Source: Geoalkalibacter halelectricus
GTDB taxonomy: Bacteria; Desulfobacterota; Desulfuromonadia; Desulfuromonadales; Geoalkalibacteraceae
Direction of reading: 5' to 3'
Length of the DNA: 64,000 nt
Assembly (NCBI RefSeq): GCF_025263685.1
Contig: NZ_CP092109.1
Location: forward strand, 3,225,001 to 3,289,000
Shown: piece after piece, positions 1 to 64,000 of the stretch
Layout of the letters: each line of letters opens with the position of its first letter
Position numbering within the stretch: position 1 is the first letter of the stretch
Notes under the pieces: model-generated
Seen by the model: the letters and a program-made list of their open reading frames with translations, nothing else
Databases searched by the model: none
What the model was told of the DNA's origin: nothing
Program-made: the position numbers and the translations under genes

Positions 1-1627
1 GGGTAAAGGTGCTGCCCTCGCCGGGCAGGCTCTCGACCTCGATGCGCCCATGATGGGTCTCGGCGATGCCGAGGCTCACCGACAGCCCCAGGCCCGTGCC
101 CTTGGTCGCTTCCTTGCTGGTGTAGAAGGGTGTGAAAATCCTCTGCAGATTCTCCGGCGCGATGCCCACGCCGTTGTCCCGCACGCTGAGCGCGGCCCAG
201 GGGCGCTGGTCCTTCTCGACCAATCGCGATGCGACAACAATGGTTTTATCGCCCTCGGGCCTGGCCGTCAAGGCGTCACGGGCGTTGACCAGAAAGTTGG
301 TCACCACCTGCTGGATCTGCTGGCCGTTGGCCATAACCGACGGCAGGGCGGGATCGAGATCCTCGACGATGTGGATCTGGCTGCGGTTGATCTGGTATTT
401 GATGAGGCTGAGCACCCGGCGCACCTCGGCATTGAGATCCGTTTCCGCCATGGGCACCTGCTCCTGACGGGAAAAGGTCAGCAGATTCTGGATGATGCGC
501 TTGCAGCGCAGGCCGCATTGAATGATGTCGGCAAGCGCCTCGCCTTCCACCGGCCGCCCCTCGAGGTCGCGCGCCAGCATCTGCGCGGTGCCGATGATCA
601 CCGTCATGGGGCTGTTGAGTTCATGGGCGACGCCCGCGGCCATCTCGCCGATGGCGGCAAGCTTGGCGGACTGCACCAGGCGCGCCTCCATCTTGGTTTT
701 TTCGGTGACGTCCTTCATGAACACGGTGATGGCCACCACCTGACCTTCCTCGTTGCAGACCGGGTAGTAGGAGATGTCGAAGATGTTGCCGGCAGTGGTC
801 TGAGTGCGGTGGTGGAAAGGCCGGGCATGGCGCTTGACGTCCTCCACCGGACATTCACGGCACGGCTCGGGAAGTCCGTGGAGGCGCTCATGGCATTTGC
901 CGCCGAGGCCGCGCAGCCAGTTGGCCATCATTTCCTCGGGCAGCCGATCGTTGTGCAGAAGCACGTTGTAGTCGGCATCGATAAGCACGATGGGATCGGT
1001 CACGGCGCGAAAGGTTTGCTCCCACTCTTTCTTGGCGCGAAAGACCTGCTTGTAGAGGTGAGCGTTCTTGATGCTGATGGCGAGTTGATCGGCCAGGTGC
1101 TGAACGAAACGCAGCTCCGCATCGCTGTAAGCATCCGGGTCGATGCTGCCGACCAGCAGCACGCCGATGACCTCGGTGCGCTCGATGACCGGTGCCGCCG
1201 CCAGGGACCGCAGGGGCGAGGGATAGGAGGCGTTGTGGCGCAGATGCGATTGGTAGCTGGGCTGGGGATCGAAAATTCCCGCCTGGCGGGTGCGGATGAC
1301 CTGCCAGGAAAGGGCATGATCGGGGAGGATTCCGGCCTCCATGAAATCCTTGGGCACCATGGATTTGAGTACCAGCTGGTCCTTGACCAGGGTCGCCAGG
1401 CCGAGAAAATCGCAGGGCAGCGCCTGGGGCAGCTTGGCGAAGGCGCGCTCCAGGATATCCTCCAGGGACATGTCGATGTTCATGTCGCGGGTGAGCTGCT
1501 GCAGGATCTCCAGGCGGCTGTTCTGCTTGAGGATCTCGGCGTTGCGCTGCTTAAGTTCGAGGTAATAGTTGAGCTTGGAGGAGTTCACCCCCGTGAGCTG
1601 CTCGATCAGCGTATTCTTGTCGCCCAT
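1..1627 (-). CDS. Sensor histidine kinase (GAF-PAS-HisKA-HATPase), cut by the window edge
   Basis: Reading the minus strand from ATG at 1627 gives an open frame of about 542 codons that continues past base 1. Seen in order: an N-terminal coiled segment (residues 20-45), a GAF-like domain (about 60-200), a PAS domain (about 205-325) with a PCRECP cysteine motif, a HisKA box AHELNSP with phospho-acceptor His335, and the ATPase motifs NFLVNARDAL (N box), VRDNGVGI (G1), FTPFYTSK (F box) and GTGLGLS (G2). It is therefore a cytoplasmic kinase with no membrane segment in the visible part. It starts about 40 bases after an iron-alcohol dehydrogenase, so the two are probably one operon. An in-frame ATG at 1654 is an alternative start; AGGAGG sits only 2 bases before 1627. 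The signal is unknown. Confidence 0.9.
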   Translation of the reverse strand, partial: MGDKNTLIEQLTGVNSSKLNYYLELKQRNAEILKQNSRLEILQQLTRDMNIDMSLEDILERAFAKLPQALPCDFLGLATLVKDQLVLKSMVPKDFMEAGILPDHALSWQVIRTRQAGIFDPQPSYQSHLRHNASYPSPLRSLAAAPVIERTEVIGVLLVGSIDPDAYSDAELRFVQHLADQLAISIKNAHLYKQVFRAKKEWEQTFRAVTDPIVLIDADYNVLLHNDRLPEEMMANWLRGLGGKCHERLHGLPEPCRECPVEDVKRHARPFHHRTQTTAGNIFDISYYPVCNEEGQVVAITVFMKDVTEKTKMEARLVQSAKLAAIGEMAAGVAHELNSPMTVIIGTAQMLARDLEGRPVEGEALADIIQCGLRCKRIIQNLLTFSRQEQVPMAETDLNAEVRRVLSLIKYQINRSQIHIVEDLDPALPSVMANGQQIQQVVTNFLVNARDALTARPEGDKTIVVASRLVEKDQRPWAALSVRDNGVGIAPENLQRIFTPFYTSKEATKGTGLGLSVSLGIAETHHGRIEVESLPGEGSTFT

Positions 1628-1665
1628 GCCCTCCTGCCCCCTCCCGGTCGTCATCAGGGTCCGTC

Positions 1666-2814
1666 TCACAGCGCCCGGCGGAAAAGGTCTTCGAGGTCCG
1701 TGCGCGACGCTTCGCGGGGATTGGTCACCAGGCAGGCATCGCGCAAGGCGTTGCGGCTCAATTCGGGGATTACCGCCTCGTTCAGGCCCAGGGCAGCGAG
1801 CCCTTGATCGAGTCCGACATCGGCCAGCAGTTCGCGCACCGCCGTAATGGCGAGGACGGCGGCCCGCTCGGGCGCCAGACCGCGCACGTCCTTGCCGAAG
1901 GCGGAGGCTATCTTCTGGAAGCGCTCGGGGCAGGCCGGCAGGTTGAACTCCATGACATGGGGCAGCAGGGCGGCATTGCTCTCGCCATGGTGCTGGTCGA
2001 GTTGCCCGTCGACCTGGTGGGCCATGGCGTGGGTGGCGCCGAGGATGGCGTTGGAGAAGGCAATGCCCGCCGAGAGACTGGCCATGGCCATGTGGGTGTT
2101 GGCCTCCAGATCGTCGCGATCGGCCACGGCGCGGCGCAGGTAGCGCGCGATTAATTCGATGGCCTTCAGAGCGTGGATTTCCGTGAGGTGAGTGCCGGCC
2201 AGGGACACATAGGATTCAATGCCGTGGGTCAGGGCGTCGACCCCGGTGGCGGCCGCCAGGCGCGCATCCTTGGTGCACAGCAGCTCGGGATCGACAATGG
2301 CGATATCGGGCACCAGGGACTTGGAGATGATGGACATCTTCAAGCGCCGCTCGGTATCGATGATGATGGCGAACTGGCTGACCTCCGAACCGGCGCCGGC
2401 GGTGCTGGGCACGCTGAGCATGGGCGGCAGCGGCCGGTGGATGCGGTTGATGCCCTCGTAATCGCGCGTGCTTCCGCCGTTGGTGACCAGAATCGCCACG
2501 GCCTTGGCGACATCCGTGGGGCTGCCGCCGCCCACGGCGGCAATGGCGTCACAACCCGAGGCCAGATAGCGGGCCGCGCCCTCGGTCACCTCGAGGTCCT
2601 TGGGGTTGGTGGTCAACGCGGAAAAAACCGAGGTTTTCAAGCCGGCGGCATGCAGGTAGTGCAGGGCTTTTTCCACCCAACCGGCGCCGATCACCCCCTC
2701 GTCACTGACCACGAATACTTTGGAGGCGCCCAGCCGTCTGGCACTTTCCCCCACCTGGCTAAGGGAACCGCATCCGAAAATGATTTCCGGCGTCACGAAT
2801 TTGCTGATGTTCAC
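1666..2814 (-). CDS. Iron-containing alcohol dehydrogenase (ErcA-like context)
   Basis: Group III (Fe-dependent) NAD(P) alcohol dehydrogenase. The dinucleotide site GGGSPTDVAK and the metal-ligand segments VDPELL, GVDALTHGIESY, THAMAHQ and DQHHGESNA (Asp and three His) are all present. The frame is open up to TTG 2883 and also has ATG 2862. I chose GTG 2814 because it gives 382 residues, matches the start of the two related dehydrogenases here (KFV.PE.IFG close to the N-terminus), and has GGGGAG and AGGG upstream; the start is uncertain. The sensor kinase gene follows directly. Dehydrogenase-sensor pairs of this kind are known from the ErcA/ErcS ethanol-regulation genes of Pseudomonas, so a regulatory role is possible besides catalysis. 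The third dehydrogenase (20464-21624) is its closest relative in the window by eye. Confidence 0.9.
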   Translation of the reverse strand: MNISKFVTPEIIFGCGSLSQVGESARRLGASKVFVVSDEGVIGAGWVEKALHYLHAAGLKTSVFSALTTNPKDLEVTEGAARYLASGCDAIAAVGGGSPTDVAKAVAILVTNGGSTRDYEGINRIHRPLPPMLSVPSTAGAGSEVSQFAIIIDTERRLKMSIISKSLVPDIAIVDPELLCTKDARLAAATGVDALTHGIESYVSLAGTHLTEIHALKAIELIARYLRRAVADRDDLEANTHMAMASLSAGIAFSNAILGATHAMAHQVDGQLDQHHGESNAALLPHVMEFNLPACPERFQKIASAFGKDVRGLAPERAAVLAITAVRELLADVGLDQGLAALGLNEAVIPELSRNALRDACLVTNPREASRTDLEDLFRRAL

Positions 2815-2940
2815 GAAGGCCCTGCTCCCCTCTTGCGCTGAATTTTTCAAACTGCTCACCATGGTACACCAGCCGGGCTCCAATGATCCACCTTGGAGCA
2901 GTAAGGGCGAAAGGTTGCTTGCTCTGTATCTAATTCACCC

Positions 2941-3051
2941 GCGTGGGGTCGCAGCCCCCATGACGAGGGTGTCTGGCGTCAGGGATGGCGCCAGTCAAGC
3001 GGCCATGGACGGCGAAAAGCGCCCCTTGTCATGGGGGCTGCGACCCCACGC
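2941..3051. repeat. Perfect 24-bp inverted repeat enclosing a 63-base core
   Basis: Bases 2941-2964 are the exact reverse complement of 3028-3051. The core holds a smaller dyad (CTGGCG / GCGCCAG, around 2970-2998). There is no T-run on either side, so a simple terminator is unlikely. It lies between the small ribbon-helix-helix gene and the dehydrogenase-kinase pair, all on the minus strand. Terminal inverted repeats with a non-coding core resemble REP/BIME or small non-autonomous elements; that identity is inferred. Confidence 0.8.
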
Positions 3052-3070
3052 AAAACAGTTACCTTGCTCT

Positions 3071-3268
3071 TTAATGACGGCGCTCGCAGGGCCTGCTTGC
3101 AGCCAGGGTCTGGTCGCCGTGTTCGCACAGGCTGCGAAAGGCATCGCGCAGAACCTCGGAGGCACTGCGGCTGGTTCGCTCCATGATCTCACGCACGTAT
3201 TCCATTTCGTGATCCGAAACGCGCACGGATAAAATATTGGTTTTGCGTTGCGCATTTTTGGCTCCCAT
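3071..3268 (-). CDS. Small ribbon-helix-helix (CopG/MetJ-like) protein
   Basis: 65 residues from ATG 3268, with AGGAGG seven bases upstream; a GTG two codons earlier is less well placed. The segment ILSVRVSDHEMEYVREIMER followed by SASEVLRDAFRSL has the layout of a ribbon-helix-helix DNA-binding domain: a short basic beta strand, then two helices with a Ser-rich turn. Such proteins act as dimeric repressors or antitoxins. No toxin gene is beside it. It lies upstream of, and in the same direction as, the Fe-alcohol dehydrogenase/kinase pair, so local regulation is possible but unproven. No close family was recognised. Confidence 0.65.
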   Translation of the reverse strand: MGAKNAQRKTNILSVRVSDHEMEYVREIMERTSRSASEVLRDAFRSLCEHGDQTLAASRPCERRH

Positions 3269-3417
3269 CGTCACGCCTCCTTAGCCTGTCTCGGGGGGAT
3301 TGTCCTGGACCGCCGCAACCGTTGACGCCGGCCTCATCGGTCTGAACTTCAAGATGGATACCAATTGCGTTTACGTCATCATTCAAATATCCCTTCACAG
3401 GACAAAAGCTTTAAGAC

Positions 3418-3508
3418 GTGTTCACCGCCGAGAGCGCTGAGTACGCCGTGGACAGGTCTAGAGAAAAATCCATGGATACTCCGCGGCCTCCGCGTGCTCA
3501 GCGGTGAG
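3418..3508. repeat. Imperfect inverted repeat of the 'CTCAGCGGTGA' type
   Basis: The left arm (TTCACCGCCGAGAGCGCTGA...) is an imperfect reverse complement of the right arm (...CCGCGTGCTCAGCGGTGAG), with about 35 bases between. This wording (Ctc-TCCGCG-TCTGCGGTGA family) recurs between genes of many Geobacter-like genomes, from memory. It lies in the 600-base gap between the small regulator and the second alcohol dehydrogenase; that gap holds no convincing gene. Confidence 0.6.
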
Positions 3509-3738
3509 TCTTGAGCTTTTCCGCTACCGACCCTCCCAAACGGTGCGCTCCATTTTGGATCACCGCCTGTTCCAACTCGGAGCACCAGAGCCAAAACAGT
3601 ACAGCAGCATTTTCAGTCGCAAGCAAAAGAACCAGGTTGCGCCATGGTGTCTACACATCCGCGCAAGCCTTGATGTTTACGGCACTTGGCCGCTCTTCGC
3701 GGGCCTCGATGATGGATAAACCTCGTTCTAAATCCCCT

Positions 3739-3753
3739 TGGTACGGGACTTGC
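3739..3753 (+). promoter_or_regulatory. Sigma-54 (-24/-12) promoter for the second alcohol dehydrogenase
   Basis: TGGTACG-GGAC-TTGC matches the consensus TGGYACR-N4-TTGC, with the essential GG (3740-3741) and GC (3752-3753) separated by the required 10 bases. Transcription would start near 3765, about 115 bases before the ATG at 3881. An enhancer-binding activator would be needed; no site for one was identified in the upstream 230 bases, although the 3418-3508 inverted repeat lies there. Confidence 0.7.
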
Positions 3754-3880
3754 CATTTAATAGGTCACGAGCATGGACGCAGGCACCTCATACCACTGGG
3801 CTTAAGTCCGGGCCGGCCGGCTTTTGCCATCCTGCATTTCGCTTCAGGTCAACCATCAACGCCCCAAGGAGGAACACCCA

Positions 3881-5044
3881 ATGGCACTAGGCGAACAAAC
3901 TTTCGGTTTCTTCATCCCCACCGTCTCTCTCATGGGCGTCGGCTCTTCCAAGGAAGCCGGCGATCAGGTCAAGGCCCTGGGCGCGAAAAAAGCCCTCATC
4001 GTCACCGACAAGGGCTTGAGTGCCGCCGGCATGGCCGCGCAGATTCAGAAACAGGTGGAAAAAGCCGGCGTGAAGGCAGTGATTTTCGACGGTGCCGAGC
4101 CCAATCCCACCGACAAGAACGTCCACGACGGCGTCAAGGCCTACCAGGACAACAAGTGCGACGCCATCATCTCCCTGGGCGGCGGCAGCTCCCATGACTG
4201 CGCCAAGGGTGTGGGCCTGGTGATCGGCAACGGCGGCAACATCCGCGACTTTGAAGGCGTGAATAAAAGCACCAAGCCCATGCCGCCCTTCGTCGCCATC
4301 AACACCACCGCCGGCACCGCCTCGGAAATGACCCGCTTCTGCATCATCACCAACACCGACACCAAAGTGAAAATGGCCATCGTCGACTGGCGCTGCACCC
4401 CCAACATCGCCATCAACGACCCGGTGCTCATGGTCGGCAAGCCCGCGGGACTGACCGCCGCCACCGGCATGGACGCCCTCACCCACGCCGTGGAAGCCTA
4501 CGTCTCCACCATCGCCACCCCCATCACCGACGCCTGCGCCATCAAGGCCATGGAGCTGATCAGCGACTGGCTGCGCCCCGCCGTGGCCAACGGCAAGAAC
4601 CTCGAAGCCCGCGACAAGATGGCCTACGCCGAGTACCTGGCGGGCATGGCCTTCAATAACGCCAGCCTCGGCTACGTGCACGCCATGGCGCATCAGTTGG
4701 GCGGCTTCTACAACCTGCCCCACGGGGTTTGCAACGCTATCCTGCTGCCCGCGGTCTGTGAATTCAACATGATCTCAAATCCGGGGCGCTTCGCCGACAT
4801 CGCCGTGGCCCTGGGCGAGGACATCACCGGGCTCTCCCCCGTGGAAGCCGCCGATGTGGGCATCGCCGCCATCCGTCGCCTGTCCGCGGACATCGGCATT
4901 CCGGCCGGCCTGAGCGAGTTGGGCGTACAGGAAACCGACCTGCGCATCATGGCCGAGAACGCCATGAAGGATGCCTGCATGCTGACCAACCCGCGCACCG
5001 CGACGCTGGACTGCGTCATCGGCATCTTCAAGGCCGCCATGTAA
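3881..5044 (+). CDS. Iron-containing alcohol dehydrogenase
   Basis: 387 residues of the group III Fe-dependent alcohol dehydrogenase family. ATG 3881 is preceded by AAGGAGG at good spacing. Visible motifs are the nucleotide site GGGSSHDCAKG, the metal ligands in INDPVL, MDALTHAVEAY, YVHAMAHQL and NLPHGVCNA, and the typical ending CMLTNPR. The likely reaction is NAD-dependent interconversion of a primary alcohol and its aldehyde in the cytoplasm. It has its own sigma-54-type promoter and is followed by a GC-rich hairpin. Next comes an aldehyde:ferredoxin oxidoreductase, which could take the aldehyde on to the acid. Codon use is strongly C-ending, as in the AOR gene, which suggests high expression of both. 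Substrate cannot be read from sequence. Confidence 0.93.
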   Translation: MALGEQTFGFFIPTVSLMGVGSSKEAGDQVKALGAKKALIVTDKGLSAAGMAAQIQKQVEKAGVKAVIFDGAEPNPTDKNVHDGVKAYQDNKCDAIISLGGGSSHDCAKGVGLVIGNGGNIRDFEGVNKSTKPMPPFVAINTTAGTASEMTRFCIITNTDTKVKMAIVDWRCTPNIAINDPVLMVGKPAGLTAATGMDALTHAVEAYVSTIATPITDACAIKAMELISDWLRPAVANGKNLEARDKMAYAEYLAGMAFNNASLGYVHAMAHQLGGFYNLPHGVCNAILLPAVCEFNMISNPGRFADIAVALGEDITGLSPVEAADVGIAAIRRLSADIGIPAGLSELGVQETDLRIMAENAMKDACMLTNPRTATLDCVIGIFKAAM

Positions 5045-5070
5045 GGCAGGGGTTTTTCCTGAAAACACAA

Positions 5071-5091
5071 AGGCCCCGCTCGCCGGGGCCT
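5071..5091 (+). terminator. GC-rich hairpin after the alcohol dehydrogenase
   Basis: An 8-bp stem AGGCCCCG / CGGGGCCT with a five-base loop, 26 bases after the stop codon. No clear T-run follows (CAGTCATTC), so termination may be partial. The riboswitch begins only 8 bases later. Confidence 0.5.
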
Positions 5092-5098
5092 CAGTCAT

Positions 5099-5196
5099 TC
5101 TCCGAGCCGACCGGCCTAAGGGTGCCTGCCTTGCCTAGGGTTGTCGGCCGATGGGTTACGCTGGAAACGGCGCAGCCTCCCTTTCGGAAAGGAGAC
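5099..5196 (+). ncRNA. Moco/Tuco-type cofactor riboswitch upstream of AOR
   Basis: The leader fits the molybdenum/tungsten cofactor RNA motif. Outer stem P1: TCTCC (5099-5103) with GGAGA (5191-5195). P2: GCCGAC (5106-5111) with GTCGGC (5143-5148). A hairpin GGTTACGC (5154-5161) / GCGCAGCC (5170-5177) carries the loop TGGAAACG. It ends with the conserved GCCTCCC...GGAAAGG block. The start GAGCCGACCGG also matches the motif as I remember it. The GGAG in P1 is a Shine-Dalgarno sequence for a short ORF at 5200, so ligand binding could hide it. Motifs of this class are known in front of Mo- and W-cofactor genes. Whether it senses Moco or Tuco cannot be decided by eye. Confidence 0.82.
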
Positions 5197-5199
5197 AAA

Positions 5200-5244
5200 T
5201 TGACCTTTCACCCTGACGACCTGGAAAGGGAGCTACACGCATGA
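5200..5244 (+). CDS. Possible 14-residue leader peptide coupled to AOR
   Basis: TTG 5200 opens a frame encoding MTFHPDDLERELHA. It sits five bases after the GGAAAGGAG that forms the 3' side of the riboswitch P1 stem. Its TGA stop (5242-5244) overlaps the AOR start as ATGA. The arrangement is what translational coupling to a riboswitch-masked ribosome site would look like. A second Shine-Dalgarno (GGAAAGGGAG, 5223-5232) could serve AOR directly, so the ORF may be chance. Confidence 0.35.
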   Translation: MTFHPDDLERELHA

Positions 5245-6971
5245 ACAAGATCTACCGCGTCAACATGACCGACCTGACCACCTCCGTGGAAGACTGCCCG
5301 GCCGAATGGGCGGGTCTGGGCGGCCGCGGCCTGACCTCGGCCATCGTCGCCGCCGAAGTGCCCCCCGCCTGTCATCCCCTGGGGCCCAACAACAAGCTGG
5401 TGTTCTCTCCGGGCCTTCTGACCGGCACCCCGGCGGCCAACTCGGGGCGTCTCTCGGCGGGCGCCAAAAGTCCCCTGACCGGCACCATCAAGGAGAGTAA
5501 TGCCGGCGGCAGCGCAGCGCAGCTCTTCGCGCGCCTCGACATCAAGGCGCTCATCATCGAGGGCCAGCCCACCGAGGATGCCTGGTACAAGCTTGCGCTC
5601 TCCAAGGACGGCGTGAAAATCGAGAAGGAAACCGCGCTGGTCGGCAAGGGCAATTTCGCCGTGGTCGAAGCGGTGCAGGCGCAAAAGGGCAAGAAGACCG
5701 GCGTGATCAGCATCGGCCCGGCGGGCGAGTGGCGCATGAAGGCGGCCAACATCTCGGTGATGGATCCCGACGGCAAGCTGCGCAGCCACGGCCGCGGCGG
5801 GCTGGGCGCGGTGATGGGCGCAAAGAAGATCAAGTACATCACCGTCGACGGCGAGGGCGCACCGGCGGTCAAGATCGCCGATCCGGAGAAGTTCAAGACC
5901 GCGGCGCGCACCTTCGCCAAGGCGCTGCTCGATCATCCGGTCTCGGGCGAGGGTCTGCCCACCTACGGCACCAACATCCTGATCAACGTGCTCAACGAAG
6001 CCGGCGGCCTGCCAACCAAGAACTTTCGCTACGGCCAGTTCGAGGGGCATGACAAGATCTCGGGCGAGACCATGCACGACATCATCACCGAGCGCGGCGG
6101 CAAGACCAAGCACGGCTGCCACGCGGGCTGCATCATCCAGTGCTCCCAGGAGTACGTGGATGCCTCGGGCGTCTATGTGACCTCGGGCTTTGAGTACGAA
6201 ACCATCTGGGGTTTTGGCGCCAACTGCTGCATCGACAATCTCGACCACATCGCCGAAGCCGATCATCTCATGGATGACATCGGCATCGACTCCATCGAGA
6301 GCGCGGTGATCATGGGCGTGGCCATGGAAGCGGGCATCCTGCCCTGGGGCGATGGGCCCGGCGTCAACCGCCTGCTGCGCGAGGAGATCGGCAAGGGCAC
6401 GCCGCTCGGGCGTATTCTCGGCAACGGCGCGGCGGAGGTGGGCGTGGCCTATGGTCTCACGCGCGTGCCGGTGGTCAAGGGCCAGGGCATTCCGGCCTAC
6501 GATCCGCGCTCGGTCAAGGGCATCGGCATCACCTACGCCACCTCGACCATGGGTGCCGATCACACCGCGGGCTATTCGGTGGCGACCAATATCCTCAAAG
6601 TCGGCGGCGATGTGGATCCCCTCAAGAAAGAGGGTCAGGTGGAGCTCTCGCGCAACCTGCAGATCGCCACGGCGGCCGTTGATTCCACCGGCCTGTGCCT
6701 GTTCGTCGCCTTCCCGGTGCTCGACATCCCCGAGGCGCTCACCGCCATCGTCGAGATGCTCAACGCGCGCTTCGGCCTGAGCCTCACCGGCGATGACGTC
6801 ACAGCCCTGGGCACCTCGATCCTCAAGACCGAGCATGCCTTCAACCAGGCCGCGGGCTTCACCAACGCCCACGACCGGCTGCCCGAGTTCTTCGCCACCG
6901 AGCCGGTGCCGCCGCACAACGTGGTGTGGGATTTCACCGACGCCGAAATTGACGAATTCTGGAATTTCTAA
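5241..6971 (+). CDS. aor: Aldehyde:ferredoxin oxidoreductase (tungsten pterin type)
   Basis: 576 residues of the AOR family, which oxidises aldehydes to acids with a tungstopterin and one 4Fe-4S cluster and passes electrons to ferredoxin. The N-terminal domain has the family text GGRGLTSAI, SGRLSAGAKSPLTGT and RGGLGAVMGAKKIK. The cluster ligands are C-x2-GC-x3-C in HGCHAGCIIQCS, with the fourth Cys probably in STGLCLF. Length is in the usual range. ATG 5241 is preceded by GGAAAGGGAG. A Moco/Tuco-type riboswitch lies in its leader, and tungstate-type transporter genes follow, both of which favour tungsten. No ferredoxin-like partner subunit (AorA type) lies beside it. With the upstream alcohol dehydrogenase it could run alcohol -> aldehyde -> acid, or the reverse under reducing conditions. 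Confidence 0.93.
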   Translation: MNKIYRVNMTDLTTSVEDCPAEWAGLGGRGLTSAIVAAEVPPACHPLGPNNKLVFSPGLLTGTPAANSGRLSAGAKSPLTGTIKESNAGGSAAQLFARLDIKALIIEGQPTEDAWYKLALSKDGVKIEKETALVGKGNFAVVEAVQAQKGKKTGVISIGPAGEWRMKAANISVMDPDGKLRSHGRGGLGAVMGAKKIKYITVDGEGAPAVKIADPEKFKTAARTFAKALLDHPVSGEGLPTYGTNILINVLNEAGGLPTKNFRYGQFEGHDKISGETMHDIITERGGKTKHGCHAGCIIQCSQEYVDASGVYVTSGFEYETIWGFGANCCIDNLDHIAEADHLMDDIGIDSIESAVIMGVAMEAGILPWGDGPGVNRLLREEIGKGTPLGRILGNGAAEVGVAYGLTRVPVVKGQGIPAYDPRSVKGIGITYATSTMGADHTAGYSVATNILKVGGDVDPLKKEGQVELSRNLQIATAAVDSTGLCLFVAFPVLDIPEALTAIVEMLNARFGLSLTGDDVTALGTSILKTEHAFNQAAGFTNAHDRLPEFFATEPVPPHNVVWDFTDAEIDEFWNF

Positions 6972-6989
6972 GCTTTTAACTGTCCTGTG

Positions 6990-7008
6990 GGGTGGGCACG
7001 GCCCACCC
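6990..7008 (+). terminator. Hairpin after AOR
   Basis: An 8-bp stem GGGTGGGC / GCCCACCC with the loop ACG, 19 bases past the AOR stop. It is followed by TTAAAAA rather than a T-run. It probably ends or weakens the AOR transcript. Confidence 0.45.
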
Positions 7009-7019
7009 TTAAAAACCCA

Positions 7020-7112
7020 GGACGCAGATGAACAGGAAAAGGCGGGATCAAGGCGGATCAATCCACAAGCTGAAAGGGTTTGAATCCGCCTTGATCCTGG
7101 AAATCTGCGTCC
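7020..7112. repeat. Long two-part palindrome, 'GGACGCAGAT' family repeat
   Basis: Outer arms GGACGCAGAT (7020-7029) and ATCTGCGTCC (7103-7112) are exact reverse complements. So are the inner arms of 14 bases at 7045-7058 and 7084-7097 (GGATCAAGGCGGAT and its complement). The whole folds as a long hairpin with one internal loop. Wording of this type is a common dispersed intergenic repeat in bacterial genomes, from memory. It fills most of the AOR-permease gap. Confidence 0.7.
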
Positions 7113-7235
7113 CCTGCCTTTGCATTTGCGCCTCGCGCACTTCATCGGTTGCCGCACAGGGGTCGACCGTGGTATTCAAGAGACGGATTTCTCATGGGTT
7201 TTTATCCGTCAACCTTATTTGTCTGATGCTCTGCC

Positions 7236-7918
7236 GTGGAATTTCTTTTTGAAGCCTTGCGCGCCGCCCTGGTGCTGATCATCCAACTCGACCGTGAGGT
7301 CATGGTCATCGCCTGGACCTCGTTGTGGACCTCGACCACCGCCATCCTGCTGGCGACCCTGCTCGCCGCCCCCCTGGGCCTGGTGGTCGGCGCGGTGCCC
7401 TTCCCCGGACGGCGCGGCATCCGCCTGATTCTCAACACTTTCATGGCCCTGCCCACGGTAGTCATCGGCCTGTTTCTCTTCGCCCTGCTCAGCCGCCAGG
7501 GCCCCCTGGGACCGCTGGGCCTGCTGTTCACCCCCTGGGCCATGGTCCTCGGGCAGACCGTGCTGGCCTTGCCCATCGTCGCCCATTACATCACCACGGC
7601 CGTCGCCGGGGCCGACGCGCGCATCGTCCCCACCCTGCAGACCCTGGGCGCCAAACCTCTCTACATCGGGTTTCATCTTCTGCGCGAGGTGCGCTACGGC
7701 ATACTCGCCGCCGTGGTCGCCGGCTTCGGCCGGGTGGTCGCCGAAGTCGGAGCGGCCATGATGCTCGGCGGCAACATCCGCAACTCGACCCGCACCCTGA
7801 CCACCGCCATCGCCCTGGAAACCAGCAAGGGCGATTTCGCCTTCGCCATGGCCCTGGGGATCATCCTCATGACCCTGGCCCTGGGGGTCAATTTCTTTCT
7901 TCACGCTTTGCAGCAGAG

Positions 7919-7922
<4 letters not shown>
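7236..7922 (+). CDS. tupB: Tungstate-type ABC transporter permease
   Basis: 228 residues with five to six hydrophobic helices and the binding-protein-dependent permease signature (ARIVPTLQTLGA...VVAGFGRVVAEVGAAMMLGGN). The layout and sequence resemble TupB, the membrane subunit for tungstate uptake, and related oxyanion permeases. GTG 7236 is the start of the longest frame, but it has no good Shine-Dalgarno. Met23 is an alternative. The ATPase gene overlaps its stop codon. The periplasmic binding protein (TupA) normally precedes this gene but is absent; AOR and a repeat lie there instead. Tungstate specificity is inferred from resemblance and from the AOR neighbour. Confidence 0.8.
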
Positions 7923-8578
<656 letters not shown>

Positions 8579-8679
8579 AGTCGGATCGAGGCAGGGAGGG
8601 CTGGAGGTGTTGCGCTGAGCAGGAGGAAAAAGGCCGGCCTAAGATTGGAGGCCGCGGCTCAAACCGGCCCTGTGCGGGC

Positions 8680-11600
8680 TTAGTCCGCCCCGCGGCCATA
8701 GGCATTCAAAATTTCACTCAAGGCATGAATGGAATAGGGTTTGGTGACCACCCGGTCCATGCCCGCGGCGGTAAATTCGGCCAGGATCTCTTCGATGGCA
8801 TGGGCGGTGAGGCCTATGACGGGAATGTCGTGGTTGTGGTGATCGGTGTGGAATTGGCGGATGCGGCGAGTGGCCGTCACGCCGTCGACGCCGGGCATGG
8901 ACACATCCATGAAAACCAGGTCGTAGGGCTTTTCGTTCAAGGCGTTCAGGGCCTTTTCGCCGTCGTCGACAATCTCGACCTGGTGGCCTAGGCGCGAGAT
9001 GATCTGCCGGATCAAGTGCTGGTTGAGGGTCTCGTCCTCGGCAACCAGAACCCGCAGTTCCCGCCCTTTCGGCTCATCCTCCCCGCGCAAGGCTTCATTG
9101 CTCCCTTTTTGCACCGGTTCTTGACCATCTTCCGCTGCGGCAAAGGATGCCGTAAAGTGAAAAACGGCGCCGGCGCCGGCCTTGCTCTGCACCCAGATTT
9201 TGCCCCCCATCTTATCCACCAGTTGCCGGCAGATGGCCAGGCCCAGGCCGGTTCCGCCGAATTTTCTCGTGGTCGAGGAATCCACCTGCTCGAAGGGTTC
9301 AAAAATCCGCTGGAGGTCCGGCTCCGACAAGCCGATGCCCGAATCGTGAATGGAGAAGCGCACCATGGCCCGGCCGCGCTCTTCCTCCACCAACACGGCG
9401 GAAATCCGCACCTCGCCCCGCTCGGTGAATTTCACCGCGTTGGACAAAAGGTTGGACAAAACCTGCCGCAAGCGCACGCCGTCGCCGATCACGCATTCCG
9501 GCAGGCTCTCATCCAGGGAAACTTTGAACCCAAGCTGTTTTGCCGCGATAATTGGACGATGGATTTTCGTCACTTCCTCCACCGCGTCCGCGATGGAGAA
9601 AGGCTGCTCCTCCATGGTGATCTTACCCGCCTCGATTTTGGAGAAGTCGAGAATGTCCTCGATAATCCGCAACAGATCCTGAGCGGAGGCTTTGAGGGTC
9701 TTAAGATATTCGCGTTGCGGGTCGGGAAGATCGTCTGAGCCGAGCAATTCAATGGTTCCCAGAATCCCCGTCATGGGCGTTCTGACTTCATGGCTCATAT
9801 TGGCGAGAAAGATGCTTTTCGCCGCGCTGGCCCGTTCGGCGTCTTCCTTGGCCTGCTGCAGTTGCCGGGTGCGTCTTTCGACCTTGCCCTCCAACTCCAG
9901 ATTGAGCTCGCGCACCCGCGTTTCGGCCTCCTTGATCGGGGTGATGTCCGTAAAGGTCAGCACCACGCCGTCGATGGCACCCGTCTCGATGCGAAAGGGC
10001 AAGATGCGCTTGAGCATCCAGCGCCCCTCGCGGGTTTGCAGCTCGCGCTCCAGGGGCTCACCGGTTTTGAGAACCTGCGTCACGCGGCTGAGCATTTCAT
10101 CCTGATGAGGAAGATGGTAGGCGATGTGGTCGAGGGGGCGGCCGACGTCCTGGGGCAGCAGCTTGAAAAAACGGGTGATGGCCGGATTGAACTTGCGAAT
10201 GCGCAGATCGCGATCGACATAGACAGTACCGGCTTCCATGCTGACCAGCAGATTCTCGTGATCGCGGTTGAGTTCAAGCAGATCCTTGTTTTTTTGCTCC
10301 AACTCGGCGTTGACGGTGTAGAGTTCCTCGTTGACGGAGTGCAATTCCTCGTTGGTGCTCTGCAATTCCTCGTTGGCGGCCATGAGCTCCTCATTGGCGG
10401 CCTGCAATTCCTCGTTTGAGGTCTGCAATTCCTCGACGGTGGTTTGCAGGCTCTCCTTGGTCGTGGCCAACTCCTGCTCGAGTTCGTCGATATACTCCTG
10501 CACGGCCTGCGGCAGCTCCACCGCGCCGAGGGGAGAATCGGTTTTCTGCGGCGTGGAGGGGAGAAGTTCGGATTTTTGCGGCGGCCGCAGAAAGATGAAG
10601 TAGTGACAGGAGCTTTTCTGCTGATCTTGCAGACACTCCACCACCAGGTCCAATTTCTTGCCGGTCCGCCCTTTTTCCACTTCCAAATTTTTCAACTCAA
10701 CGAGACGCTGAGTCTTCGACACGCGATGCAGCGCCGTCGTCAGAGGGATTTTGAGGCTCGGAACCACCAGCGCGAGAATATCGTTCTCGAAACGCCCCTC
10801 CAACTTCGGCAGGAGATTCGAGACATCTCCGAAACAGTGCAAAATCCGGTGCTGCTCATCGACAAGCACCCCGCTCGGCACGAACGCCTTCAGAAGCTGG
10901 TCGTAATCGTGAAGCAGGCGGCGATTGATGTTGACCGTTGTTTTCGGCAGGGGCTGAGAAAGCATCGAGCCCGATTTGTCCTTGGCGGTCGCATCGAAAC
11001 TGCCGTTGAAAGCAATCTTGTGATCCCTGGTTTTCTGAAATATCTTGCTCGAACTACTCACCACGCTGAATTCCTCAGCCAGGGGGCCAAGCCCCTCGCT
11101 GCTGCCAAGCAACAAAAAGCCCTTGTGCTTGAGTGCGAAGTGGAAGACCGACAGCACCTTGCGCTGCGTTTCAGGCTTGAAGTAAATCAACAGGTTGCGG
11201 CAACAGGCCAGATCCAGACGGGTAAAGGGCGGATCGCTGAACAGGTTGTGCGGGGCAAAGACGATCATCTTACGCAACATCTGCCGCACCCGGTAGCGCT
11301 CCGCCGATTCCCGCTGAAAAAACCGTTCCAGGCGTTCGGGAGAGACGTTTTTCAGCGCCTGGGCGTTATAGAGGCCCTGGGACGCGAACTCCAGGGAAGC
11401 GGCGTGAACATCCGTGGCGAAAATCGAGATTTTGCCTTTGAATTGCACCTGTTGAGCTTTTTCGGCGAGCAGGATGGCCAGGGAGTAAGCTTCCTCACCC
11501 GTGGCGCATCCTGCCGTCCAGACGCGAATATCCTCATCTTCCCTGCGGTTTTCGAAAATGTGAGGCAGAACTTCCTTTTCCAGGCGTTCGAAAATCTTCG

Positions 11601-12498
11601 GATCGCGGAAGAATTCCGTCACCCCGATGAGCAGATCCCGGTAGAGGGCGTCGAGTTCCTTGAGATCATCGGCCAGCAGCGCCGCGTATTCGCCGGGCGT
11701 GGCGGTACCGGAAAATTCCATGCGCCGCTGGATGCGCCGATCGACCGTGGGAGGCTTGTACTTGGAGAAATCCAGATCGTAGTGACTGCGCAACAAGGCG
11801 AATATGGCCTGGTATTCACCATGCTCGTCAGCTCCGAGGTAATGGCACAGGAAATCCTTGCGTTCACCGGCGGGAAGGCCGGCAAATTCCACCAGCGCAC
11901 CGGGCATCTCCTCGGGCGCCAGCACCAGGTCGCATGCACCGGTGAGGATGGCGCTGCGCGGCATGCCGTCGAATTGGGCCGATTCGATGGACTGCACCAC
12001 CACCAGGCCGCCGGCGCGCTTGATTTCCTGAATACCTCGCGAGCCGTCACTGCCGGTGCCGGAAAAAATGACGGCGATGGCCTTCGCGCCCCGGTCCTCG
12101 GCGAGGGAGTGCAAAAACACGTCGATGGGCAAATCCGCGTGAGAGGCATCGGTACGTTTGGTGGTGCGCAGCCGGCCTCCGGATACGGTCAGGTGGGTCT
12201 GCGGGGTAATCAGGTAAATATTGTCGGGCCTGATCTCCATGCCGTCACCGGCGCGATGAATCGGCATGGAGGTGTTGCGCGCCAGAAGATCGTCCATCAT
12301 GCTCTTGAAGTCGGGGGAGAGATGCTGGACGACGACGAACGCCATGCCGCTTTGGGCCGGCATGTGATCAAAAAACTTCTGCAGCGCCGCCAACCCGCCG
12401 GCCGAGGCGCCCAGGCCGACGATGAAATCGGGGGATGGAGAGCTTTGAGTTGGTTGGGAATGCTGCGGGGGGGAATCGTCTTGGGAGGGATCGGTCAT
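8680..12498 (-). CDS. CheB-CheR-PAS-histidine kinase-receiver fusion
   Basis: 1272 residues from ATG 12498 (AGGAG three bases upstream; GTG 12513 is an alternative). Domains in order: CheB methylesterase with Ser32 in GASAGG, His in QHLSPD and Asp in [11 protein letters not shown]; CheR methyltransferase with [14 protein letters not shown] and [13 protein letters not shown]; a linker with seven-residue repeats of the form NEELQ(S/T)x; a PAS domain; HisKA with [13 protein letters not shown]; HATPase with [15 protein letters not shown] and GTGLGLAI; and a C-terminal receiver with phospho-Asp in [10 protein letters not shown]. No signal peptide or membrane helix is seen. Such hybrids are known in chemotaxis-like and stress signalling. 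No che genes lie nearby, so input and target are unknown. Confidence 0.93.
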
Positions 12499-12667
12499 GT
12501 TCTCCTGGCTCACCGGTTGGGAGGGAATTTAAAGAGACTTGCCAAGCGCCATGGAGTCAAGAGCAGGAAGGACTATCGCCCCATCGTGCTTGAATCGGAT
12601 GATTCTAGCCGATGCAGAAGAATTTGTCGAACTCTACCAATCTGATTCGGAGGGGGGAACTACAGCT

Positions 12668-12730
12668 ATGCGAAAGGGCCGCGGAAAACCCCTAGTCTCA
12701 AACATTGGGATTGCCGTCGGTGAGCCATAA
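12668..12730 (+). CDS. Possible 20-residue leader peptide before the ABC-F gene
   Basis: ATG 12668 opens a basic short frame (MRKGRGKPLVSNI...) ending at TAA 12728-12730, 24 bases before a strong terminator hairpin. A GGAGGGGGGAA block lies about 10 bases upstream. Leader ORFs followed by an attenuator are a known control layout for ABC-F ribosome-protection genes. The CCGCGG at 12679-12684 inside the ORF could pair with the same palindrome in the hairpin (12757-12762), but that is only 6 bp. Confidence 0.35.
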   Translation: MRKGRGKPLVSNIGIAVGEP

Positions 12731-12754
12731 GTGATAGACTTCTCGATTAACGTG

Positions 12755-12790
12755 AACCGCGGGGATCAGCCCTGCGGTTTTTATTTTTTT
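12755..12790 (+). terminator. Intrinsic terminator/attenuator in the ABC-F leader
   Basis: A continuous 10-bp stem AACCGCGGGG (12755-12764) / CCCTGCGGTT (12770-12779, one G-U) with a five-base loop, followed by TTTATTTTTTT. It is 28 bases before the ABC-F start, and no + strand gene precedes it except the short leader ORF. It therefore looks like an attenuator rather than the end of another operon. Confidence 0.8.
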
Positions 12791-12817
12791 CTGCCAAGCC
12801 CAAAAGGTTCTTCTCGC

Positions 12818-14452
12818 ATGATCAGCGCATCCAACCTGGCCCTCGCTTACGGCAAACGGGTCATTTTCAAAGACGTCAACATCAAGTTCACTCCCGGCAA
12901 CTGTTACGGGCTCATCGGCGCCAACGGCGCCGGCAAATCGACCTTTCTCAAGATCCTCGCCGGCGAGAGCGAGCCCGACAAGGGCCAGATCAGCGTCACC
13001 CCCGGCGAGCGCATCGCCATGCTGCGCCAGGATCAGTTCGCCTTTGACGAGCTAACCGTAAGCGACACCGTCATCATGGGCCACAAGCGGCTCTTCGAGG
13101 TCATGGCCGAGCGCGAGGCGATCTACGCCAAACCCGACTTCAGCGACGCCGACGGCATCCGCTCGGGCGAACTGGAGGCCGAATTCGCCGAAATGAACGG
13201 CTACGAAGCGCAAACCGAGGCGGCGGTGCTGCTCAGCGGGCTCGGCATCCCCGAGGAACTGCGTCACAAGAAGATGAAGGAACTCGAACCCGGCGACAAG
13301 GTGCGGGTACTGCTCGCTCAGGCCCTGTTCGGCAACCCCGATATTTTATTGTTGGACGAGCCCACCAACCATCTCGACCTCAAATCCGTCGCCTGGCTCG
13401 AGGATTTCCTCTTTCGCTTCCCCAACACGGTCATCGTCGTCTCTCACGACCGGCATTTTCTCAACCAGGTCTGCACCCATGTCGCCGACATCGACTTCGG
13501 CAAGATCACCGTCTACGTCGGCAACTACGACTTCTGGTACCAGGCCAGCCAGTTGACCCTCAAGCAGAAGCAGGACGAGAACCGCAAAATCGCCGACAAG
13601 GCCGACGAACTCAAGGAATTCATCCAGCGCTTCTCCTCCAACGCCTCAAAGGCCAAACAGGCGACCTCGCGCAAGAAGCTCCTGGAGAAGCTCAGCGTCG
13701 AGGATCTGCCGGTGTCCTCGCGCAAGTACCCCTTCGTCGTGTTCAAGCCCGAGCGCGCCTGCGGCGACATCATTCTCGAAATCAAGGGTCTGCACAAAAA
13801 AGTCGAGGGGGTCGAGGTGCTCGGCGGTCTTGACCTCGTCGTCAACAAGGGCGACAAAATTGCCTTCGTCGGCGGCGACAGCCTGTCCAAAACCACCCTC
13901 TTTCAGATTCTCGCCGGCGAACTGGAGCCCGACGCCGGCAGCTTTCGCTGGGGAGTGACCATCACCAACGCCTATTTTCCCAAGGACAACAGCGCCTACT
14001 TCGACAACGATCTAAACCTCATCGAATGGCTCTGCCAGTTCCCGCCCTGCGACGGTGAGAGCTTCGCCCGCGGCTTTCTCGGCCGCATGCTCTTCTCGGG
14101 AGACGAAGCGACCAAAAAAACCAGGGTTCTCTCCGGCGGCGAGCGGGTGCGTTGCATGCTGGCGCGCATGATGCTCGCGGGCGCCAACGCCCTGGTGCTC
14201 GACGAGCCCACCAACCACCTCGATCTCGAATCGATCACCGCCCTCAATAACGGCCTGATCGCCTTTCCCGAAGTGGTGCTCTTCGCCTCGCACGATCACC
14301 AGTTCGTCACCACCGTCGCCAACCGCATCGTCGAATTCACCCCGGCTGGAATCATCGACCGGGTCATGACCTTCGAGGATTATCTGGAAAACACCGAGGT
14401 GGCACGCCTGCGCGACCAACTATACCAAGGCCACGGCGAATTGAAGCTGTAG
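12818..14452 (+). CDS. ABC-F family ATPase (YbiT/YkpA-like)
   Basis: 544 residues with two ATPase domains and no membrane part, so a ribosome-associated ABC-F factor rather than a transporter. Domain 1 has Walker A GANGAGKST and Walker B ILLLDEPTNHLD. The linker (about residues 240-310) is the charged helical PtIM region. Domain 2 has LSGGERVRCMLARMM and ALVLDEPTNHLDLES, but a degenerate Walker A, GGDSLSKTT, in which the Gly before Lys is Ser. I recall similar changes in some members of this subfamily. The frame is open upstream to 12731, but that part encodes the terminator; ATG 12818 is the sensible start. Likely role: translation factor acting at the E site. A leader ORF and attenuator suggest antibiotic- or translation-responsive control. 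Confidence 0.9.
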   Translation: MISASNLALAYGKRVIFKDVNIKFTPGNCYGLIGANGAGKSTFLKILAGESEPDKGQISVTPGERIAMLRQDQFAFDELTVSDTVIMGHKRLFEVMAEREAIYAKPDFSDADGIRSGELEAEFAEMNGYEAQTEAAVLLSGLGIPEELRHKKMKELEPGDKVRVLLAQALFGNPDILLLDEPTNHLDLKSVAWLEDFLFRFPNTVIVVSHDRHFLNQVCTHVADIDFGKITVYVGNYDFWYQASQLTLKQKQDENRKIADKADELKEFIQRFSSNASKAKQATSRKKLLEKLSVEDLPVSSRKYPFVVFKPERACGDIILEIKGLHKKVEGVEVLGGLDLVVNKGDKIAFVGGDSLSKTTLFQILAGELEPDAGSFRWGVTITNAYFPKDNSAYFDNDLNLIEWLCQFPPCDGESFARGFLGRMLFSGDEATKKTRVLSGGERVRCMLARMMLAGANALVLDEPTNHLDLESITALNNGLIAFPEVVLFASHDHQFVTTVANRIVEFTPAGIIDRVMTFEDYLENTEVARLRDQLYQGHGELKL

Positions 14453-14465
14453 AAGGGAGAGTGCC

Positions 14466-14804
14466 ATGAAGGATCAATCGCTCGATAAAGACCTGTTCGT
14501 ATCCGATATCTCCCTCGCCGCCAAGGAAGAGGATTTGCACAAGCTGTTCGCCATTTGCGGGAAGGTGAAGTCGGTCCACCTGCTCACCGATCAGAAATCC
14601 GGGCAGTTCAACGGCTGCGCTTTTGTGCGCATGGCCACCGCCGCCGAAGCCAAGGACGCGCTCAATATGCTCGACGGCACCCGACTGCTGAATCGCTGCA
14701 TCCGCATCAAAGCGGCACGCCCCAAACCGTCCGCCCCGCCCGCCGAGGCGCAGCCCACCGAGCAACACCGACGGCCACGGCACCCACGCGGGCGCCGCAA
14801 ATAG
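14466..14804 (+). CDS. RRM-type RNA-binding protein
   Basis: 112 residues. One RNA recognition motif covers about residues 9-86, with RNP2 LFVSDI and RNP1 NGCAFVRM and the expected spacing. A Pro/Arg/His-rich basic tail follows, which may strengthen RNA binding. ATG 14466 has AAGGGAGAG upstream and starts 13 bases after the ABC-F stop, so the two are probably co-transcribed and both act on RNA or ribosomes. Short single-RRM proteins are common in cyanobacteria and occur in deltaproteobacteria; their targets are largely unknown. Confidence 0.88.
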   Translation: MKDQSLDKDLFVSDISLAAKEEDLHKLFAICGKVKSVHLLTDQKSGQFNGCAFVRMATAAEAKDALNMLDGTRLLNRCIRIKAARPKPSAPPAEAQPTEQHRRPRHPRGRRK

Positions 14805-14862
14805 AGAGCGCCCAACCGTCCCGGCGTTATTGAGTTGGTCAAGGAGCGAAGAAACGGCCGGT

Positions 14863-15126
14863 TTATTGTTGCTCAGGCTGGATGTCGATCAGGCGCTGCA
14901 GGGATTTTTCCAGAATGAGGTTACTCACCCCCATGCCGAGATAACCCGTCTGGCCGTAGGTATCGTAGAGGCTGACCTGTTCGGTCAGTTTGGCGAGCTG
15001 GTCTTCCCTGCCGCGGAACTTCTCCCGATTATCGAGGATGAACAGGATCTGCTCGGCCAGGTAGTCGGGCAGCTCCTGTTCCTGCCGGGCTGCGTGCAGG
15101 GCATCCGTGAGTTTTTCGAACACCAT
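14863..15126 (-). CDS. Small helical protein, paralog 1, beside cysteine desulfurase
   Basis: 87 residues from ATG 15126, whose first base is the last base of the upstream gene's TGA, so translation is coupled. The family is not recognised. The stretch LPDYLAEQILFILDN...GREDQLAKLTEQVSLYDTYG aligns by eye with the upstream gene product (LPKWLADPVMNVARN...GKEYLVEILLDQIREYDVYA), so the two arose by tandem duplication. It is mostly helical, with no Cys, no signal peptide and no membrane helix. Because it is coupled to a cysteine desulfurase, a role in sulfur transfer or in controlling the enzyme is a reasonable guess, no more. Confidence 0.75.
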   Translation of the reverse strand: MVFEKLTDALHAARQEQELPDYLAEQILFILDNREKFRGREDQLAKLTEQVSLYDTYGQTGYLGMGVSNLILEKSLQRLIDIQPEQQ

Positions 15127-15383
15127 CACCGCTTCTCCTCCAGCCAACGCAGCGTCCTGGCGATATCCTCGTGGTCGTAAGCCCATTTGCAGCAGCCCGC
15201 CTCGGCATACACGTCGTACTCACGGATCTGGTCCAGCAGAATCTCGACCAGATATTCCTTTCCTTCATACAGCGCCGGGTTTCTTGCCACGTTCATCACC
15301 GGGTCGGCCAGCCACTTCGGCAACTCTCCATTCTCGAACTGATCGGTCGTCGCCTGCTCAAGTTCCGTAAAAATCTGGTTCAT
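15126..15383 (-). CDS. Small helical protein, paralog 2, with CC motif
   Basis: 85 residues from ATG 15383, with AAGGAG seven bases upstream and only two bases after the cysteine desulfurase stop. It is paralogous to the next gene (14863-15126): the shared pattern is LPxxLA, then N, then G(R/K)E, then QxxxYDxY. Unlike that paralog it has adjacent cysteines in AGCCKW about 21 residues from the C-terminus, which could be sulfur-accepting or metal-binding residues. The family is not recognised. It is the middle member of a three-gene operon. Confidence 0.78.
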   Translation of the reverse strand: MNQIFTELEQATTDQFENGELPKWLADPVMNVARNPALYEGKEYLVEILLDQIREYDVYAEAGCCKWAYDHEDIARTLRWLEEKR

Positions 15384-15385
15384 CC

Positions 15386-16531
15386 TTAGGCTCCTTTGCT
15401 GGTGCGCAGATTTGCAAGAATTCCTGAAACCTCATCCCAGTCCACATCCTCGGTCAGGTGACACCAAGAAAACCGCAGGGACGTTTCCACCCGCTCCGAC
15501 GAACACCCCATCGCCAGAAGTACATGGCTGGGCTCTTTGGTGTGAGAGGTGCAGGCCGAGGTGCTCGATACCGCCACGACCTGCTTAAGGGCGTTGATCG
15601 CCCGGTCGGCGTCGATCCCGGGCAGGGAGACGTTAATGACATGCGGCAGAGTGTATGCCTCCGCGCCGTTTTGCTGTGCCCCGAGCGAAGCAAGGGCTGC
15701 GATGATTTCACCTCTCATGGCGAGGCACTTCTCCCGGCGCTCAACCTGATGGCGCAGGGCGAGCTTGGCGGCTTCGCCGAGTCCGGCGATCAGAAGCACC
15801 GGCAGGGTTCCGGCGCGCAGGCCCTGCTCCTGCCCTCCGCCGTACATGAGGGGGCGCAGCGGCGGCAGTTTTTGCCCCCGTTTGCGCGCAATCAGGGCCC
15901 CGACTCCCTTGGGGCCGTAAATCTTGTGGCCGCTGATGGAAATCATGTCGATGCGATCATGCCGCAGGGATGCGAACTCCTTGCCGAAACCCTGGGCGGC
16001 ATCCACATGCCACCAGGCATCATGATCGGCCAAGATCCCGGCCAGATCCGTGAGCGGCTGCAGAACGCCCGTCTCGTTGTTCACCTGCATGGTCGACACC
16101 AGCAGGGTGTCCGGGCGCAAGGCCGCGGCGATCCGCTCCGGATCAAAGCGGCCGTCCGGGCGTACCGGCACGACCTCGACCTCGAAGCCGAGGCGTTCGA
16201 GCTCCATGCACGGTTCAAGCACCGCCTTATGTTCGATCGCCGTCGTAATCACATGGCGGCGCCAGCTGCGCATCCCCTCCTCGACCAGACCCAAAATCGC
16301 CAGGTTGTTGCTCTCCGTCGCACCGCTGGTGAAGATCACTTCATCGGGCCGGGCATCAACCACGCGGGCGATTTGTTTGCGCGCGTGGTCCACGGCGGCG
16401 CGCGCAAAGACCCCATAGTCATGAATCGGGCTGGCGGGATTGCCGAAGTCCTTTTCCAGAAACCTTTTAACGAGTGTCGCCACCCCGGGCTCCACCGGCG
16501 TCGTCGCATTGCAATCAAGATAGATGGGCAT
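15386..16531 (-). CDS. DndA-like cysteine desulfurase
   Basis: 381 residues of the NifS/IscS fold. It removes sulfur from cysteine with PLP and passes it on as a persulfide. Seen: YLDCNATTP start, FTSGATESNN, HVDAAQGFGKE, the PLP lysine in SISGHKIYGPKGVGAL, the active-site loop Cys in SSTSACTS, and LRFSWCHLTED near the end. The GHKIYGPKG, NVSLPGID and SWCHLT wording fits the DndA (DNA phosphorothioation) branch better than IscS or NifS, from memory. No dndBCDE genes lie in the window; instead two paralogous small proteins follow in the operon. A LysR regulator gene is divergent, with overlapping promoters. The sulfur acceptor is therefore unknown. Confidence 0.9.
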   Translation of the reverse strand: MPIYLDCNATTPVEPGVATLVKRFLEKDFGNPASPIHDYGVFARAAVDHARKQIARVVDARPDEVIFTSGATESNNLAILGLVEEGMRSWRRHVITTAIEHKAVLEPCMELERLGFEVEVVPVRPDGRFDPERIAAALRPDTLLVSTMQVNNETGVLQPLTDLAGILADHDAWWHVDAAQGFGKEFASLRHDRIDMISISGHKIYGPKGVGALIARKRGQKLPPLRPLMYGGGQEQGLRAGTLPVLLIAGLGEAAKLALRHQVERREKCLAMRGEIIAALASLGAQQNGAEAYTLPHVINVSLPGIDADRAINALKQVVAVSSTSACTSHTKEPSHVLLAMGCSSERVETSLRFSWCHLTEDVDWDEVSGILANLRTSKGA

Positions 16532-16554
16532 GTAGACCTCCCGGAATTGAATCC

Positions 16555-16607
16555 ATTATAGGCAATCCCCTATCGATATTGAAAATATATAGTTTAGATG
16601 GTATAAA
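16555..16607. promoter_or_regulatory. Divergent promoters with overlapping -35 boxes
   Basis: On +: TTGAAA (16579-16584), 17 bases, TATAAA (16602-16607), driving the LysR gene. On -: TTCAAT (16583-16578), 17 bases, TATAAT (16560-16555), driving the cysteine desulfurase operon. The two -35 boxes overlap, so polymerase can occupy only one side at a time. The AT-rich segment 16588-16620 contains ATAG...CTAT dyads of the T-N11-A type bound by LysR proteins. Confidence 0.7.
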
Positions 16608-16636
16608 TCTATTTTCTATATAGACTGGAGATATGG

Positions 16637-17551
16637 ATGGACCTGAAACAGCTCAAGGTTTTTCTGGAGGTCGCAGACGCGGCCGGCTTTACCAAGGCAG
16701 CGGACAAGCTGCATATCGCGCAGTCCGCTTTGAGCATCTCCATCAGGAAGCTGGAGGATGAGCTGGGGGTGGTGCTTTTCAACCGGGGAAAAAGAAAGGT
16801 GTCGCTCACCGCGGAAGGTGAGGTTCTCGCCGCCCATGCCCGGGAGATTCTTCAGGGCGTGGTGAAAGCGCATCAGGAAATCGAGGATTTGCGCGGATTG
16901 CTCAAAGGTGAAGTGAGGGTCGGGCTGACGCCGATGCTGAGCAGCTTCTTCTTTCCGAAAATCATCTCAGAGTTCAAACGCAGCCACCCCGGCCTGCAGA
17001 TTTCCATCACCGGCGAGAGCGCCTGGAACATTCAACGGATGGTCGAGTCCGGCGATATCGACATGGGGATCATTGTCGGGGCGGTTCCGGACGAGTTGGA
17101 CTCCCACCACCTGGTGCGCGAGGAGGTGATTGCCTGCGTGCACCCCAATCACCCCCTGGCGCGCGCCAGGAAACATCCCCTGCGCACCTTGTTGAACCAG
17201 CCGCTGGTTCATTTCAAGGAGGGCTACCATCTGCGAGAAATCATCGATGATCTGGCCCGCAAGGAAGGCATCACGCCGCTGGTCATGGCCGAATCGAATC
17301 TTTTTTCGCTCATCAGGAGCCTGGTGAGAGAGGAACTCGGTTTGGCGTTTTTTCTGAAAATGGCCCTGACCCGGGATGCAGAGGTCGCCGCCGTCTCCTG
17401 CGATCCGCCGCTTTATCTCGATCTCGCCATCGCATGGAAAAAAAATGCCCGCCTCTCGCCGGCCAATCGCGCCTTTTTGAACTTTGTCATCGAGGAAGTC
17501 GATGACTATTATCAGCTCAGGGAAGCGGCGGGAACCTTTCCGCTTCCCTGA
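16637..17551 (+). CDS. LysR-family transcriptional regulator
   Basis: 304 residues. The N-terminal winged helix (residues 1-60, with FTKAADKLHIAQSALSISIRKLEDELGV) is typical of LysR proteins, and the rest is the periplasmic-binding-protein-like sensor domain with GEVRVGLTP and MGIIVGAVP. ATG 16637 has GGAG six bases upstream. It is divergent from the DndA-like desulfurase operon and shares its control region. By the usual rule for this family it should regulate that operon and itself. The sequence does not reveal the co-inducer; a sulfur metabolite would fit the neighbour. Confidence 0.93.
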   Translation: MDLKQLKVFLEVADAAGFTKAADKLHIAQSALSISIRKLEDELGVVLFNRGKRKVSLTAEGEVLAAHAREILQGVVKAHQEIEDLRGLLKGEVRVGLTPMLSSFFFPKIISEFKRSHPGLQISITGESAWNIQRMVESGDIDMGIIVGAVPDELDSHHLVREEVIACVHPNHPLARARKHPLRTLLNQPLVHFKEGYHLREIIDDLARKEGITPLVMAESNLFSLIRSLVREELGLAFFLKMALTRDAEVAAVSCDPPLYLDLAIAWKKNARLSPANRAFLNFVIEEVDDYYQLREAAGTFPLP

Positions 17552-17596
17552 GCTTGGCGTATCCTGGGTTTCGCATTGGGCGGGCAGCGCCCCAGC

Positions 17597-18520
17597 TCAA
17601 CCATCTTGGCGGGGCCGATCCGGTTCTGGTGCCTGCTCGATCCGAAGAGAATTGCGGAAATGGAGGTCGCGCTGCGGGAAGGGGATCTCAATCCCGTGCT
17701 TTTTGAACTGCTCCCACAGGGCGAAATTGAGGTTGCTCCGGAAAAGGCCGGGACGGTGGGCCAGATCGATGGTCCAGGCGCGCAGTTCGAATTCGAGAGA
17801 GCTGTCGCCGAACCCTATGAAGCGAACGCTCGGAGGGGGATCCTGGAGCACGTTCCGGTCGGCCGCCGCCACTTCCAGAGCGAGCCTTTCGACTTGGCGC
17901 GGTTCGCTGGCGTAGCTGACGCCGAAGGGGATGCGGATGCGCACCTTGCGATCGCCGTAACTGAGGTTGACCACTTGCGCAGAGATGAACTCGGCATTCG
18001 GGATGATCATGTCGATGTTGTCGTTGGTGCGGATTGTGGTGCTGCGCCCGCCGATACGCACCACATCCCCCTGAACACCGCCGACCTCCACGCGGTCGCC
18101 GAGTTGGATCGGCCGCTCCACAAGAATGATCAGCCCGCTCATGAAATTGTTCACGATATTCTGCAGGCCGAAACCGATGCCGATGCCGAGGGCACCGGCG
18201 AGGACCGTCAGGGCGGTAAGGTCGATGCCGAGGGTCTGCAAAGCGACCATGAGCCCGAGCACCAGCACGAAATACCCGGCAAGACGGGCGACGGCGTCCT
18301 TCGCGCCCATCCCCATCGGCACCCGAGGGAGAATTCGAGAGCGCAGCAGACGCCGCACCATGCGCGCGGCCACCAGAACGACAACGACCAGGATGAAGAA
18401 CTGGATTATGCCGGCCAGCGTCACCGGTGTACCACCTAGGTAAAATATCGGCCGGGAGAAAATTCCCAATAGCTGGGACCAATCCATCATCAGCATACCT
18501 ATGATTGGAGGTTGTCGCAT
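17597..18520 (-). CDS. Small-conductance mechanosensitive channel (MscS family)
   Basis: 307 residues. Three hydrophobic helices lie in residues 25-135. The third is the Gly/Ala-rich pore helix (VLAGALGIGIGFGLQNIVNNFMSGLIIL), followed by the beta domain signature ERPIQLGDRVEVGGVQGDV and the C-terminal vestibule. It is an inner-membrane channel that releases solutes on hypo-osmotic shock. The start is uncertain: ATG 18520 is the longest, and Met codons about 10 residues later have a weak AGG upstream. It converges with the lysR gene (46 bases between the stops). The 244 bases on its upstream side are AT-rich and hold no gene. Confidence 0.92.
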   Translation of the reverse strand: MRQPPIIGMLMMDWSQLLGIFSRPIFYLGGTPVTLAGIIQFFILVVVVLVAARMVRRLLRSRILPRVPMGMGAKDAVARLAGYFVLVLGLMVALQTLGIDLTALTVLAGALGIGIGFGLQNIVNNFMSGLIILVERPIQLGDRVEVGGVQGDVVRIGGRSTTIRTNDNIDMIIPNAEFISAQVVNLSYGDRKVRIRIPFGVSYASEPRQVERLALEVAAADRNVLQDPPPSVRFIGFGDSSLEFELRAWTIDLAHRPGLFRSNLNFALWEQFKKHGIEIPFPQRDLHFRNSLRIEQAPEPDRPRQDG

Positions 18521-18764
18521 TCCTGAGCAGGCACACCTTCCCTTCGCCGCTCATCTTGGCTTGATCTCCGCACTGCCGGAAACCTAACCCGAATTATTCA
18601 TGGAGACTTCTGCGGGAACTGCCCCGGATCGTACAAAATCCCATTTTCGATAACAATAAATGCGCTTCCAAGCAAAAATCCGAGCCCGCTCCACGGGGTT
18701 TATCATAATAAATTTATCCTGTTAGCTTGATCCGCCCGTCTCCTGCTTATCGTCGTTTACCGGC

Positions 18765-20480
18765 TCAACTGCCCGTGCATTTTATGACGACCACGGTCAT
18801 GTCGTCGTCCGGCGTGGCGCTCGAGGGGACGACCTGAACCAGGCGATCGACGAGGTCCCGGGCGTTGTGCGCCCAGAACTGTCGGGAGAGCGCCCCGTCG
18901 AGCTCAAGGTGCTGTATGGCATCGATCAGGCCGTCGCTGAACAGGACGAGGGTATCGCCCTCGGAGAACGAGACACTCCCCTCTTCGAAGGTCTGCGGGA
19001 GTACGCCCAAGGGGAGTCCGCGCGGGAGAAGCTCCTTGATGACGCCGTCGGCATGGAGCATGATGACGAGTCCGTGCCCGCAATCGACATAGGTCAGCTT
19101 TCGATTCGGAACATCGAATTGAGCGTGAAAGAGGGTGACGAAACTCTCGGAGTCGTACAGGTCCTGGCGCAGGGAATTTTCCGCCTGACGCAGCGCCTCC
19201 GCGGGGGGATGAACCAGGGAGGTCGCGCGCAGCGACGCCCTGACCGTGGCCATGAGCATGGCCGCCCCCATCCCCTTGCCCATCACGTCGCCCAGAGTGA
19301 CGGAAAACACTCCCCGCCGCGTCTCTTGCCAGTCGTAGAAATCCCCCCCGACCTGATAGGCCGGAATGCAGCGGGCCGCGACTTCAAAACCGGGGATGGG
19401 CGGGAAGACGCTCGGCAGCATCCTGGACTGTATCTGCGCGGCCAGCTCAAGCTGGGTCTCCATGCGCAGGCGACTCATCTCGCTTTCCCACAGCGCTTTC
19501 TCGGCCATGTGCCGGTCGATCCCCAGCGCGATCTCGTCGGCGACAGACCCGAGGGTCGACAGCACCGCCTCCGTCATCGGCTTGCGGGAAAAGAGCGCAA
19601 CCACTCCGAGGGTGCGATCGTTGATCACCAGGGGGTATCCGGCAAAGGAAACCATCCCCTCTCGCCGGACCCATTCCTGATCGACGATGTCCGGGTCGTC
19701 GGCGACCGAATTGGTGAGGTGGGGCTTGCCTTCCGCGGCGACCTTGCCGATCTTCCATTCGCCGATTTTCTTGCGGCTGTGCCGTCCATCGATCCGACAA
19801 TACTCGCCCGCGCTCGCCTTGAGTTCCAGTAGTTCCGGGTTCTCTTTGCTGACCACCCAGATCCGTCCGAAGGCCGCCTCCGTATGCCGGATGATCGATT
19901 CGGCGCAAAGCTGTAGCGTATCGCGAAGCCCCTGTCCACGGGTAAGAGCCACTCCGATCTCGGCCCCCAGTTCGGCCATGCGCACTCTCTCCGCCAAAGC
20001 TTCCTCGGCTTCTTTTCGCAGTTTGATGTCCCTGACGACCGCAAGGACGTACGCCGTCTCTTCAAAGCGCATGCGGGCCAGGGTCATCTCGGTGGGGATC
20101 CGGGCGCCGTCTCGTCGAAACATACGCGCCTCGATCAGGGCGCGCCCTTTTTCGCTTTTCGCTTCGCTGAAAAGTGCGCCCGTTTGACCGCTGCGCGGAA
20201 GATCGGTGAGATCGAAGATCGATTTGTCAAGCAGCTCTTCCCCGGTCCAGCCCGTCTGACGGGAGGCCGCATCGTTGCAATCGACGATCCGGCCGGCGGG
20301 GACCTCGACCAGGAAGATGGCGTCATTACTGTAATCCAGAAAGGCCCGGAAACGCTCCAGTTCGCTGAGTCGCTTCTGAAGCTCGGGATAATAGCTCTTG
20401 CGAAGCGACGCCTCACCGAGGCCGATGAGCTGATCGCGCAATTCCTTCTCCGTCTCCTCGGATTCAGAGCGCTTCCTCAT
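18765..20480 (-). CDS. PAS-GAF-PP2C (SpoIIE/RsbU-type) phosphatase
   Basis: 571 residues. A coiled N-terminus, a PAS domain (about 40-160) with VDCNDAASRQTGWTGEELL, a GAF domain (about 170-320), a helical linker with AAQIQSRMLP, and a PP2C-type serine phosphatase domain (about 360-568) with GGDFYDW, LGDVMGKGMGAAMLMA, VDCGHG and DDDMTVVVIK (metal-binding Asp residues). Such proteins dephosphorylate anti-anti-sigma factors; no STAS or anti-sigma gene is adjacent. Its ATG lies inside the 3' end of the upstream alcohol dehydrogenase gene (17-base overlap), so the two are coupled. This repeats the dehydrogenase-plus-sensor arrangement at 1-2814. Confidence 0.92.
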   Translation of the reverse strand: MRKRSESEETEKELRDQLIGLGEASLRKSYYPELQKRLSELERFRAFLDYSNDAIFLVEVPAGRIVDCNDAASRQTGWTGEELLDKSIFDLTDLPRSGQTGALFSEAKSEKGRALIEARMFRRDGARIPTEMTLARMRFEETAYVLAVVRDIKLRKEAEEALAERVRMAELGAEIGVALTRGQGLRDTLQLCAESIIRHTEAAFGRIWVVSKENPELLELKASAGEYCRIDGRHSRKKIGEWKIGKVAAEGKPHLTNSVADDPDIVDQEWVRREGMVSFAGYPLVINDRTLGVVALFSRKPMTEAVLSTLGSVADEIALGIDRHMAEKALWESEMSRLRMETQLELAAQIQSRMLPSVFPPIPGFEVAARCIPAYQVGGDFYDWQETRRGVFSVTLGDVMGKGMGAAMLMATVRASLRATSLVHPPAEALRQAENSLRQDLYDSESFVTLFHAQFDVPNRKLTYVDCGHGLVIMLHADGVIKELLPRGLPLGVLPQTFEEGSVSFSEGDTLVLFSDGLIDAIQHLELDGALSRQFWAHNARDLVDRLVQVVPSSATPDDDMTVVVIKCTGS

Positions 20481-21624
20481 AAATAACCTCGATATCCCGT
20501 CGATTGGCCCGCCGCGGATTCGTCAGCAGACATGGATCGTGCAGGGCCTTTTCGCTGAGCTGGGGCACATCGGTGCGGGTCACGCCGACATCCTTGAGAA
20601 CCCGGGCCACGCCCACCTCACGCTTCAGCTCCCGAACCCTTTTCATCAGCATTTTCGTCTTCCCTATCAGCGTCTTGCCGCGCAGGTCGACCCCCATGGC
20701 TAATGCGATCTGCTCGAAACGCTCGGGAGAAGCGGGCAGATTGAAGGCGATCACATGGTCGAGCAATATGGCGTTGCACTCCCCGTGGGGGGCATCCCGC
20801 TCCCCTCCCACGCTGTGCGCCATGGCATGAACGGCCCCCAGAATGGCGTTGGAGAAGGCGAGGCCGGCGTAGAGGCTGGCCTGCATCACCTTGGTGCGCA
20901 GTTCGACATCCTGGGGGTTCTTGACGGACGCGACCAGATTCTCATTGATCAGGCGGATGGCCTCGAGGGCGTGAAGATCGGTCATGGGGGAGCTGGCGTT
21001 GGAGACATAGGCCTCGATCCCGTGAGTCAGCGCGTCCAGTCCGGTGCAGGCGGTCAGAAAGGGATCGAGAGTCGTCAGGGTAAGGGGGTCGATCAGAGAC
21101 AGGTCCGGCACGACGGACTTGCTGATGATGGCCAATTTGATCTTTTCAATGGGATTGGAAATGATGGCGAACTGAGAAACATCGGCCGATGTCCCGCCGG
21201 TGGTCGGAATGCAGATCAGGGGAGGCATCGGAATGCCGACCTTGTCGACCCCTACGAATTCCAGGATATGCTGCCGGTTCGAGTAGACGATACCAATCCC
21301 CTTGGCGCAGTCCATCGGACTGCCGCCGCCGACCGCAACCAGGGCGTTGCACTTTTTCGACCTGAAAACCTCGGCGCCGGCCATGACTTCATCGGCCCTG
21401 GGGTTGGGCGAGACTCCGGTGAAGAGCTCATAGGCGAGACCCTCCTCAAGGAGGCTCTCGATGACCTCCTGGGTCCACCCCGCCGCAACAACCCCGGGGT
21501 CGGAAACGACCAGAATGCGTTTTCCACCGAGGTTTTTTGCATAACGACCTGCCAGACGGCGGGCGCCGACGCCGAAGATGTACTCAGGGGCGACGAATTT
21601 CCGAAGTTCCAATTCGCTCTTCAT
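20464..21624 (-). CDS. Iron-containing alcohol dehydrogenase (third copy)
   Basis: 386 residues. Family motifs are GGGSPMDCAKG, the metal ligands in LIDPLTL, GLDALTHGIEAY, AVHAMAHSVGG and DAPHGECNA, and the ending CLLTNPRRANR. It resembles the 1666-2814 enzyme more than the 3881-5044 one (KFV.PE.IFG start, HGE.NA, NLPA.PERF). ATG 21624 has GAGGGAAG directly upstream. It overlaps and probably drives translation of the phosphatase gene. An enzyme in a fixed pair with a sensor suggests an alcohol-responsive switch as well as catalysis, as proposed for ErcA-type proteins. Substrate unknown. Confidence 0.92.
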   Translation of the reverse strand: MKSELELRKFVAPEYIFGVGARRLAGRYAKNLGGKRILVVSDPGVVAAGWTQEVIESLLEEGLAYELFTGVSPNPRADEVMAGAEVFRSKKCNALVAVGGGSPMDCAKGIGIVYSNRQHILEFVGVDKVGIPMPPLICIPTTGGTSADVSQFAIISNPIEKIKLAIISKSVVPDLSLIDPLTLTTLDPFLTACTGLDALTHGIEAYVSNASSPMTDLHALEAIRLINENLVASVKNPQDVELRTKVMQASLYAGLAFSNAILGAVHAMAHSVGGERDAPHGECNAILLDHVIAFNLPASPERFEQIALAMGVDLRGKTLIGKTKMLMKRVRELKREVGVARVLKDVGVTRTDVPQLSEKALHDPCLLTNPRRANRRDIEVIYEEAL

Positions 21625-21671
21625 CTTCCCTCACTTTTCCGGGCATTGGGCATAATGGATAATTCACCATA

Positions 21672-21701
21672 ATTATACCCCTGTATTTCTTAAGGAGGCA
21701 A
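21672..21701 (-). promoter_or_regulatory. Promoter for dehydrogenase-phosphatase pair
   Basis: On the minus strand TTGCCT (21701-21696), an 18-base spacer and TATAAT (21677-21672) give a sigma-70-type promoter about 45 bases before the dehydrogenase ATG. The dyad ATAATTC...ATAATTAT lies just downstream and could hold an operator. Confidence 0.5.
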
Positions 21702-21746
21702 AACAGCGGCGAATCAAGATCTCTGAGGTCAACCTAAGCCCCGCCC

Positions 21747-21773
21747 TTGCAGGACGCAAATTCCCACTATAAT
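21747..21773 (+). promoter_or_regulatory. Possible promoter for the SLC13-type transporter
   Basis: TTGCAG (21747-21752) and a perfect TATAAT (21768-21773) on the + strand, but with only 15 bases between. It lies about 50 bases before the transporter ATG. The short spacer lowers confidence. Confidence 0.35.
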
Positions 21774-21820
21774 TGTTGCAGGTATGGTTTTTTCATTCTT
21801 TTTGCCGATGGGAACGGCAC

Positions 21821-23698
21821 ATGACCTTTGAGCAAACTCTGATTATCGCTCTGCTGTTCGCCACCATGGCCACCTTCATCTGGGGCCGCTGGCGGCATGA
21901 CCTGGTGGCCATGGGCGCCCTGCTGCTGTGCGTGTTTGCCGGTTTGGTTCCCGGCCGCGAGGCCTTTGCCGGCTTTGGTCATCCGGCCGTCATTACCGTG
22001 GGCTGCGTGCTGGTGCTCAGCTATGGCTTGCAGGTGAGCGGTGCCATAGATGTTTTGGCCAAGAAGGTTCTGCCCAATTCCGCCGGCCCCACGTTGAGCC
22101 TTCTTGCGCTCTGCGGCCTGGCCGCCCTGCTTTCAGGTTTCATGAACAACGTGGGCGCCCTGGCGCTGCTCATGCCGGTGGCCATGCAAATGGCCAAAAG
22201 GCTCGAGTTGCCGCAGGGAAAAATCCTGATGCCGCTGGCCTTTGCCTCCATTATTGGCGGCCTGACCACTCTGATCGGTACCCCGCCAAACCTGATCATC
22301 GCCGGATTTCGCGCGGAAGCCGGCTATGGCAGCTTTGCCATGTTCGATTATCTGCCGGTGGGTCTGGCGGTCAGTATCGCCGGTGTACTTTTTATTGCGC
22401 TGATCGGCTGGCGACTGGTTCCCGCACGGCGCCAGGAAGACACTTCGGGCTTCGACACCGGCACCTATTTCAGCGAAGTTCGAATCTCCGAGGACAGCAA
22501 GGCAGCGGACAAGCCTGTGCGTGAAGTTGAGGAACTGCTTGAGCAGGCCGATGCCCAGATCATCGGGCTGGTGCGCCACAACTTGCGCATGAGTGCTCCC
22601 AATCCCTGGCACCGGCTTCAAGAGGGCGACATTCTGGTCATTGAGGCCGAGCCGGAATCCCTGGCCTCGGTTCTCTCGGACCTGGGCCTCGAACTGGAAG
22701 AAGACGTGCCGCCGCCCGAAAATGAACAGGATCAGGAAGAGGAGGATGAAAAGACCCTGCGCCCCGAAGCCGCCGGCTCAGGCAGCGATGAAGACGAGCA
22801 GGAAAGCGACCCAGAAAAGAAGAAGGATAAAACCGCCGGCGAGGAGATTCTCATTCAGGAACTGGTCGTGCTGCCCAATGCCATGCTGGTCGGGCGGACT
22901 GCCAGCGACATCGAACTGCGCACGCGCCACGGCATTAACCTGCTGGCGATTTCACGCCAGGGGCGGCATTCCATCAAACGGCTGCGCTCGACCGCCATCC
23001 GCCCCGGGGATGTTCTTCTGATGCGCGGGCATCAGCAAGCCCTTGCCGGCTTTGCCGGCCAATATGGTTGCCTGCCGCTCGCCGAACGCGACATCAGCGT
23101 TCCACAAAAGGGCCAAGCGCTTCTTGCAGCGCTCATCATGGCGGCGGCCATTGCCGTCACCGCCCTGGGGCTGCTGCCGGTCGCCGTCGCGTTTGCCGCC
23201 GGCGTTCTGACCTTCATCCTTCTTAAAATCGTGCCCCTGCGCTCTCTTTACAGTTCGATTGACTGGTCGGTCATCGTTCTGCTCGGCGCCATGCTGCCCG
23301 TCGCAGGGGCCATGGAGGCGACCGGTACGGCCGACTTTCTCGCAACCACCCTGATTGAAAATCTGTCCATGGGCCATGCCGTCCTCACCCTGACCCTGAT
23401 CCTGGTGGCCACCATGCTGCTCACCGACTTTATGAACAACGCCGCCACCGCCGCCCTCATGTGCCCCCTGGCCCTCAGCACGGCAAACCAACTGGGTGCC
23501 AACCCCGACAGCTTTCTTATGGCGATAGCCGTGGGCGCCTCCTGTTCTCTGCTGACCCCCATAGGGCATCAGAACAACACGCTGATTCTGGGTCCCGGCG
23601 GCTTTCGCTTCGGGGATTACTGGCAATTGGGTCTTCCCATGGAAGTTGTGGTGACCCTGGTGAGCGTGCCGATGATTTTGTGGGTTTGGCCCCTTTGA
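21821..23698 (+). CDS. SLC13/DASS-type anion transporter with TrkA-C domains
   Basis: 625 residues from ATG 21821; upstream codons in the same frame lack a ribosome site. Two hydrophobic halves, about residues 5-205 and 430-625, each carry the family loop (LIGTPPNLIIAGF; SLLTPIGHQNNTLILGPGG) and the MNN motif (SGFMNNVGAL; DFMNNAATAAL). Between them is a soluble insert with two TrkA-C (RCK-C) units, the second with NAMLVGRTASDIELRTRHGINLLAI. The two are separated by an acidic stretch of about 45 residues rich in Glu and Asp. The family moves dicarboxylates or sulfate-like anions with sodium across the inner membrane. The substrate is not readable. Confidence 0.88.
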   Translation: MTFEQTLIIALLFATMATFIWGRWRHDLVAMGALLLCVFAGLVPGREAFAGFGHPAVITVGCVLVLSYGLQVSGAIDVLAKKVLPNSAGPTLSLLALCGLAALLSGFMNNVGALALLMPVAMQMAKRLELPQGKILMPLAFASIIGGLTTLIGTPPNLIIAGFRAEAGYGSFAMFDYLPVGLAVSIAGVLFIALIGWRLVPARRQEDTSGFDTGTYFSEVRISEDSKAADKPVREVEELLEQADAQIIGLVRHNLRMSAPNPWHRLQEGDILVIEAEPESLASVLSDLGLELEEDVPPPENEQDQEEEDEKTLRPEAAGSGSDEDEQESDPEKKKDKTAGEEILIQELVVLPNAMLVGRTASDIELRTRHGINLLAISRQGRHSIKRLRSTAIRPGDVLLMRGHQQALAGFAGQYGCLPLAERDISVPQKGQALLAALIMAAAIAVTALGLLPVAVAFAAGVLTFILLKIVPLRSLYSSIDWSVIVLLGAMLPVAGAMEATGTADFLATTLIENLSMGHAVLTLTLILVATMLLTDFMNNAATAALMCPLALSTANQLGANPDSFLMAIAVGASCSLLTPIGHQNNTLILGPGGFRFGDYWQLGLPMEVVVTLVSVPMILWVWPL

Positions 23699-23933
23699 TC
23701 CTGGCCGCCCAGGAAGAAATCCCCCCAGACGTTGCAGACAATCGTCCCGATCGGCTTGCGATTGAAGAGCGTTGAGGCATACGACCTCGGGAGGGACAAA
23801 GCCGGGCCTCTCACTGAATCTTGAGAGTTGGATAAGAAATCATAAACCGCGCCGCCCACCTCTTTGCTTCCCAGCAGATTCAGCCTCGGTTACACTTTAG
23901 CGGAGACAGACGAAACGGCAGGGAGTTAGAACG

Positions 23934-24797
23934 ATGAATTTTGCTTATCTGAACGGTCAATTTGTTGAAGAGGATAAGGCCTGCGTATCGGTCCTGGACC
24001 AGGGCTTTTTGTATGGTGATGGCATTTTTGAGAGTTTTCGCTCGGTGGGCGCCAAACTCTACCAGTTTCCCCTGCACTATGAGCGGCTGGTCCAATCGGC
24101 CCAGGCCCTGTCTTATCCGCTGTTGTTTGCGCAGGATGAACTCCAGCAGCAACTCCTCGAGTTACAGCGTCGCAACCAACTGGTTAACGGCTACTTTCGT
24201 ATCACGATCACCCGCGGCTTGGGACAGGTCGGTTTCCTGAGGGACATGGAAAGCTCATTGACCTGCCTGATCATCGGCAGGGAATTCAAAGGTCTGGATG
24301 AGCCCCTATATCAGCAGGGTGTCGCCCTGACGGTAGCCAAAACGCGGCGCAACGCCCCGGAAGCCATCAATCCGAAAATCAAATCGATAAGCAATCTCAA
24401 CAGCTTACTTGGAAAACTGGAAGCCAAGGCGGCCGGAGTCCTTGAGGTCATCATGCTCAACAGTCGCGGTCACCTGTGCGAGGGGGCCGCTTCCAACCTG
24501 TTCTGGGTGCGCGACGGCTGGGTGTTTACCCCCGCTGCCTCCACCGGCCTGCTTGAGGGGGTGACGCGCTCAACCATCATGCGGCTGTGCGAGGAGAAGC
24601 TGAAGCTGCGGGTGATTACCGGTGAGTTTCGCCTGCAGGATCTGCACTACTCCGACGAGGTGTTTATCACGTCCACCTCCCTGGAAGTGCTGCCGGTGGT
24701 GCGGGTGGATGACTTCGTCATCGGCAAGGGAGGGGTGGGACCGGTCGCGCGGGATTTACGCCGGGAATTGCACCGGGACATGGGGATGGTGGTCTAA
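23934..24797 (+). CDS. Class IV PLP enzyme, aminodeoxychorismate lyase/branched-chain aminotransferase family
   Basis: 287 residues of fold type IV PLP enzymes. Evidence: YLNGQFV start, LDQGFLYGDGIFES, the catalytic Lys in NPKIKSISNLNSLLGKLEAK, and the cofactor-phosphate loop in CEGAASNLFWVRDG...TGLLEGVTR. These features fit PabC (4-amino-4-deoxychorismate lyase, folate pathway), IlvE or D-amino acid aminotransferase; by the short length and the STSLEVLPV ending I lean to PabC. ATG 23934 has AGGGAG upstream. The gene stands alone, with a hairpin 90 bases downstream. The 235 bases before it contain no gene. Confidence 0.85.
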   Translation: MNFAYLNGQFVEEDKACVSVLDQGFLYGDGIFESFRSVGAKLYQFPLHYERLVQSAQALSYPLLFAQDELQQQLLELQRRNQLVNGYFRITITRGLGQVGFLRDMESSLTCLIIGREFKGLDEPLYQQGVALTVAKTRRNAPEAINPKIKSISNLNSLLGKLEAKAAGVLEVIMLNSRGHLCEGAASNLFWVRDGWVFTPAASTGLLEGVTRSTIMRLCEEKLKLRVITGEFRLQDLHYSDEVFITSTSLEVLPVVRVDDFVIGKGGVGPVARDLRRELHRDMGMVV

Positions 24798-24888
24798 TGA
24801 GATGGCTTGCCATTTCTTATACACCCATTTTCGGTGGCCAAAACACGCCCCCAGCCCTACCAGCCCTGCCGCCCTCCAGCGGCTAAAT

Positions 24889-24925
24889 AATCGCCAAATC
24901 AGCTCTTTGGCGCGATAATTTTGGT
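24889..24925 (+). terminator. Hairpin after the PLP-enzyme gene
   Basis: ATCGCCAAA / TTTGGCG.GAT stem with the seven-base loop TCAGCTC (the 3' arm has one unpaired C), followed by AATTTTGGTGTTTTT. A plausible intrinsic terminator. Confidence 0.55.
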
Positions 24926-24956
24926 GTTTTTGTGTGGATTTAAGGCCAGGGATGCA

Positions 24957-25169
24957 GATCGACTGCAAGTAGGCTGTCAGGCCCAGGAAGCGGAAAAGGT
25001 ATTTCGGGCGGCGATCACGGATAAGCGCCCCCGCGATGGACGCTTGCTCTTCGGCCTATGGCAGAGCCTACTGGCACAGGCGCGCAGCGACGAGGCGAAA
25101 TTTGTCGAACAACAGTTCCGCGCGGCATGGGACAATGCCACGACGAATCTGCGCGTGGAAGACTTGTGA
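24957..25169 (+). pseudogene. 3' remnant of a tetratricopeptide-repeat protein gene
   Basis: The last 65 or so codons of this frame read LQVGCQAQEAEKVFRAAI, then LLFGLWQSLLAQ, then AAWDNATTNLRVEDL. They resemble the C-terminal end of long TPR proteins (repeat residues A..A...Y/F, GL.QSL.AQG). Nothing upstream in frame encodes the rest, and no Shine-Dalgarno precedes it, so it is most likely the tail left by a deletion. It ends just before a two-way terminator shared with secF. Confidence 0.6.
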
Positions 25170-25182
25170 TTCGCCTGCCAGG

Positions 25183-25219
25183 AAAAAGGCCCTCCCGAAC
25201 AACCGGGAGAGCCTTTTTT
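25183..25219. terminator. Bidirectional terminator downstream of secF
   Basis: AAAAAGGC-C-CTCCCG / CGGGAG-A-GCCTTTTT, a 14-bp stem with one mismatch and the six-base loop AACAAC. A-run and T-run flank it, so it works in both directions: for secF on the minus strand and for the TPR remnant on the plus strand. Confidence 0.8.
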
Positions 25220-25236
25220 CCTGAGGCGGCAGTCCC

Positions 25237-26175
25237 TCAGGAGCCCGAGGTCGACGGTATCAAATGCGCGGCCTGGCGCTTGAGCCGCCACCGGTCCCAG
25301 GCCAGCGCCAGGGCACCGGCGACGAAAATGGTGGAATAGGTGCCCGCGATGACCCCCACCAGCAAGGCGAAGGCAAAATTGTGGATGACCGGCCCGCCGA
25401 AGGCGAACAGGGAAAACACCACCAGCAGGGTGGTTCCCGAGGTGAGAATGGTACGCGAAAGAGTTTCGTTGATGCTGCGGTTGAGGGTCTGGGCGAAACT
25501 TTCCTCACGCTGTTTGCCGAGGTTTTCGCGCAGACGGTCGAAAATCACGATGGTGTCGTTCAGCGAATAGCCGATGATGGTGAGAAACGCGGCGATGATG
25601 GTCAGGTCGAACTCTTTGTCGAACAGAGAAAAAAAGCCCAGGGTGACCAGCACGTCGTGGCCGAGGGCGACAATGGCCGCCACGGCGTAGCGGAACTCAA
25701 AACGCCAGCCGATGTAGACCAGGGTGCCGGCCATGGCATAGAGTAGCGCCAGGAAACCTTTCTCCATCAGCTCCTGTCCAACCTGTGGCCCCACCATTTC
25801 CATGCGGCGAATATCAAGCTGTCCTTCGCCATAGCGCGATTGCAGGGCTCCGGCGAGAGATCCGGAGAATTCCTGCTGATCACTCGGGGATTGGGGGATC
25901 CGAATGAGAAAGTCGTTGGGGTCGTCGCCGAACTGCTGCACGGTGAAGGATCCCAGGGAAAGATTGCCCAAGGCGTCGCGAATGTCGCCGGCCTGGGTAG
26001 GCGCGGCAAAGCGCACCTCGACCAGGGTGCCGCCGGCGAAATCGACGCCCAGGGCGGGACCGCCCTTGATCGCCAGGGACAGCAGCCCCCCCAGGATGAT
26101 CACCAATGACAGGATCACGGCGATGCGGTTTTTACCGACGAAATCGTAATGACTGTTCGGGTTGAAAATCTGCAT
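25237..26175 (-). CDS. secF: Protein translocase subunit SecF, without adjacent secD
   Basis: 312 residues from ATG 26175 (the frame continues upstream, but without family sequence). Six membrane helices; the family motifs are GVDFAGGTLVEVRF in the first periplasmic part, RRMEMVGPQVGQEL, TIIGYSLNDTIVIFDRLREN and the last helices with GTYSTIFVA. SecF acts with SecD and YajC in the inner membrane to pull exported proteins out of the SecYEG channel using the proton gradient. Normally secD lies directly upstream; here about 100 bases of unassigned sequence and then mobile-element debris lie there instead. Either secD is elsewhere or it was displaced. The start has only a weak GAGAA ribosome site. 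Confidence 0.92.
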   Translation of the reverse strand: MQIFNPNSHYDFVGKNRIAVILSLVIILGGLLSLAIKGGPALGVDFAGGTLVEVRFAAPTQAGDIRDALGNLSLGSFTVQQFGDDPNDFLIRIPQSPSDQQEFSGSLAGALQSRYGEGQLDIRRMEMVGPQVGQELMEKGFLALLYAMAGTLVYIGWRFEFRYAVAAIVALGHDVLVTLGFFSLFDKEFDLTIIAAFLTIIGYSLNDTIVIFDRLRENLGKQREESFAQTLNRSINETLSRTILTSGTTLLVVFSLFAFGGPVIHNFAFALLVGVIAGTYSTIFVAGALALAWDRWRLKRQAAHLIPSTSGS

Positions 26176-26285
26176 GAAATTCTCGCTTTCATTCCGGATG
26201 AAAAGGGTCTTCCTCCGCCGGCGCACCGGGCGCACGAATGGCGGAGACAGGCTCGGCATGGCCGGCGGGGGCAAATACACCCGCG

Positions 26286-26567
26286 CGGCGCGCGAAACGG
26301 GCTTGGATCAGGAAAAAAGCGAGAGCGGGGGAGGACGCGGCAGAACCGGTGTGACCTGAGCCTTTGAAGTCAGCCGCTCTACGATTTCGGGTTTGGGGCA
26401 GTCGCCCGAGGGCACACGGATTGCCGCTGGATCATACGGACAGGGCGGCAGGGGCCAGGAAGCGCTACAGCATTCCTGCAACGGCTGAGCTTGGGCGCAG
26501 GCCGCCACCAGGTCGGGCGCGGAGGCCGGGGGCGAGAGGAGAGAGCTGGTACCAAAATTTCGGACAG
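26286..26567. other. Unassigned sequence between secF and mobile-element scar
   Basis: No convincing gene. On the minus strand a frame closed at 26308 (APDLVAACAQAQPLQECC...) reads like the tail of an exported Cys/Pro-rich protein. It has no start of its own apart from GTG 26508 and is cut by the mobile-element boundary near 26568, so it may be a truncated gene. Low certainty. Confidence 0.3.
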
Positions 26568-26650
26568 TGCATTAAGGTGGACAGCCACGCACTGACGAAA
26601 GAGAGGTTCCAATGAGCAAAACGAAACGCAAGCGCTATTCTGCCGAGTTC
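26568..26650 (+). mobile_element. IS3-type insertion sequence scar (5' end of orfA)
   Basis: ATG 26612, with GAGAGG upstream, starts the peptide MSKTKRKRYSAEF. This is the standard beginning of IS3-family OrfA transposase-like proteins (a helix-turn-helix protein whose next residues are normally K-A-K-V). After 13 codons the similarity stops abruptly where group II intron sequence begins. The GGACAGTGCA...GGTGGACAG stretch before it may be the left end of the element. The rest of the IS is missing. Confidence 0.6.
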
Positions 26651-26759
26651 GTTCCCCGGCTCTCATAACCTCAACTTCTCGAACCGCCCGGTGCGGACCC
26701 GCATGCCGGGTGGTGTGGGAGGGGAGCGGTCAGAGAGCCTGACCGCCCCCTATCCCGAT
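26651..26759 (+). mobile_element. Group II intron 3' end (domains V and VI), remnant
   Basis: GAACCGCCCGGTGCG-GACC-CGCATGCCGGGTGGT (26681-26715) folds as a domain V hairpin: a 9-bp lower stem, a two-base bulge, a short upper stem and a four-base loop. It is followed by a second hairpin, GCGGTCAG / CTGACCGC (26726-26746), and the ending CCTATCCCGATT, as at the 3' end of bacterial group II introns of the GAACCGCC class. The maturase gene and 5' domains are absent. The intron fragment directly abuts the truncated IS3 orfA. Confidence 0.6.
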
Positions 26760-27472
26760 TGTCGAATTTCAAAACCACCAGGGTGGCCCGTGGAGTTGAC
26801 CATGCACCCTTTCCGACGTCAGCGCTAGGCCCCCGGCCTGTAGCGCCAAATCACCGCCCGGCATTCAAGCCCTTCGCCATATGACCAAAGACCAAGAAGA
26901 TAAAATCGGGACCAAAATGATATTAATTATAAATAATGTTAATCAGTTCTTATCTTTTGCTTGGTTCTCCTCTCGGTTTTACTCCTCAATATCCGGGCGA
27001 TATTGGATGCTTATGGGATCCATCCTGGATTCCAGCCCGCGGGGTCCGTAGGCGTGGTCGATAACCTCTAGCGAGTATGCATCGGTGTTTACGAATCCAA
27101 CTCTGGGCGGTCCGGCTCCATAACCAGGCTAAGGAGGGCGGACGGAAGGTGCTCTGGTGTTAATTAGGGGTTGATAATCGTTGTGCGCTCTTGGGTTAAT
27201 CGACGCGGAATTCATCAGTTGGGCGGCCCAATTTTTGGATAAGGCCAGTTGACGCCATGTTCCGGGTTGAAGTAAAAAGGAGTTTGCATGTCGCCTCGAT
27301 TCCTTCCTGCCCACCTGATCGTCTCGTTTGCGGAATCGTGGGGTTTCTTGCCTGTCGCTCTCATTTTTGCCGCTTGTCGACGGGGCGTGAACCTTGGCGT
27401 GCCTTGATTGTCTTTTTGCATGAATTTTTAAAGGGTCTTCTGCAAAGTACATCCAGAAAGGGAGAAAGTCGC
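26760..27472. other. Gene-free upstream region of the cytochrome gene
   Basis: About 700 bases without a convincing gene. It contains an AT-rich segment (26915-26990) with a loose dyad TGAT...ATCA (26919-26945). A possible promoter TTGATT (27404-27409), 17 bases, TTTAAA (27427-27432) lies 40 bases before the cytochrome ATG. The cytochrome frame stays open back to 27257, but that part lacks a signal peptide. I looked for a c-di-GMP riboswitch and found none. Confidence 0.5.
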
Positions 27473-30400
27473 ATGGGGAGTCATGAGAGGTATGGGAATT
27501 CGTGGTGCGTGAAATGGCTGCTTTGCGGCCTTTTCGCGTTGGCGCTGGCAGTGTTCGGTGCCTCCGGCGCTTGGGCCTGGAATGGAGGTGGTTCATCCAC
27601 ACCGATGATCAATTGCTCGGAGTGTCACGGTGCCGATGTGGCGCAGCGCCACCATGAAACGCCGTGGTTTTTCCAGGGCGAATGCTTTCGCTGCCACGAG
27701 GGCTTTTCCACCGAGGGCGACTGCTCGAGCTGCCACGGCTTCGGGCTGCAGAACGTGCACCATGAGGTGCCCGATGCCCTGGCCGGCAACTGCGTGGCCT
27801 GCCACAGCGGGGTCGGCGACCTCGGCGATTGCCTGAGCTGCCACCAGGGCAAAACCCAGAACCGCCACCATGAAATCGCCGCCGCCGGCGTGTCCTGCGT
27901 CTCCTGCCACAGTACCATGTCGGCCGATACCTCGTGCCAGAGCTGTCATGCCGGCTCGGTGCGCGAGCGCCATCACGATCTGGTCGATACGGCCGGCATG
28001 GCTTGCGCGTCCTGCCATGTGGATATCGTCGTCACCACCAGCTGCCAGAGCTGCCATCAGCCGGGTCAATCGCAAGACGCCCACCACGCCTACGGTGCGG
28101 CGCAGAATGTCGATTGCACCAGCTGTCACGCCATGCTGCAGCCCGAAACCGGCTGCGCAAGCTGCCACGGCGCCGAATCCAACCGCGATCAGCATCACCT
28201 GTTGGTCGACAGCCGCGGCCTCGATTGCGCGAGCTGCCACACGCAGATGACCTCGACCAGCGGCTGCGCGAGCTGCCACAGTTTTCCGACCTATGCGCAA
28301 AACCTGCACCATGACAGTGCGATTCTGTCCAGCTATGGGTTGGGCTGCTTCGATTGTCACGACTACGAGTTCACCCCCGTTCTCACCATGACCATGCCCA
28401 CCTCCGCGCAGTGCGTGCACTGCCATACCACGGTGGTGGGCAGCGGCTCCATCGTCGATGCGCATCACACCACCGACGCCTTCTTCGCCGACAACTGTAC
28501 CCTGTGCCATGTCGGGGCCGATCAGGGCATCCAGTCGTGCAACGACTGCCATGATTCGAGCAACGGCACCGTCGGCGATCGCCACCACGCCCTTGATCTT
28601 GCGCTGCAAGGTCAGTGCACGGTGTGTCACGTCGGGGCCGACTACACCTTCCTCGACTGCCAGAGCTGCCATACGGGTAGCGGGCAGCCGGCCATCAACG
28701 ATCTGCACCATATGACCATTCCCGCCCAGATGGGCGATTGCGTCTCGTGCCACGTGGGTGCCGAGGTCGAAGGCCTCGATTGTTCGAGCTGCCATTTCGA
28801 CTCGGGTTCGCCCCTGGCCGCCGAGCGCCATCATGCACTCCAGGCCTATCTCATGGGGCAGTGCCTGCACTGCCACACGGGTGCCGAACCGGTCAACATC
28901 AGTTGCGCGGCCTGCCACGGCAACCCCAACCATCACGGTCAGCCCGCGGCGATCATGGGAGACTGCATCTCCTGCCACAGCACCATCAAGACCTCCGGGG
29001 ACAGCTGCCAGGCCTGCCACACGGCGCCCATTCCCGAAATCCATCACGGCGATCCCCTCATGCAGGTGGGTGGTGATTGCAGCGTGTGCCATCAGGCGGC
29101 CAGCACGGTGATCTCCTGCGCCGACTGCCACATGTCCGACCCCCATCATACGACCATGCAGTCCCAGATGGGTGATTGCGCCCACTGCCATCAGGTGCCG
29201 GCGCATGCCATGGATCGCCCTCATCAGGCCGCCTGCCTCGAGTGCCATGGCGCCTACATGCACGACAAGGGCGGACCGATCCAGAACTTCGGCGCCTGCG
29301 CGGCCTGCCACGACACCAAGCCCTACCACGCGGCCCCGCGTACCATTCCTGGTTACACCGGCTATGGGGCGGGCAAATACAAGTTCAACATGTTCTGGTC
29401 CATGTACGCCATCAAGGAAGGTCCGGGCGAGAAAATCCGCCCCAACGGCGAGGACATGAAGGATAAGGGCGGTTTCAAGATCGCCGCGCAAACCATTCCT
29501 TTCAATGTCGCCACCATCGAGCATGGGGGGCGGGCCTATCTCGTGCCCCATTTCGACGATGCCCAGAACCTGGGTGATCTGTCGAAGTGCACGACTTGCC
29601 ACGGCAACCGTGGCGATAAGGTCAAGTGCTCCAACAGCAAATGGCGCGACCATCGGAGTCGCAACCGCGTCGATTTGGCCACCTATCGCCTGGCCGAAGC
29701 CGTCTACCTCGGTTCGCTGTGCGATTCGGACGGTGGCGCTATCGCACCTGTCCCCGACGGTCCGAACCTGGCCCTCAACAAGCCGGCCAAGGCTTCGCAT
29801 CAGCAAAGCGGCTATCAGGCCTCCCTGGCCGTGGACGGCAATCCCGACACCCGTTGGTGGGCAACCCGCACCAGCGACGTGACCTGGGAGGTCGACCTGG
29901 GTGCCAGCTACCCCCTCACCACCTTTGCTATCGACTGGTTCAGCAATCTCTACGCCACGGAGTACCGGATTCATCTGTCCAACAATGGCAGCAGTTGGGA
30001 CCGGGTGCTGGAGGTCAAGGATAGCAACGGCGGCTACGAGGTGCGCTCGATTCCCACCCGCACTGCCCGCTACGTGCGCATTGAATTGCGCAACAACAGG
30101 TCTCGGGATGGTTTCTCCATCAGTGAGTTCGAGGTTTATGGCGAAAGCGCAACTCTGGACCCTGGCCCCACGCCGATCAGCCCGAATCTGGCCCTCAATC
30201 GCACGGTCAGCGCTTCGCACCAGGAAAGCGGCTATCGCGCTCCCCTGGCGGTGGACGGTAGGCTCGATACCCGCTGGTGGGCCAAGCGCGAAAGCGGCGT
30301 GACCTTCCAGGTGGATTTGGGCACCACCCATCCCGTCAACCTGATTGTCATCGACTGGCACCATCTCCATGCCCGGGAGTACCGTATCAATGTTTCCACC

Positions 30401-30565
30401 GATGGGCGCAACTGGACCCGCATCATGGAAGTCAAGGATGCTCCCGGAGGGAGGGAGGCGCACATGATTCCCACCCGCAACGCCCGTTATGTGCAACTTG
30501 AATTGCGCCGGTCTCAATTCAAGGATGGATTTTCCATCAACGAGTTTGAAATTTACGCACAGTAG
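27473..30565 (+). CDS. Secreted 31-heme cytochrome c with two F5/8C domains
   Basis: 1030 residues. ATG 27473 follows AAGGGAG and begins a signal peptide (hydrophobic 15-33, cleavage after AWA35). I count 31 CxxCH heme sites between residues 48 and about 708, spaced as near-repeats. Many are followed by an HH pair (QRHHE, NRHHE, DAHHA), which could supply the second axial ligands, as in the stacked hemes of OmcS/OmcE nanowires. Two F5/8 type C (discoidin-like) domains follow, about 763-895 and 903-1030, each with the pattern NLALN...SGY...LAVDG..DTRWWA...VDLG and ending FSI.EFE(V/I)Y. These usually bind sugars or cell surfaces. No membrane anchor is seen. Likely role: outer-surface or extracellular electron transfer, tethered to exopolysaccharide or mineral. 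It stands alone, closed by a strong terminator. Confidence 0.95.
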   Translation: MGSHERYGNSWCVKWLLCGLFALALAVFGASGAWAWNGGGSSTPMINCSECHGADVAQRHHETPWFFQGECFRCHEGFSTEGDCSSCHGFGLQNVHHEVPDALAGNCVACHSGVGDLGDCLSCHQGKTQNRHHEIAAAGVSCVSCHSTMSADTSCQSCHAGSVRERHHDLVDTAGMACASCHVDIVVTTSCQSCHQPGQSQDAHHAYGAAQNVDCTSCHAMLQPETGCASCHGAESNRDQHHLLVDSRGLDCASCHTQMTSTSGCASCHSFPTYAQNLHHDSAILSSYGLGCFDCHDYEFTPVLTMTMPTSAQCVHCHTTVVGSGSIVDAHHTTDAFFADNCTLCHVGADQGIQSCNDCHDSSNGTVGDRHHALDLALQGQCTVCHVGADYTFLDCQSCHTGSGQPAINDLHHMTIPAQMGDCVSCHVGAEVEGLDCSSCHFDSGSPLAAERHHALQAYLMGQCLHCHTGAEPVNISCAACHGNPNHHGQPAAIMGDCISCHSTIKTSGDSCQACHTAPIPEIHHGDPLMQVGGDCSVCHQAASTVISCADCHMSDPHHTTMQSQMGDCAHCHQVPAHAMDRPHQAACLECHGAYMHDKGGPIQNFGACAACHDTKPYHAAPRTIPGYTGYGAGKYKFNMFWSMYAIKEGPGEKIRPNGEDMKDKGGFKIAAQTIPFNVATIEHGGRAYLVPHFDDAQNLGDLSKCTTCHGNRGDKVKCSNSKWRDHRSRNRVDLATYRLAEAVYLGSLCDSDGGAIAPVPDGPNLALNKPAKASHQQSGYQASLAVDGNPDTRWWATRTSDVTWEVDLGASYPLTTFAIDWFSNLYATEYRIHLSNNGSSWDRVLEVKDSNGGYEVRSIPTRTARYVRIELRNNRSRDGFSISEFEVYGESATLDPGPTPISPNLALNRTVSASHQESGYRAPLAVDGRLDTRWWAKRESGVTFQVDLGTTHPVNLIVIDWHHLHAREYRINVSTDGRNWTRIMEVKDAPGGREAHMIPTRNARYVQLELRRSQFKDGFSINEFEIYAQ

Positions 30566-30585
30566 CTGTTTTGGTTTCTCATCAG

Positions 30586-30622
30586 AAAAAAGCGGGGGCC
30601 TTTTTAAGGCTCCCGCTTTTTT
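30586..30622 (+). terminator. Intrinsic terminator of the cytochrome gene
   Basis: AAAAAAGCGGG-G-GCC / GGC-T-CCCGCTTTTTT with the loop TTTTTAA: a stem of about 14 bp including one G-U pair, and a T-run, 21 bases after the stop. Confidence 0.88.
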
Positions 30623-30717
30623 CTGTCCAGATGGTATCTTTTTACCTAGTGTGGGGTCACGAGCCCATGCTTAACGGTGGCTCCAGATGGGCAATATTCG
30701 CGTAAGCAAGGAATTTC

Positions 30718-32949
30718 ATGGTCGCGCAGGAATTTTTCATCACCGCCCCCCATGGCACCGAAGACCTTTTGCTGGATGAAATCGCCGCCCTCGGCGCGAC
30801 GCGCCTCGGCTCGATCCGCTCGGGCGCCTCATTCCATGGGCCTTTGGAAACCGCCTACCGCATCTGTCTCTGGTCGCGGGTTGCCAGCCGGGTGTTTTTG
30901 CCCCTGACACGCTTTGAGGCGCAGGATGCCGATCAACTCTACGAGGGGGTTCGCGGCTTTGCCTGGGAAGACCACCTCGGGGCGAGCCACACTCTGGCTG
31001 TGGATGCATCCTTGCGGCGCTCATGGATTTCGCATTCGCGCTTTGCCGCGCTCAGGATCAAGGATGCCATCGTCGACCGGTTTCGGGATCGCTCCGGGCA
31101 GCGCCCCTCGGTGCGGGTCGACCAGCCGGATCTGCGCATCCACGCCCTCATCGACGGTCAGTCCGTGACCCTGTGCCTGGATCTTTCCGGCGAGGGCCTC
31201 TACCGTCGTGGCTACCGCGCCCAGGGCGGTCAGGCTCCTCTCAAGGAAAATCTCGCCGCGGCTATTCTGCTGCGCGCTGGTTGGCCGGAAATGGCTCGCG
31301 CCGGCCAGGCGCTGCTCGACCCCCTGTGTGGATCGGCAACCTTGCTGATCGAGGGGGCGCTGATGGCCGGCGATGTGGCCCCGGGCCTTTTGCGTCCCCA
31401 TTTCGGTTTCCTGCGTTGGGCGGGGCATGACGAGAGGGCCTGGCGGCAGTTGATCGAAGAGGCCGGGCAGCGAAAAGCCCAAAGCCAAGGCGGGCTGCCG
31501 CCGATTCTGGGATGTGACAGCGACCGCGTTGCTGTGGCCGCCGCTCGGGCCAACGTTGCCGGGGCCGGCCTGTCCGGGTCCATCGTTGTCGACCAGGCCG
31601 ACTTTGCCTCCTGGCTGCCGCGGGTCCGTTCCGCAGTTGGCGATCAGGGCTTGATTGTCACCAATCCGCCTTACGGCGAGCGTCTCGGGGACGTCACCCG
31701 GCTTGCCGCCGTCTATGCCGCCCTGGGGAATAGCTGCCGGTGCCATTTCGGCGGTTGGCGCCTCTCGGTGCTGACGGGAAATCCGGATCTGGCCGGCCAC
31801 CTTGGGCTGCGCGCCAAACGCAGCCATTCCCTGCGCAACGGACCCATTCGCGCCAAACTGCTGCACTATGATTTGCGTCCCAGTACGGATGATGGCGCTC
31901 AACCAGACGCTCCGGCAGGCTCTCGCCCGGTCGGTGACTTGAAACCCCTGGATGGCGCGGCGGAGATGTTTGCCAATCGCCTGCGCAAGAATTTCAAGGC
32001 GGTTTGCCGCTGGGCCGAGCGTGAAGGGGTGAGTTGCTATCGCGTCTACGATGCCGATCTGCCGGAGTATGCCGTGGCCATTGATTATTATCAGGGCCGG
32101 GTGCATGTGCAGGAGTATCAGGCGCCACCCAGTGTTGATGCCACCAAGGCTCACCGCCGCTTGCTCGATGTTTTGCGGGTGGTGCCGGAGGTGCTTGGGG
32201 TGGCCGCCGATCAGGTGTATCTGAAGCAGCGGCGCCGGCAGCGCGGTGCCGAGCAGTACGGCCGCACGGCTCGCAGCGGAGAGTTTTTCCAGGTCGAGGA
32301 GGGGCCCTGCCGTTTTTGGGTCAACCTCAGCGATTATCTGGATACGGGACTTTTTCTCGACCACCGCCCCATCCGTCGCAAAATCATGGAAATGGTCCCC
32401 GGGGTGCGGTTCCTCAATCTGTTTGGCTACACCGGCGCGGCGACGGTTTTCGCCGCGCGTGGCGGCGCCGCCGGCACGGTCACCGTCGATGCCTCTCGCA
32501 CCTATCTTGACTGGGCGCGCAGGAATCTGCAGCTCAATGGTTTCACGGAGGGCCCACACCGCCTGGAGCGCTGCGATGTGCTTGAGTGGCTGGACAAGAC
32601 CAAGGAATTCTTTGAGCTCATCTTCCTTGATCCGCCGACCTTTTCAAATTCAAAGGACCGCTCCGGGACGTTTGATGTCCAGCGCGATCATGTTCATTTA
32701 ATCCGGCAGGCCGTGCGCTGCCTGCGGCCGGGCGGGCTGTTGATTTTCTCCACCAACCACCGGAAGTTCCGGCTTGACGAGGATGCCCTGGGAGACCTTG
32801 AGATCGCCGACATCAGCGCAGCGACCATCCCCTGGGATTTTCGCCGCAGCCCAACGATTCACAAGTGTTGGTTGCTGGGTGCCTCCGGCGCTTTGGATGA
32901 TGCTTGTGGTGGGCAGGAAAGGCGATCAAAAAAGCCGCAAAGATCTTGA
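30718..32949 (+). CDS. rlmL: Bifunctional 23S rRNA methyltransferase RlmKL
   Basis: 743 residues, the full fused length. The N-terminal half (RlmL) has a THUMP-like domain (about 50-160) and a methyltransferase with DPLCGSATLLIEGAL and the catalytic TNPPYGERLG, making m2G2445. The C-terminal half (RlmK, from about 400) has SDYLDTGLFLDHRPIR, FLNLFGYTGAATVFAARGGA and LDPPTFSNSK, making m7G2069. Numbering follows E. coli. Both use S-adenosylmethionine in the cytoplasm during 50S assembly. ATG 30718 follows AAGGAATTTC. It is a stand-alone gene; a possible tRNA promoter overlaps its last codons. Confidence 0.93.
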   Translation: MVAQEFFITAPHGTEDLLLDEIAALGATRLGSIRSGASFHGPLETAYRICLWSRVASRVFLPLTRFEAQDADQLYEGVRGFAWEDHLGASHTLAVDASLRRSWISHSRFAALRIKDAIVDRFRDRSGQRPSVRVDQPDLRIHALIDGQSVTLCLDLSGEGLYRRGYRAQGGQAPLKENLAAAILLRAGWPEMARAGQALLDPLCGSATLLIEGALMAGDVAPGLLRPHFGFLRWAGHDERAWRQLIEEAGQRKAQSQGGLPPILGCDSDRVAVAAARANVAGAGLSGSIVVDQADFASWLPRVRSAVGDQGLIVTNPPYGERLGDVTRLAAVYAALGNSCRCHFGGWRLSVLTGNPDLAGHLGLRAKRSHSLRNGPIRAKLLHYDLRPSTDDGAQPDAPAGSRPVGDLKPLDGAAEMFANRLRKNFKAVCRWAEREGVSCYRVYDADLPEYAVAIDYYQGRVHVQEYQAPPSVDATKAHRRLLDVLRVVPEVLGVAADQVYLKQRRRQRGAEQYGRTARSGEFFQVEEGPCRFWVNLSDYLDTGLFLDHRPIRRKIMEMVPGVRFLNLFGYTGAATVFAARGGAAGTVTVDASRTYLDWARRNLQLNGFTEGPHRLERCDVLEWLDKTKEFFELIFLDPPTFSNSKDRSGTFDVQRDHVHLIRQAVRCLRPGGLLIFSTNHRKFRLDEDALGDLEIADISAATIPWDFRRSPTIHKCWLLGASGALDDACGGQERRSKKPQRS

Positions 32950-32974
32950 CAAGGATCGGGAAATGAAGTAAATG
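32946..32974 (+). promoter_or_regulatory. Upstream promoter candidate for the tRNA-tuf operon
   Basis: TTGACA (32946-32951), a 17-base spacer and TAAATG (32969-32974). It overlaps the end of rlmKL. A perfect -35 with a weak -10; it may be a second promoter for the tRNA cluster. Confidence 0.45.
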
Positions 32975-33028
32975 TCCACACTCATGCCGCAAGGGGCGGT
33001 TGGTCGCCGGCGCAAGGAAATTTATTTC

Positions 33029-33057
33029 TTGCAATATGCATCTCGCTGGTGTATATA
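33029..33057 (+). promoter_or_regulatory. Main promoter of the tRNA-Thr/Tyr/Gly/Thr-tuf operon
   Basis: TTGCAA (33029-33034), a 17-base spacer and TATATA (33052-33057), followed by the GC-rich start region ACCCTGCCC. The first tRNA begins 12 bases after the -10. A GC-rich discriminator is the mark of stable-RNA promoters that respond to ppGpp. Confidence 0.7.
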
Positions 33058-33068
33058 ACCCTGCCCGT

Positions 33069-33144
33069 GCTGGCGTAGCTCAACTGGTAGAGCAGCTGAC
33101 TTGTAATCAGCAGGTTGCGGGTTCGATTCCTGTCGCCAGCTCCA
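33069..33144 (+). tRNA. tRNA-Thr (anticodon TGT)
   Basis: 76 bases with CCA encoded. Acceptor GCTGGCG / CGCCAGC, anticodon stem GCTGA / TCAGC with loop CTTGTAA (approximate), T-arm GGTTCGATTCC. Reads ACA and related codons. First gene of the cluster. Confidence 0.95.
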
Positions 33145-33196
33145 TAGAGCGATCGGGTGAAAGCCCAGACAATTAAATAAAGGCGCGACTTCTTCT

Positions 33197-33281
<85 letters not shown>

Positions 33282-33402
33282 CTATTTGCATTCCGGACGA
33301 AGCTCGATTGCCGTTTCTCAGGAGATCCCGTGGGGTCATTTGGACTGGGGCGGTGGTCGCGGTGGACGCCAAAAGGCTTCAGGTCGTATTTGACAAGTTT
33401 GG

Positions 33403-33479
33403 GCGGGAGTAGCTCAGTTGGCTAGAGCATCAGCCTTCCAAGCTGAGGGTCGCGGGTTCGAGTCCCGTTTCCCGCTCCA
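33403..33479 (+). tRNA. tRNA-Gly (anticodon TCC)
   Basis: 77 bases. Acceptor GCGGGAG / TTCCCGC (one G-U), anticodon loop CTTCCAA, T-arm GGTTCGAGTCC, CCA encoded. About 120 gene-free bases separate it from tRNA-Tyr. Confidence 0.95.
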
Positions 33480-33512
33480 AATTTACCAAGATCTCCATCA
33501 GGCGTGAGATGG

Positions 33513-33588
<76 letters not shown>

Positions 33589-33718
33589 CTTTTGGGGGTG
33601 CTTGGCCATTTTTGTTTTCTCCTTATCGGGTCGTTGGCTGTCCCTTGAGACCGGACGTTGGTGCCGGCGCTGAGCAATTCTTCAAGAACGTGCGAAAATG
33701 TAACCGGAGGTTTCCATC

Positions 33719-34909
<1,191 letters not shown>

Positions 34910-34969
34910 GGTTCAACCTAGCAGGTGGCCCTCCCTGGCCGTGCCGGGAGGGCTGTCGAGGAAAGTGAT

Positions 34970-35119
34970 ATGCGGGATATCGTCACATTGGCTTGCACCG
35001 AGTGTAAGCGGCGCAATTACACCACTACGAAAAACAAAAAAAACACCCCCGACAAGCTGGAGTTTAAAAAATACTGCCGGTTTGATCGGAAGCATACGGT
35101 GCATCGCGAAACCAAGTAG
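34970..35119 (+). CDS. rpmG: Ribosomal protein L33
   Basis: 49 residues, 60 bases after tuf. It has the first zinc-binding pair CTEC, but the second motif reads YCRFDRKHT where related proteins have C-x2-C. The fourth cysteine is Asp, so only three Cys remain and zinc binding is doubtful. ATG 34970 follows GAGGAAAG. L33 sits near the E site of the 50S subunit. A hairpin (CCCTCCC...GGGAGGG, 34928-34952) lies between tuf and this gene, and a strong terminator follows. Confidence 0.95.
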
Positions 35120-35136
35120 CTGACTTACGTTTACAA

Positions 35137-35166
35137 CAAAAAGCCACAGGTCGCTGTGGCTTTTTG
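35137..35166 (+). terminator. Strong terminator-like hairpin between rpmG and tRNA-Trp
   Basis: A perfect 13-bp stem CAAAAAGCCACAG / CTGTGGCTTTTTG with the four-base loop GTCG, ending in five T. Only five bases separate it from the tRNA-Trp 5' end, so no promoter fits between them. Confidence 0.82.
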
Positions 35167-35171
35167 TGTGC

Positions 35172-35248
35172 AGGCCAGTAGCTCTAACGGCTAGAGCACC
35201 GGTCTCCAAAACCGGGTGTTGGGGGTTCGAATCCCTCCTGGCCTGCCA
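35172..35248 (+). tRNA. tRNA-Trp (anticodon CCA)
   Basis: 77 bases. Acceptor AGGCCAG / CTGGCCT, anticodon stem CCGGT / ACCGG with loop CTCCAAA, T-arm GGTTCGAATCC, CCA encoded. It begins 5 bases past the preceding hairpin and is followed by secE, as in many bacteria. Confidence 0.95.
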
Positions 35249-35284
35249 AGTTTTGCGCGCCATCCTCCGTGAGGTTAGATCATA

Positions 35285-35470
35285 GTGCTGAATAAAACGA
35301 CCGAATTTCTCAATCATGTCAAGGCTGAACTGAAAAAGGTGACCTGGCCGACGCGCAAGGAAACCTACGCCTCGACCACGGTTGTCATCGTCTTGGTGTT
35401 GTTTATCACCGTCTTTCTTGGGGCCGTCGACTGGGTTCTGGCGAACGTCGTCAAGATGTTTCTCAGGTAG
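35285..35470 (+). CDS. secE: Preprotein translocase subunit SecE
   Basis: 61 residues, the short single-helix form. An amphipathic stretch with the signature VKAELKKVTWPTRKET precedes one membrane helix (about 31-55). SecE clamps SecY in the inner membrane. GTG 35285 start with GAGG upstream. nusG follows after 17 bases, the usual pair. Confidence 0.95.
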   Translation: MLNKTTEFLNHVKAELKKVTWPTRKETYASTTVVIVLVLFITVFLGAVDWVLANVVKMFLR

Positions 35471-35487
35471 AGGGTCGGGGGGCCAAT

Positions 35488-36021
35488 ATGGGAAAGAAGT
35501 GGTACGGAGTTCATACCTATTCCGGGTATGAGAACAAGGTCAAGGCCAATCTTGAAGAGCGGATTCGCTCTCTTGGCGCCGAGGAGATGTTCGGGGAGGT
35601 GCTGATTCCTTCCGAAACGGTGGTCGAGTTGCGCAAGGGGGAGCGCAAGACTTCCCAGCGCAAATTTTTTCCCGGATACATCCTCGTTCTGATGGAGCTC
35701 AACAACGAAACCTGGCACATCGTCAAGGATACTCCTAAGGTGACCGGTTTTGTCGGTGGGGGGACCAACCCGCCGGCCATACCTGACGAAGAGGTGGCCA
35801 AGATCACCACGCGCATGGAGGAAGGTGTCGAGCGACCCAAGCCCAAGGTGGCTTTCGAGGTTGGGGAGACGGTCCGCGTCGTCGATGGCCCGTTTCTGAA
35901 TTTCACCGGTGTGGTGGAAGACGTCAAGCCCGACAAGGGCAAGCTCAAGGTCATGGTTAGTATCTTTGGTCGCACGACGCCCGTTGAGCTCGAATTCATC
36001 CAAGTGGAAAAGACTAGCTGA
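35488..36021 (+). CDS. nusG: Transcription termination/antitermination factor NusG
   Basis: 177 residues. The NGN domain (1-110, WYGVHTYSGYENKVKANLEERI and RKFFPGYILV) contacts the RNA polymerase clamp. The C-terminal KOW domain (VRVVDGPFLNFTGVVEDV) binds Rho or S10. ATG 35488; standard length. It lies between secE and rplK. Confidence 0.97.
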   Translation: MGKKWYGVHTYSGYENKVKANLEERIRSLGAEEMFGEVLIPSETVVELRKGERKTSQRKFFPGYILVLMELNNETWHIVKDTPKVTGFVGGGTNPPAIPDEEVAKITTRMEEGVERPKPKVAFEVGETVRVVDGPFLNFTGVVEDVKPDKGKLKVMVSIFGRTTPVELEFIQVEKTS

Positions 36022-36067
36022 TTTCCTGCTGGTTGCTTTATTTACAGGGGTTTAAGGAGAAACATCC

Positions 36068-36490
36068 ATGGCCAAGAAGATTACCGGTCAAATCAAGCTG
36101 CAGATTCCCGCCGGCAAGGCGAATCCCTCGCCGCCCGTCGGTCCGGCCCTGGGTCAGCACGGGGTCAACATCATGGAGTTCTGCAAGGCGTTCAATGCCA
36201 GGACTCAGGATCAGGACGGCATGATCACTCCGGTGGTGATCACGGTTTATGCCGACCGTTCCTTTACTTTCGTCACCAAGACTCCGCCCGCCGCCGTGCT
36301 GCTCATGAAGGCCGCCAAGGTGCCCAAGGGTTCGGGCGTGCCCAATAAGAACAAGGTGGGCAAGGTGACGCGGGATCAGGTCGTTGAGATCGCTAAGATC
36401 AAAATGCCCGACCTTAACTGTTTTGATCTCGATGCGGCCGTGCGTACCGTGGAAGGAACCGCGCGTAGCATGGGTATCGAGGTCGCTTGA
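36068..36490 (+). CDS. rplK: Ribosomal protein L11
   Basis: 140 residues. N-terminal domain with the conserved [24 protein letters not shown]-terminal rRNA-binding domain with [13 protein letters not shown]. It forms the GTPase-associated centre with L10/L12 and is needed for RelA activation. AAGGAG before ATG 36068. First gene of the L11-L1 pair. Confidence 0.97.
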
Positions 36491-36518
36491 AAGTTCGCCT
36501 AAGCGGGAGTTGAACACC

Positions 36519-37220
36519 ATGGCAATCGGAAAGAAGCACAAGGAAGCAAAAGCAAGGATTGATCGTTCGGTCAGCTACGGTCTCGAGGACGCTCTGCGTC
36601 TGGTCAAGGAAGGCGCCTGGGCGAAGTTCGACGAGACCGTCGATGTTGTGGTCAAGCTCGGCGTGGACCCGCGCAAGGCCGATCAGATGGTGCGTGGCGC
36701 CGTGGTGCTGCCCAACGGGCTCGGCAAGGAAGTGCGGGTACTGGTGTTCGCCAAGGGCGAAAAGGCTCAGGAGGCCCGCGAGGCCGGAGCCGATTTCGTC
36801 GGCGCCGATGACCTGGTGGCCAAGATCCAGGAAGGCTGGTTCGAGTTCGACACCGCTATTGCGACTCCCGACATGATGGGGACCGTCGGTAAGATCGGCC
36901 GTCTTCTCGGTCCGCGCGGACTGATGCCCAATCCCAAGGTCGGCACTGTAACCATGGACGTCGGTCGCGCGGTGCGCGAGTCCAAGTCGGGCAAGGTTGA
37001 GTACCGGGTGGAAAAGGCGGGCATTATTCATGCGCCGGTCGGTAAGGTTTCCTTTGACGTGCAGCAACTTCAGGAAAACATTGTTTCCCTCGTTGACGCC
37101 CTGGTCAAGGCCAAGCCCGCCACCTCCAAGGGAGCCTATCTGCGCAAAATCAGCGTTTCCAGTACCATGGGACCGGGCGTCGGTGTCGATGTGCCCGCGG
37201 TTCAGGCCCTGGTCAAGTAA
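36519..37220 (+). CDS. rplA: Ribosomal protein L1
   Basis: 233 residues from ATG 36519 (GGGAG upstream); the frame is open further upstream but overlaps rplK. The motif [19 protein letters not shown] is present. L1 forms the 50S stalk that moves E-site tRNA. In E. coli it represses translation of its own L11-L1 mRNA by mimicry of its rRNA site. Confidence 0.97.
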
Positions 37221-37239
37221 GGTCGCTCATTCGATCGGC

Positions 37240-37400
37240 CCGCCATGCGTGCTTTTAAGGTTTCACTCGCTCAGGGTCAGAGACAGCAGGGACGCACCAC
37301 GCGCGTTTAATGTCGCCAGCGACCCCTGCCGAGGCTTGGAGAGGGTGTGACGATTCTGTCGTCCTCCCCGGCCCTGCGGGAAAAACGGATGCCTTGGGCG
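37240..37400 (+). promoter_or_regulatory. L10-type autoregulatory mRNA leader
   Basis: The 212 bases before rplJ are non-coding and rich in stems, for example CAGGG...CCCTG around 37290-37330 and CTCCCCGGCC...CTGCGGG nearer the gene. In many bacteria L10(L12)4 binds a leader at this place to limit rplJL translation. The assignment rests on position and structure; I could not match every conserved base. Confidence 0.5.
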
Positions 37401-37432
37401 TTCGTTCAATCTCAAAGAAAGGAGGAGAGACA

Positions 37433-37951
37433 TTGGACAGAAGCAGTAAGGAGAAAATGGTTGCCGAATTGGCCGACCAGTTGGCCAACGTCAAGGCGGC
37501 TTTCTTGGCTGACTATCGCGGCCTCAATGTCGAGAAGCTCAATCAGTTGCGCACTGAACTGCGCAATGCGGGAGCTGAGTATCGGGTGGTTAAAAACACC
37601 CTGTTGCGCCTTGCCGCCAAGGGAACCACCGTCGAATGCCTTGAAAATGAACTTGCCGGACCCACGGCCATGGCGCTTGCAACCGGCGATCCCGTCGCGC
37701 CGGCCAAGGTTCTGAGCGACTTCGCCAAAGCCAACGAGAAGTTTCAGATCAAGGCCGGAGCCCTCGAGGGCAAGCTGTTGAGCGTCGACGATATCAAGGC
37801 GCTGGCGGATCTGCCCAGTCGCGAGGTGTTGCTCGGCAAGATGCTGGGATCCCTCAACGCGCCGGTCACCAATTTCGTCGGCGTGCTCGCGGCCGTTCCG
37901 CGTTCGCTGGTGCAGGTTCTTGGCGCGATTCAAGAAAAAAAGGCCGCATGA
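37433..37951 (+). CDS. rplJ: Ribosomal protein L10
   Basis: 172 residues from TTG 37433, placed by AAAGGAGGAG six bases upstream; the frame continues upstream only into the leader. N-terminal rRNA-binding part has FLADYRGLNVEKLNQLR and YRVVKNTLLRLA. The C-terminal helix (from about 135) carries L12 dimers. A TTG start may keep its level low relative to L12, which has ATG. Confidence 0.96.
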   Translation: MDRSSKEKMVAELADQLANVKAAFLADYRGLNVEKLNQLRTELRNAGAEYRVVKNTLLRLAAKGTTVECLENELAGPTAMALATGDPVAPAKVLSDFAKANEKFQIKAGALEGKLLSVDDIKALADLPSREVLLGKMLGSLNAPVTNFVGVLAAVPRSLVQVLGAIQEKKAA

Positions 37952-38007
37952 TTCAATACGAGTCGGCTAAATGACTAACTAGACCAATATCGGAGGATAT
38001 ACGTACC

Positions 38008-38388
38008 ATGGCAGACATCACCAAAGATCAGGTTATCTCTTTTATCGAAAACATGACCGTTCTGGAACTCGCCGAGCTGGTCAAGGAACTTGAGGACAAA
38101 TTCGGCGTCTCTGCCGCTGCTCCTGTCGCCGTTGCTGCCGGTCCCGCTGCCGGCGCCGCTGCCCCCGTTGAGGAAAAGGATGAGTTCGACGTCATCCTGG
38201 CTTCCGCAGGGGACAAGAAAATCAACGTCATCAAGGTGGTTCGCGCCATCACCGGTCTGGGCCTCAAGGAAGCCAAGGACCTTGTCGAAGGGGCTCCCCA
38301 GCCGGTCAAGCAGGGTCTCTCCAAGGCCGAAGCCGAGGACCTCAAGAAGCAGCTCGAAGAGGCCGGTGCCGGCGTCGAGCTCAAGTAG
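38008..38388 (+). CDS. rplL: Ribosomal protein L7/L12
   Basis: 126 residues. N-terminal dimerisation helices (1-33), an Ala/Pro/Val-rich flexible hinge (about 34-56), then the factor-binding domain with [28 protein letters not shown]. Present in several copies on each ribosome, where it recruits EF-Tu and EF-G. ATG 38008, 56 bases after rplJ. Confidence 0.97.
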
Positions 38389-38419
38389 CATCATTCATTC
38401 TCTGCATCAAGCAGGCAAA

Positions 38420-38448
38420 AGCCAAGGTCGCCCTGCGCGGCCTTGGCT
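38420..38448 (+). terminator. Hairpin between rplL and rpoB (likely partial attenuator)
   Basis: An 11-bp stem AGCCAAGGTCG / CGGCCTTGGCT (one G-U) with a seven-base loop, followed by GTTCTACTTTCTT. E. coli has a partial terminator and RNase III site at this spot to lower rpoBC expression relative to L12; the same use is inferred. Confidence 0.6.
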
Positions 38449-38478
38449 GTTCTACTTTCTTCACTCAAAGGAGAAAAC

Positions 38479-42588
<4,110 letters not shown>

Positions 42589-42614
42589 ACCCCATCCTAC
42601 AAGGAGGATGTGTC

Positions 42615-46772
<4,158 letters not shown>

Positions 46773-46797
46773 GTCTATAGCTACAACCGCGACCCCT

Positions 46798-46827
46798 GAA
46801 AACGGTCCTCTGGTGAGGGCCGTTTTC
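46798..46827 (+). terminator. Intrinsic terminator after rpoC
   Basis: A 13-bp stem GAAAACGGTCCTC / GAGGGCCGTTTTC (one G-U) with the loop TGGT; a run of eight T follows about 12 bases later. It separates the beta operon from the str-S10-spc genes. Confidence 0.8.
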
Positions 46828-46864
46828 GTCTCTAAATCTTTTTTTTGCGGCCCCAAAAAAGACC

Positions 46865-46893
46865 TTGACAAAGGGGGGGGCGATTGATAATGT
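46865..46893 (+). promoter_or_regulatory. Promoter of the rpsL-rpsG-fusA-tuf-S10 operon
   Basis: A perfect -35 TTGACA (46865-46870) and -10 GATAAT (46886-46891, inside TTGATAATG) with a short 15-base spacer that contains eight consecutive G. Shifting the -10 by two bases (TAATGT) gives 17. The first gene starts about 75 bases downstream. Confidence 0.65.
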
Positions 46894-46968
46894 TAGCGGG
46901 TTTTTTCCCTGGAAAAAGCCGCTGAATCCCTTTAGGATTAAACGTTTAGAACATTTTGGGAGTTTTTG

Positions 46969-47340
46969 ATGCCGACCATTAATCAGTTGATCCGGAATGG
47001 GCGCCAGAAGAAAGAGAAGAAGTCCACCGCTCCGGCCCTCAAGAATAATCCGCAAAAGCGCGGAGTGTGTACGCGGGTCTATACCACAACCCCGAAAAAG
47101 CCGAACTCGGCGTTGCGCAAGGTTGCGCGCGTGCGTCTGACTAACGGCATTGTCGTGACCTCCTATATTCCCGGGGTCGGGCACAATCTTCAGGAGCACT
47201 CCGTGGTTCTGATTCGCGGCGGCCGCGTCAAGGACCTTCCGGGCGTGCGTTACCATATTGTGCGCGGCTCGTTGGATCTGGCCGGCGTCAAGGGTCGTAT
47301 GAAGAGTCGTTCCAAGTACGGCGCTAAGCGTCCCAAGTAA
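46969..47340 (+). CDS. rpsL: Ribosomal protein S12
   Basis: 123 residues from ATG 46969 (GGGAG upstream). The decoding-site loop [12 protein letters not shown] has the wild-type Lys at the streptomycin position, and [13 protein letters not shown] contains the Asp that RimO can methylthiolate. First gene of the str operon. Confidence 0.97.
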
Positions 47341-47366
47341 TTAATTTAGTTTTTCGAGGAATCGTC

Positions 47367-47837
47367 ATGCCGAGAAGAAGAGAAGTCGCCAAGCGCCAGA
47401 TACTGCCCGATCCCAAGTTCAACGATCAGTTGGTGGCCAAGTTCATCAATGCGGTTATGCTTGACGGCAAAAAGAGTACCGCCGAGCGCATCGTGTATGG
47501 CGCGCTGGATTTGGCCGCGGAGCGTACGGGTGAGCAGCAGCTGGACATCTTTAAGAAGGCTGTTGAAAACGTGCGGCCGGTTTTGGAGGTCAAGTCGCGG
47601 CGTGTTGGTGGTGCGACTTATCAGGTGCCGGTCGAGGTGCGTCATGATCGTCGCAATGCCTTGGCGCTGCGCTGGATTAGGACCTATGCCGCTGCTCGGG
47701 GTGAGAAGACCATGCGCGAGCGGTTGGCCGGCGAGCTCGTTGATGCCATGAATGCGCGCGGTGCCTCGGTGAAGAAGCGTGAGGACACGCATCGTATGGC
47801 CGAGGCCAACAAGGCCTTTGCGCATTACCGCTGGTAG
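47367..47837 (+). CDS. rpsG: Ribosomal protein S7
   Basis: 156 residues, with the standard start [20 protein letters not shown] and KVENVRP-like segment [25 protein letters not shown]. It nucleates assembly of the 30S head and in E. coli represses str operon translation. ATG 47367 has GAGGA upstream. Confidence 0.97.
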
Positions 47838-47884
47838 CGGCATCTGTGAAATCTATTCGATCAACGTCTGGAAGGATATAGGCT

Positions 47885-49963
47885 GTGGCACGACAGGTAC
47901 CCCTGCAAAGAACGCGCAATATCGGCATTATGGCCCATATTGACGCGGGCAAGACAACGACGACCGAGCGGATTCTATTCTACACCGGTGTGTCTCACAA
48001 GTTGGGCGAGGTCCATGACGGCGCGGCCACCATGGACTGGATGGCTCAAGAGCAGGAGCGCGGCATCACCATCACCTCGGCGGCCACGACCTGCTTCTGG
48101 CGCGAGCATCGCATCAATATTATCGATACTCCGGGGCACGTCGATTTTACCATCGAGGTTGAGCGCTCCCTGCGGGTGCTCGACGGCGCGATCGCGGTCT
48201 TCTGTTCCGTCGGTGGTGTCGAGCCTCAGTCGGAAACGGTCTGGCGTCAGGCGGACAAGTACGGCGTGCCGCGCATGGCCTATGTGAACAAGATGGACCG
48301 CGTTGGGGCGGACTTCGGCCGGGGGTTGCAGATGATGCGCGATCGCCTGGGTGCGCATCCGGTGCCCATCCAGTTGCCCATCGGCAAGGAAGAAAACTTT
48401 CGCGGCGTGGTCGATCTGGTCGAAATGAAGGCCATTGTCTGGGATGATGAGTCTCTTGGGGCCAAATACGACGTTATCGAGATTCCGGCCGATATGGTCG
48501 ACGAGGTGCAGGAGGCGCGTGAGAAGTTGCTCGAGGAGATTTCCTCGGTCGATGATGCGCTCATGGAGAAATATCTTGGCGGCGAGGAGTTGACCGTTGC
48601 CGAGATTCGCGAGGGAGTGCGTAAGGCGACCTTGACGCTTGCCTTTGTGCCGGTGGTGTGTGGCTCTTCCTTTAAGAACAAGGGTGTTCAGACGCTGCTG
48701 GATGCGGTGGTTGACTATATGCCCGCGCCCGTCGACGTACCTGCCATCAAGGGTGTGGATCCGCATAGTGGTGCCGAGATCACTCGTCCTGCCGACGACA
48801 ACGGGCCCTTTGCCGCTCTGGCGTTCAAAATTATGACCGACCCCTTCGTCGGGCAGTTGACCTTTTTCCGGGTCTATTCCGGTGTTGCCGAGTCGGGCGC
48901 GGCCGTTCTCAATACGACCAAGGACAAGAAAGAGCGCTTTGGTCGACTGTTGAAGATGCACGCCAATAAGCGCGAGGAGATCAAGCTGGTCTACTCGGGG
49001 GATATTGCCGCGGCGGTCGGGCTGAAATACACCACCACCGGAGATACCCTTTGCGACGACAAGGCGTCTTGTCTGCTTGAATCCATGGAGTTCCCCGAGC
49101 CGGTCATCAGCATTGCCGTGGAACCCAAGACCAAGGGCGACCAGGAGAAGATGGGCATTGCCCTTGGTAAGCTGGCCCAGGAGGATCCCTCTTTGCGGAT
49201 CCACACTGATGAGGAAACTGGTCAGACGATCATTTCGGGCATGGGTGAGTTGCATCTCGAAATCATTGTCGATCGCATGCTGCGCGAGTTCAAGGTCGGC
49301 GCCAACATCGGTGCGCCCCAGGTCGCCTACCGCGAAACGATCACCAAGAAAGTGGAGGTCGAGGGGAAGTTCGTGCGCCAGTCCGGTGGGCGTGGGCAGT
49401 ACGGTCACTGCTGGCTGCGCATCGAGCCGCTTGAGCCTGGGGAGGGTTTCAAGTTCGTCGACGAAATCAAGGGTGGGGTTATCCCGCGCGAATATATCCC
49501 CGCGGTCGGCAAGGGTGCCGAGGAGGCCGCTCAAAATGGCGTGCTGGCCGGCTTCCCCCTGGTCGATGTTAAGGTTGCGGTCTTCGATGGTTCCTATCAC
49601 GATGTCGACTCTTCCGAGATGGCGTTCAAGATTGCTGGCTCCATGGGCTTCAAGGAAGGTGCCGCCAAGGCCGCGCCCGTGTTGCTCGAGCCTATCATGA
49701 GCGTCGAGGTGGTTGTGCCCGAGGAATACATGGGCGATGTCATGGGCGATCTTAATAGTCGTCGTGGCCGCATCATGGGTATGGATTCCCGAGGCGGTGC
49801 TCAGGTGATCGCGGCCAATGTGCCTCTGGCTAATATGTTCGGCTACGCGACCGATTTGCGCAGTGCCACTCAGGGTCGCGCGACCTACACCATGACTTTC
49901 GACCATTACGAACCTGTACCCAGAGCGATCGCGGATGAAGTCATCGCCAAGGTCAAGGGCTGA
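47885..49963 (+). CDS. fusA: Elongation factor G
   Basis: 692 residues from GTG 47885 (GGAAGG upstream). GTPase motifs [48 protein letters not shown]; later domains with GMGELHLEI and the domain IV loop [10 protein letters not shown]. It drives ribosomal translocation and, with RRF, recycling. No second EF-G gene is in the window. tuf copy 2 follows after 20 bases. Confidence 0.98.
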
Positions 49964-49983
49964 TTTCAAGGAGGGTTGTTCCC

Positions 49984-51174
<1,191 letters not shown>

Positions 51175-51189
51175 ACAGAGGACGCTCTC

Positions 51190-51498
51190 ATGCCCAGCCA
51201 GAAAATAAGAATTCGTCTTAAGGCTTACGATCATAAACTGCTCGATCTGTCCGTGTCGGAAATCGTTGACACCGCCAAGCGCACGGGTGCGCGTGTTGCC
51301 GGGCCGATCCCCTTGCCGACGGTTATCAACAAGTATTGTGTTTTGCGTGGCCCCCACGTCGATAAGAAGAGCCGCGAGCAGTTTGAGATTCGCACCCATA
51401 AGCGACTTCTCGATATTCTTGAGCCAACGCAGCAGACCGTTGATGCGCTCATGAAGCTCGACCTCTCGGCCGGCGTCGATGTCGAAATCAAGCTGTAA
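51190..51498 (+). CDS. rpsJ: Ribosomal protein S10
   Basis: 102 residues ([47 protein letters not shown]). Besides its 30S role it binds NusG and NusB in antitermination. It starts 15 bases after tuf, so the str and S10 gene sets are read through without a terminator. Confidence 0.97.
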
Positions 51499-51531
51499 AT
51501 TCCAATCGGCTGTTTGAATAGGGTAAATGCT

Positions 51532-52164
51532 ATGAGCAAGGAAATACTCGGGAAGAAACTGGGCATGACCCAGGTGTTTGCCGCGGACGGCCGGCGTATC
51601 GCCGTGACCGTTGTCGAAGCCGGTCCCTGTGTGGTTGTGCAGAAAAAGACGGTTGAGAGCGACGGCTACAACGCTTTGCAGATTGGCTTCGGGCCTAAGA
51701 GTTCCGCGCGGGTTAATAAGCCGATGATGGGGCATTTTAAAAAGGTCGGCCAGGGTGCTTTTAGTCACCTGCGCGAGGTGCGTTTTGAGAATGTTGACGA
51801 CTTCAAGCCCGGTGACCAGATTACCTGCGCCATTTTCGCGCCCGGCGATATCGTTGACGTTTGTGGCGTGAGCAAGGGCAAGGGCTTTCAGGGCGTTATC
51901 AAGCGCTGGAATTTTGCCGGCGGGCGTGCGACCCATGGGTCGATGTTCCACCGTGCTCCCGGTTCCATTGGCGCCAGCGCCTGGCCTTCACGTGTCTTCA
52001 AGGGCAAAAAAATGGCCGGGCAAATGGGCAATAAAAGGGTGACCACTCAGAATTTGCAGATTGTGGAGATTCGCCCCGAGCAGAATCTGCTGCTTATTAA
52101 AGGTGCTATTCCCGGTCCCAAGAACAGTCTGGTGGCGATCCGCAAGGGCATCAAAACCAAATAA
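51532..52164 (+). CDS. rplC: Ribosomal protein L3
   Basis: 210 residues from ATG 51532; the upstream in-frame TTG is less likely, and both have weak ribosome sites (AGGGTA). Motifs [10 protein letters not shown] at the start and [14 protein letters not shown], which contains the Gln that PrmB methylates in E. coli. One of the first 50S assembly proteins. Confidence 0.96.
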
Positions 52165-52192
52165 TTCCGTAGAAGGATTGGGGAGAAAGGCA

Positions 52193-52816
52193 ATGGCAAC
52201 AGTTCCTGTTTTCGATATCAACAAGAATAAGGTCTCTGATCTTGAGATCTCCGATGATCTTTTCAATACCGATGTCAAGGAGTACTTGATCCACCAGATG
52301 GTGCGTTATCAGCGCGCCTCCTGGCGGCAGGGTACGGCTAAAACCAAGACTCGCAGCGAGGTGTCGGGTGGCGGCAAGAAGCCCTATCGCCAGAAAGGCA
52401 CCGGTAATGCGCGCCAGGGCACTATTCGCGCCCCTCATTTTGTCGGTGGCGGCAGTGTGTTTGGGCCCAAGCCTCGGGATTACCAGTTCAAGTTGAACCG
52501 CAAGGTTAAAAAGGCCGCCCTGCGTTGCGCGCTCTCCGCGCGCTTCAAGGAAGACCGCATGACCGTGCTTTCAGCCATTGAGCTTGAGAAAATCAGCACC
52601 AAAATGTTCGCCGAAGTGCTCAAGCGGTTCGACATCGACAATGTGCTGGTGGTTATCGAGGAGGCCAACCCCCTCGTTGAGCTTTCCGCTCGGAACCTTC
52701 CCGCTGTCAAAGTGCTGCGTGCCGAAGGTGTTAATGTATACGATCTGATGAAGCATCGCCACCTGGTGTTGACCCAGGGCGCTGTTTCCCAGTTGGAAGG
52801 AGCTTTGCAGATATGA
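52193..52816 (+). CDS. rplD: Ribosomal protein L4
   Basis: 207 residues from ATG 52193 (GGGGAGAAAGG upstream). The long loop [23 protein letters not shown] lines the exit tunnel. In E. coli L4 represses the S10 operon; no such leader structure was recognised here because S10 continues from tuf. Its end overlaps rplW by 4 bases. Confidence 0.96.
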
Positions 52817-53100
52817 AACCCTTGCATCAGATCATTCGCAAGCCTTTGATCACCGAAAAGACCAGCCTGCAAAAGGAAGTTGGTCAAGTGGTGGTTTTCG
52901 AGGTGGAGCGCGCAGCCAACAAGATTGAAATCAAACAAGCCGTGGAGAAGGCCTTCGACGTCAAGGTTAAGAACGTCAATACGGTGGTGGTCGCCGGCAA
53001 GGTCAAGCGGCGCGGGTTGGTTGTCGGCAAGCGTTCCAACCGGAAGAAGGCCTATGTAACCCTCGAGGAGGGGAGCAACATCGACTTTTTCGGTGTTTAA
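52813..53100 (+). CDS. rplW: Ribosomal protein L23
   Basis: 95 residues ([38 protein letters not shown]). It lies at the tunnel exit and docks trigger factor and SRP. ATGA overlap with rplD shows translational coupling; GGAAGGAG lies inside the rplD end. Confidence 0.97.
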
Positions 53101-53132
53101 TTTGGTTTAGTTAAAGTCACGGAGTCGCAATA

Positions 53133-53954
53133 ATGGCTATCAAGAAATTTAAACCCACCTCGCCGGGTCGGCGCCACATGAGTTCCTCTAGTTTTGAGGA
53201 GATCACCAAGACGACTCCCGAGAAGTCCCTGGTGGCGCCACTCAGCAAAAGCGGCGGACGTAATAACTACGGGCGCATTACCAAGCGCCACACCGGCGGC
53301 GGGCATAAGCGCAAATATCGCATTATCGATTTTCGCCGCGATAAGAAAGAAATTCCGGCTCGGGTCGCCGCTATTGAGTACGATCCCAATCGCTCCGCTC
53401 GGATTGCGCTACTGCAATATGTCGACGGTGAGAAGCGCTATATTCTTGCTCCCGTCGGGATTAAGGTTGGAGACGAAGTGGTCGCCAGCGACAACGCCGA
53501 CATCAAGCCCGGCAACGCCATGGCGATTCGTGCTATTCCCCTGGGAACCTGGGTGCATAACATTGAGCTGCGGATCGGCAAAGGTGGTCAGCTCGCGCGC
53601 AGCGCTGGAACCTATGCCATGCTCGCCGCCAAGGAAGGCAAGTATGCTCAGTTGCGCCTGCCTTCTGGTGAGGTTCGCCTGGTCCTTCAGGACTGTTGCG
53701 CCACTATCGGGCAGGTGGGGAACACCGAGCACGAAAACGTCAAAATCGGTAAAGCCGGGCGCAATCGCTGGCTTGGCAAGCGGCCCCAGAGCCGCGGCGT
53801 CGCCATGAATCCCGTGGATCATCCCCATGGTGGCGGCGAGGGCAAGAGCTCTGGCGGGCGGCACCCGGTCACTCCCTGGGGCGTTCCGACCAAGGGCTAC
53901 AAGACTCGCGTCAATAAGCGCACCGATCGTTTCATCGTGCGTAAGCGCAAATAA
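53133..53954 (+). CDS. rplB: Ribosomal protein L2
   Basis: 273 residues. Start [17 protein letters not shown]-terminal peptidyl-transferase-centre motif [25 protein letters not shown] with the conserved His. It is a primary 23S-binding protein and helps join the subunits. 32 bases after rplW. Confidence 0.98.
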
Positions 53955-53982
53955 CAGCAACTGTTCCTGATAGGAGTCGCAA

Positions 53983-54267
53983 GTGGCAAGATCAATTAAA
54001 AAAGGTCCTTACGTTCAGGAATGTCTCCTGCGCAAGGTCGATCTCGAAGGTGGGACCACCCGTAAATCCGTTATCAAGACCTGGTCCCGCCGCTCGACAG
54101 TCATTCCTGAATTTGTCGGCCACACCTTTGCTGTTCATAACGGCAAAAAATTTATTCCCGTGTTTATCACCGAAAATATGGTCGGACATAAACTTGGCGA
54201 ATTCGCACCGACCCGAACCTATTTCGGTCACGGTGCCGACAAAAAGGGCAAGGGAAAGAAAAAGTAG
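53983..54267 (+). CDS. rpsS: Ribosomal protein S19
   Basis: 94 residues from GTG 53983 (AGGAGT upstream). [18 protein letters not shown], then [28 protein letters not shown] and [13 protein letters not shown]. It lies in the 30S head with S13. The basic Lys/Gly tail is normal. Confidence 0.97.
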
Positions 54268-54292
54268 GAAATTTTAATAGGAGCTTAGATCC

Positions 54293-54625
54293 ATGGAAGC
54301 CAGTGCAAAGTTGAGATATGCACGACTGTCCGCGCAAAAGGCGCGCCTTGTCGTCGACCTGATACGTGGCCGCAGCGTGCAGGATGCGTTCAATGTATTG
54401 AAGTTCAGCCCGCAGAAAGCTGCCGGTATCGTCTCTGGGGTCGTCGCTTCGGCTGTTGCCAATGCCGAACAGAAGGGGGCCTCCGATGTCGATCGGCTCT
54501 TCGTCAAGGAGATTTTTGTCGATCAGGGTCCGGTGCTGAAGCGCTTTTTGCCGCGGGCCATGGGTCGTGCAAGTCGCATTCGCAAACCCACCAGCCATAT
54601 TACGGTCGTACTCGGCCTTAAATAA
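54293..54625 (+). CDS. rplV: Ribosomal protein L22
   Basis: 110 residues (AKLRYARLSAQKARLVVDLIRG; the tunnel loop VDQGPVLKRFLPRAMGRAS; end THITVVLG-like SHITVVLGLK). The loop is the usual site of macrolide-resistance changes and looks ordinary. TAGGAG upstream of ATG 54293. Confidence 0.97.
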   Translation: MEASAKLRYARLSAQKARLVVDLIRGRSVQDAFNVLKFSPQKAAGIVSGVVASAVANAEQKGASDVDRLFVKEIFVDQGPVLKRFLPRAMGRASRIRKPTSHITVVLGLK

Positions 54626-54646
54626 ACGAAAAGAGGAGGTGACAGC

Positions 54647-55288
54647 TTGGGTCAGAAAGTTCATCCTGTAGGCTTTCGTCTGGGTGTTATTCGCACCTGG
54701 GATTCGCGTTGGTACGCGGAAAACAACTACGCGGACTTGGTTCATGAAGATCACAAATTGCGTGGATACTTGAAAAAGCGCCTGTATCACGCCGGTATTT
54801 CCAAGATCGAGATTGAGCGGGCCGCCAATAAGGCCAAAATCAATATTTTTGCCGCGCGCCCTGGGATCATTATCGGGAAAAAGGGGTCCGAGGTTGAGGC
54901 GCTCAAAAAAGAACTTGGCAAGCTGACGGACAAGGAAGTCTTCATCAATATCCAGGAAGTCCGCAAGCCTGAGATTGACGCCCAGCTTGTCGCCGAAAAC
55001 GTGGCCCTGCAGCTTGAAAGGCGCGTGGCTTTCCGTCGTGCCATGAAGAAAAGCGTCAGCCAAGCCCTTAAGTTCGGAGCGCAAGGAATCAAGATCAATT
55101 GTTCCGGTCGTTTGGGTGGTGCTGAAATGAGTCGGACCGAGTGGTACCGAGAGGGCCGTGTACCTTTGCACACTTTGCGCGCCAACATCGATTACGGTTT
55201 TGCCGAAGCCAAGACGACCTACGGGATTATCGGCGTCAAGGTTTTGATCTTCAAAGGCGAAGTCCTTTCGCAAGCGCAGCAGTCATAA
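54647..55288 (+). CDS. rpsC: Ribosomal protein S3
   Basis: 213 residues from TTG 54647, fixed by GAGGAGGT seven bases upstream and the family start [15 protein letters not shown] domain (about 40-105) has [14 protein letters not shown]; the C-terminal half has [23 protein letters not shown]. Part of the mRNA entry gate and helicase. Confidence 0.97.
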
Positions 55289-55313
55289 TCGGGTTTCTCA
55301 GGAGTAAGCCGTC

Positions 55314-55739
55314 ATGTTAATGCCCAAAAAGGTTAAATATAGAAAACAACAAAAAGGCCGTATGAAGGGGGCGGCCGACCGGGGTACCGATCTGAATTTC
55401 GGCGACTTCGGTTTGCAGGCGATCGAGTGTGGATGGTTGACCTCTCGCCAGATCGAGGCAGCGCGCCGTGCCATGACCCGATATGTCAAACGTGGCGGCA
55501 AAATCTGGATCCGGGTTTTTCCTCACAAGCCTCTGACCAAGAAACCTGCTGAAACACGTATGGGTAAGGGTAAGGGTTCCCCTGAGACTTGGGTTGCCGT
55601 CGTGCGTCCCGGTTTGGTCCTTTACGAAATGCAGGGTGTGCGTGAGGAAGACGCTCGCGAGGCCTTTCGCCTTGCTGCGCACAAGCTCCCCATGAAAACC
55701 AAGTTCCTCGCCAGGGAGGTGGCCGGCAATGAAGGGTAA
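55314..55739 (+). CDS. rplP: Ribosomal protein L16
   Basis: 141 residues ([48 protein letters not shown]). ATG 55314 has AGGAG upstream; ATG 55320 is also possible. It lies near the A site and is the Arg-hydroxylation target of RoxA (YcfD) in some bacteria. Overlaps rpmC by 11 bases. Confidence 0.97.
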
Positions 55740-55917
55740 TGATTTGCGAGCTCTCGGTGTGGCGGAGCTTCAAAAGAAAAACTCGGAACTCACCCAAGAG
55801 TTGTTCAACCTGCGGTTTCAACTTCATACTGGGCACTTGGAAAAGACTTCCAGAATCTCCCAGATCAAGAAGGACATCGCTCGGGTGAAGACCATTCTTG
55901 CTGAGAAACAGGGATAA
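55729..55917 (+). CDS. rpmC: Ribosomal protein L29
   Basis: 62 residues, two helices: [26 protein letters not shown], then [21 protein letters not shown]. It sits beside L23 at the tunnel exit. Starts inside the rplP end with GGGAGGTGG as ribosome site. Confidence 0.96.
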
Positions 55918-55935
55918 TCGGGAGCAATACAGGCT

Positions 55936-56202
55936 ATGACAAAGCAGCGTGGAAATCGTAAAACCCGCATCGGGGTTGTGGTCAGCGACAAAATGGACAA
56001 GACTGTCGTGGTGCGCGTCGACCAGGTGGTAAAACATCCCGTTTATCAGAAATATATTAAGCGCAAGGTAACCTGCAAGGCGCATGACGAGAATAACAGT
56101 TGCCAGGTCGGTGACAAGGTGCTCATCGTCGAATCTCGCCCTCTCTCCAGAGATAAGTTCTGGACGGTACGTCAGATCCTTGCCAAGACCACGAACGTCT
56201 AG
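55936..56202 (+). CDS. rpsQ: Ribosomal protein S17
   Basis: 88 residues, OB fold: [23 protein letters not shown], then [27 protein letters not shown]. Early 16S-binding protein. CGGGAG precedes ATG 55936, 18 bases after rpmC. Confidence 0.97.
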
Positions 56203-56214
56203 GAGATAAGAGCC

Positions 56215-56583
56215 ATGATTCAGATGCAAACCATGCTTGATGTGGCGGACAATTCCGGTGCGCGGAAATTGTGCTGCATTAAGGTTATTGGTGGCTCCAA
56301 GAGAAAATATGCCGGGATTGGTGACATCATCATCTGCTCGGTTAAGGAAGCACTTCCGAACTCCAAAGTGAAAAAAGGCGATGTCGTTCGCGCGGTTATC
56401 GTCCGCACGGCCAAGGAAGTCGGGCGTCCCGACGGGTCCTACATTCGCTTTGACAACAATTCCGCTGTGGTGGTCAATGCCGCCGGCGAGCCGGTTGGGA
56501 CCCGCATTTTCGGACCCGTCGCGCGCGAATTGCGTGCTCGGCAATTTATGAAGATCGTTTCTCTGGCGCCGGAAGTTCTTTAA
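56215..56583 (+). CDS. rplN: Ribosomal protein L14
   Basis: 122 residues ([37 protein letters not shown]). It contacts 16S helix 14 at a subunit bridge and is the binding site of the silencing factor RsfS. GGAG upstream of ATG 56215. First gene of the spc-type group. Confidence 0.98.
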
Positions 56584-56615
56584 TCCCGCCAGGTTCAGAG
56601 TGGAGAGCAATAGCC

Positions 56616-56945
56616 ATGGCAACGAATAAAATGCATGTCAGAAAAAACGACATGGTGATGATAACCACCGGCAAGGATCGGGGCAAGACCGGCAAGGTTC
56701 AGCGCGTGTTTCCCGAAAAGGGGCGGCTGATCGTTGAAAGCCTCAATATCGTCAAGCGCCATACCCGCCCCCGTGCCGGGCAGGGTGGGGGCGGTATCGT
56801 CGAGAAGGAAGCAGCCATTCAGGCTTCCAACGTCATGTTGGTGTGCCCCGGCTGTGCTAAGCCGACCCGCACCGGCAAGCGACTTCTTGATGACGGCAGC
56901 AAGGCGCGGTTCTGCAAAAAATGCAACGAAATTGTGGATAAGTAA
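56616..56945 (+). CDS. rplX: Ribosomal protein L24
   Basis: 109 residues. KOW motif [24 protein letters not shown], then [10 protein letters not shown]-like [11 protein letters not shown]. The C-terminus adds a CPGC...CKKC four-cysteine ribbon (about 78-105), which looks able to bind zinc and is found in some, not all, L24 proteins. It starts 50S assembly. Confidence 0.97.
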
Positions 56946-56959
56946 GGGAGATTCATTCC

Positions 56960-57499
56960 ATGGCCAGGCTGAAGGAACTGTTCAATACCGAAATTACCCC
57001 TAAGTTGATGAAGGAATTCCAGTACCGTAGTGTCATGGAAGTTCCCCGCGTCGAGAAGGTGGTAATCAACATGGGCCTGGGAGAGGCGATTCAAAATCCC
57101 AAGCTTCTCGAATCGGCCGTGGAGGAACTCACTCGCATGGCCGGACAAAAGGCCGTGATCACCCGCGCCAAAAACTCCATAGCCGGGTTCAAATTGCGCG
57201 AAGATATGCCGATCGGCTGCATGGTAACCCTGCGGCGCGAAAAGGCCTACGAATTTCTTGATCGCCTCATCAACGTCGCTCTGCCGCGCGTTCGTGACTT
57301 CAAGGGCGTCTCACCCAAGGCCTTCGATGGGCGCGGCAACTATACCCTCGGAATTCGGGAGCAGATCATCTTTCCCGAAATCGATATTGATAAAATCGCC
57401 AAAGTGAAAGGCCTCAACGTCACCATCGTGACCTCGGCCCGCTCAGATGAAGAAGCGCGTCAGCTTCTCTCCGAGATGGGAATGCCTTTCAGGAAATAA
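56960..57499 (+). CDS. rplE: Ribosomal protein L5
   Basis: 179 residues ([68 protein letters not shown]). Binds 5S rRNA with L18 and contacts P-site tRNA. GGGAG upstream of ATG 56960. Confidence 0.98.
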
Positions 57500-57523
57500 G
57501 CTTTTCGACCATCGGAGGACGTT

Positions 57524-57709
57524 GTGGCTAAGAAATCCATGATGATTAAGGCCGGTAGGCCTAATAAATTTAAAGTGCGTGACTACAATCGCTGCCCCCT
57601 GTGTGGACGGCCGCGCGCTTATTATCGTAAGTTCAAGATGTGCCGAATTTGCCTGCGCAAGATGGCGTCAGAAGGTAAAATCCCCGGCGTCATCAAGTCC
57701 AGCTGGTAA
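57524..57709 (+). CDS. rpsZ: Ribosomal protein S14, short zinc type
   Basis: 61 residues from GTG 57524 (GGAGGA upstream). The short form keeps the zinc motif CPLCGR...CRICLR, unlike the long zinc-free S14. It closes with [11 protein letters not shown]. Lies in the 30S head. Often labelled rpsN type Z. Confidence 0.97.
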
Positions 57710-57729
57710 GGGCTTCAAGGAGCAATCTC

Positions 57730-58128
57730 ATGTCAATGACCGATCCAATCGCAGATCTTTTGACCCGAATTCGCAATGCCGGGCGCGCCAGGCATCCTAA
57801 ACTCGATTTGCCTTCCTCCAACGTCAAAGTGGCTATTGTCGAGGCGTTGAAGGAACTTGGCTACATCAAAAACTACAAAGTCATTACCGATGACAAGCAG
57901 GGGATTCTGCGCGTCTACCTTAAATATGACGACAGCAACACCCATGTGATTCATGAAATCAAGCGCGTCTCATCTCCCGGTCGCCGTGTTTATGTGGGCA
58001 ACGAAAAAATTCCCCGTGTAAAGAACGGTCTGGGCGCTGCGATTATCTCGACCTCCCAAGGGGTGCTTAGCGATTCTGCCGCCCGTGAGGCGAAAATCGG
58101 TGGCGAACTCATCTGTACTATCTGGTAG
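57730..58128 (+). CDS. rpsH: Ribosomal protein S8
   Basis: 132 residues ([20 protein letters not shown]; ending [22 protein letters not shown]). ATG 57730 and 57736 are both possible; AAGGAG favours the first. In E. coli S8 represses the spc operon by binding near rplE. Confidence 0.97.
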
Positions 58129-58151
58129 GGGAAATTAAGGAGTCGAATGCC

Positions 58152-58691
58152 ATGTCACGGATTGGGAAACTGCCTGTCCAGATTCCGGCTGGAGTCAAGG
58201 TCGCTTTGGATGGATGCAATATCAGTGTGCAGGGCCCCAAGGGGCGCCTGAGCCGGAGCCTTCCGGCTGATGTCAACATCGTTGTCGAGGGAGAGACCAT
58301 TCACGTCAAGTCTCTCAGCGCCGAGGCCAAGGATCGCTCCATGCAGGGGTTGACCCGCACGCTGATCGCCAACATGGTCGATGGCGTGACCAAGGGTTTC
58401 GAGCGGGTACTGGAGATCAACGGCGTCGGTTACCGCGCCGATGTGAAGGGTACTGTCCTTAATCTTGCCCTCGGCTACTCGCACCCCATCGAATACAATC
58501 TTCCTGAGGGCATCTCCGCGGAAGTCGAAAAGCAGACTAAAATCACCGTTCGTGGTGTCGACAAGGAACTTGTCGGTGCGACAGCGGCAAAGATCCGCTC
58601 CTTCCGGCGTCCCGAGCCCTATCGCGGCAAGGGGATTAAATATGCTGAGGAGCATATTGTCCGTAAGGCCGGTAAGACCGGGAAGAAATAA
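58152..58691 (+). CDS. rplF: Ribosomal protein L6
   Basis: 179 residues, two similar alpha/beta domains ([44 protein letters not shown]). Close to the factor-binding site of the 50S subunit. AAGGAG upstream of ATG 58152. Confidence 0.98.
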
Positions 58692-58732
58692 TCGAACGTC
58701 ATGCTAGACCTTTACGTCCAAGGAGACAGGTT

Positions 58733-59101
58733 GTGAACGTCGCACAGCAAAGAAGAAAGGCACGGCTCAAGCGCAAGGATCGCGTGCGCCGTAAGGTGGT
58801 CGGTGTTCCCGGGCGGCCCCGACTCTGCGTTTTTCGCAGCGCCAAGCATATTTATGCCCAAATCATCGAAGATACTAGCGGAACCACCCTTGCTGCGGTG
58901 TCGACCTTGAATAAGGATGTGGTTGCGGATCAGGAGGCCACGGGCAACGTCGAGGCTGCCAAGCTCATCGGCAAGGCCATCGCTCAAAAGGCTCTTGAGA
59001 AAGACATCAAGGAAGTGGTTTTTGACAGGAACGGTTTTCTCTATCACGGCCGCGTCAAGGCTCTCGCGGACAGTGCTCGGGAAGCCGGTCTTGTTTTTTA
59101 A
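58733..59101 (+). CDS. rplR: Ribosomal protein L18
   Basis: 122 residues from GTG 58733 (AAGGAGA upstream). Start [15 protein letters not shown], then [18 protein letters not shown], end [24 protein letters not shown]. Carries 5S rRNA into the 50S subunit with L5. Confidence 0.97.
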
Positions 59102-59116
59102 AAAAGGAGAACGCCC

Positions 59117-59614
59117 TTGCAACGCATTGATGTGAACGAATTGAATCTCACCGACAGGGTCATCCATATCAACCGCAATGCCAAAGTGGTTAAAGGCGGC
59201 CGGCGCTTTAGTTTTTCGGCTCTGGTGGTGGTTGGTGACGGTCAGGGCTACGTCGGCGTCGGCCTGGGTAAGGCCAAGGAGGTTCCCGAGGCTATTCGCA
59301 AAGGGGTCGAGCGCGCTAAAAAGGATTTGATTCGCGTGCCCATGGCTGATGGGACGATCCCCTTCGATGTCATCGGCAAGTTCGGTGCCGGTAAGGTTCT
59401 GCTCAAGCCCGCCTCCGCCGGTACCGGTGTTATTGCTGGTGGGGCGGCTCGCGCTATTCTTGAGGCGGCTGGGGTGGAAAACGTGCTCTCCAAATGCCTT
59501 GGCTCGAACAATCCTCATAATGTGGTCAAGGCCACCATTAATGCTCTGTCGCAACTCAAGAGTGCCGAGGTGATTCTCGCCCGGCGCGGCGTGAGCATGG
59601 AAGAATCCGCCTGA
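59117..59614 (+). CDS. rpsE: Ribosomal protein S5
   Basis: 165 residues from TTG 59117 (AAGGAGAA upstream). Double-stranded RNA-binding fold: [43 protein letters not shown], then [17 protein letters not shown]. Accuracy protein and part of the mRNA entry site. Confidence 0.97.
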
Positions 59615-59635
59615 TAAGTGAGAGAGAGGGTTATA

Positions 59636-59815
59636 ATGGCTGGCGAACTTAGAATAACGCTGAAGCGAAGCGGCATCGGCCGCAAGCAATACTTTACCAA
59701 GGTGCTCCAAGGTCTGGGCCTGACACGCCTTAACCAAACTGTCGTGCGTAAGGACACCCCGGAAATCCGCGGCATGATCAATAAAGTCTCCCACATGGTC
59801 GTGGTGGAAGAATAG
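59636..59815 (+). CDS. rpmD: Ribosomal protein L30
   Basis: 59 residues from ATG 59636 (GAGAGGG upstream); an in-frame GTG six codons earlier is unlikely. LRITLKRSGIGRKQYFTKVLQGLGL, then MINKVSHMVVVEE. Found in about the expected place between S5 and L15. Confidence 0.96.
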   Translation: MAGELRITLKRSGIGRKQYFTKVLQGLGLTRLNQTVVRKDTPEIRGMINKVSHMVVVEE

Positions 59816-59833
59816 ATCGAGGACAATAAAGAC

Positions 59834-60274
59834 ATGAATCTGAGTGAATTGCGGCCCGCATTGGGCTCTACGAAAGACCGCAAGAGAATCGGGCGTGGCA
59901 CCGGCTCCGGTACGGGCAAAACCGCCGGCAAGGGACACAAGGGCCAAAATGCCCGTTCCGGTGGTGGCGTGAAGGCCGGTTTCGAAGGTGGACAAATGCC
60001 GCTTCAGAGGCGCCTTCCCAAGCGCGGATTCACCCCGCTGAAGAAGAAGGTTTACTCTTTGGTCAACCTCGGCCAGCTCGAAGGTTTCGCCGCCGGACAA
60101 ATCGTTGATGGCGAGGCGCTTATCCAAGCTGGTCTCATCAAGCGTGTGGGGGACGGCATCAAGGTTCTCGGCGAAGGTGACCTGACCAAGGCTTTGACCG
60201 TAAAGGCGCATAAATTCAGCAAGTCGGCTCTGGAGAAAATCGCGGCAGCCGGCGGCACAGCCGAGGTGATTTAA
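59834..60274 (+). CDS. rplO: Ribosomal protein L15
   Basis: 146 residues. Gly-rich extended N-terminus ([23 protein letters not shown]...[23 protein letters not shown]) that threads into 23S rRNA, then a globular end with [15 protein letters not shown]. The stop lies one base before the secY start. Confidence 0.97.
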
Positions 60275-60275
60275 A

Positions 60276-61586
60276 TTGTTTGCGAGCTTGCAGAATATCT
60301 TCAGCATCCCCGAGCTGCGGCGCCGTATTCTCTTTACGCTTGGAGTTCTCGTTGTCTACCGGGTCGGATGTCATATTCCCATCCCGGGGATCGACGCCCA
60401 GGTTCTTGCGGGATTTTTTGAGGGGACCGAAGGCACTCTGCTGGGCCTGGTGAGTGCTTTCACCGGTGGTGCCTTGGAGCGGATGACAGTTTTCGCTCTG
60501 GGGATTATGCCCTATATCAGTGCCTCGATTATTTTGCAGCTTCTTAAGGTTGTTTACGAGCCGATCGAAAAGCTCTCCAAGGAGGGCGAGGCAGGCCAAA
60601 AGAAGATTACTCAGTACACCCGATACGGAACCATTGTGCTTTCCGTGATCCAAGGCACCGGGATCGCCATCGGCCTGCAGACCATGCGTGGGCCTGCCGG
60701 GGAGTTGGTTGTCTCTTATCCGGGTACCGGATTTGTGCTTCTCACGGTGCTTACCCTGACCGCCGGCACGGCTTTTATCATGTGGTTGGGCGAGCAGATT
60801 ACGGAGCGCGGTATCGGCAACGGCATCTCGTTGATCATTTTTGCCGGGATCGTCGCCATGATCCCCACGGCTCTGATCAATACCCTGAGATTGTTGCGCA
60901 CAGGGGCGCTATCGCCCATGGCTATGATTTTTATCGCCGTACTCATGATTGTTGTGGTCTGGGCTATTGTCTTCATGGAACGTGGTCAGCGACGCGTTCC
61001 CATTCATTATGCGCGTCGGGTCGTGGGGATGCGTAATTATGGGGGCCAATCAAGCCACCTGCCTCTCAAGGTCAATATGAGTGGGGTCATTCCGCCGATC
61101 TTTGCCAGTTCGATCATCATGTTTCCGGCCACGGTCGCAAGTCTGGTTGATCTGCCCTGGGTCCAAAGGGTCGCCTCGGTCATGAGCCCGGACCATCTCA
61201 TCTACAATATTTTTTATGTTGCATTTATCATCTTCTTTTGCTATTTCTACACGGCTGTTACGTTTAACCCGGTAGATGTTGCCGAAAACGTGAAGAAGCA
61301 GGGCGGGTATGTTCCCGGCATTCGGCCTGGCAAGGAGACATCCGATTTCCTTGACACGGTGTTGTCGCGACTAACCTTCGCTGGTGCTATTTACGTGTCC
61401 GCGGTTTGTGTGTTGCCGACCATCCTGATCGGTCAGTTCAATGTTCCCTTCTTTTTTGGGGGCACCTCCTTGCTGATCGTTGTCGCTGTTGGTCTGGACA
61501 CTGCCTCTCAAATCGAAGCTCACCTTGTCAGTCGCTCCTACGAGGGATTCATGAAGGGTGTTACGCTCAAGGGCCGCCAAGGGTAG
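60276..61586 (+). CDS. secY: Preprotein translocase subunit SecY
   Basis: 436 residues, ten membrane helices. TTG 60276 starts one base after rplO, so translation is coupled. Motifs: HIPIPGID, GIMPYISASIILQLL (plug and helix 2), SLIIFAGIV in helix 5, the cytoplasmic loop RRVPIHYARR and the tail region FSGGTSLLI-like FFGGTSLLIVVAVGLD. It forms the protein-conducting channel with SecE; secF of the same machinery is at 25237 with no secD. Confidence 0.98.
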   Translation: MFASLQNIFSIPELRRRILFTLGVLVVYRVGCHIPIPGIDAQVLAGFFEGTEGTLLGLVSAFTGGALERMTVFALGIMPYISASIILQLLKVVYEPIEKLSKEGEAGQKKITQYTRYGTIVLSVIQGTGIAIGLQTMRGPAGELVVSYPGTGFVLLTVLTLTAGTAFIMWLGEQITERGIGNGISLIIFAGIVAMIPTALINTLRLLRTGALSPMAMIFIAVLMIVVVWAIVFMERGQRRVPIHYARRVVGMRNYGGQSSHLPLKVNMSGVIPPIFASSIIMFPATVASLVDLPWVQRVASVMSPDHLIYNIFYVAFIIFFCYFYTAVTFNPVDVAENVKKQGGYVPGIRPGKETSDFLDTVLSRLTFAGAIYVSAVCVLPTILIGQFNVPFFFGGTSLLIVVAVGLDTASQIEAHLVSRSYEGFMKGVTLKGRQG

Positions 61587-61604
61587 GCCGCAGGGGGTAT
61601 TGTT

Positions 61605-62249
61605 GTGAAGTTGATTCTGTTGGGGCCTCCTGGTGCGGGCAAGGGCACTCAGGCCAAGATGTTAACGGAGCGTTTTGGGATTCCGCAGATCTCCACCGGT
61701 GATATTTTGCGCGCCGCCGTTGCGGCGGGCACTGAGATGGGGCTTAAGGCAAAATCCTATATGGATCGTGGTGCTCTGGTCCCTGACGAAGTGGTCATCG
61801 GCATAGTTCGGGATCGCCTTCAGGAGCCTGACTGCGATAAGGGGTTCATCCTCGATGGCTTCCCGCGCACGGTTCCGCAAGCTGACGCTCTTGGCAAGGA
61901 ACTCTCTGCCATGGGCAAGGCCCTGGATGCGGTGGTGTCCCTCACGGTGGACGAGGAGGCCCTGGTTGAGCGGTTGACCGGTCGGCGCACCTGTTCCGGT
62001 TGCGGACGCGGTTTTCATGTTCAGTTCGATCCTCCAGCGGTTGCAAGCGTCTGCGATGGCTGTGGGGGCGCTTTGGTTCAACGCGACGACGATCGCGAAG
62101 AGACAATCCGCAACCGTCTCAAGGTTTATGGCGAGCAGACCGCGCCGCTCATTGATTACTATCGGGGCAAGGGTGTGCTGAAAGAGGTTGACGGAATGGC
62201 GGGTATCGCCGAAGTGCAGTCGAGTATTCTCGGGCTGGTGCGGACATAG
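61605..62249 (+). CDS. adk: Adenylate kinase
   Basis: 214 residues from GTG 61605. P-loop GPPGAGKGTQAK, AMP-binding STGDILRAAV and DGFPRTVPQA, and a LID domain (about 125-162) with four cysteines CSGC...CDGC, which predicts a structural zinc as in Gram-positive enzymes. Makes 2 ADP from ATP and AMP. secY-adk-map is a conserved order. Confidence 0.97.
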   Translation: MKLILLGPPGAGKGTQAKMLTERFGIPQISTGDILRAAVAAGTEMGLKAKSYMDRGALVPDEVVIGIVRDRLQEPDCDKGFILDGFPRTVPQADALGKELSAMGKALDAVVSLTVDEEALVERLTGRRTCSGCGRGFHVQFDPPAVASVCDGCGGALVQRDDDREETIRNRLKVYGEQTAPLIDYYRGKGVLKEVDGMAGIAEVQSSILGLVRT

Positions 62250-62253
62250 TGGC

Positions 62254-63000
62254 GTGATTCCGCTGAAGTCCCCCCAGGATCTGGCCGGCATGCGGCGGTC
62301 AGGTCAAGTCGTCGCCGAGGTTCTTGCTCTTCTAAAGGAAATGGTCAGGCCTGGTTTAACAACGCTTGAGCTTGATCGGGTTGCCGAAAGGGAATGTAAG
62401 AAAAGGAAGGCGCGCCCCGCATTCAAGGGGTATGGCGGTTTTCCTTTTACTATTTGCGCTTCGCCCAACGATAAGGTTGTTCACGGCTTTCCAACGGCCG
62501 ATCCCTTGGTTGAGGGGGATATTCTGAGTGTCGACTTTGGCGTTGAGCTCGATGGCTTTTACGGCGACGCAGCGATTACCGTTGCCGTGGGCAGCATCGA
62601 TCCTCACCGCGTGCGGCTTTTGCAGGTGACGGAAAAATCCTTAGAACTCGCCATTGCCCAAGCGCGGGTCGGCGGTCGCCTGTCGGATATCTCGCATGCG
62701 GTTCAGGATTTTGTGGAAGGGCAGGGCTTCAGCGTGGTGCGCGAGTTTGTCGGTCACGGCATTGGGCGCCAGCTCCATGAGTCGCCCCAGCTCCCCAATT
62801 TCGGTCCCCCCGGACAGGGGCCGCGCATCAAGGCCGGCATGACGCTTGCCATCGAGCCGATGATCAATCTCGGCGGCCCAGGTGTAAAACTTCTGGCGGA
62901 TGGGTGGACCGCGGTGACCGCGGATGGGCTACCTTCGGCTCATTTTGAGCACACGGTGGCGGTTACGGAGAATGGAGCCGAGATCCTTACCCGGCTCTAA
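62254..63000 (+). CDS. map: Methionine aminopeptidase, type I
   Basis: 248 residues from GTG 62254, chosen because it gives the family start (IPLKSPQDLAGMRRSG) and lies 4 bases after adk; the frame is open into adk. Metal ligands: Asp in SVDFGVELDG and FYGDAAIT, His in VGHGIGRQLHE, Glu in LAIEPMI, and Glu near HFEHTVAVTE. It removes the initiator Met from new proteins. Confidence 0.96.
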   Translation: MIPLKSPQDLAGMRRSGQVVAEVLALLKEMVRPGLTTLELDRVAERECKKRKARPAFKGYGGFPFTICASPNDKVVHGFPTADPLVEGDILSVDFGVELDGFYGDAAITVAVGSIDPHRVRLLQVTEKSLELAIAQARVGGRLSDISHAVQDFVEGQGFSVVREFVGHGIGRQLHESPQLPNFGPPGQGPRIKAGMTLAIEPMINLGGPGVKLLADGWTAVTADGLPSAHFEHTVAVTENGAEILTRL

Positions 63001-63069
63001 CCTTTGGCTGCTTAGCTTGTGCGTAGCTGAGAATATGGTTAAAACTCTACTAAGTTAAGGACGAAGGAC

Positions 63070-63183
63070 ATGAAAGTTCGAGCTTCGGTGAAGCGCATGT
63101 GCGACAAGTGCAAGGTGATTCGGCGCCAAGGCATCATCCGTGTCATCTGCGAAAATCCTAAGCACAAACAGAGACAAGGTTAA
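63070..63183 (+). CDS. rpmJ: Ribosomal protein L36
   Basis: 37 residues ([20 protein letters not shown], then the [15 protein letters not shown] end). Zinc ligands Cys-x2-Cys, Cys and His are all present (C+ form), unlike the L33 here. ATG 63070 has AAGGA upstream. Sits between map and rpsM, the usual place. Confidence 0.97.
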
Positions 63184-63203
63184 CGGATCAGGAGGGTCGA
63201 ACA

Positions 63204-63572
63204 TTGGCACGTATTGCTGGAATAGATTTGCCCCGCAACAAGCGGATGGAGGTCGCTCTGACCTACATTTTCGGGATTGGCAGGACTCTTGCCAACGAAA
63301 TTCTTTCCAAGGCCGGAGTCAGTCCCGACACGCGCTCCGATGACCTTGCCGAGGCCGAAGTCGCTAAAATTCGCGAGATCATCGACCGGGAATACCGGGT
63401 CGAAGGCGATCTGCGCCGCGAGGTGACCATGAACATCAAGCGTCTCATGGATCTCGGTTGTTATCGTGGGCTGCGGCATCGCCGGGGACTGCCCGCGCGC
63501 GGCCAGCGAACCAAGACCAACGCCCGGACACGCAAGGGGCCCCGTAAGACGGTCGCCGGTAAGAAGAAATAA
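63204..63572 (+). CDS. rpsM: Ribosomal protein S13
   Basis: 122 residues from TTG 63204 (AGGAGG upstream). [25 protein letters not shown], then [28 protein letters not shown]. Its tail contacts P-site tRNA and it bridges to L5. First gene of the alpha-type group. Confidence 0.98.
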
Positions 63573-63583
63573 TTGGAGGAACC

Positions 63584-63979
63584 ATGGCTAAGCCGGGTAA
63601 GAAAACCGTAAAGAAGAAGCAGGAAAAGAAGAATATCGCTAAAGGGGTCGCGCATATTCAGGCCACCTTTAACAATACCATCATCACCATCACCGATATG
63701 GCGGGCAACGTCGTCTCTTGGGCGACTGCTGGTGGGATGGGCTTCAAGGGGTCGCGGAAGAGTACGCCTTTCGCCGCGCAGATCGCTGCTGAAACCGCTG
63801 CGAAAAAGGCTCAGGAACACGGCATGCGCACGGTTGAAGTTTACGTGAAGGGTCCCGGCTCCGGTCGTGAATCCGCAGTGCGGGCTCTGCAGGCCGCCGG
63901 ATTCAGCGTTGCGCTGATCAAGGACGTGACGCCGATTCCCCATAACGGGTGCCGTCCCCCCAAACGTAGAAGAGTTTAA
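63584..63979 (+). CDS. rpsK: Ribosomal protein S11
   Basis: 131 residues. A Lys-rich start, then [40 protein letters not shown] and the end [18 protein letters not shown]. Part of the 30S platform. GGAGGA upstream of ATG 63584. AAGGAGG at 63985-63991 is the ribosome site of the next gene, expected to be rpsD, beyond the window. Confidence 0.98.
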
Positions 63980-64000
63980 TCTCAGAAGGAGGAAGAACCT

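What the first reader, a model, noticed from the sequence alone, without database searches (positions are those of the whole stretch)
27473..30565. 31-heme secreted cytochrome fused to two discoidin-like (F5/8C) domains
I count 31 CxxCH sites in one exported polypeptide, many followed by HH pairs as in nanowire-forming cytochromes. The 270-residue C-terminus consists of two F5/8C domains, which bind sugars or surfaces. Electron conduit plus built-in adhesion module is an unusual fusion and could anchor a heme chain to exopolysaccharide, cellulose-like material or a partner cell.
Basis: partly seen in the sequence, partly recalled or inferred. Interest (0 to 1): 0.85.

Follow-up and report, generated by a model that had tools for sequence, protein, structure and literature searches.

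The report
Giant heme wire with sugar-binding end
An iron-breathing bacterium makes one very long exported protein that carries 31 hemes, probably an electron wire, and ends in two sugar-binding-type domains; relatives carry up to 87 hemes and often the same hook, so the fusion is real and recurring rather than a one-off.

Summary
Confirmed. One uninterrupted ORF (27473-30565, 1030 aa) has a Sec-type signal, 31 CxxCH sites and two C-terminal F5/8C (CBM32-type) domains. An 83%-identical ortholog in a sister species has the same 31 hemes and two F5/8C domains, so a frameshift or misassembly is excluded. The histidine ledger closes: across four Geoalkalibacter homologs exactly 60 His are invariant, 30 in CxxCH plus 14 HH pairs and 2 singles, one distal ligand for each of 30 core hemes. 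The gene belongs to a family held together by a conserved C-terminal heme 'cap' (16 of 136 genomes of the order), with 6 to 87 hemes per chain. Thirteen members end in F5/8C; others end in CBM-like, Ig or TIG domains, or plain tails. The F5/8C domains match chitosan-binding modules of a Paenibacillus chitosanase best by sequence and predicted fold. Six-heme members share their N-terminal region with OmcZ, a nanowire cytochrome, and three F5/8C members sit directly behind GEMM-I riboswitches. Best reading: an extracellular, covalently continuous heme chain held in the biofilm matrix or on a glycan surface by its C-terminal hooks. Heme stacking and sugar binding are not shown; the heme part could not be modelled (pLDDT 38).

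The parts
27473..30565 (+). whole gene: exported 31-heme cytochrome with two C-terminal F5/8C domains
   Evidence: open frame, 31 CxxCH, 2 F5/8C; same-architecture ortholog in G001
27473..27577 (+). Sec-type signal peptide, residues 1-35 (AWA|W), no lipobox
   Evidence: hydropathy and motif scan; inferred, no signal-peptide predictor run
27614..29311 (+). heme core, hemes 1-30: repeats of two CxxCH plus one HH pair (residues 48-613)
   Evidence: motif map; 30 distal His invariant among 4 homologs
29168..29554 (+). family-defining C-terminal heme cap (QAACxECHG...HDKGGPIQ...GACAACH...FxxxFWS...YxVPxF)
   Evidence: found in 16 of 136 genomes of the order, same 16 in the class search; alignment A3
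29588..29602 (+). CxxCH of heme 31 (residues 706-710), separate from the core; present in G001a and G004, absent in G001b and G003
   Evidence: alignment, ORF reading
29765..30139 (+). F5/8C domain 1 (CBM32-type)
   Evidence: Pfam, AF2 model pLDDT 90.6
30185..30556 (+). F5/8C domain 2 (CBM32-type)
   Evidence: Pfam; predicted fold matches chitosan-binding module 4zy9, Z 24.1, rmsd 1.0
30586..30623 (+). terminator-like hairpin with T-run after the gene
   Evidence: read from sequence

Best explanation
The protein is secreted, loaded with 31 c-type hemes and works outside the outer membrane as a covalently continuous electron-hopping chain. Two-heme units, each with one HH pair, are strung head to tail, so chain length is set by the number of units. 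The C-terminal F5/8C domains hold that end on a polysaccharide, most likely the organism's own biofilm matrix or another glycan-rich surface, and so keep the wire in place. Shown: ORF, signal-like N-terminus, motif count, conserved ligand ledger, family, domain fold prediction. Inferred: export beyond the outer membrane, heme stacking into one chain, and polysaccharide binding.
For: Thirty core hemes are matched by exactly 30 invariant distal His, the pattern of bis-His hemes. The relation hemes = 2 x HH + 2 (+1 for heme 31) holds exactly for the 31-, 31-, 30-, 30-, 75-, 26-, 6-, 6- and 6-heme members, and for three more (22, 33, 33 CxxCH) once a CX4CH site is counted. F5/8C domains: sequence and predicted fold both place the Paenibacillus IK-5 chitosan-binding modules first; that module binds chitin, chitosan and cellulose (PMC12154041), and a related F5/8C binds polysaccharides (PMC2789033). 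Members without F5/8C often have other extracellular binding-type endings: CBM-like, Ig, TIG. GEMM-I riboswitches lie about 60 bases before the likely start codons of three F5/8C members. Own genome: four GEMM-I sites, one before an OmcZ ortholog and one before a filamentous-haemagglutinin-like protein. OmcZ is matrix-associated in Geobacter (PMC8683041).
Against: The heme part gave no usable model (pLDDT 37.6), so stacking is untested. No sugar-binding residue was tested. No GEMM riboswitch precedes the window gene itself. The gene stands alone between a secF-like gene and an rRNA-methyltransferase-like gene, with no other multiheme gene in the window. Some members deviate from the ledger by one or more: G105a, G026, G124b and both 87-heme proteins, and a subgroup (G083, G081b, G124a) lacks HH repeats altogether.
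Confidence: 0.55

Rival explanations
1. The F5/8C domains do not stay on the working wire: like the C-terminal Ig domains of OmcZ, they serve folding, export or assembly and are cut off, and the heme part then acts alone or polymerises.
For: OmcZ full length is predicted to have C-terminal Ig domains that are missing from the filament (PMC9473688). Six-heme family members share the OmcZ N-terminal region (39% over 152 aa) and one tested carries a Big_7 Ig domain before F5/8C. The own genome has a subtilase-like gene behind a GEMM-I riboswitch.
Against: The ending is swapped between unrelated fold types, and plain tails also work, which fits a binding role better than one assembly role. CBM32 domains are known as binders.
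Confidence: 0.2
2. The hook binds something foreign: chitin or chitosan, plant or algal polysaccharide, or the glycan coat of a partner cell, placing the wire on a particle or partner.
For: Closest structures are chitosan-binding modules, which also come in tandem (DD1-DD2).
Against: Resemblance of fold does not fix the ligand. No polysaccharide-degrading gene was noticed beside the gene. The GEMM-I-controlled genes point to biofilm.
Confidence: 0.15
3. Electron store (capacitor) or soluble reductase rather than a wire: many hemes buffer charge, and the end domains only keep it near the cell.
For: Heme-rich extracellular cytochromes can hold charge (general knowledge); very variable heme number, 6 to 87.
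Against: The strict two-heme repeat and fixed ligand ledger suggest a regular geometry.
Confidence: 0.1

Closest known systems
OmcZ (Geobacter nanowire cytochrome, PDB 8d9m/7lq5)
   Same: extracellular multiheme, HH pairs, C-terminal beta-sandwich domains; six-heme members of the new family share its N-terminal region (E 3e-7 to 8d9m; 39% over 152 aa to the own-genome OmcZ ortholog)
   Different: the window protein has 31 hemes in two-heme units, its own cap and CBM32-type ends; direct similarity to OmcZ is weak (A5 profile E 4e-6; unit profile 37-40 bits against 22-26 for motif-preserving shuffles)
DSOUD_0664, 69-heme extracellular cytochrome of Desulfuromonas soudanensis (PMC4914508)
   Same: predicted extracellular, giant heme number, Desulfuromonas group
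   Different: its sequence was not compared here; no carbohydrate-binding domain is mentioned in the passages read
CBM32 chitosan-binding modules DD1/DD2 of Paenibacillus IK-5 chitosanase (4zxe, 4zz5)
   Same: fold and sequence of the C-terminal domains
   Different: there fused to a glycoside hydrolase, here to a heme chain
12-heme cytochrome 3ov0 and sixteen-heme cytochrome 1z1n
   Same: single-chain multiheme proteins; best solved matches to the heme profile
   Different: similarity is mostly the CxxCH pattern; no sugar-binding ends in the solved chains as far as I know

Membership tests
F5/8 type C (CBM32-type) domain | profile match above curated cut-off and jelly-roll fold | tested here: met
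   PF00754 125.8 bits against cut-off 28.2, two stretches; AF2 pLDDT 90.6, 4zy9 Z 24.1
CBM32 in the functional sense | binds a carbohydrate | not testable with these tools
   needs a binding assay
c-type multiheme cytochrome | CxxCH sites with matching distal ligands and export signal | tested here: met
   31 CxxCH; 30 invariant distal His for 30 core hemes; signal-like N-terminus
OmcZ family | 8-heme architecture with OmcZ-type N-terminal domain | tested here: not met
   31 hemes; OmcZ only a weak match to the heme profile. The six-heme relatives do share the N-terminal region
polymeric cytochrome nanowire | subunits polymerise with hemes stacked in one chain | not testable with these tools
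   heme-part model failed, pLDDT 37.6
cap-bearing giant cytochrome family defined here | conserved C-terminal heme cap of about 130 residues | tested here: met
DSOUD_0664 type | sequence homology | not tested
   sequence not identified among the held loci

The most novel reading that the evidence does not exclude
A lineage that grew an OmcZ-related building block into single-molecule wires of genetically set length (6 to 87 hemes, up to tens of nanometres) and capped them with exchangeable sugar-binding hooks, so that bacteria moor ready-made wires in their matrix instead of, or beside, polymerising subunits.
Probability: 0.3. Interest if true: 0.85.

Novelty: new variant of a known kind. Interest (0 to 1): 0.62.

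Why it matters
How conductive cytochromes are retained in electroactive biofilms is not settled. A family that builds the anchor into the wire, and varies chain length and anchor type separately, makes that question directly testable: delete the hook and ask whether heme protein, conductivity and biofilm are lost. Chains of 75 and 87 hemes would also be among the longest covalent heme arrays reported, to my knowledge (69 in D. soudanensis, PMC4914508).

Tried and rejected
Frameshift or misassembly artefact: rejected by the intact ortholog. Heme stacking by AlphaFold2: failed, pLDDT 37.6 with seven rows. Riboswitch before the window gene: none at E up to 1; the only match was a group II intron end. 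Literature for multiheme plus discoidin, type C domain or galactose-binding: no paper describing this fusion found; the one 'type C domain' hit is a separate protein in a Desulfovibrio cytochrome cluster. Searches covered open-licence papers only. Descent of the two-heme unit from OmcZ: suggestive only. Single origin of F5/8C in the family: the cap tree needs 3-4 label changes, so gain and loss or swapping is likelier.

Full report
Observation. The ORF at 27473-30565 is real, with 31 CxxCH sites, a signal-like N-terminus and two F5/8C domains. Shuffled composition gives 0.3 CxxCH on average. No other frame of 60 aa or more in the window has a CxxCH.

Origin. The window lies in a complete 4.13 Mb genome. 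A held genome of the same genus (G002) has a contig of 49203 bases, the same length as NZ_JAUVWH010000006.1, Geoalkalibacter sp., and both carry the same six-heme homolog, so the host is very probably a Geoalkalibacter, an iron-reducing genus of Desulfuromonadales.

Anatomy. Between successive HH pairs there are always two CxxCH. In four homologs exactly 60 His are invariant: 30 proximal in CxxCH, 28 in 14 HH pairs and two singles, H597 and H619. Each of the 30 core hemes thus has one candidate distal ligand. Heme 31 stands apart, with a conserved downstream His (H727) as a plausible partner. The relation hemes = 2 x HH + 2 (+1) also fits the 75-heme protein of G004 and the six-heme proteins. 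Three members with 22, 33 and 33 CxxCH fit once a CX4CH site is counted. G105a, G026, G124b and the two 87-heme proteins deviate, and G083, G081b and G124a have the cap but almost no HH pairs.

Family. A C-terminal cap of about 130 residues defines the family. It occurs in 16 of 136 genomes of the order; a profile search of 277 genomes of the class found the same 16. A pattern-based scan of 84,980 species gave 15 loci, three of them distant ones labelled Deltaproteobacteria. Intact or near-intact frames have 6 to 87 CxxCH, with values such as 22, 26, 30, 31, 33-34, 38 and 75 between. Thirteen end in F5/8C, two of them after an Ig-like region and one after a CBM-like region; others end in a CBM-like domain, an Ig domain, or Gly-rich or acidic tails. 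Of the three distant loci two have TIG-type ends and one has none. The cap tree needs about four changes of the F5/8C label. F5/8C of this type was found in 12 of 136 genomes of the order, all of which hold the family. Some of these copies sit in 4-heme or heme-free secreted proteins. One unrelated 13-heme protein in another family of the phylum also carries F5/8C.

Paralog. The same genome holds a second copy without F5/8C, broken into a 24-heme and a 6-heme piece 1.3 Mb apart, with its signal peptide out of frame. That the two pieces were one gene is inferred from their fit to the intact plain 30-heme copy in G001. Residues 49-448 of the window gene are 92-98% identical in DNA to the broken copy, dropping to 67% beyond, which indicates recent gene conversion of the heme cassette.

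Hook. Profile search puts the Paenibacillus IK-5 chitosan-binding modules first (E 6e-35). The predicted tandem (pLDDT 90.6) aligns with them at Z 24 and rmsd 1.0, against Z 20 for the next CBM32. Published work reports that this module binds chitin, chitosan and cellulose (PMC12154041). The ligand here is not established.

Context. GEMM-I riboswitches precede three F5/8C members; the 3' ends lie about 60 bases from the likely start codons. Rfam does not tell c-di-GMP from cGAMP sensing. In the window's genome four such sites precede an OmcZ ortholog (E 2e-55 to 8d9m), a filamentous-haemagglutinin-like protein, a subtilase and another exported protein; the last three names rest on reading the sequence. 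None precedes the window gene. Link to OmcZ: the six-heme members share its N-terminal region; for the two-heme units of the window protein the likeness is only suggestive.

Mechanism. Best reading: a secreted covalent heme chain moored by sugar-binding ends. If hemes stack as in OmcS (about 0.8 nm per heme, from general knowledge), 31 hemes would span about 24 nm. Stacking, location and binding are inferred; the heme part could not be modelled.

Verdict. Observation right; rarity overstated within its family, but the family itself appears undescribed in the papers that could be searched.

Noticed in passing
window 26612-26759: Start of an IS3-type transposase orfA (MSKTKRKRYSAEF), cut short and followed by the 3' end of a group II intron (RF00029, 37.8 bits against cut-off 40): a mobile-element relic just upstream of the gene.
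   Followed up: partly
L005 9366-10934 (-) and L006 9316-9957 (-): Second paralog in the same genome, split into 24-heme and 6-heme pieces 1.3 Mb apart, signal peptide out of frame near a poly-G run; a tract of it is nearly identical to the window gene.
   Followed up: partly
L054 2826-9101, L064 7304-13777, L023 7867-13476: Single frames with 87, 87 and 75 CxxCH, the first two ending in F5/8C.
   Followed up: partly
L139 2-1330 (-): OmcZ ortholog in the window's genome behind a GEMM-I riboswitch; other riboswitches precede a filamentous-haemagglutinin-like protein, a subtilase and an exported protein.
   Followed up: partly
L125 626-3184, L127 432-3023, L129 5281-7941: Group of 4-heme secreted proteins with two F5/8C domains each.
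   Followed up: no
L019 2-7377: Very large multiheme frames (17 and 10 CxxCH) lie directly beside the G001 ortholog on the other strand.
   Followed up: no
L099 4454-10792: 79 CxxCH in one frame of an uncultured Deltaproteobacterium, with the cap, few HH pairs, and a TIG-like end.
   Followed up: no
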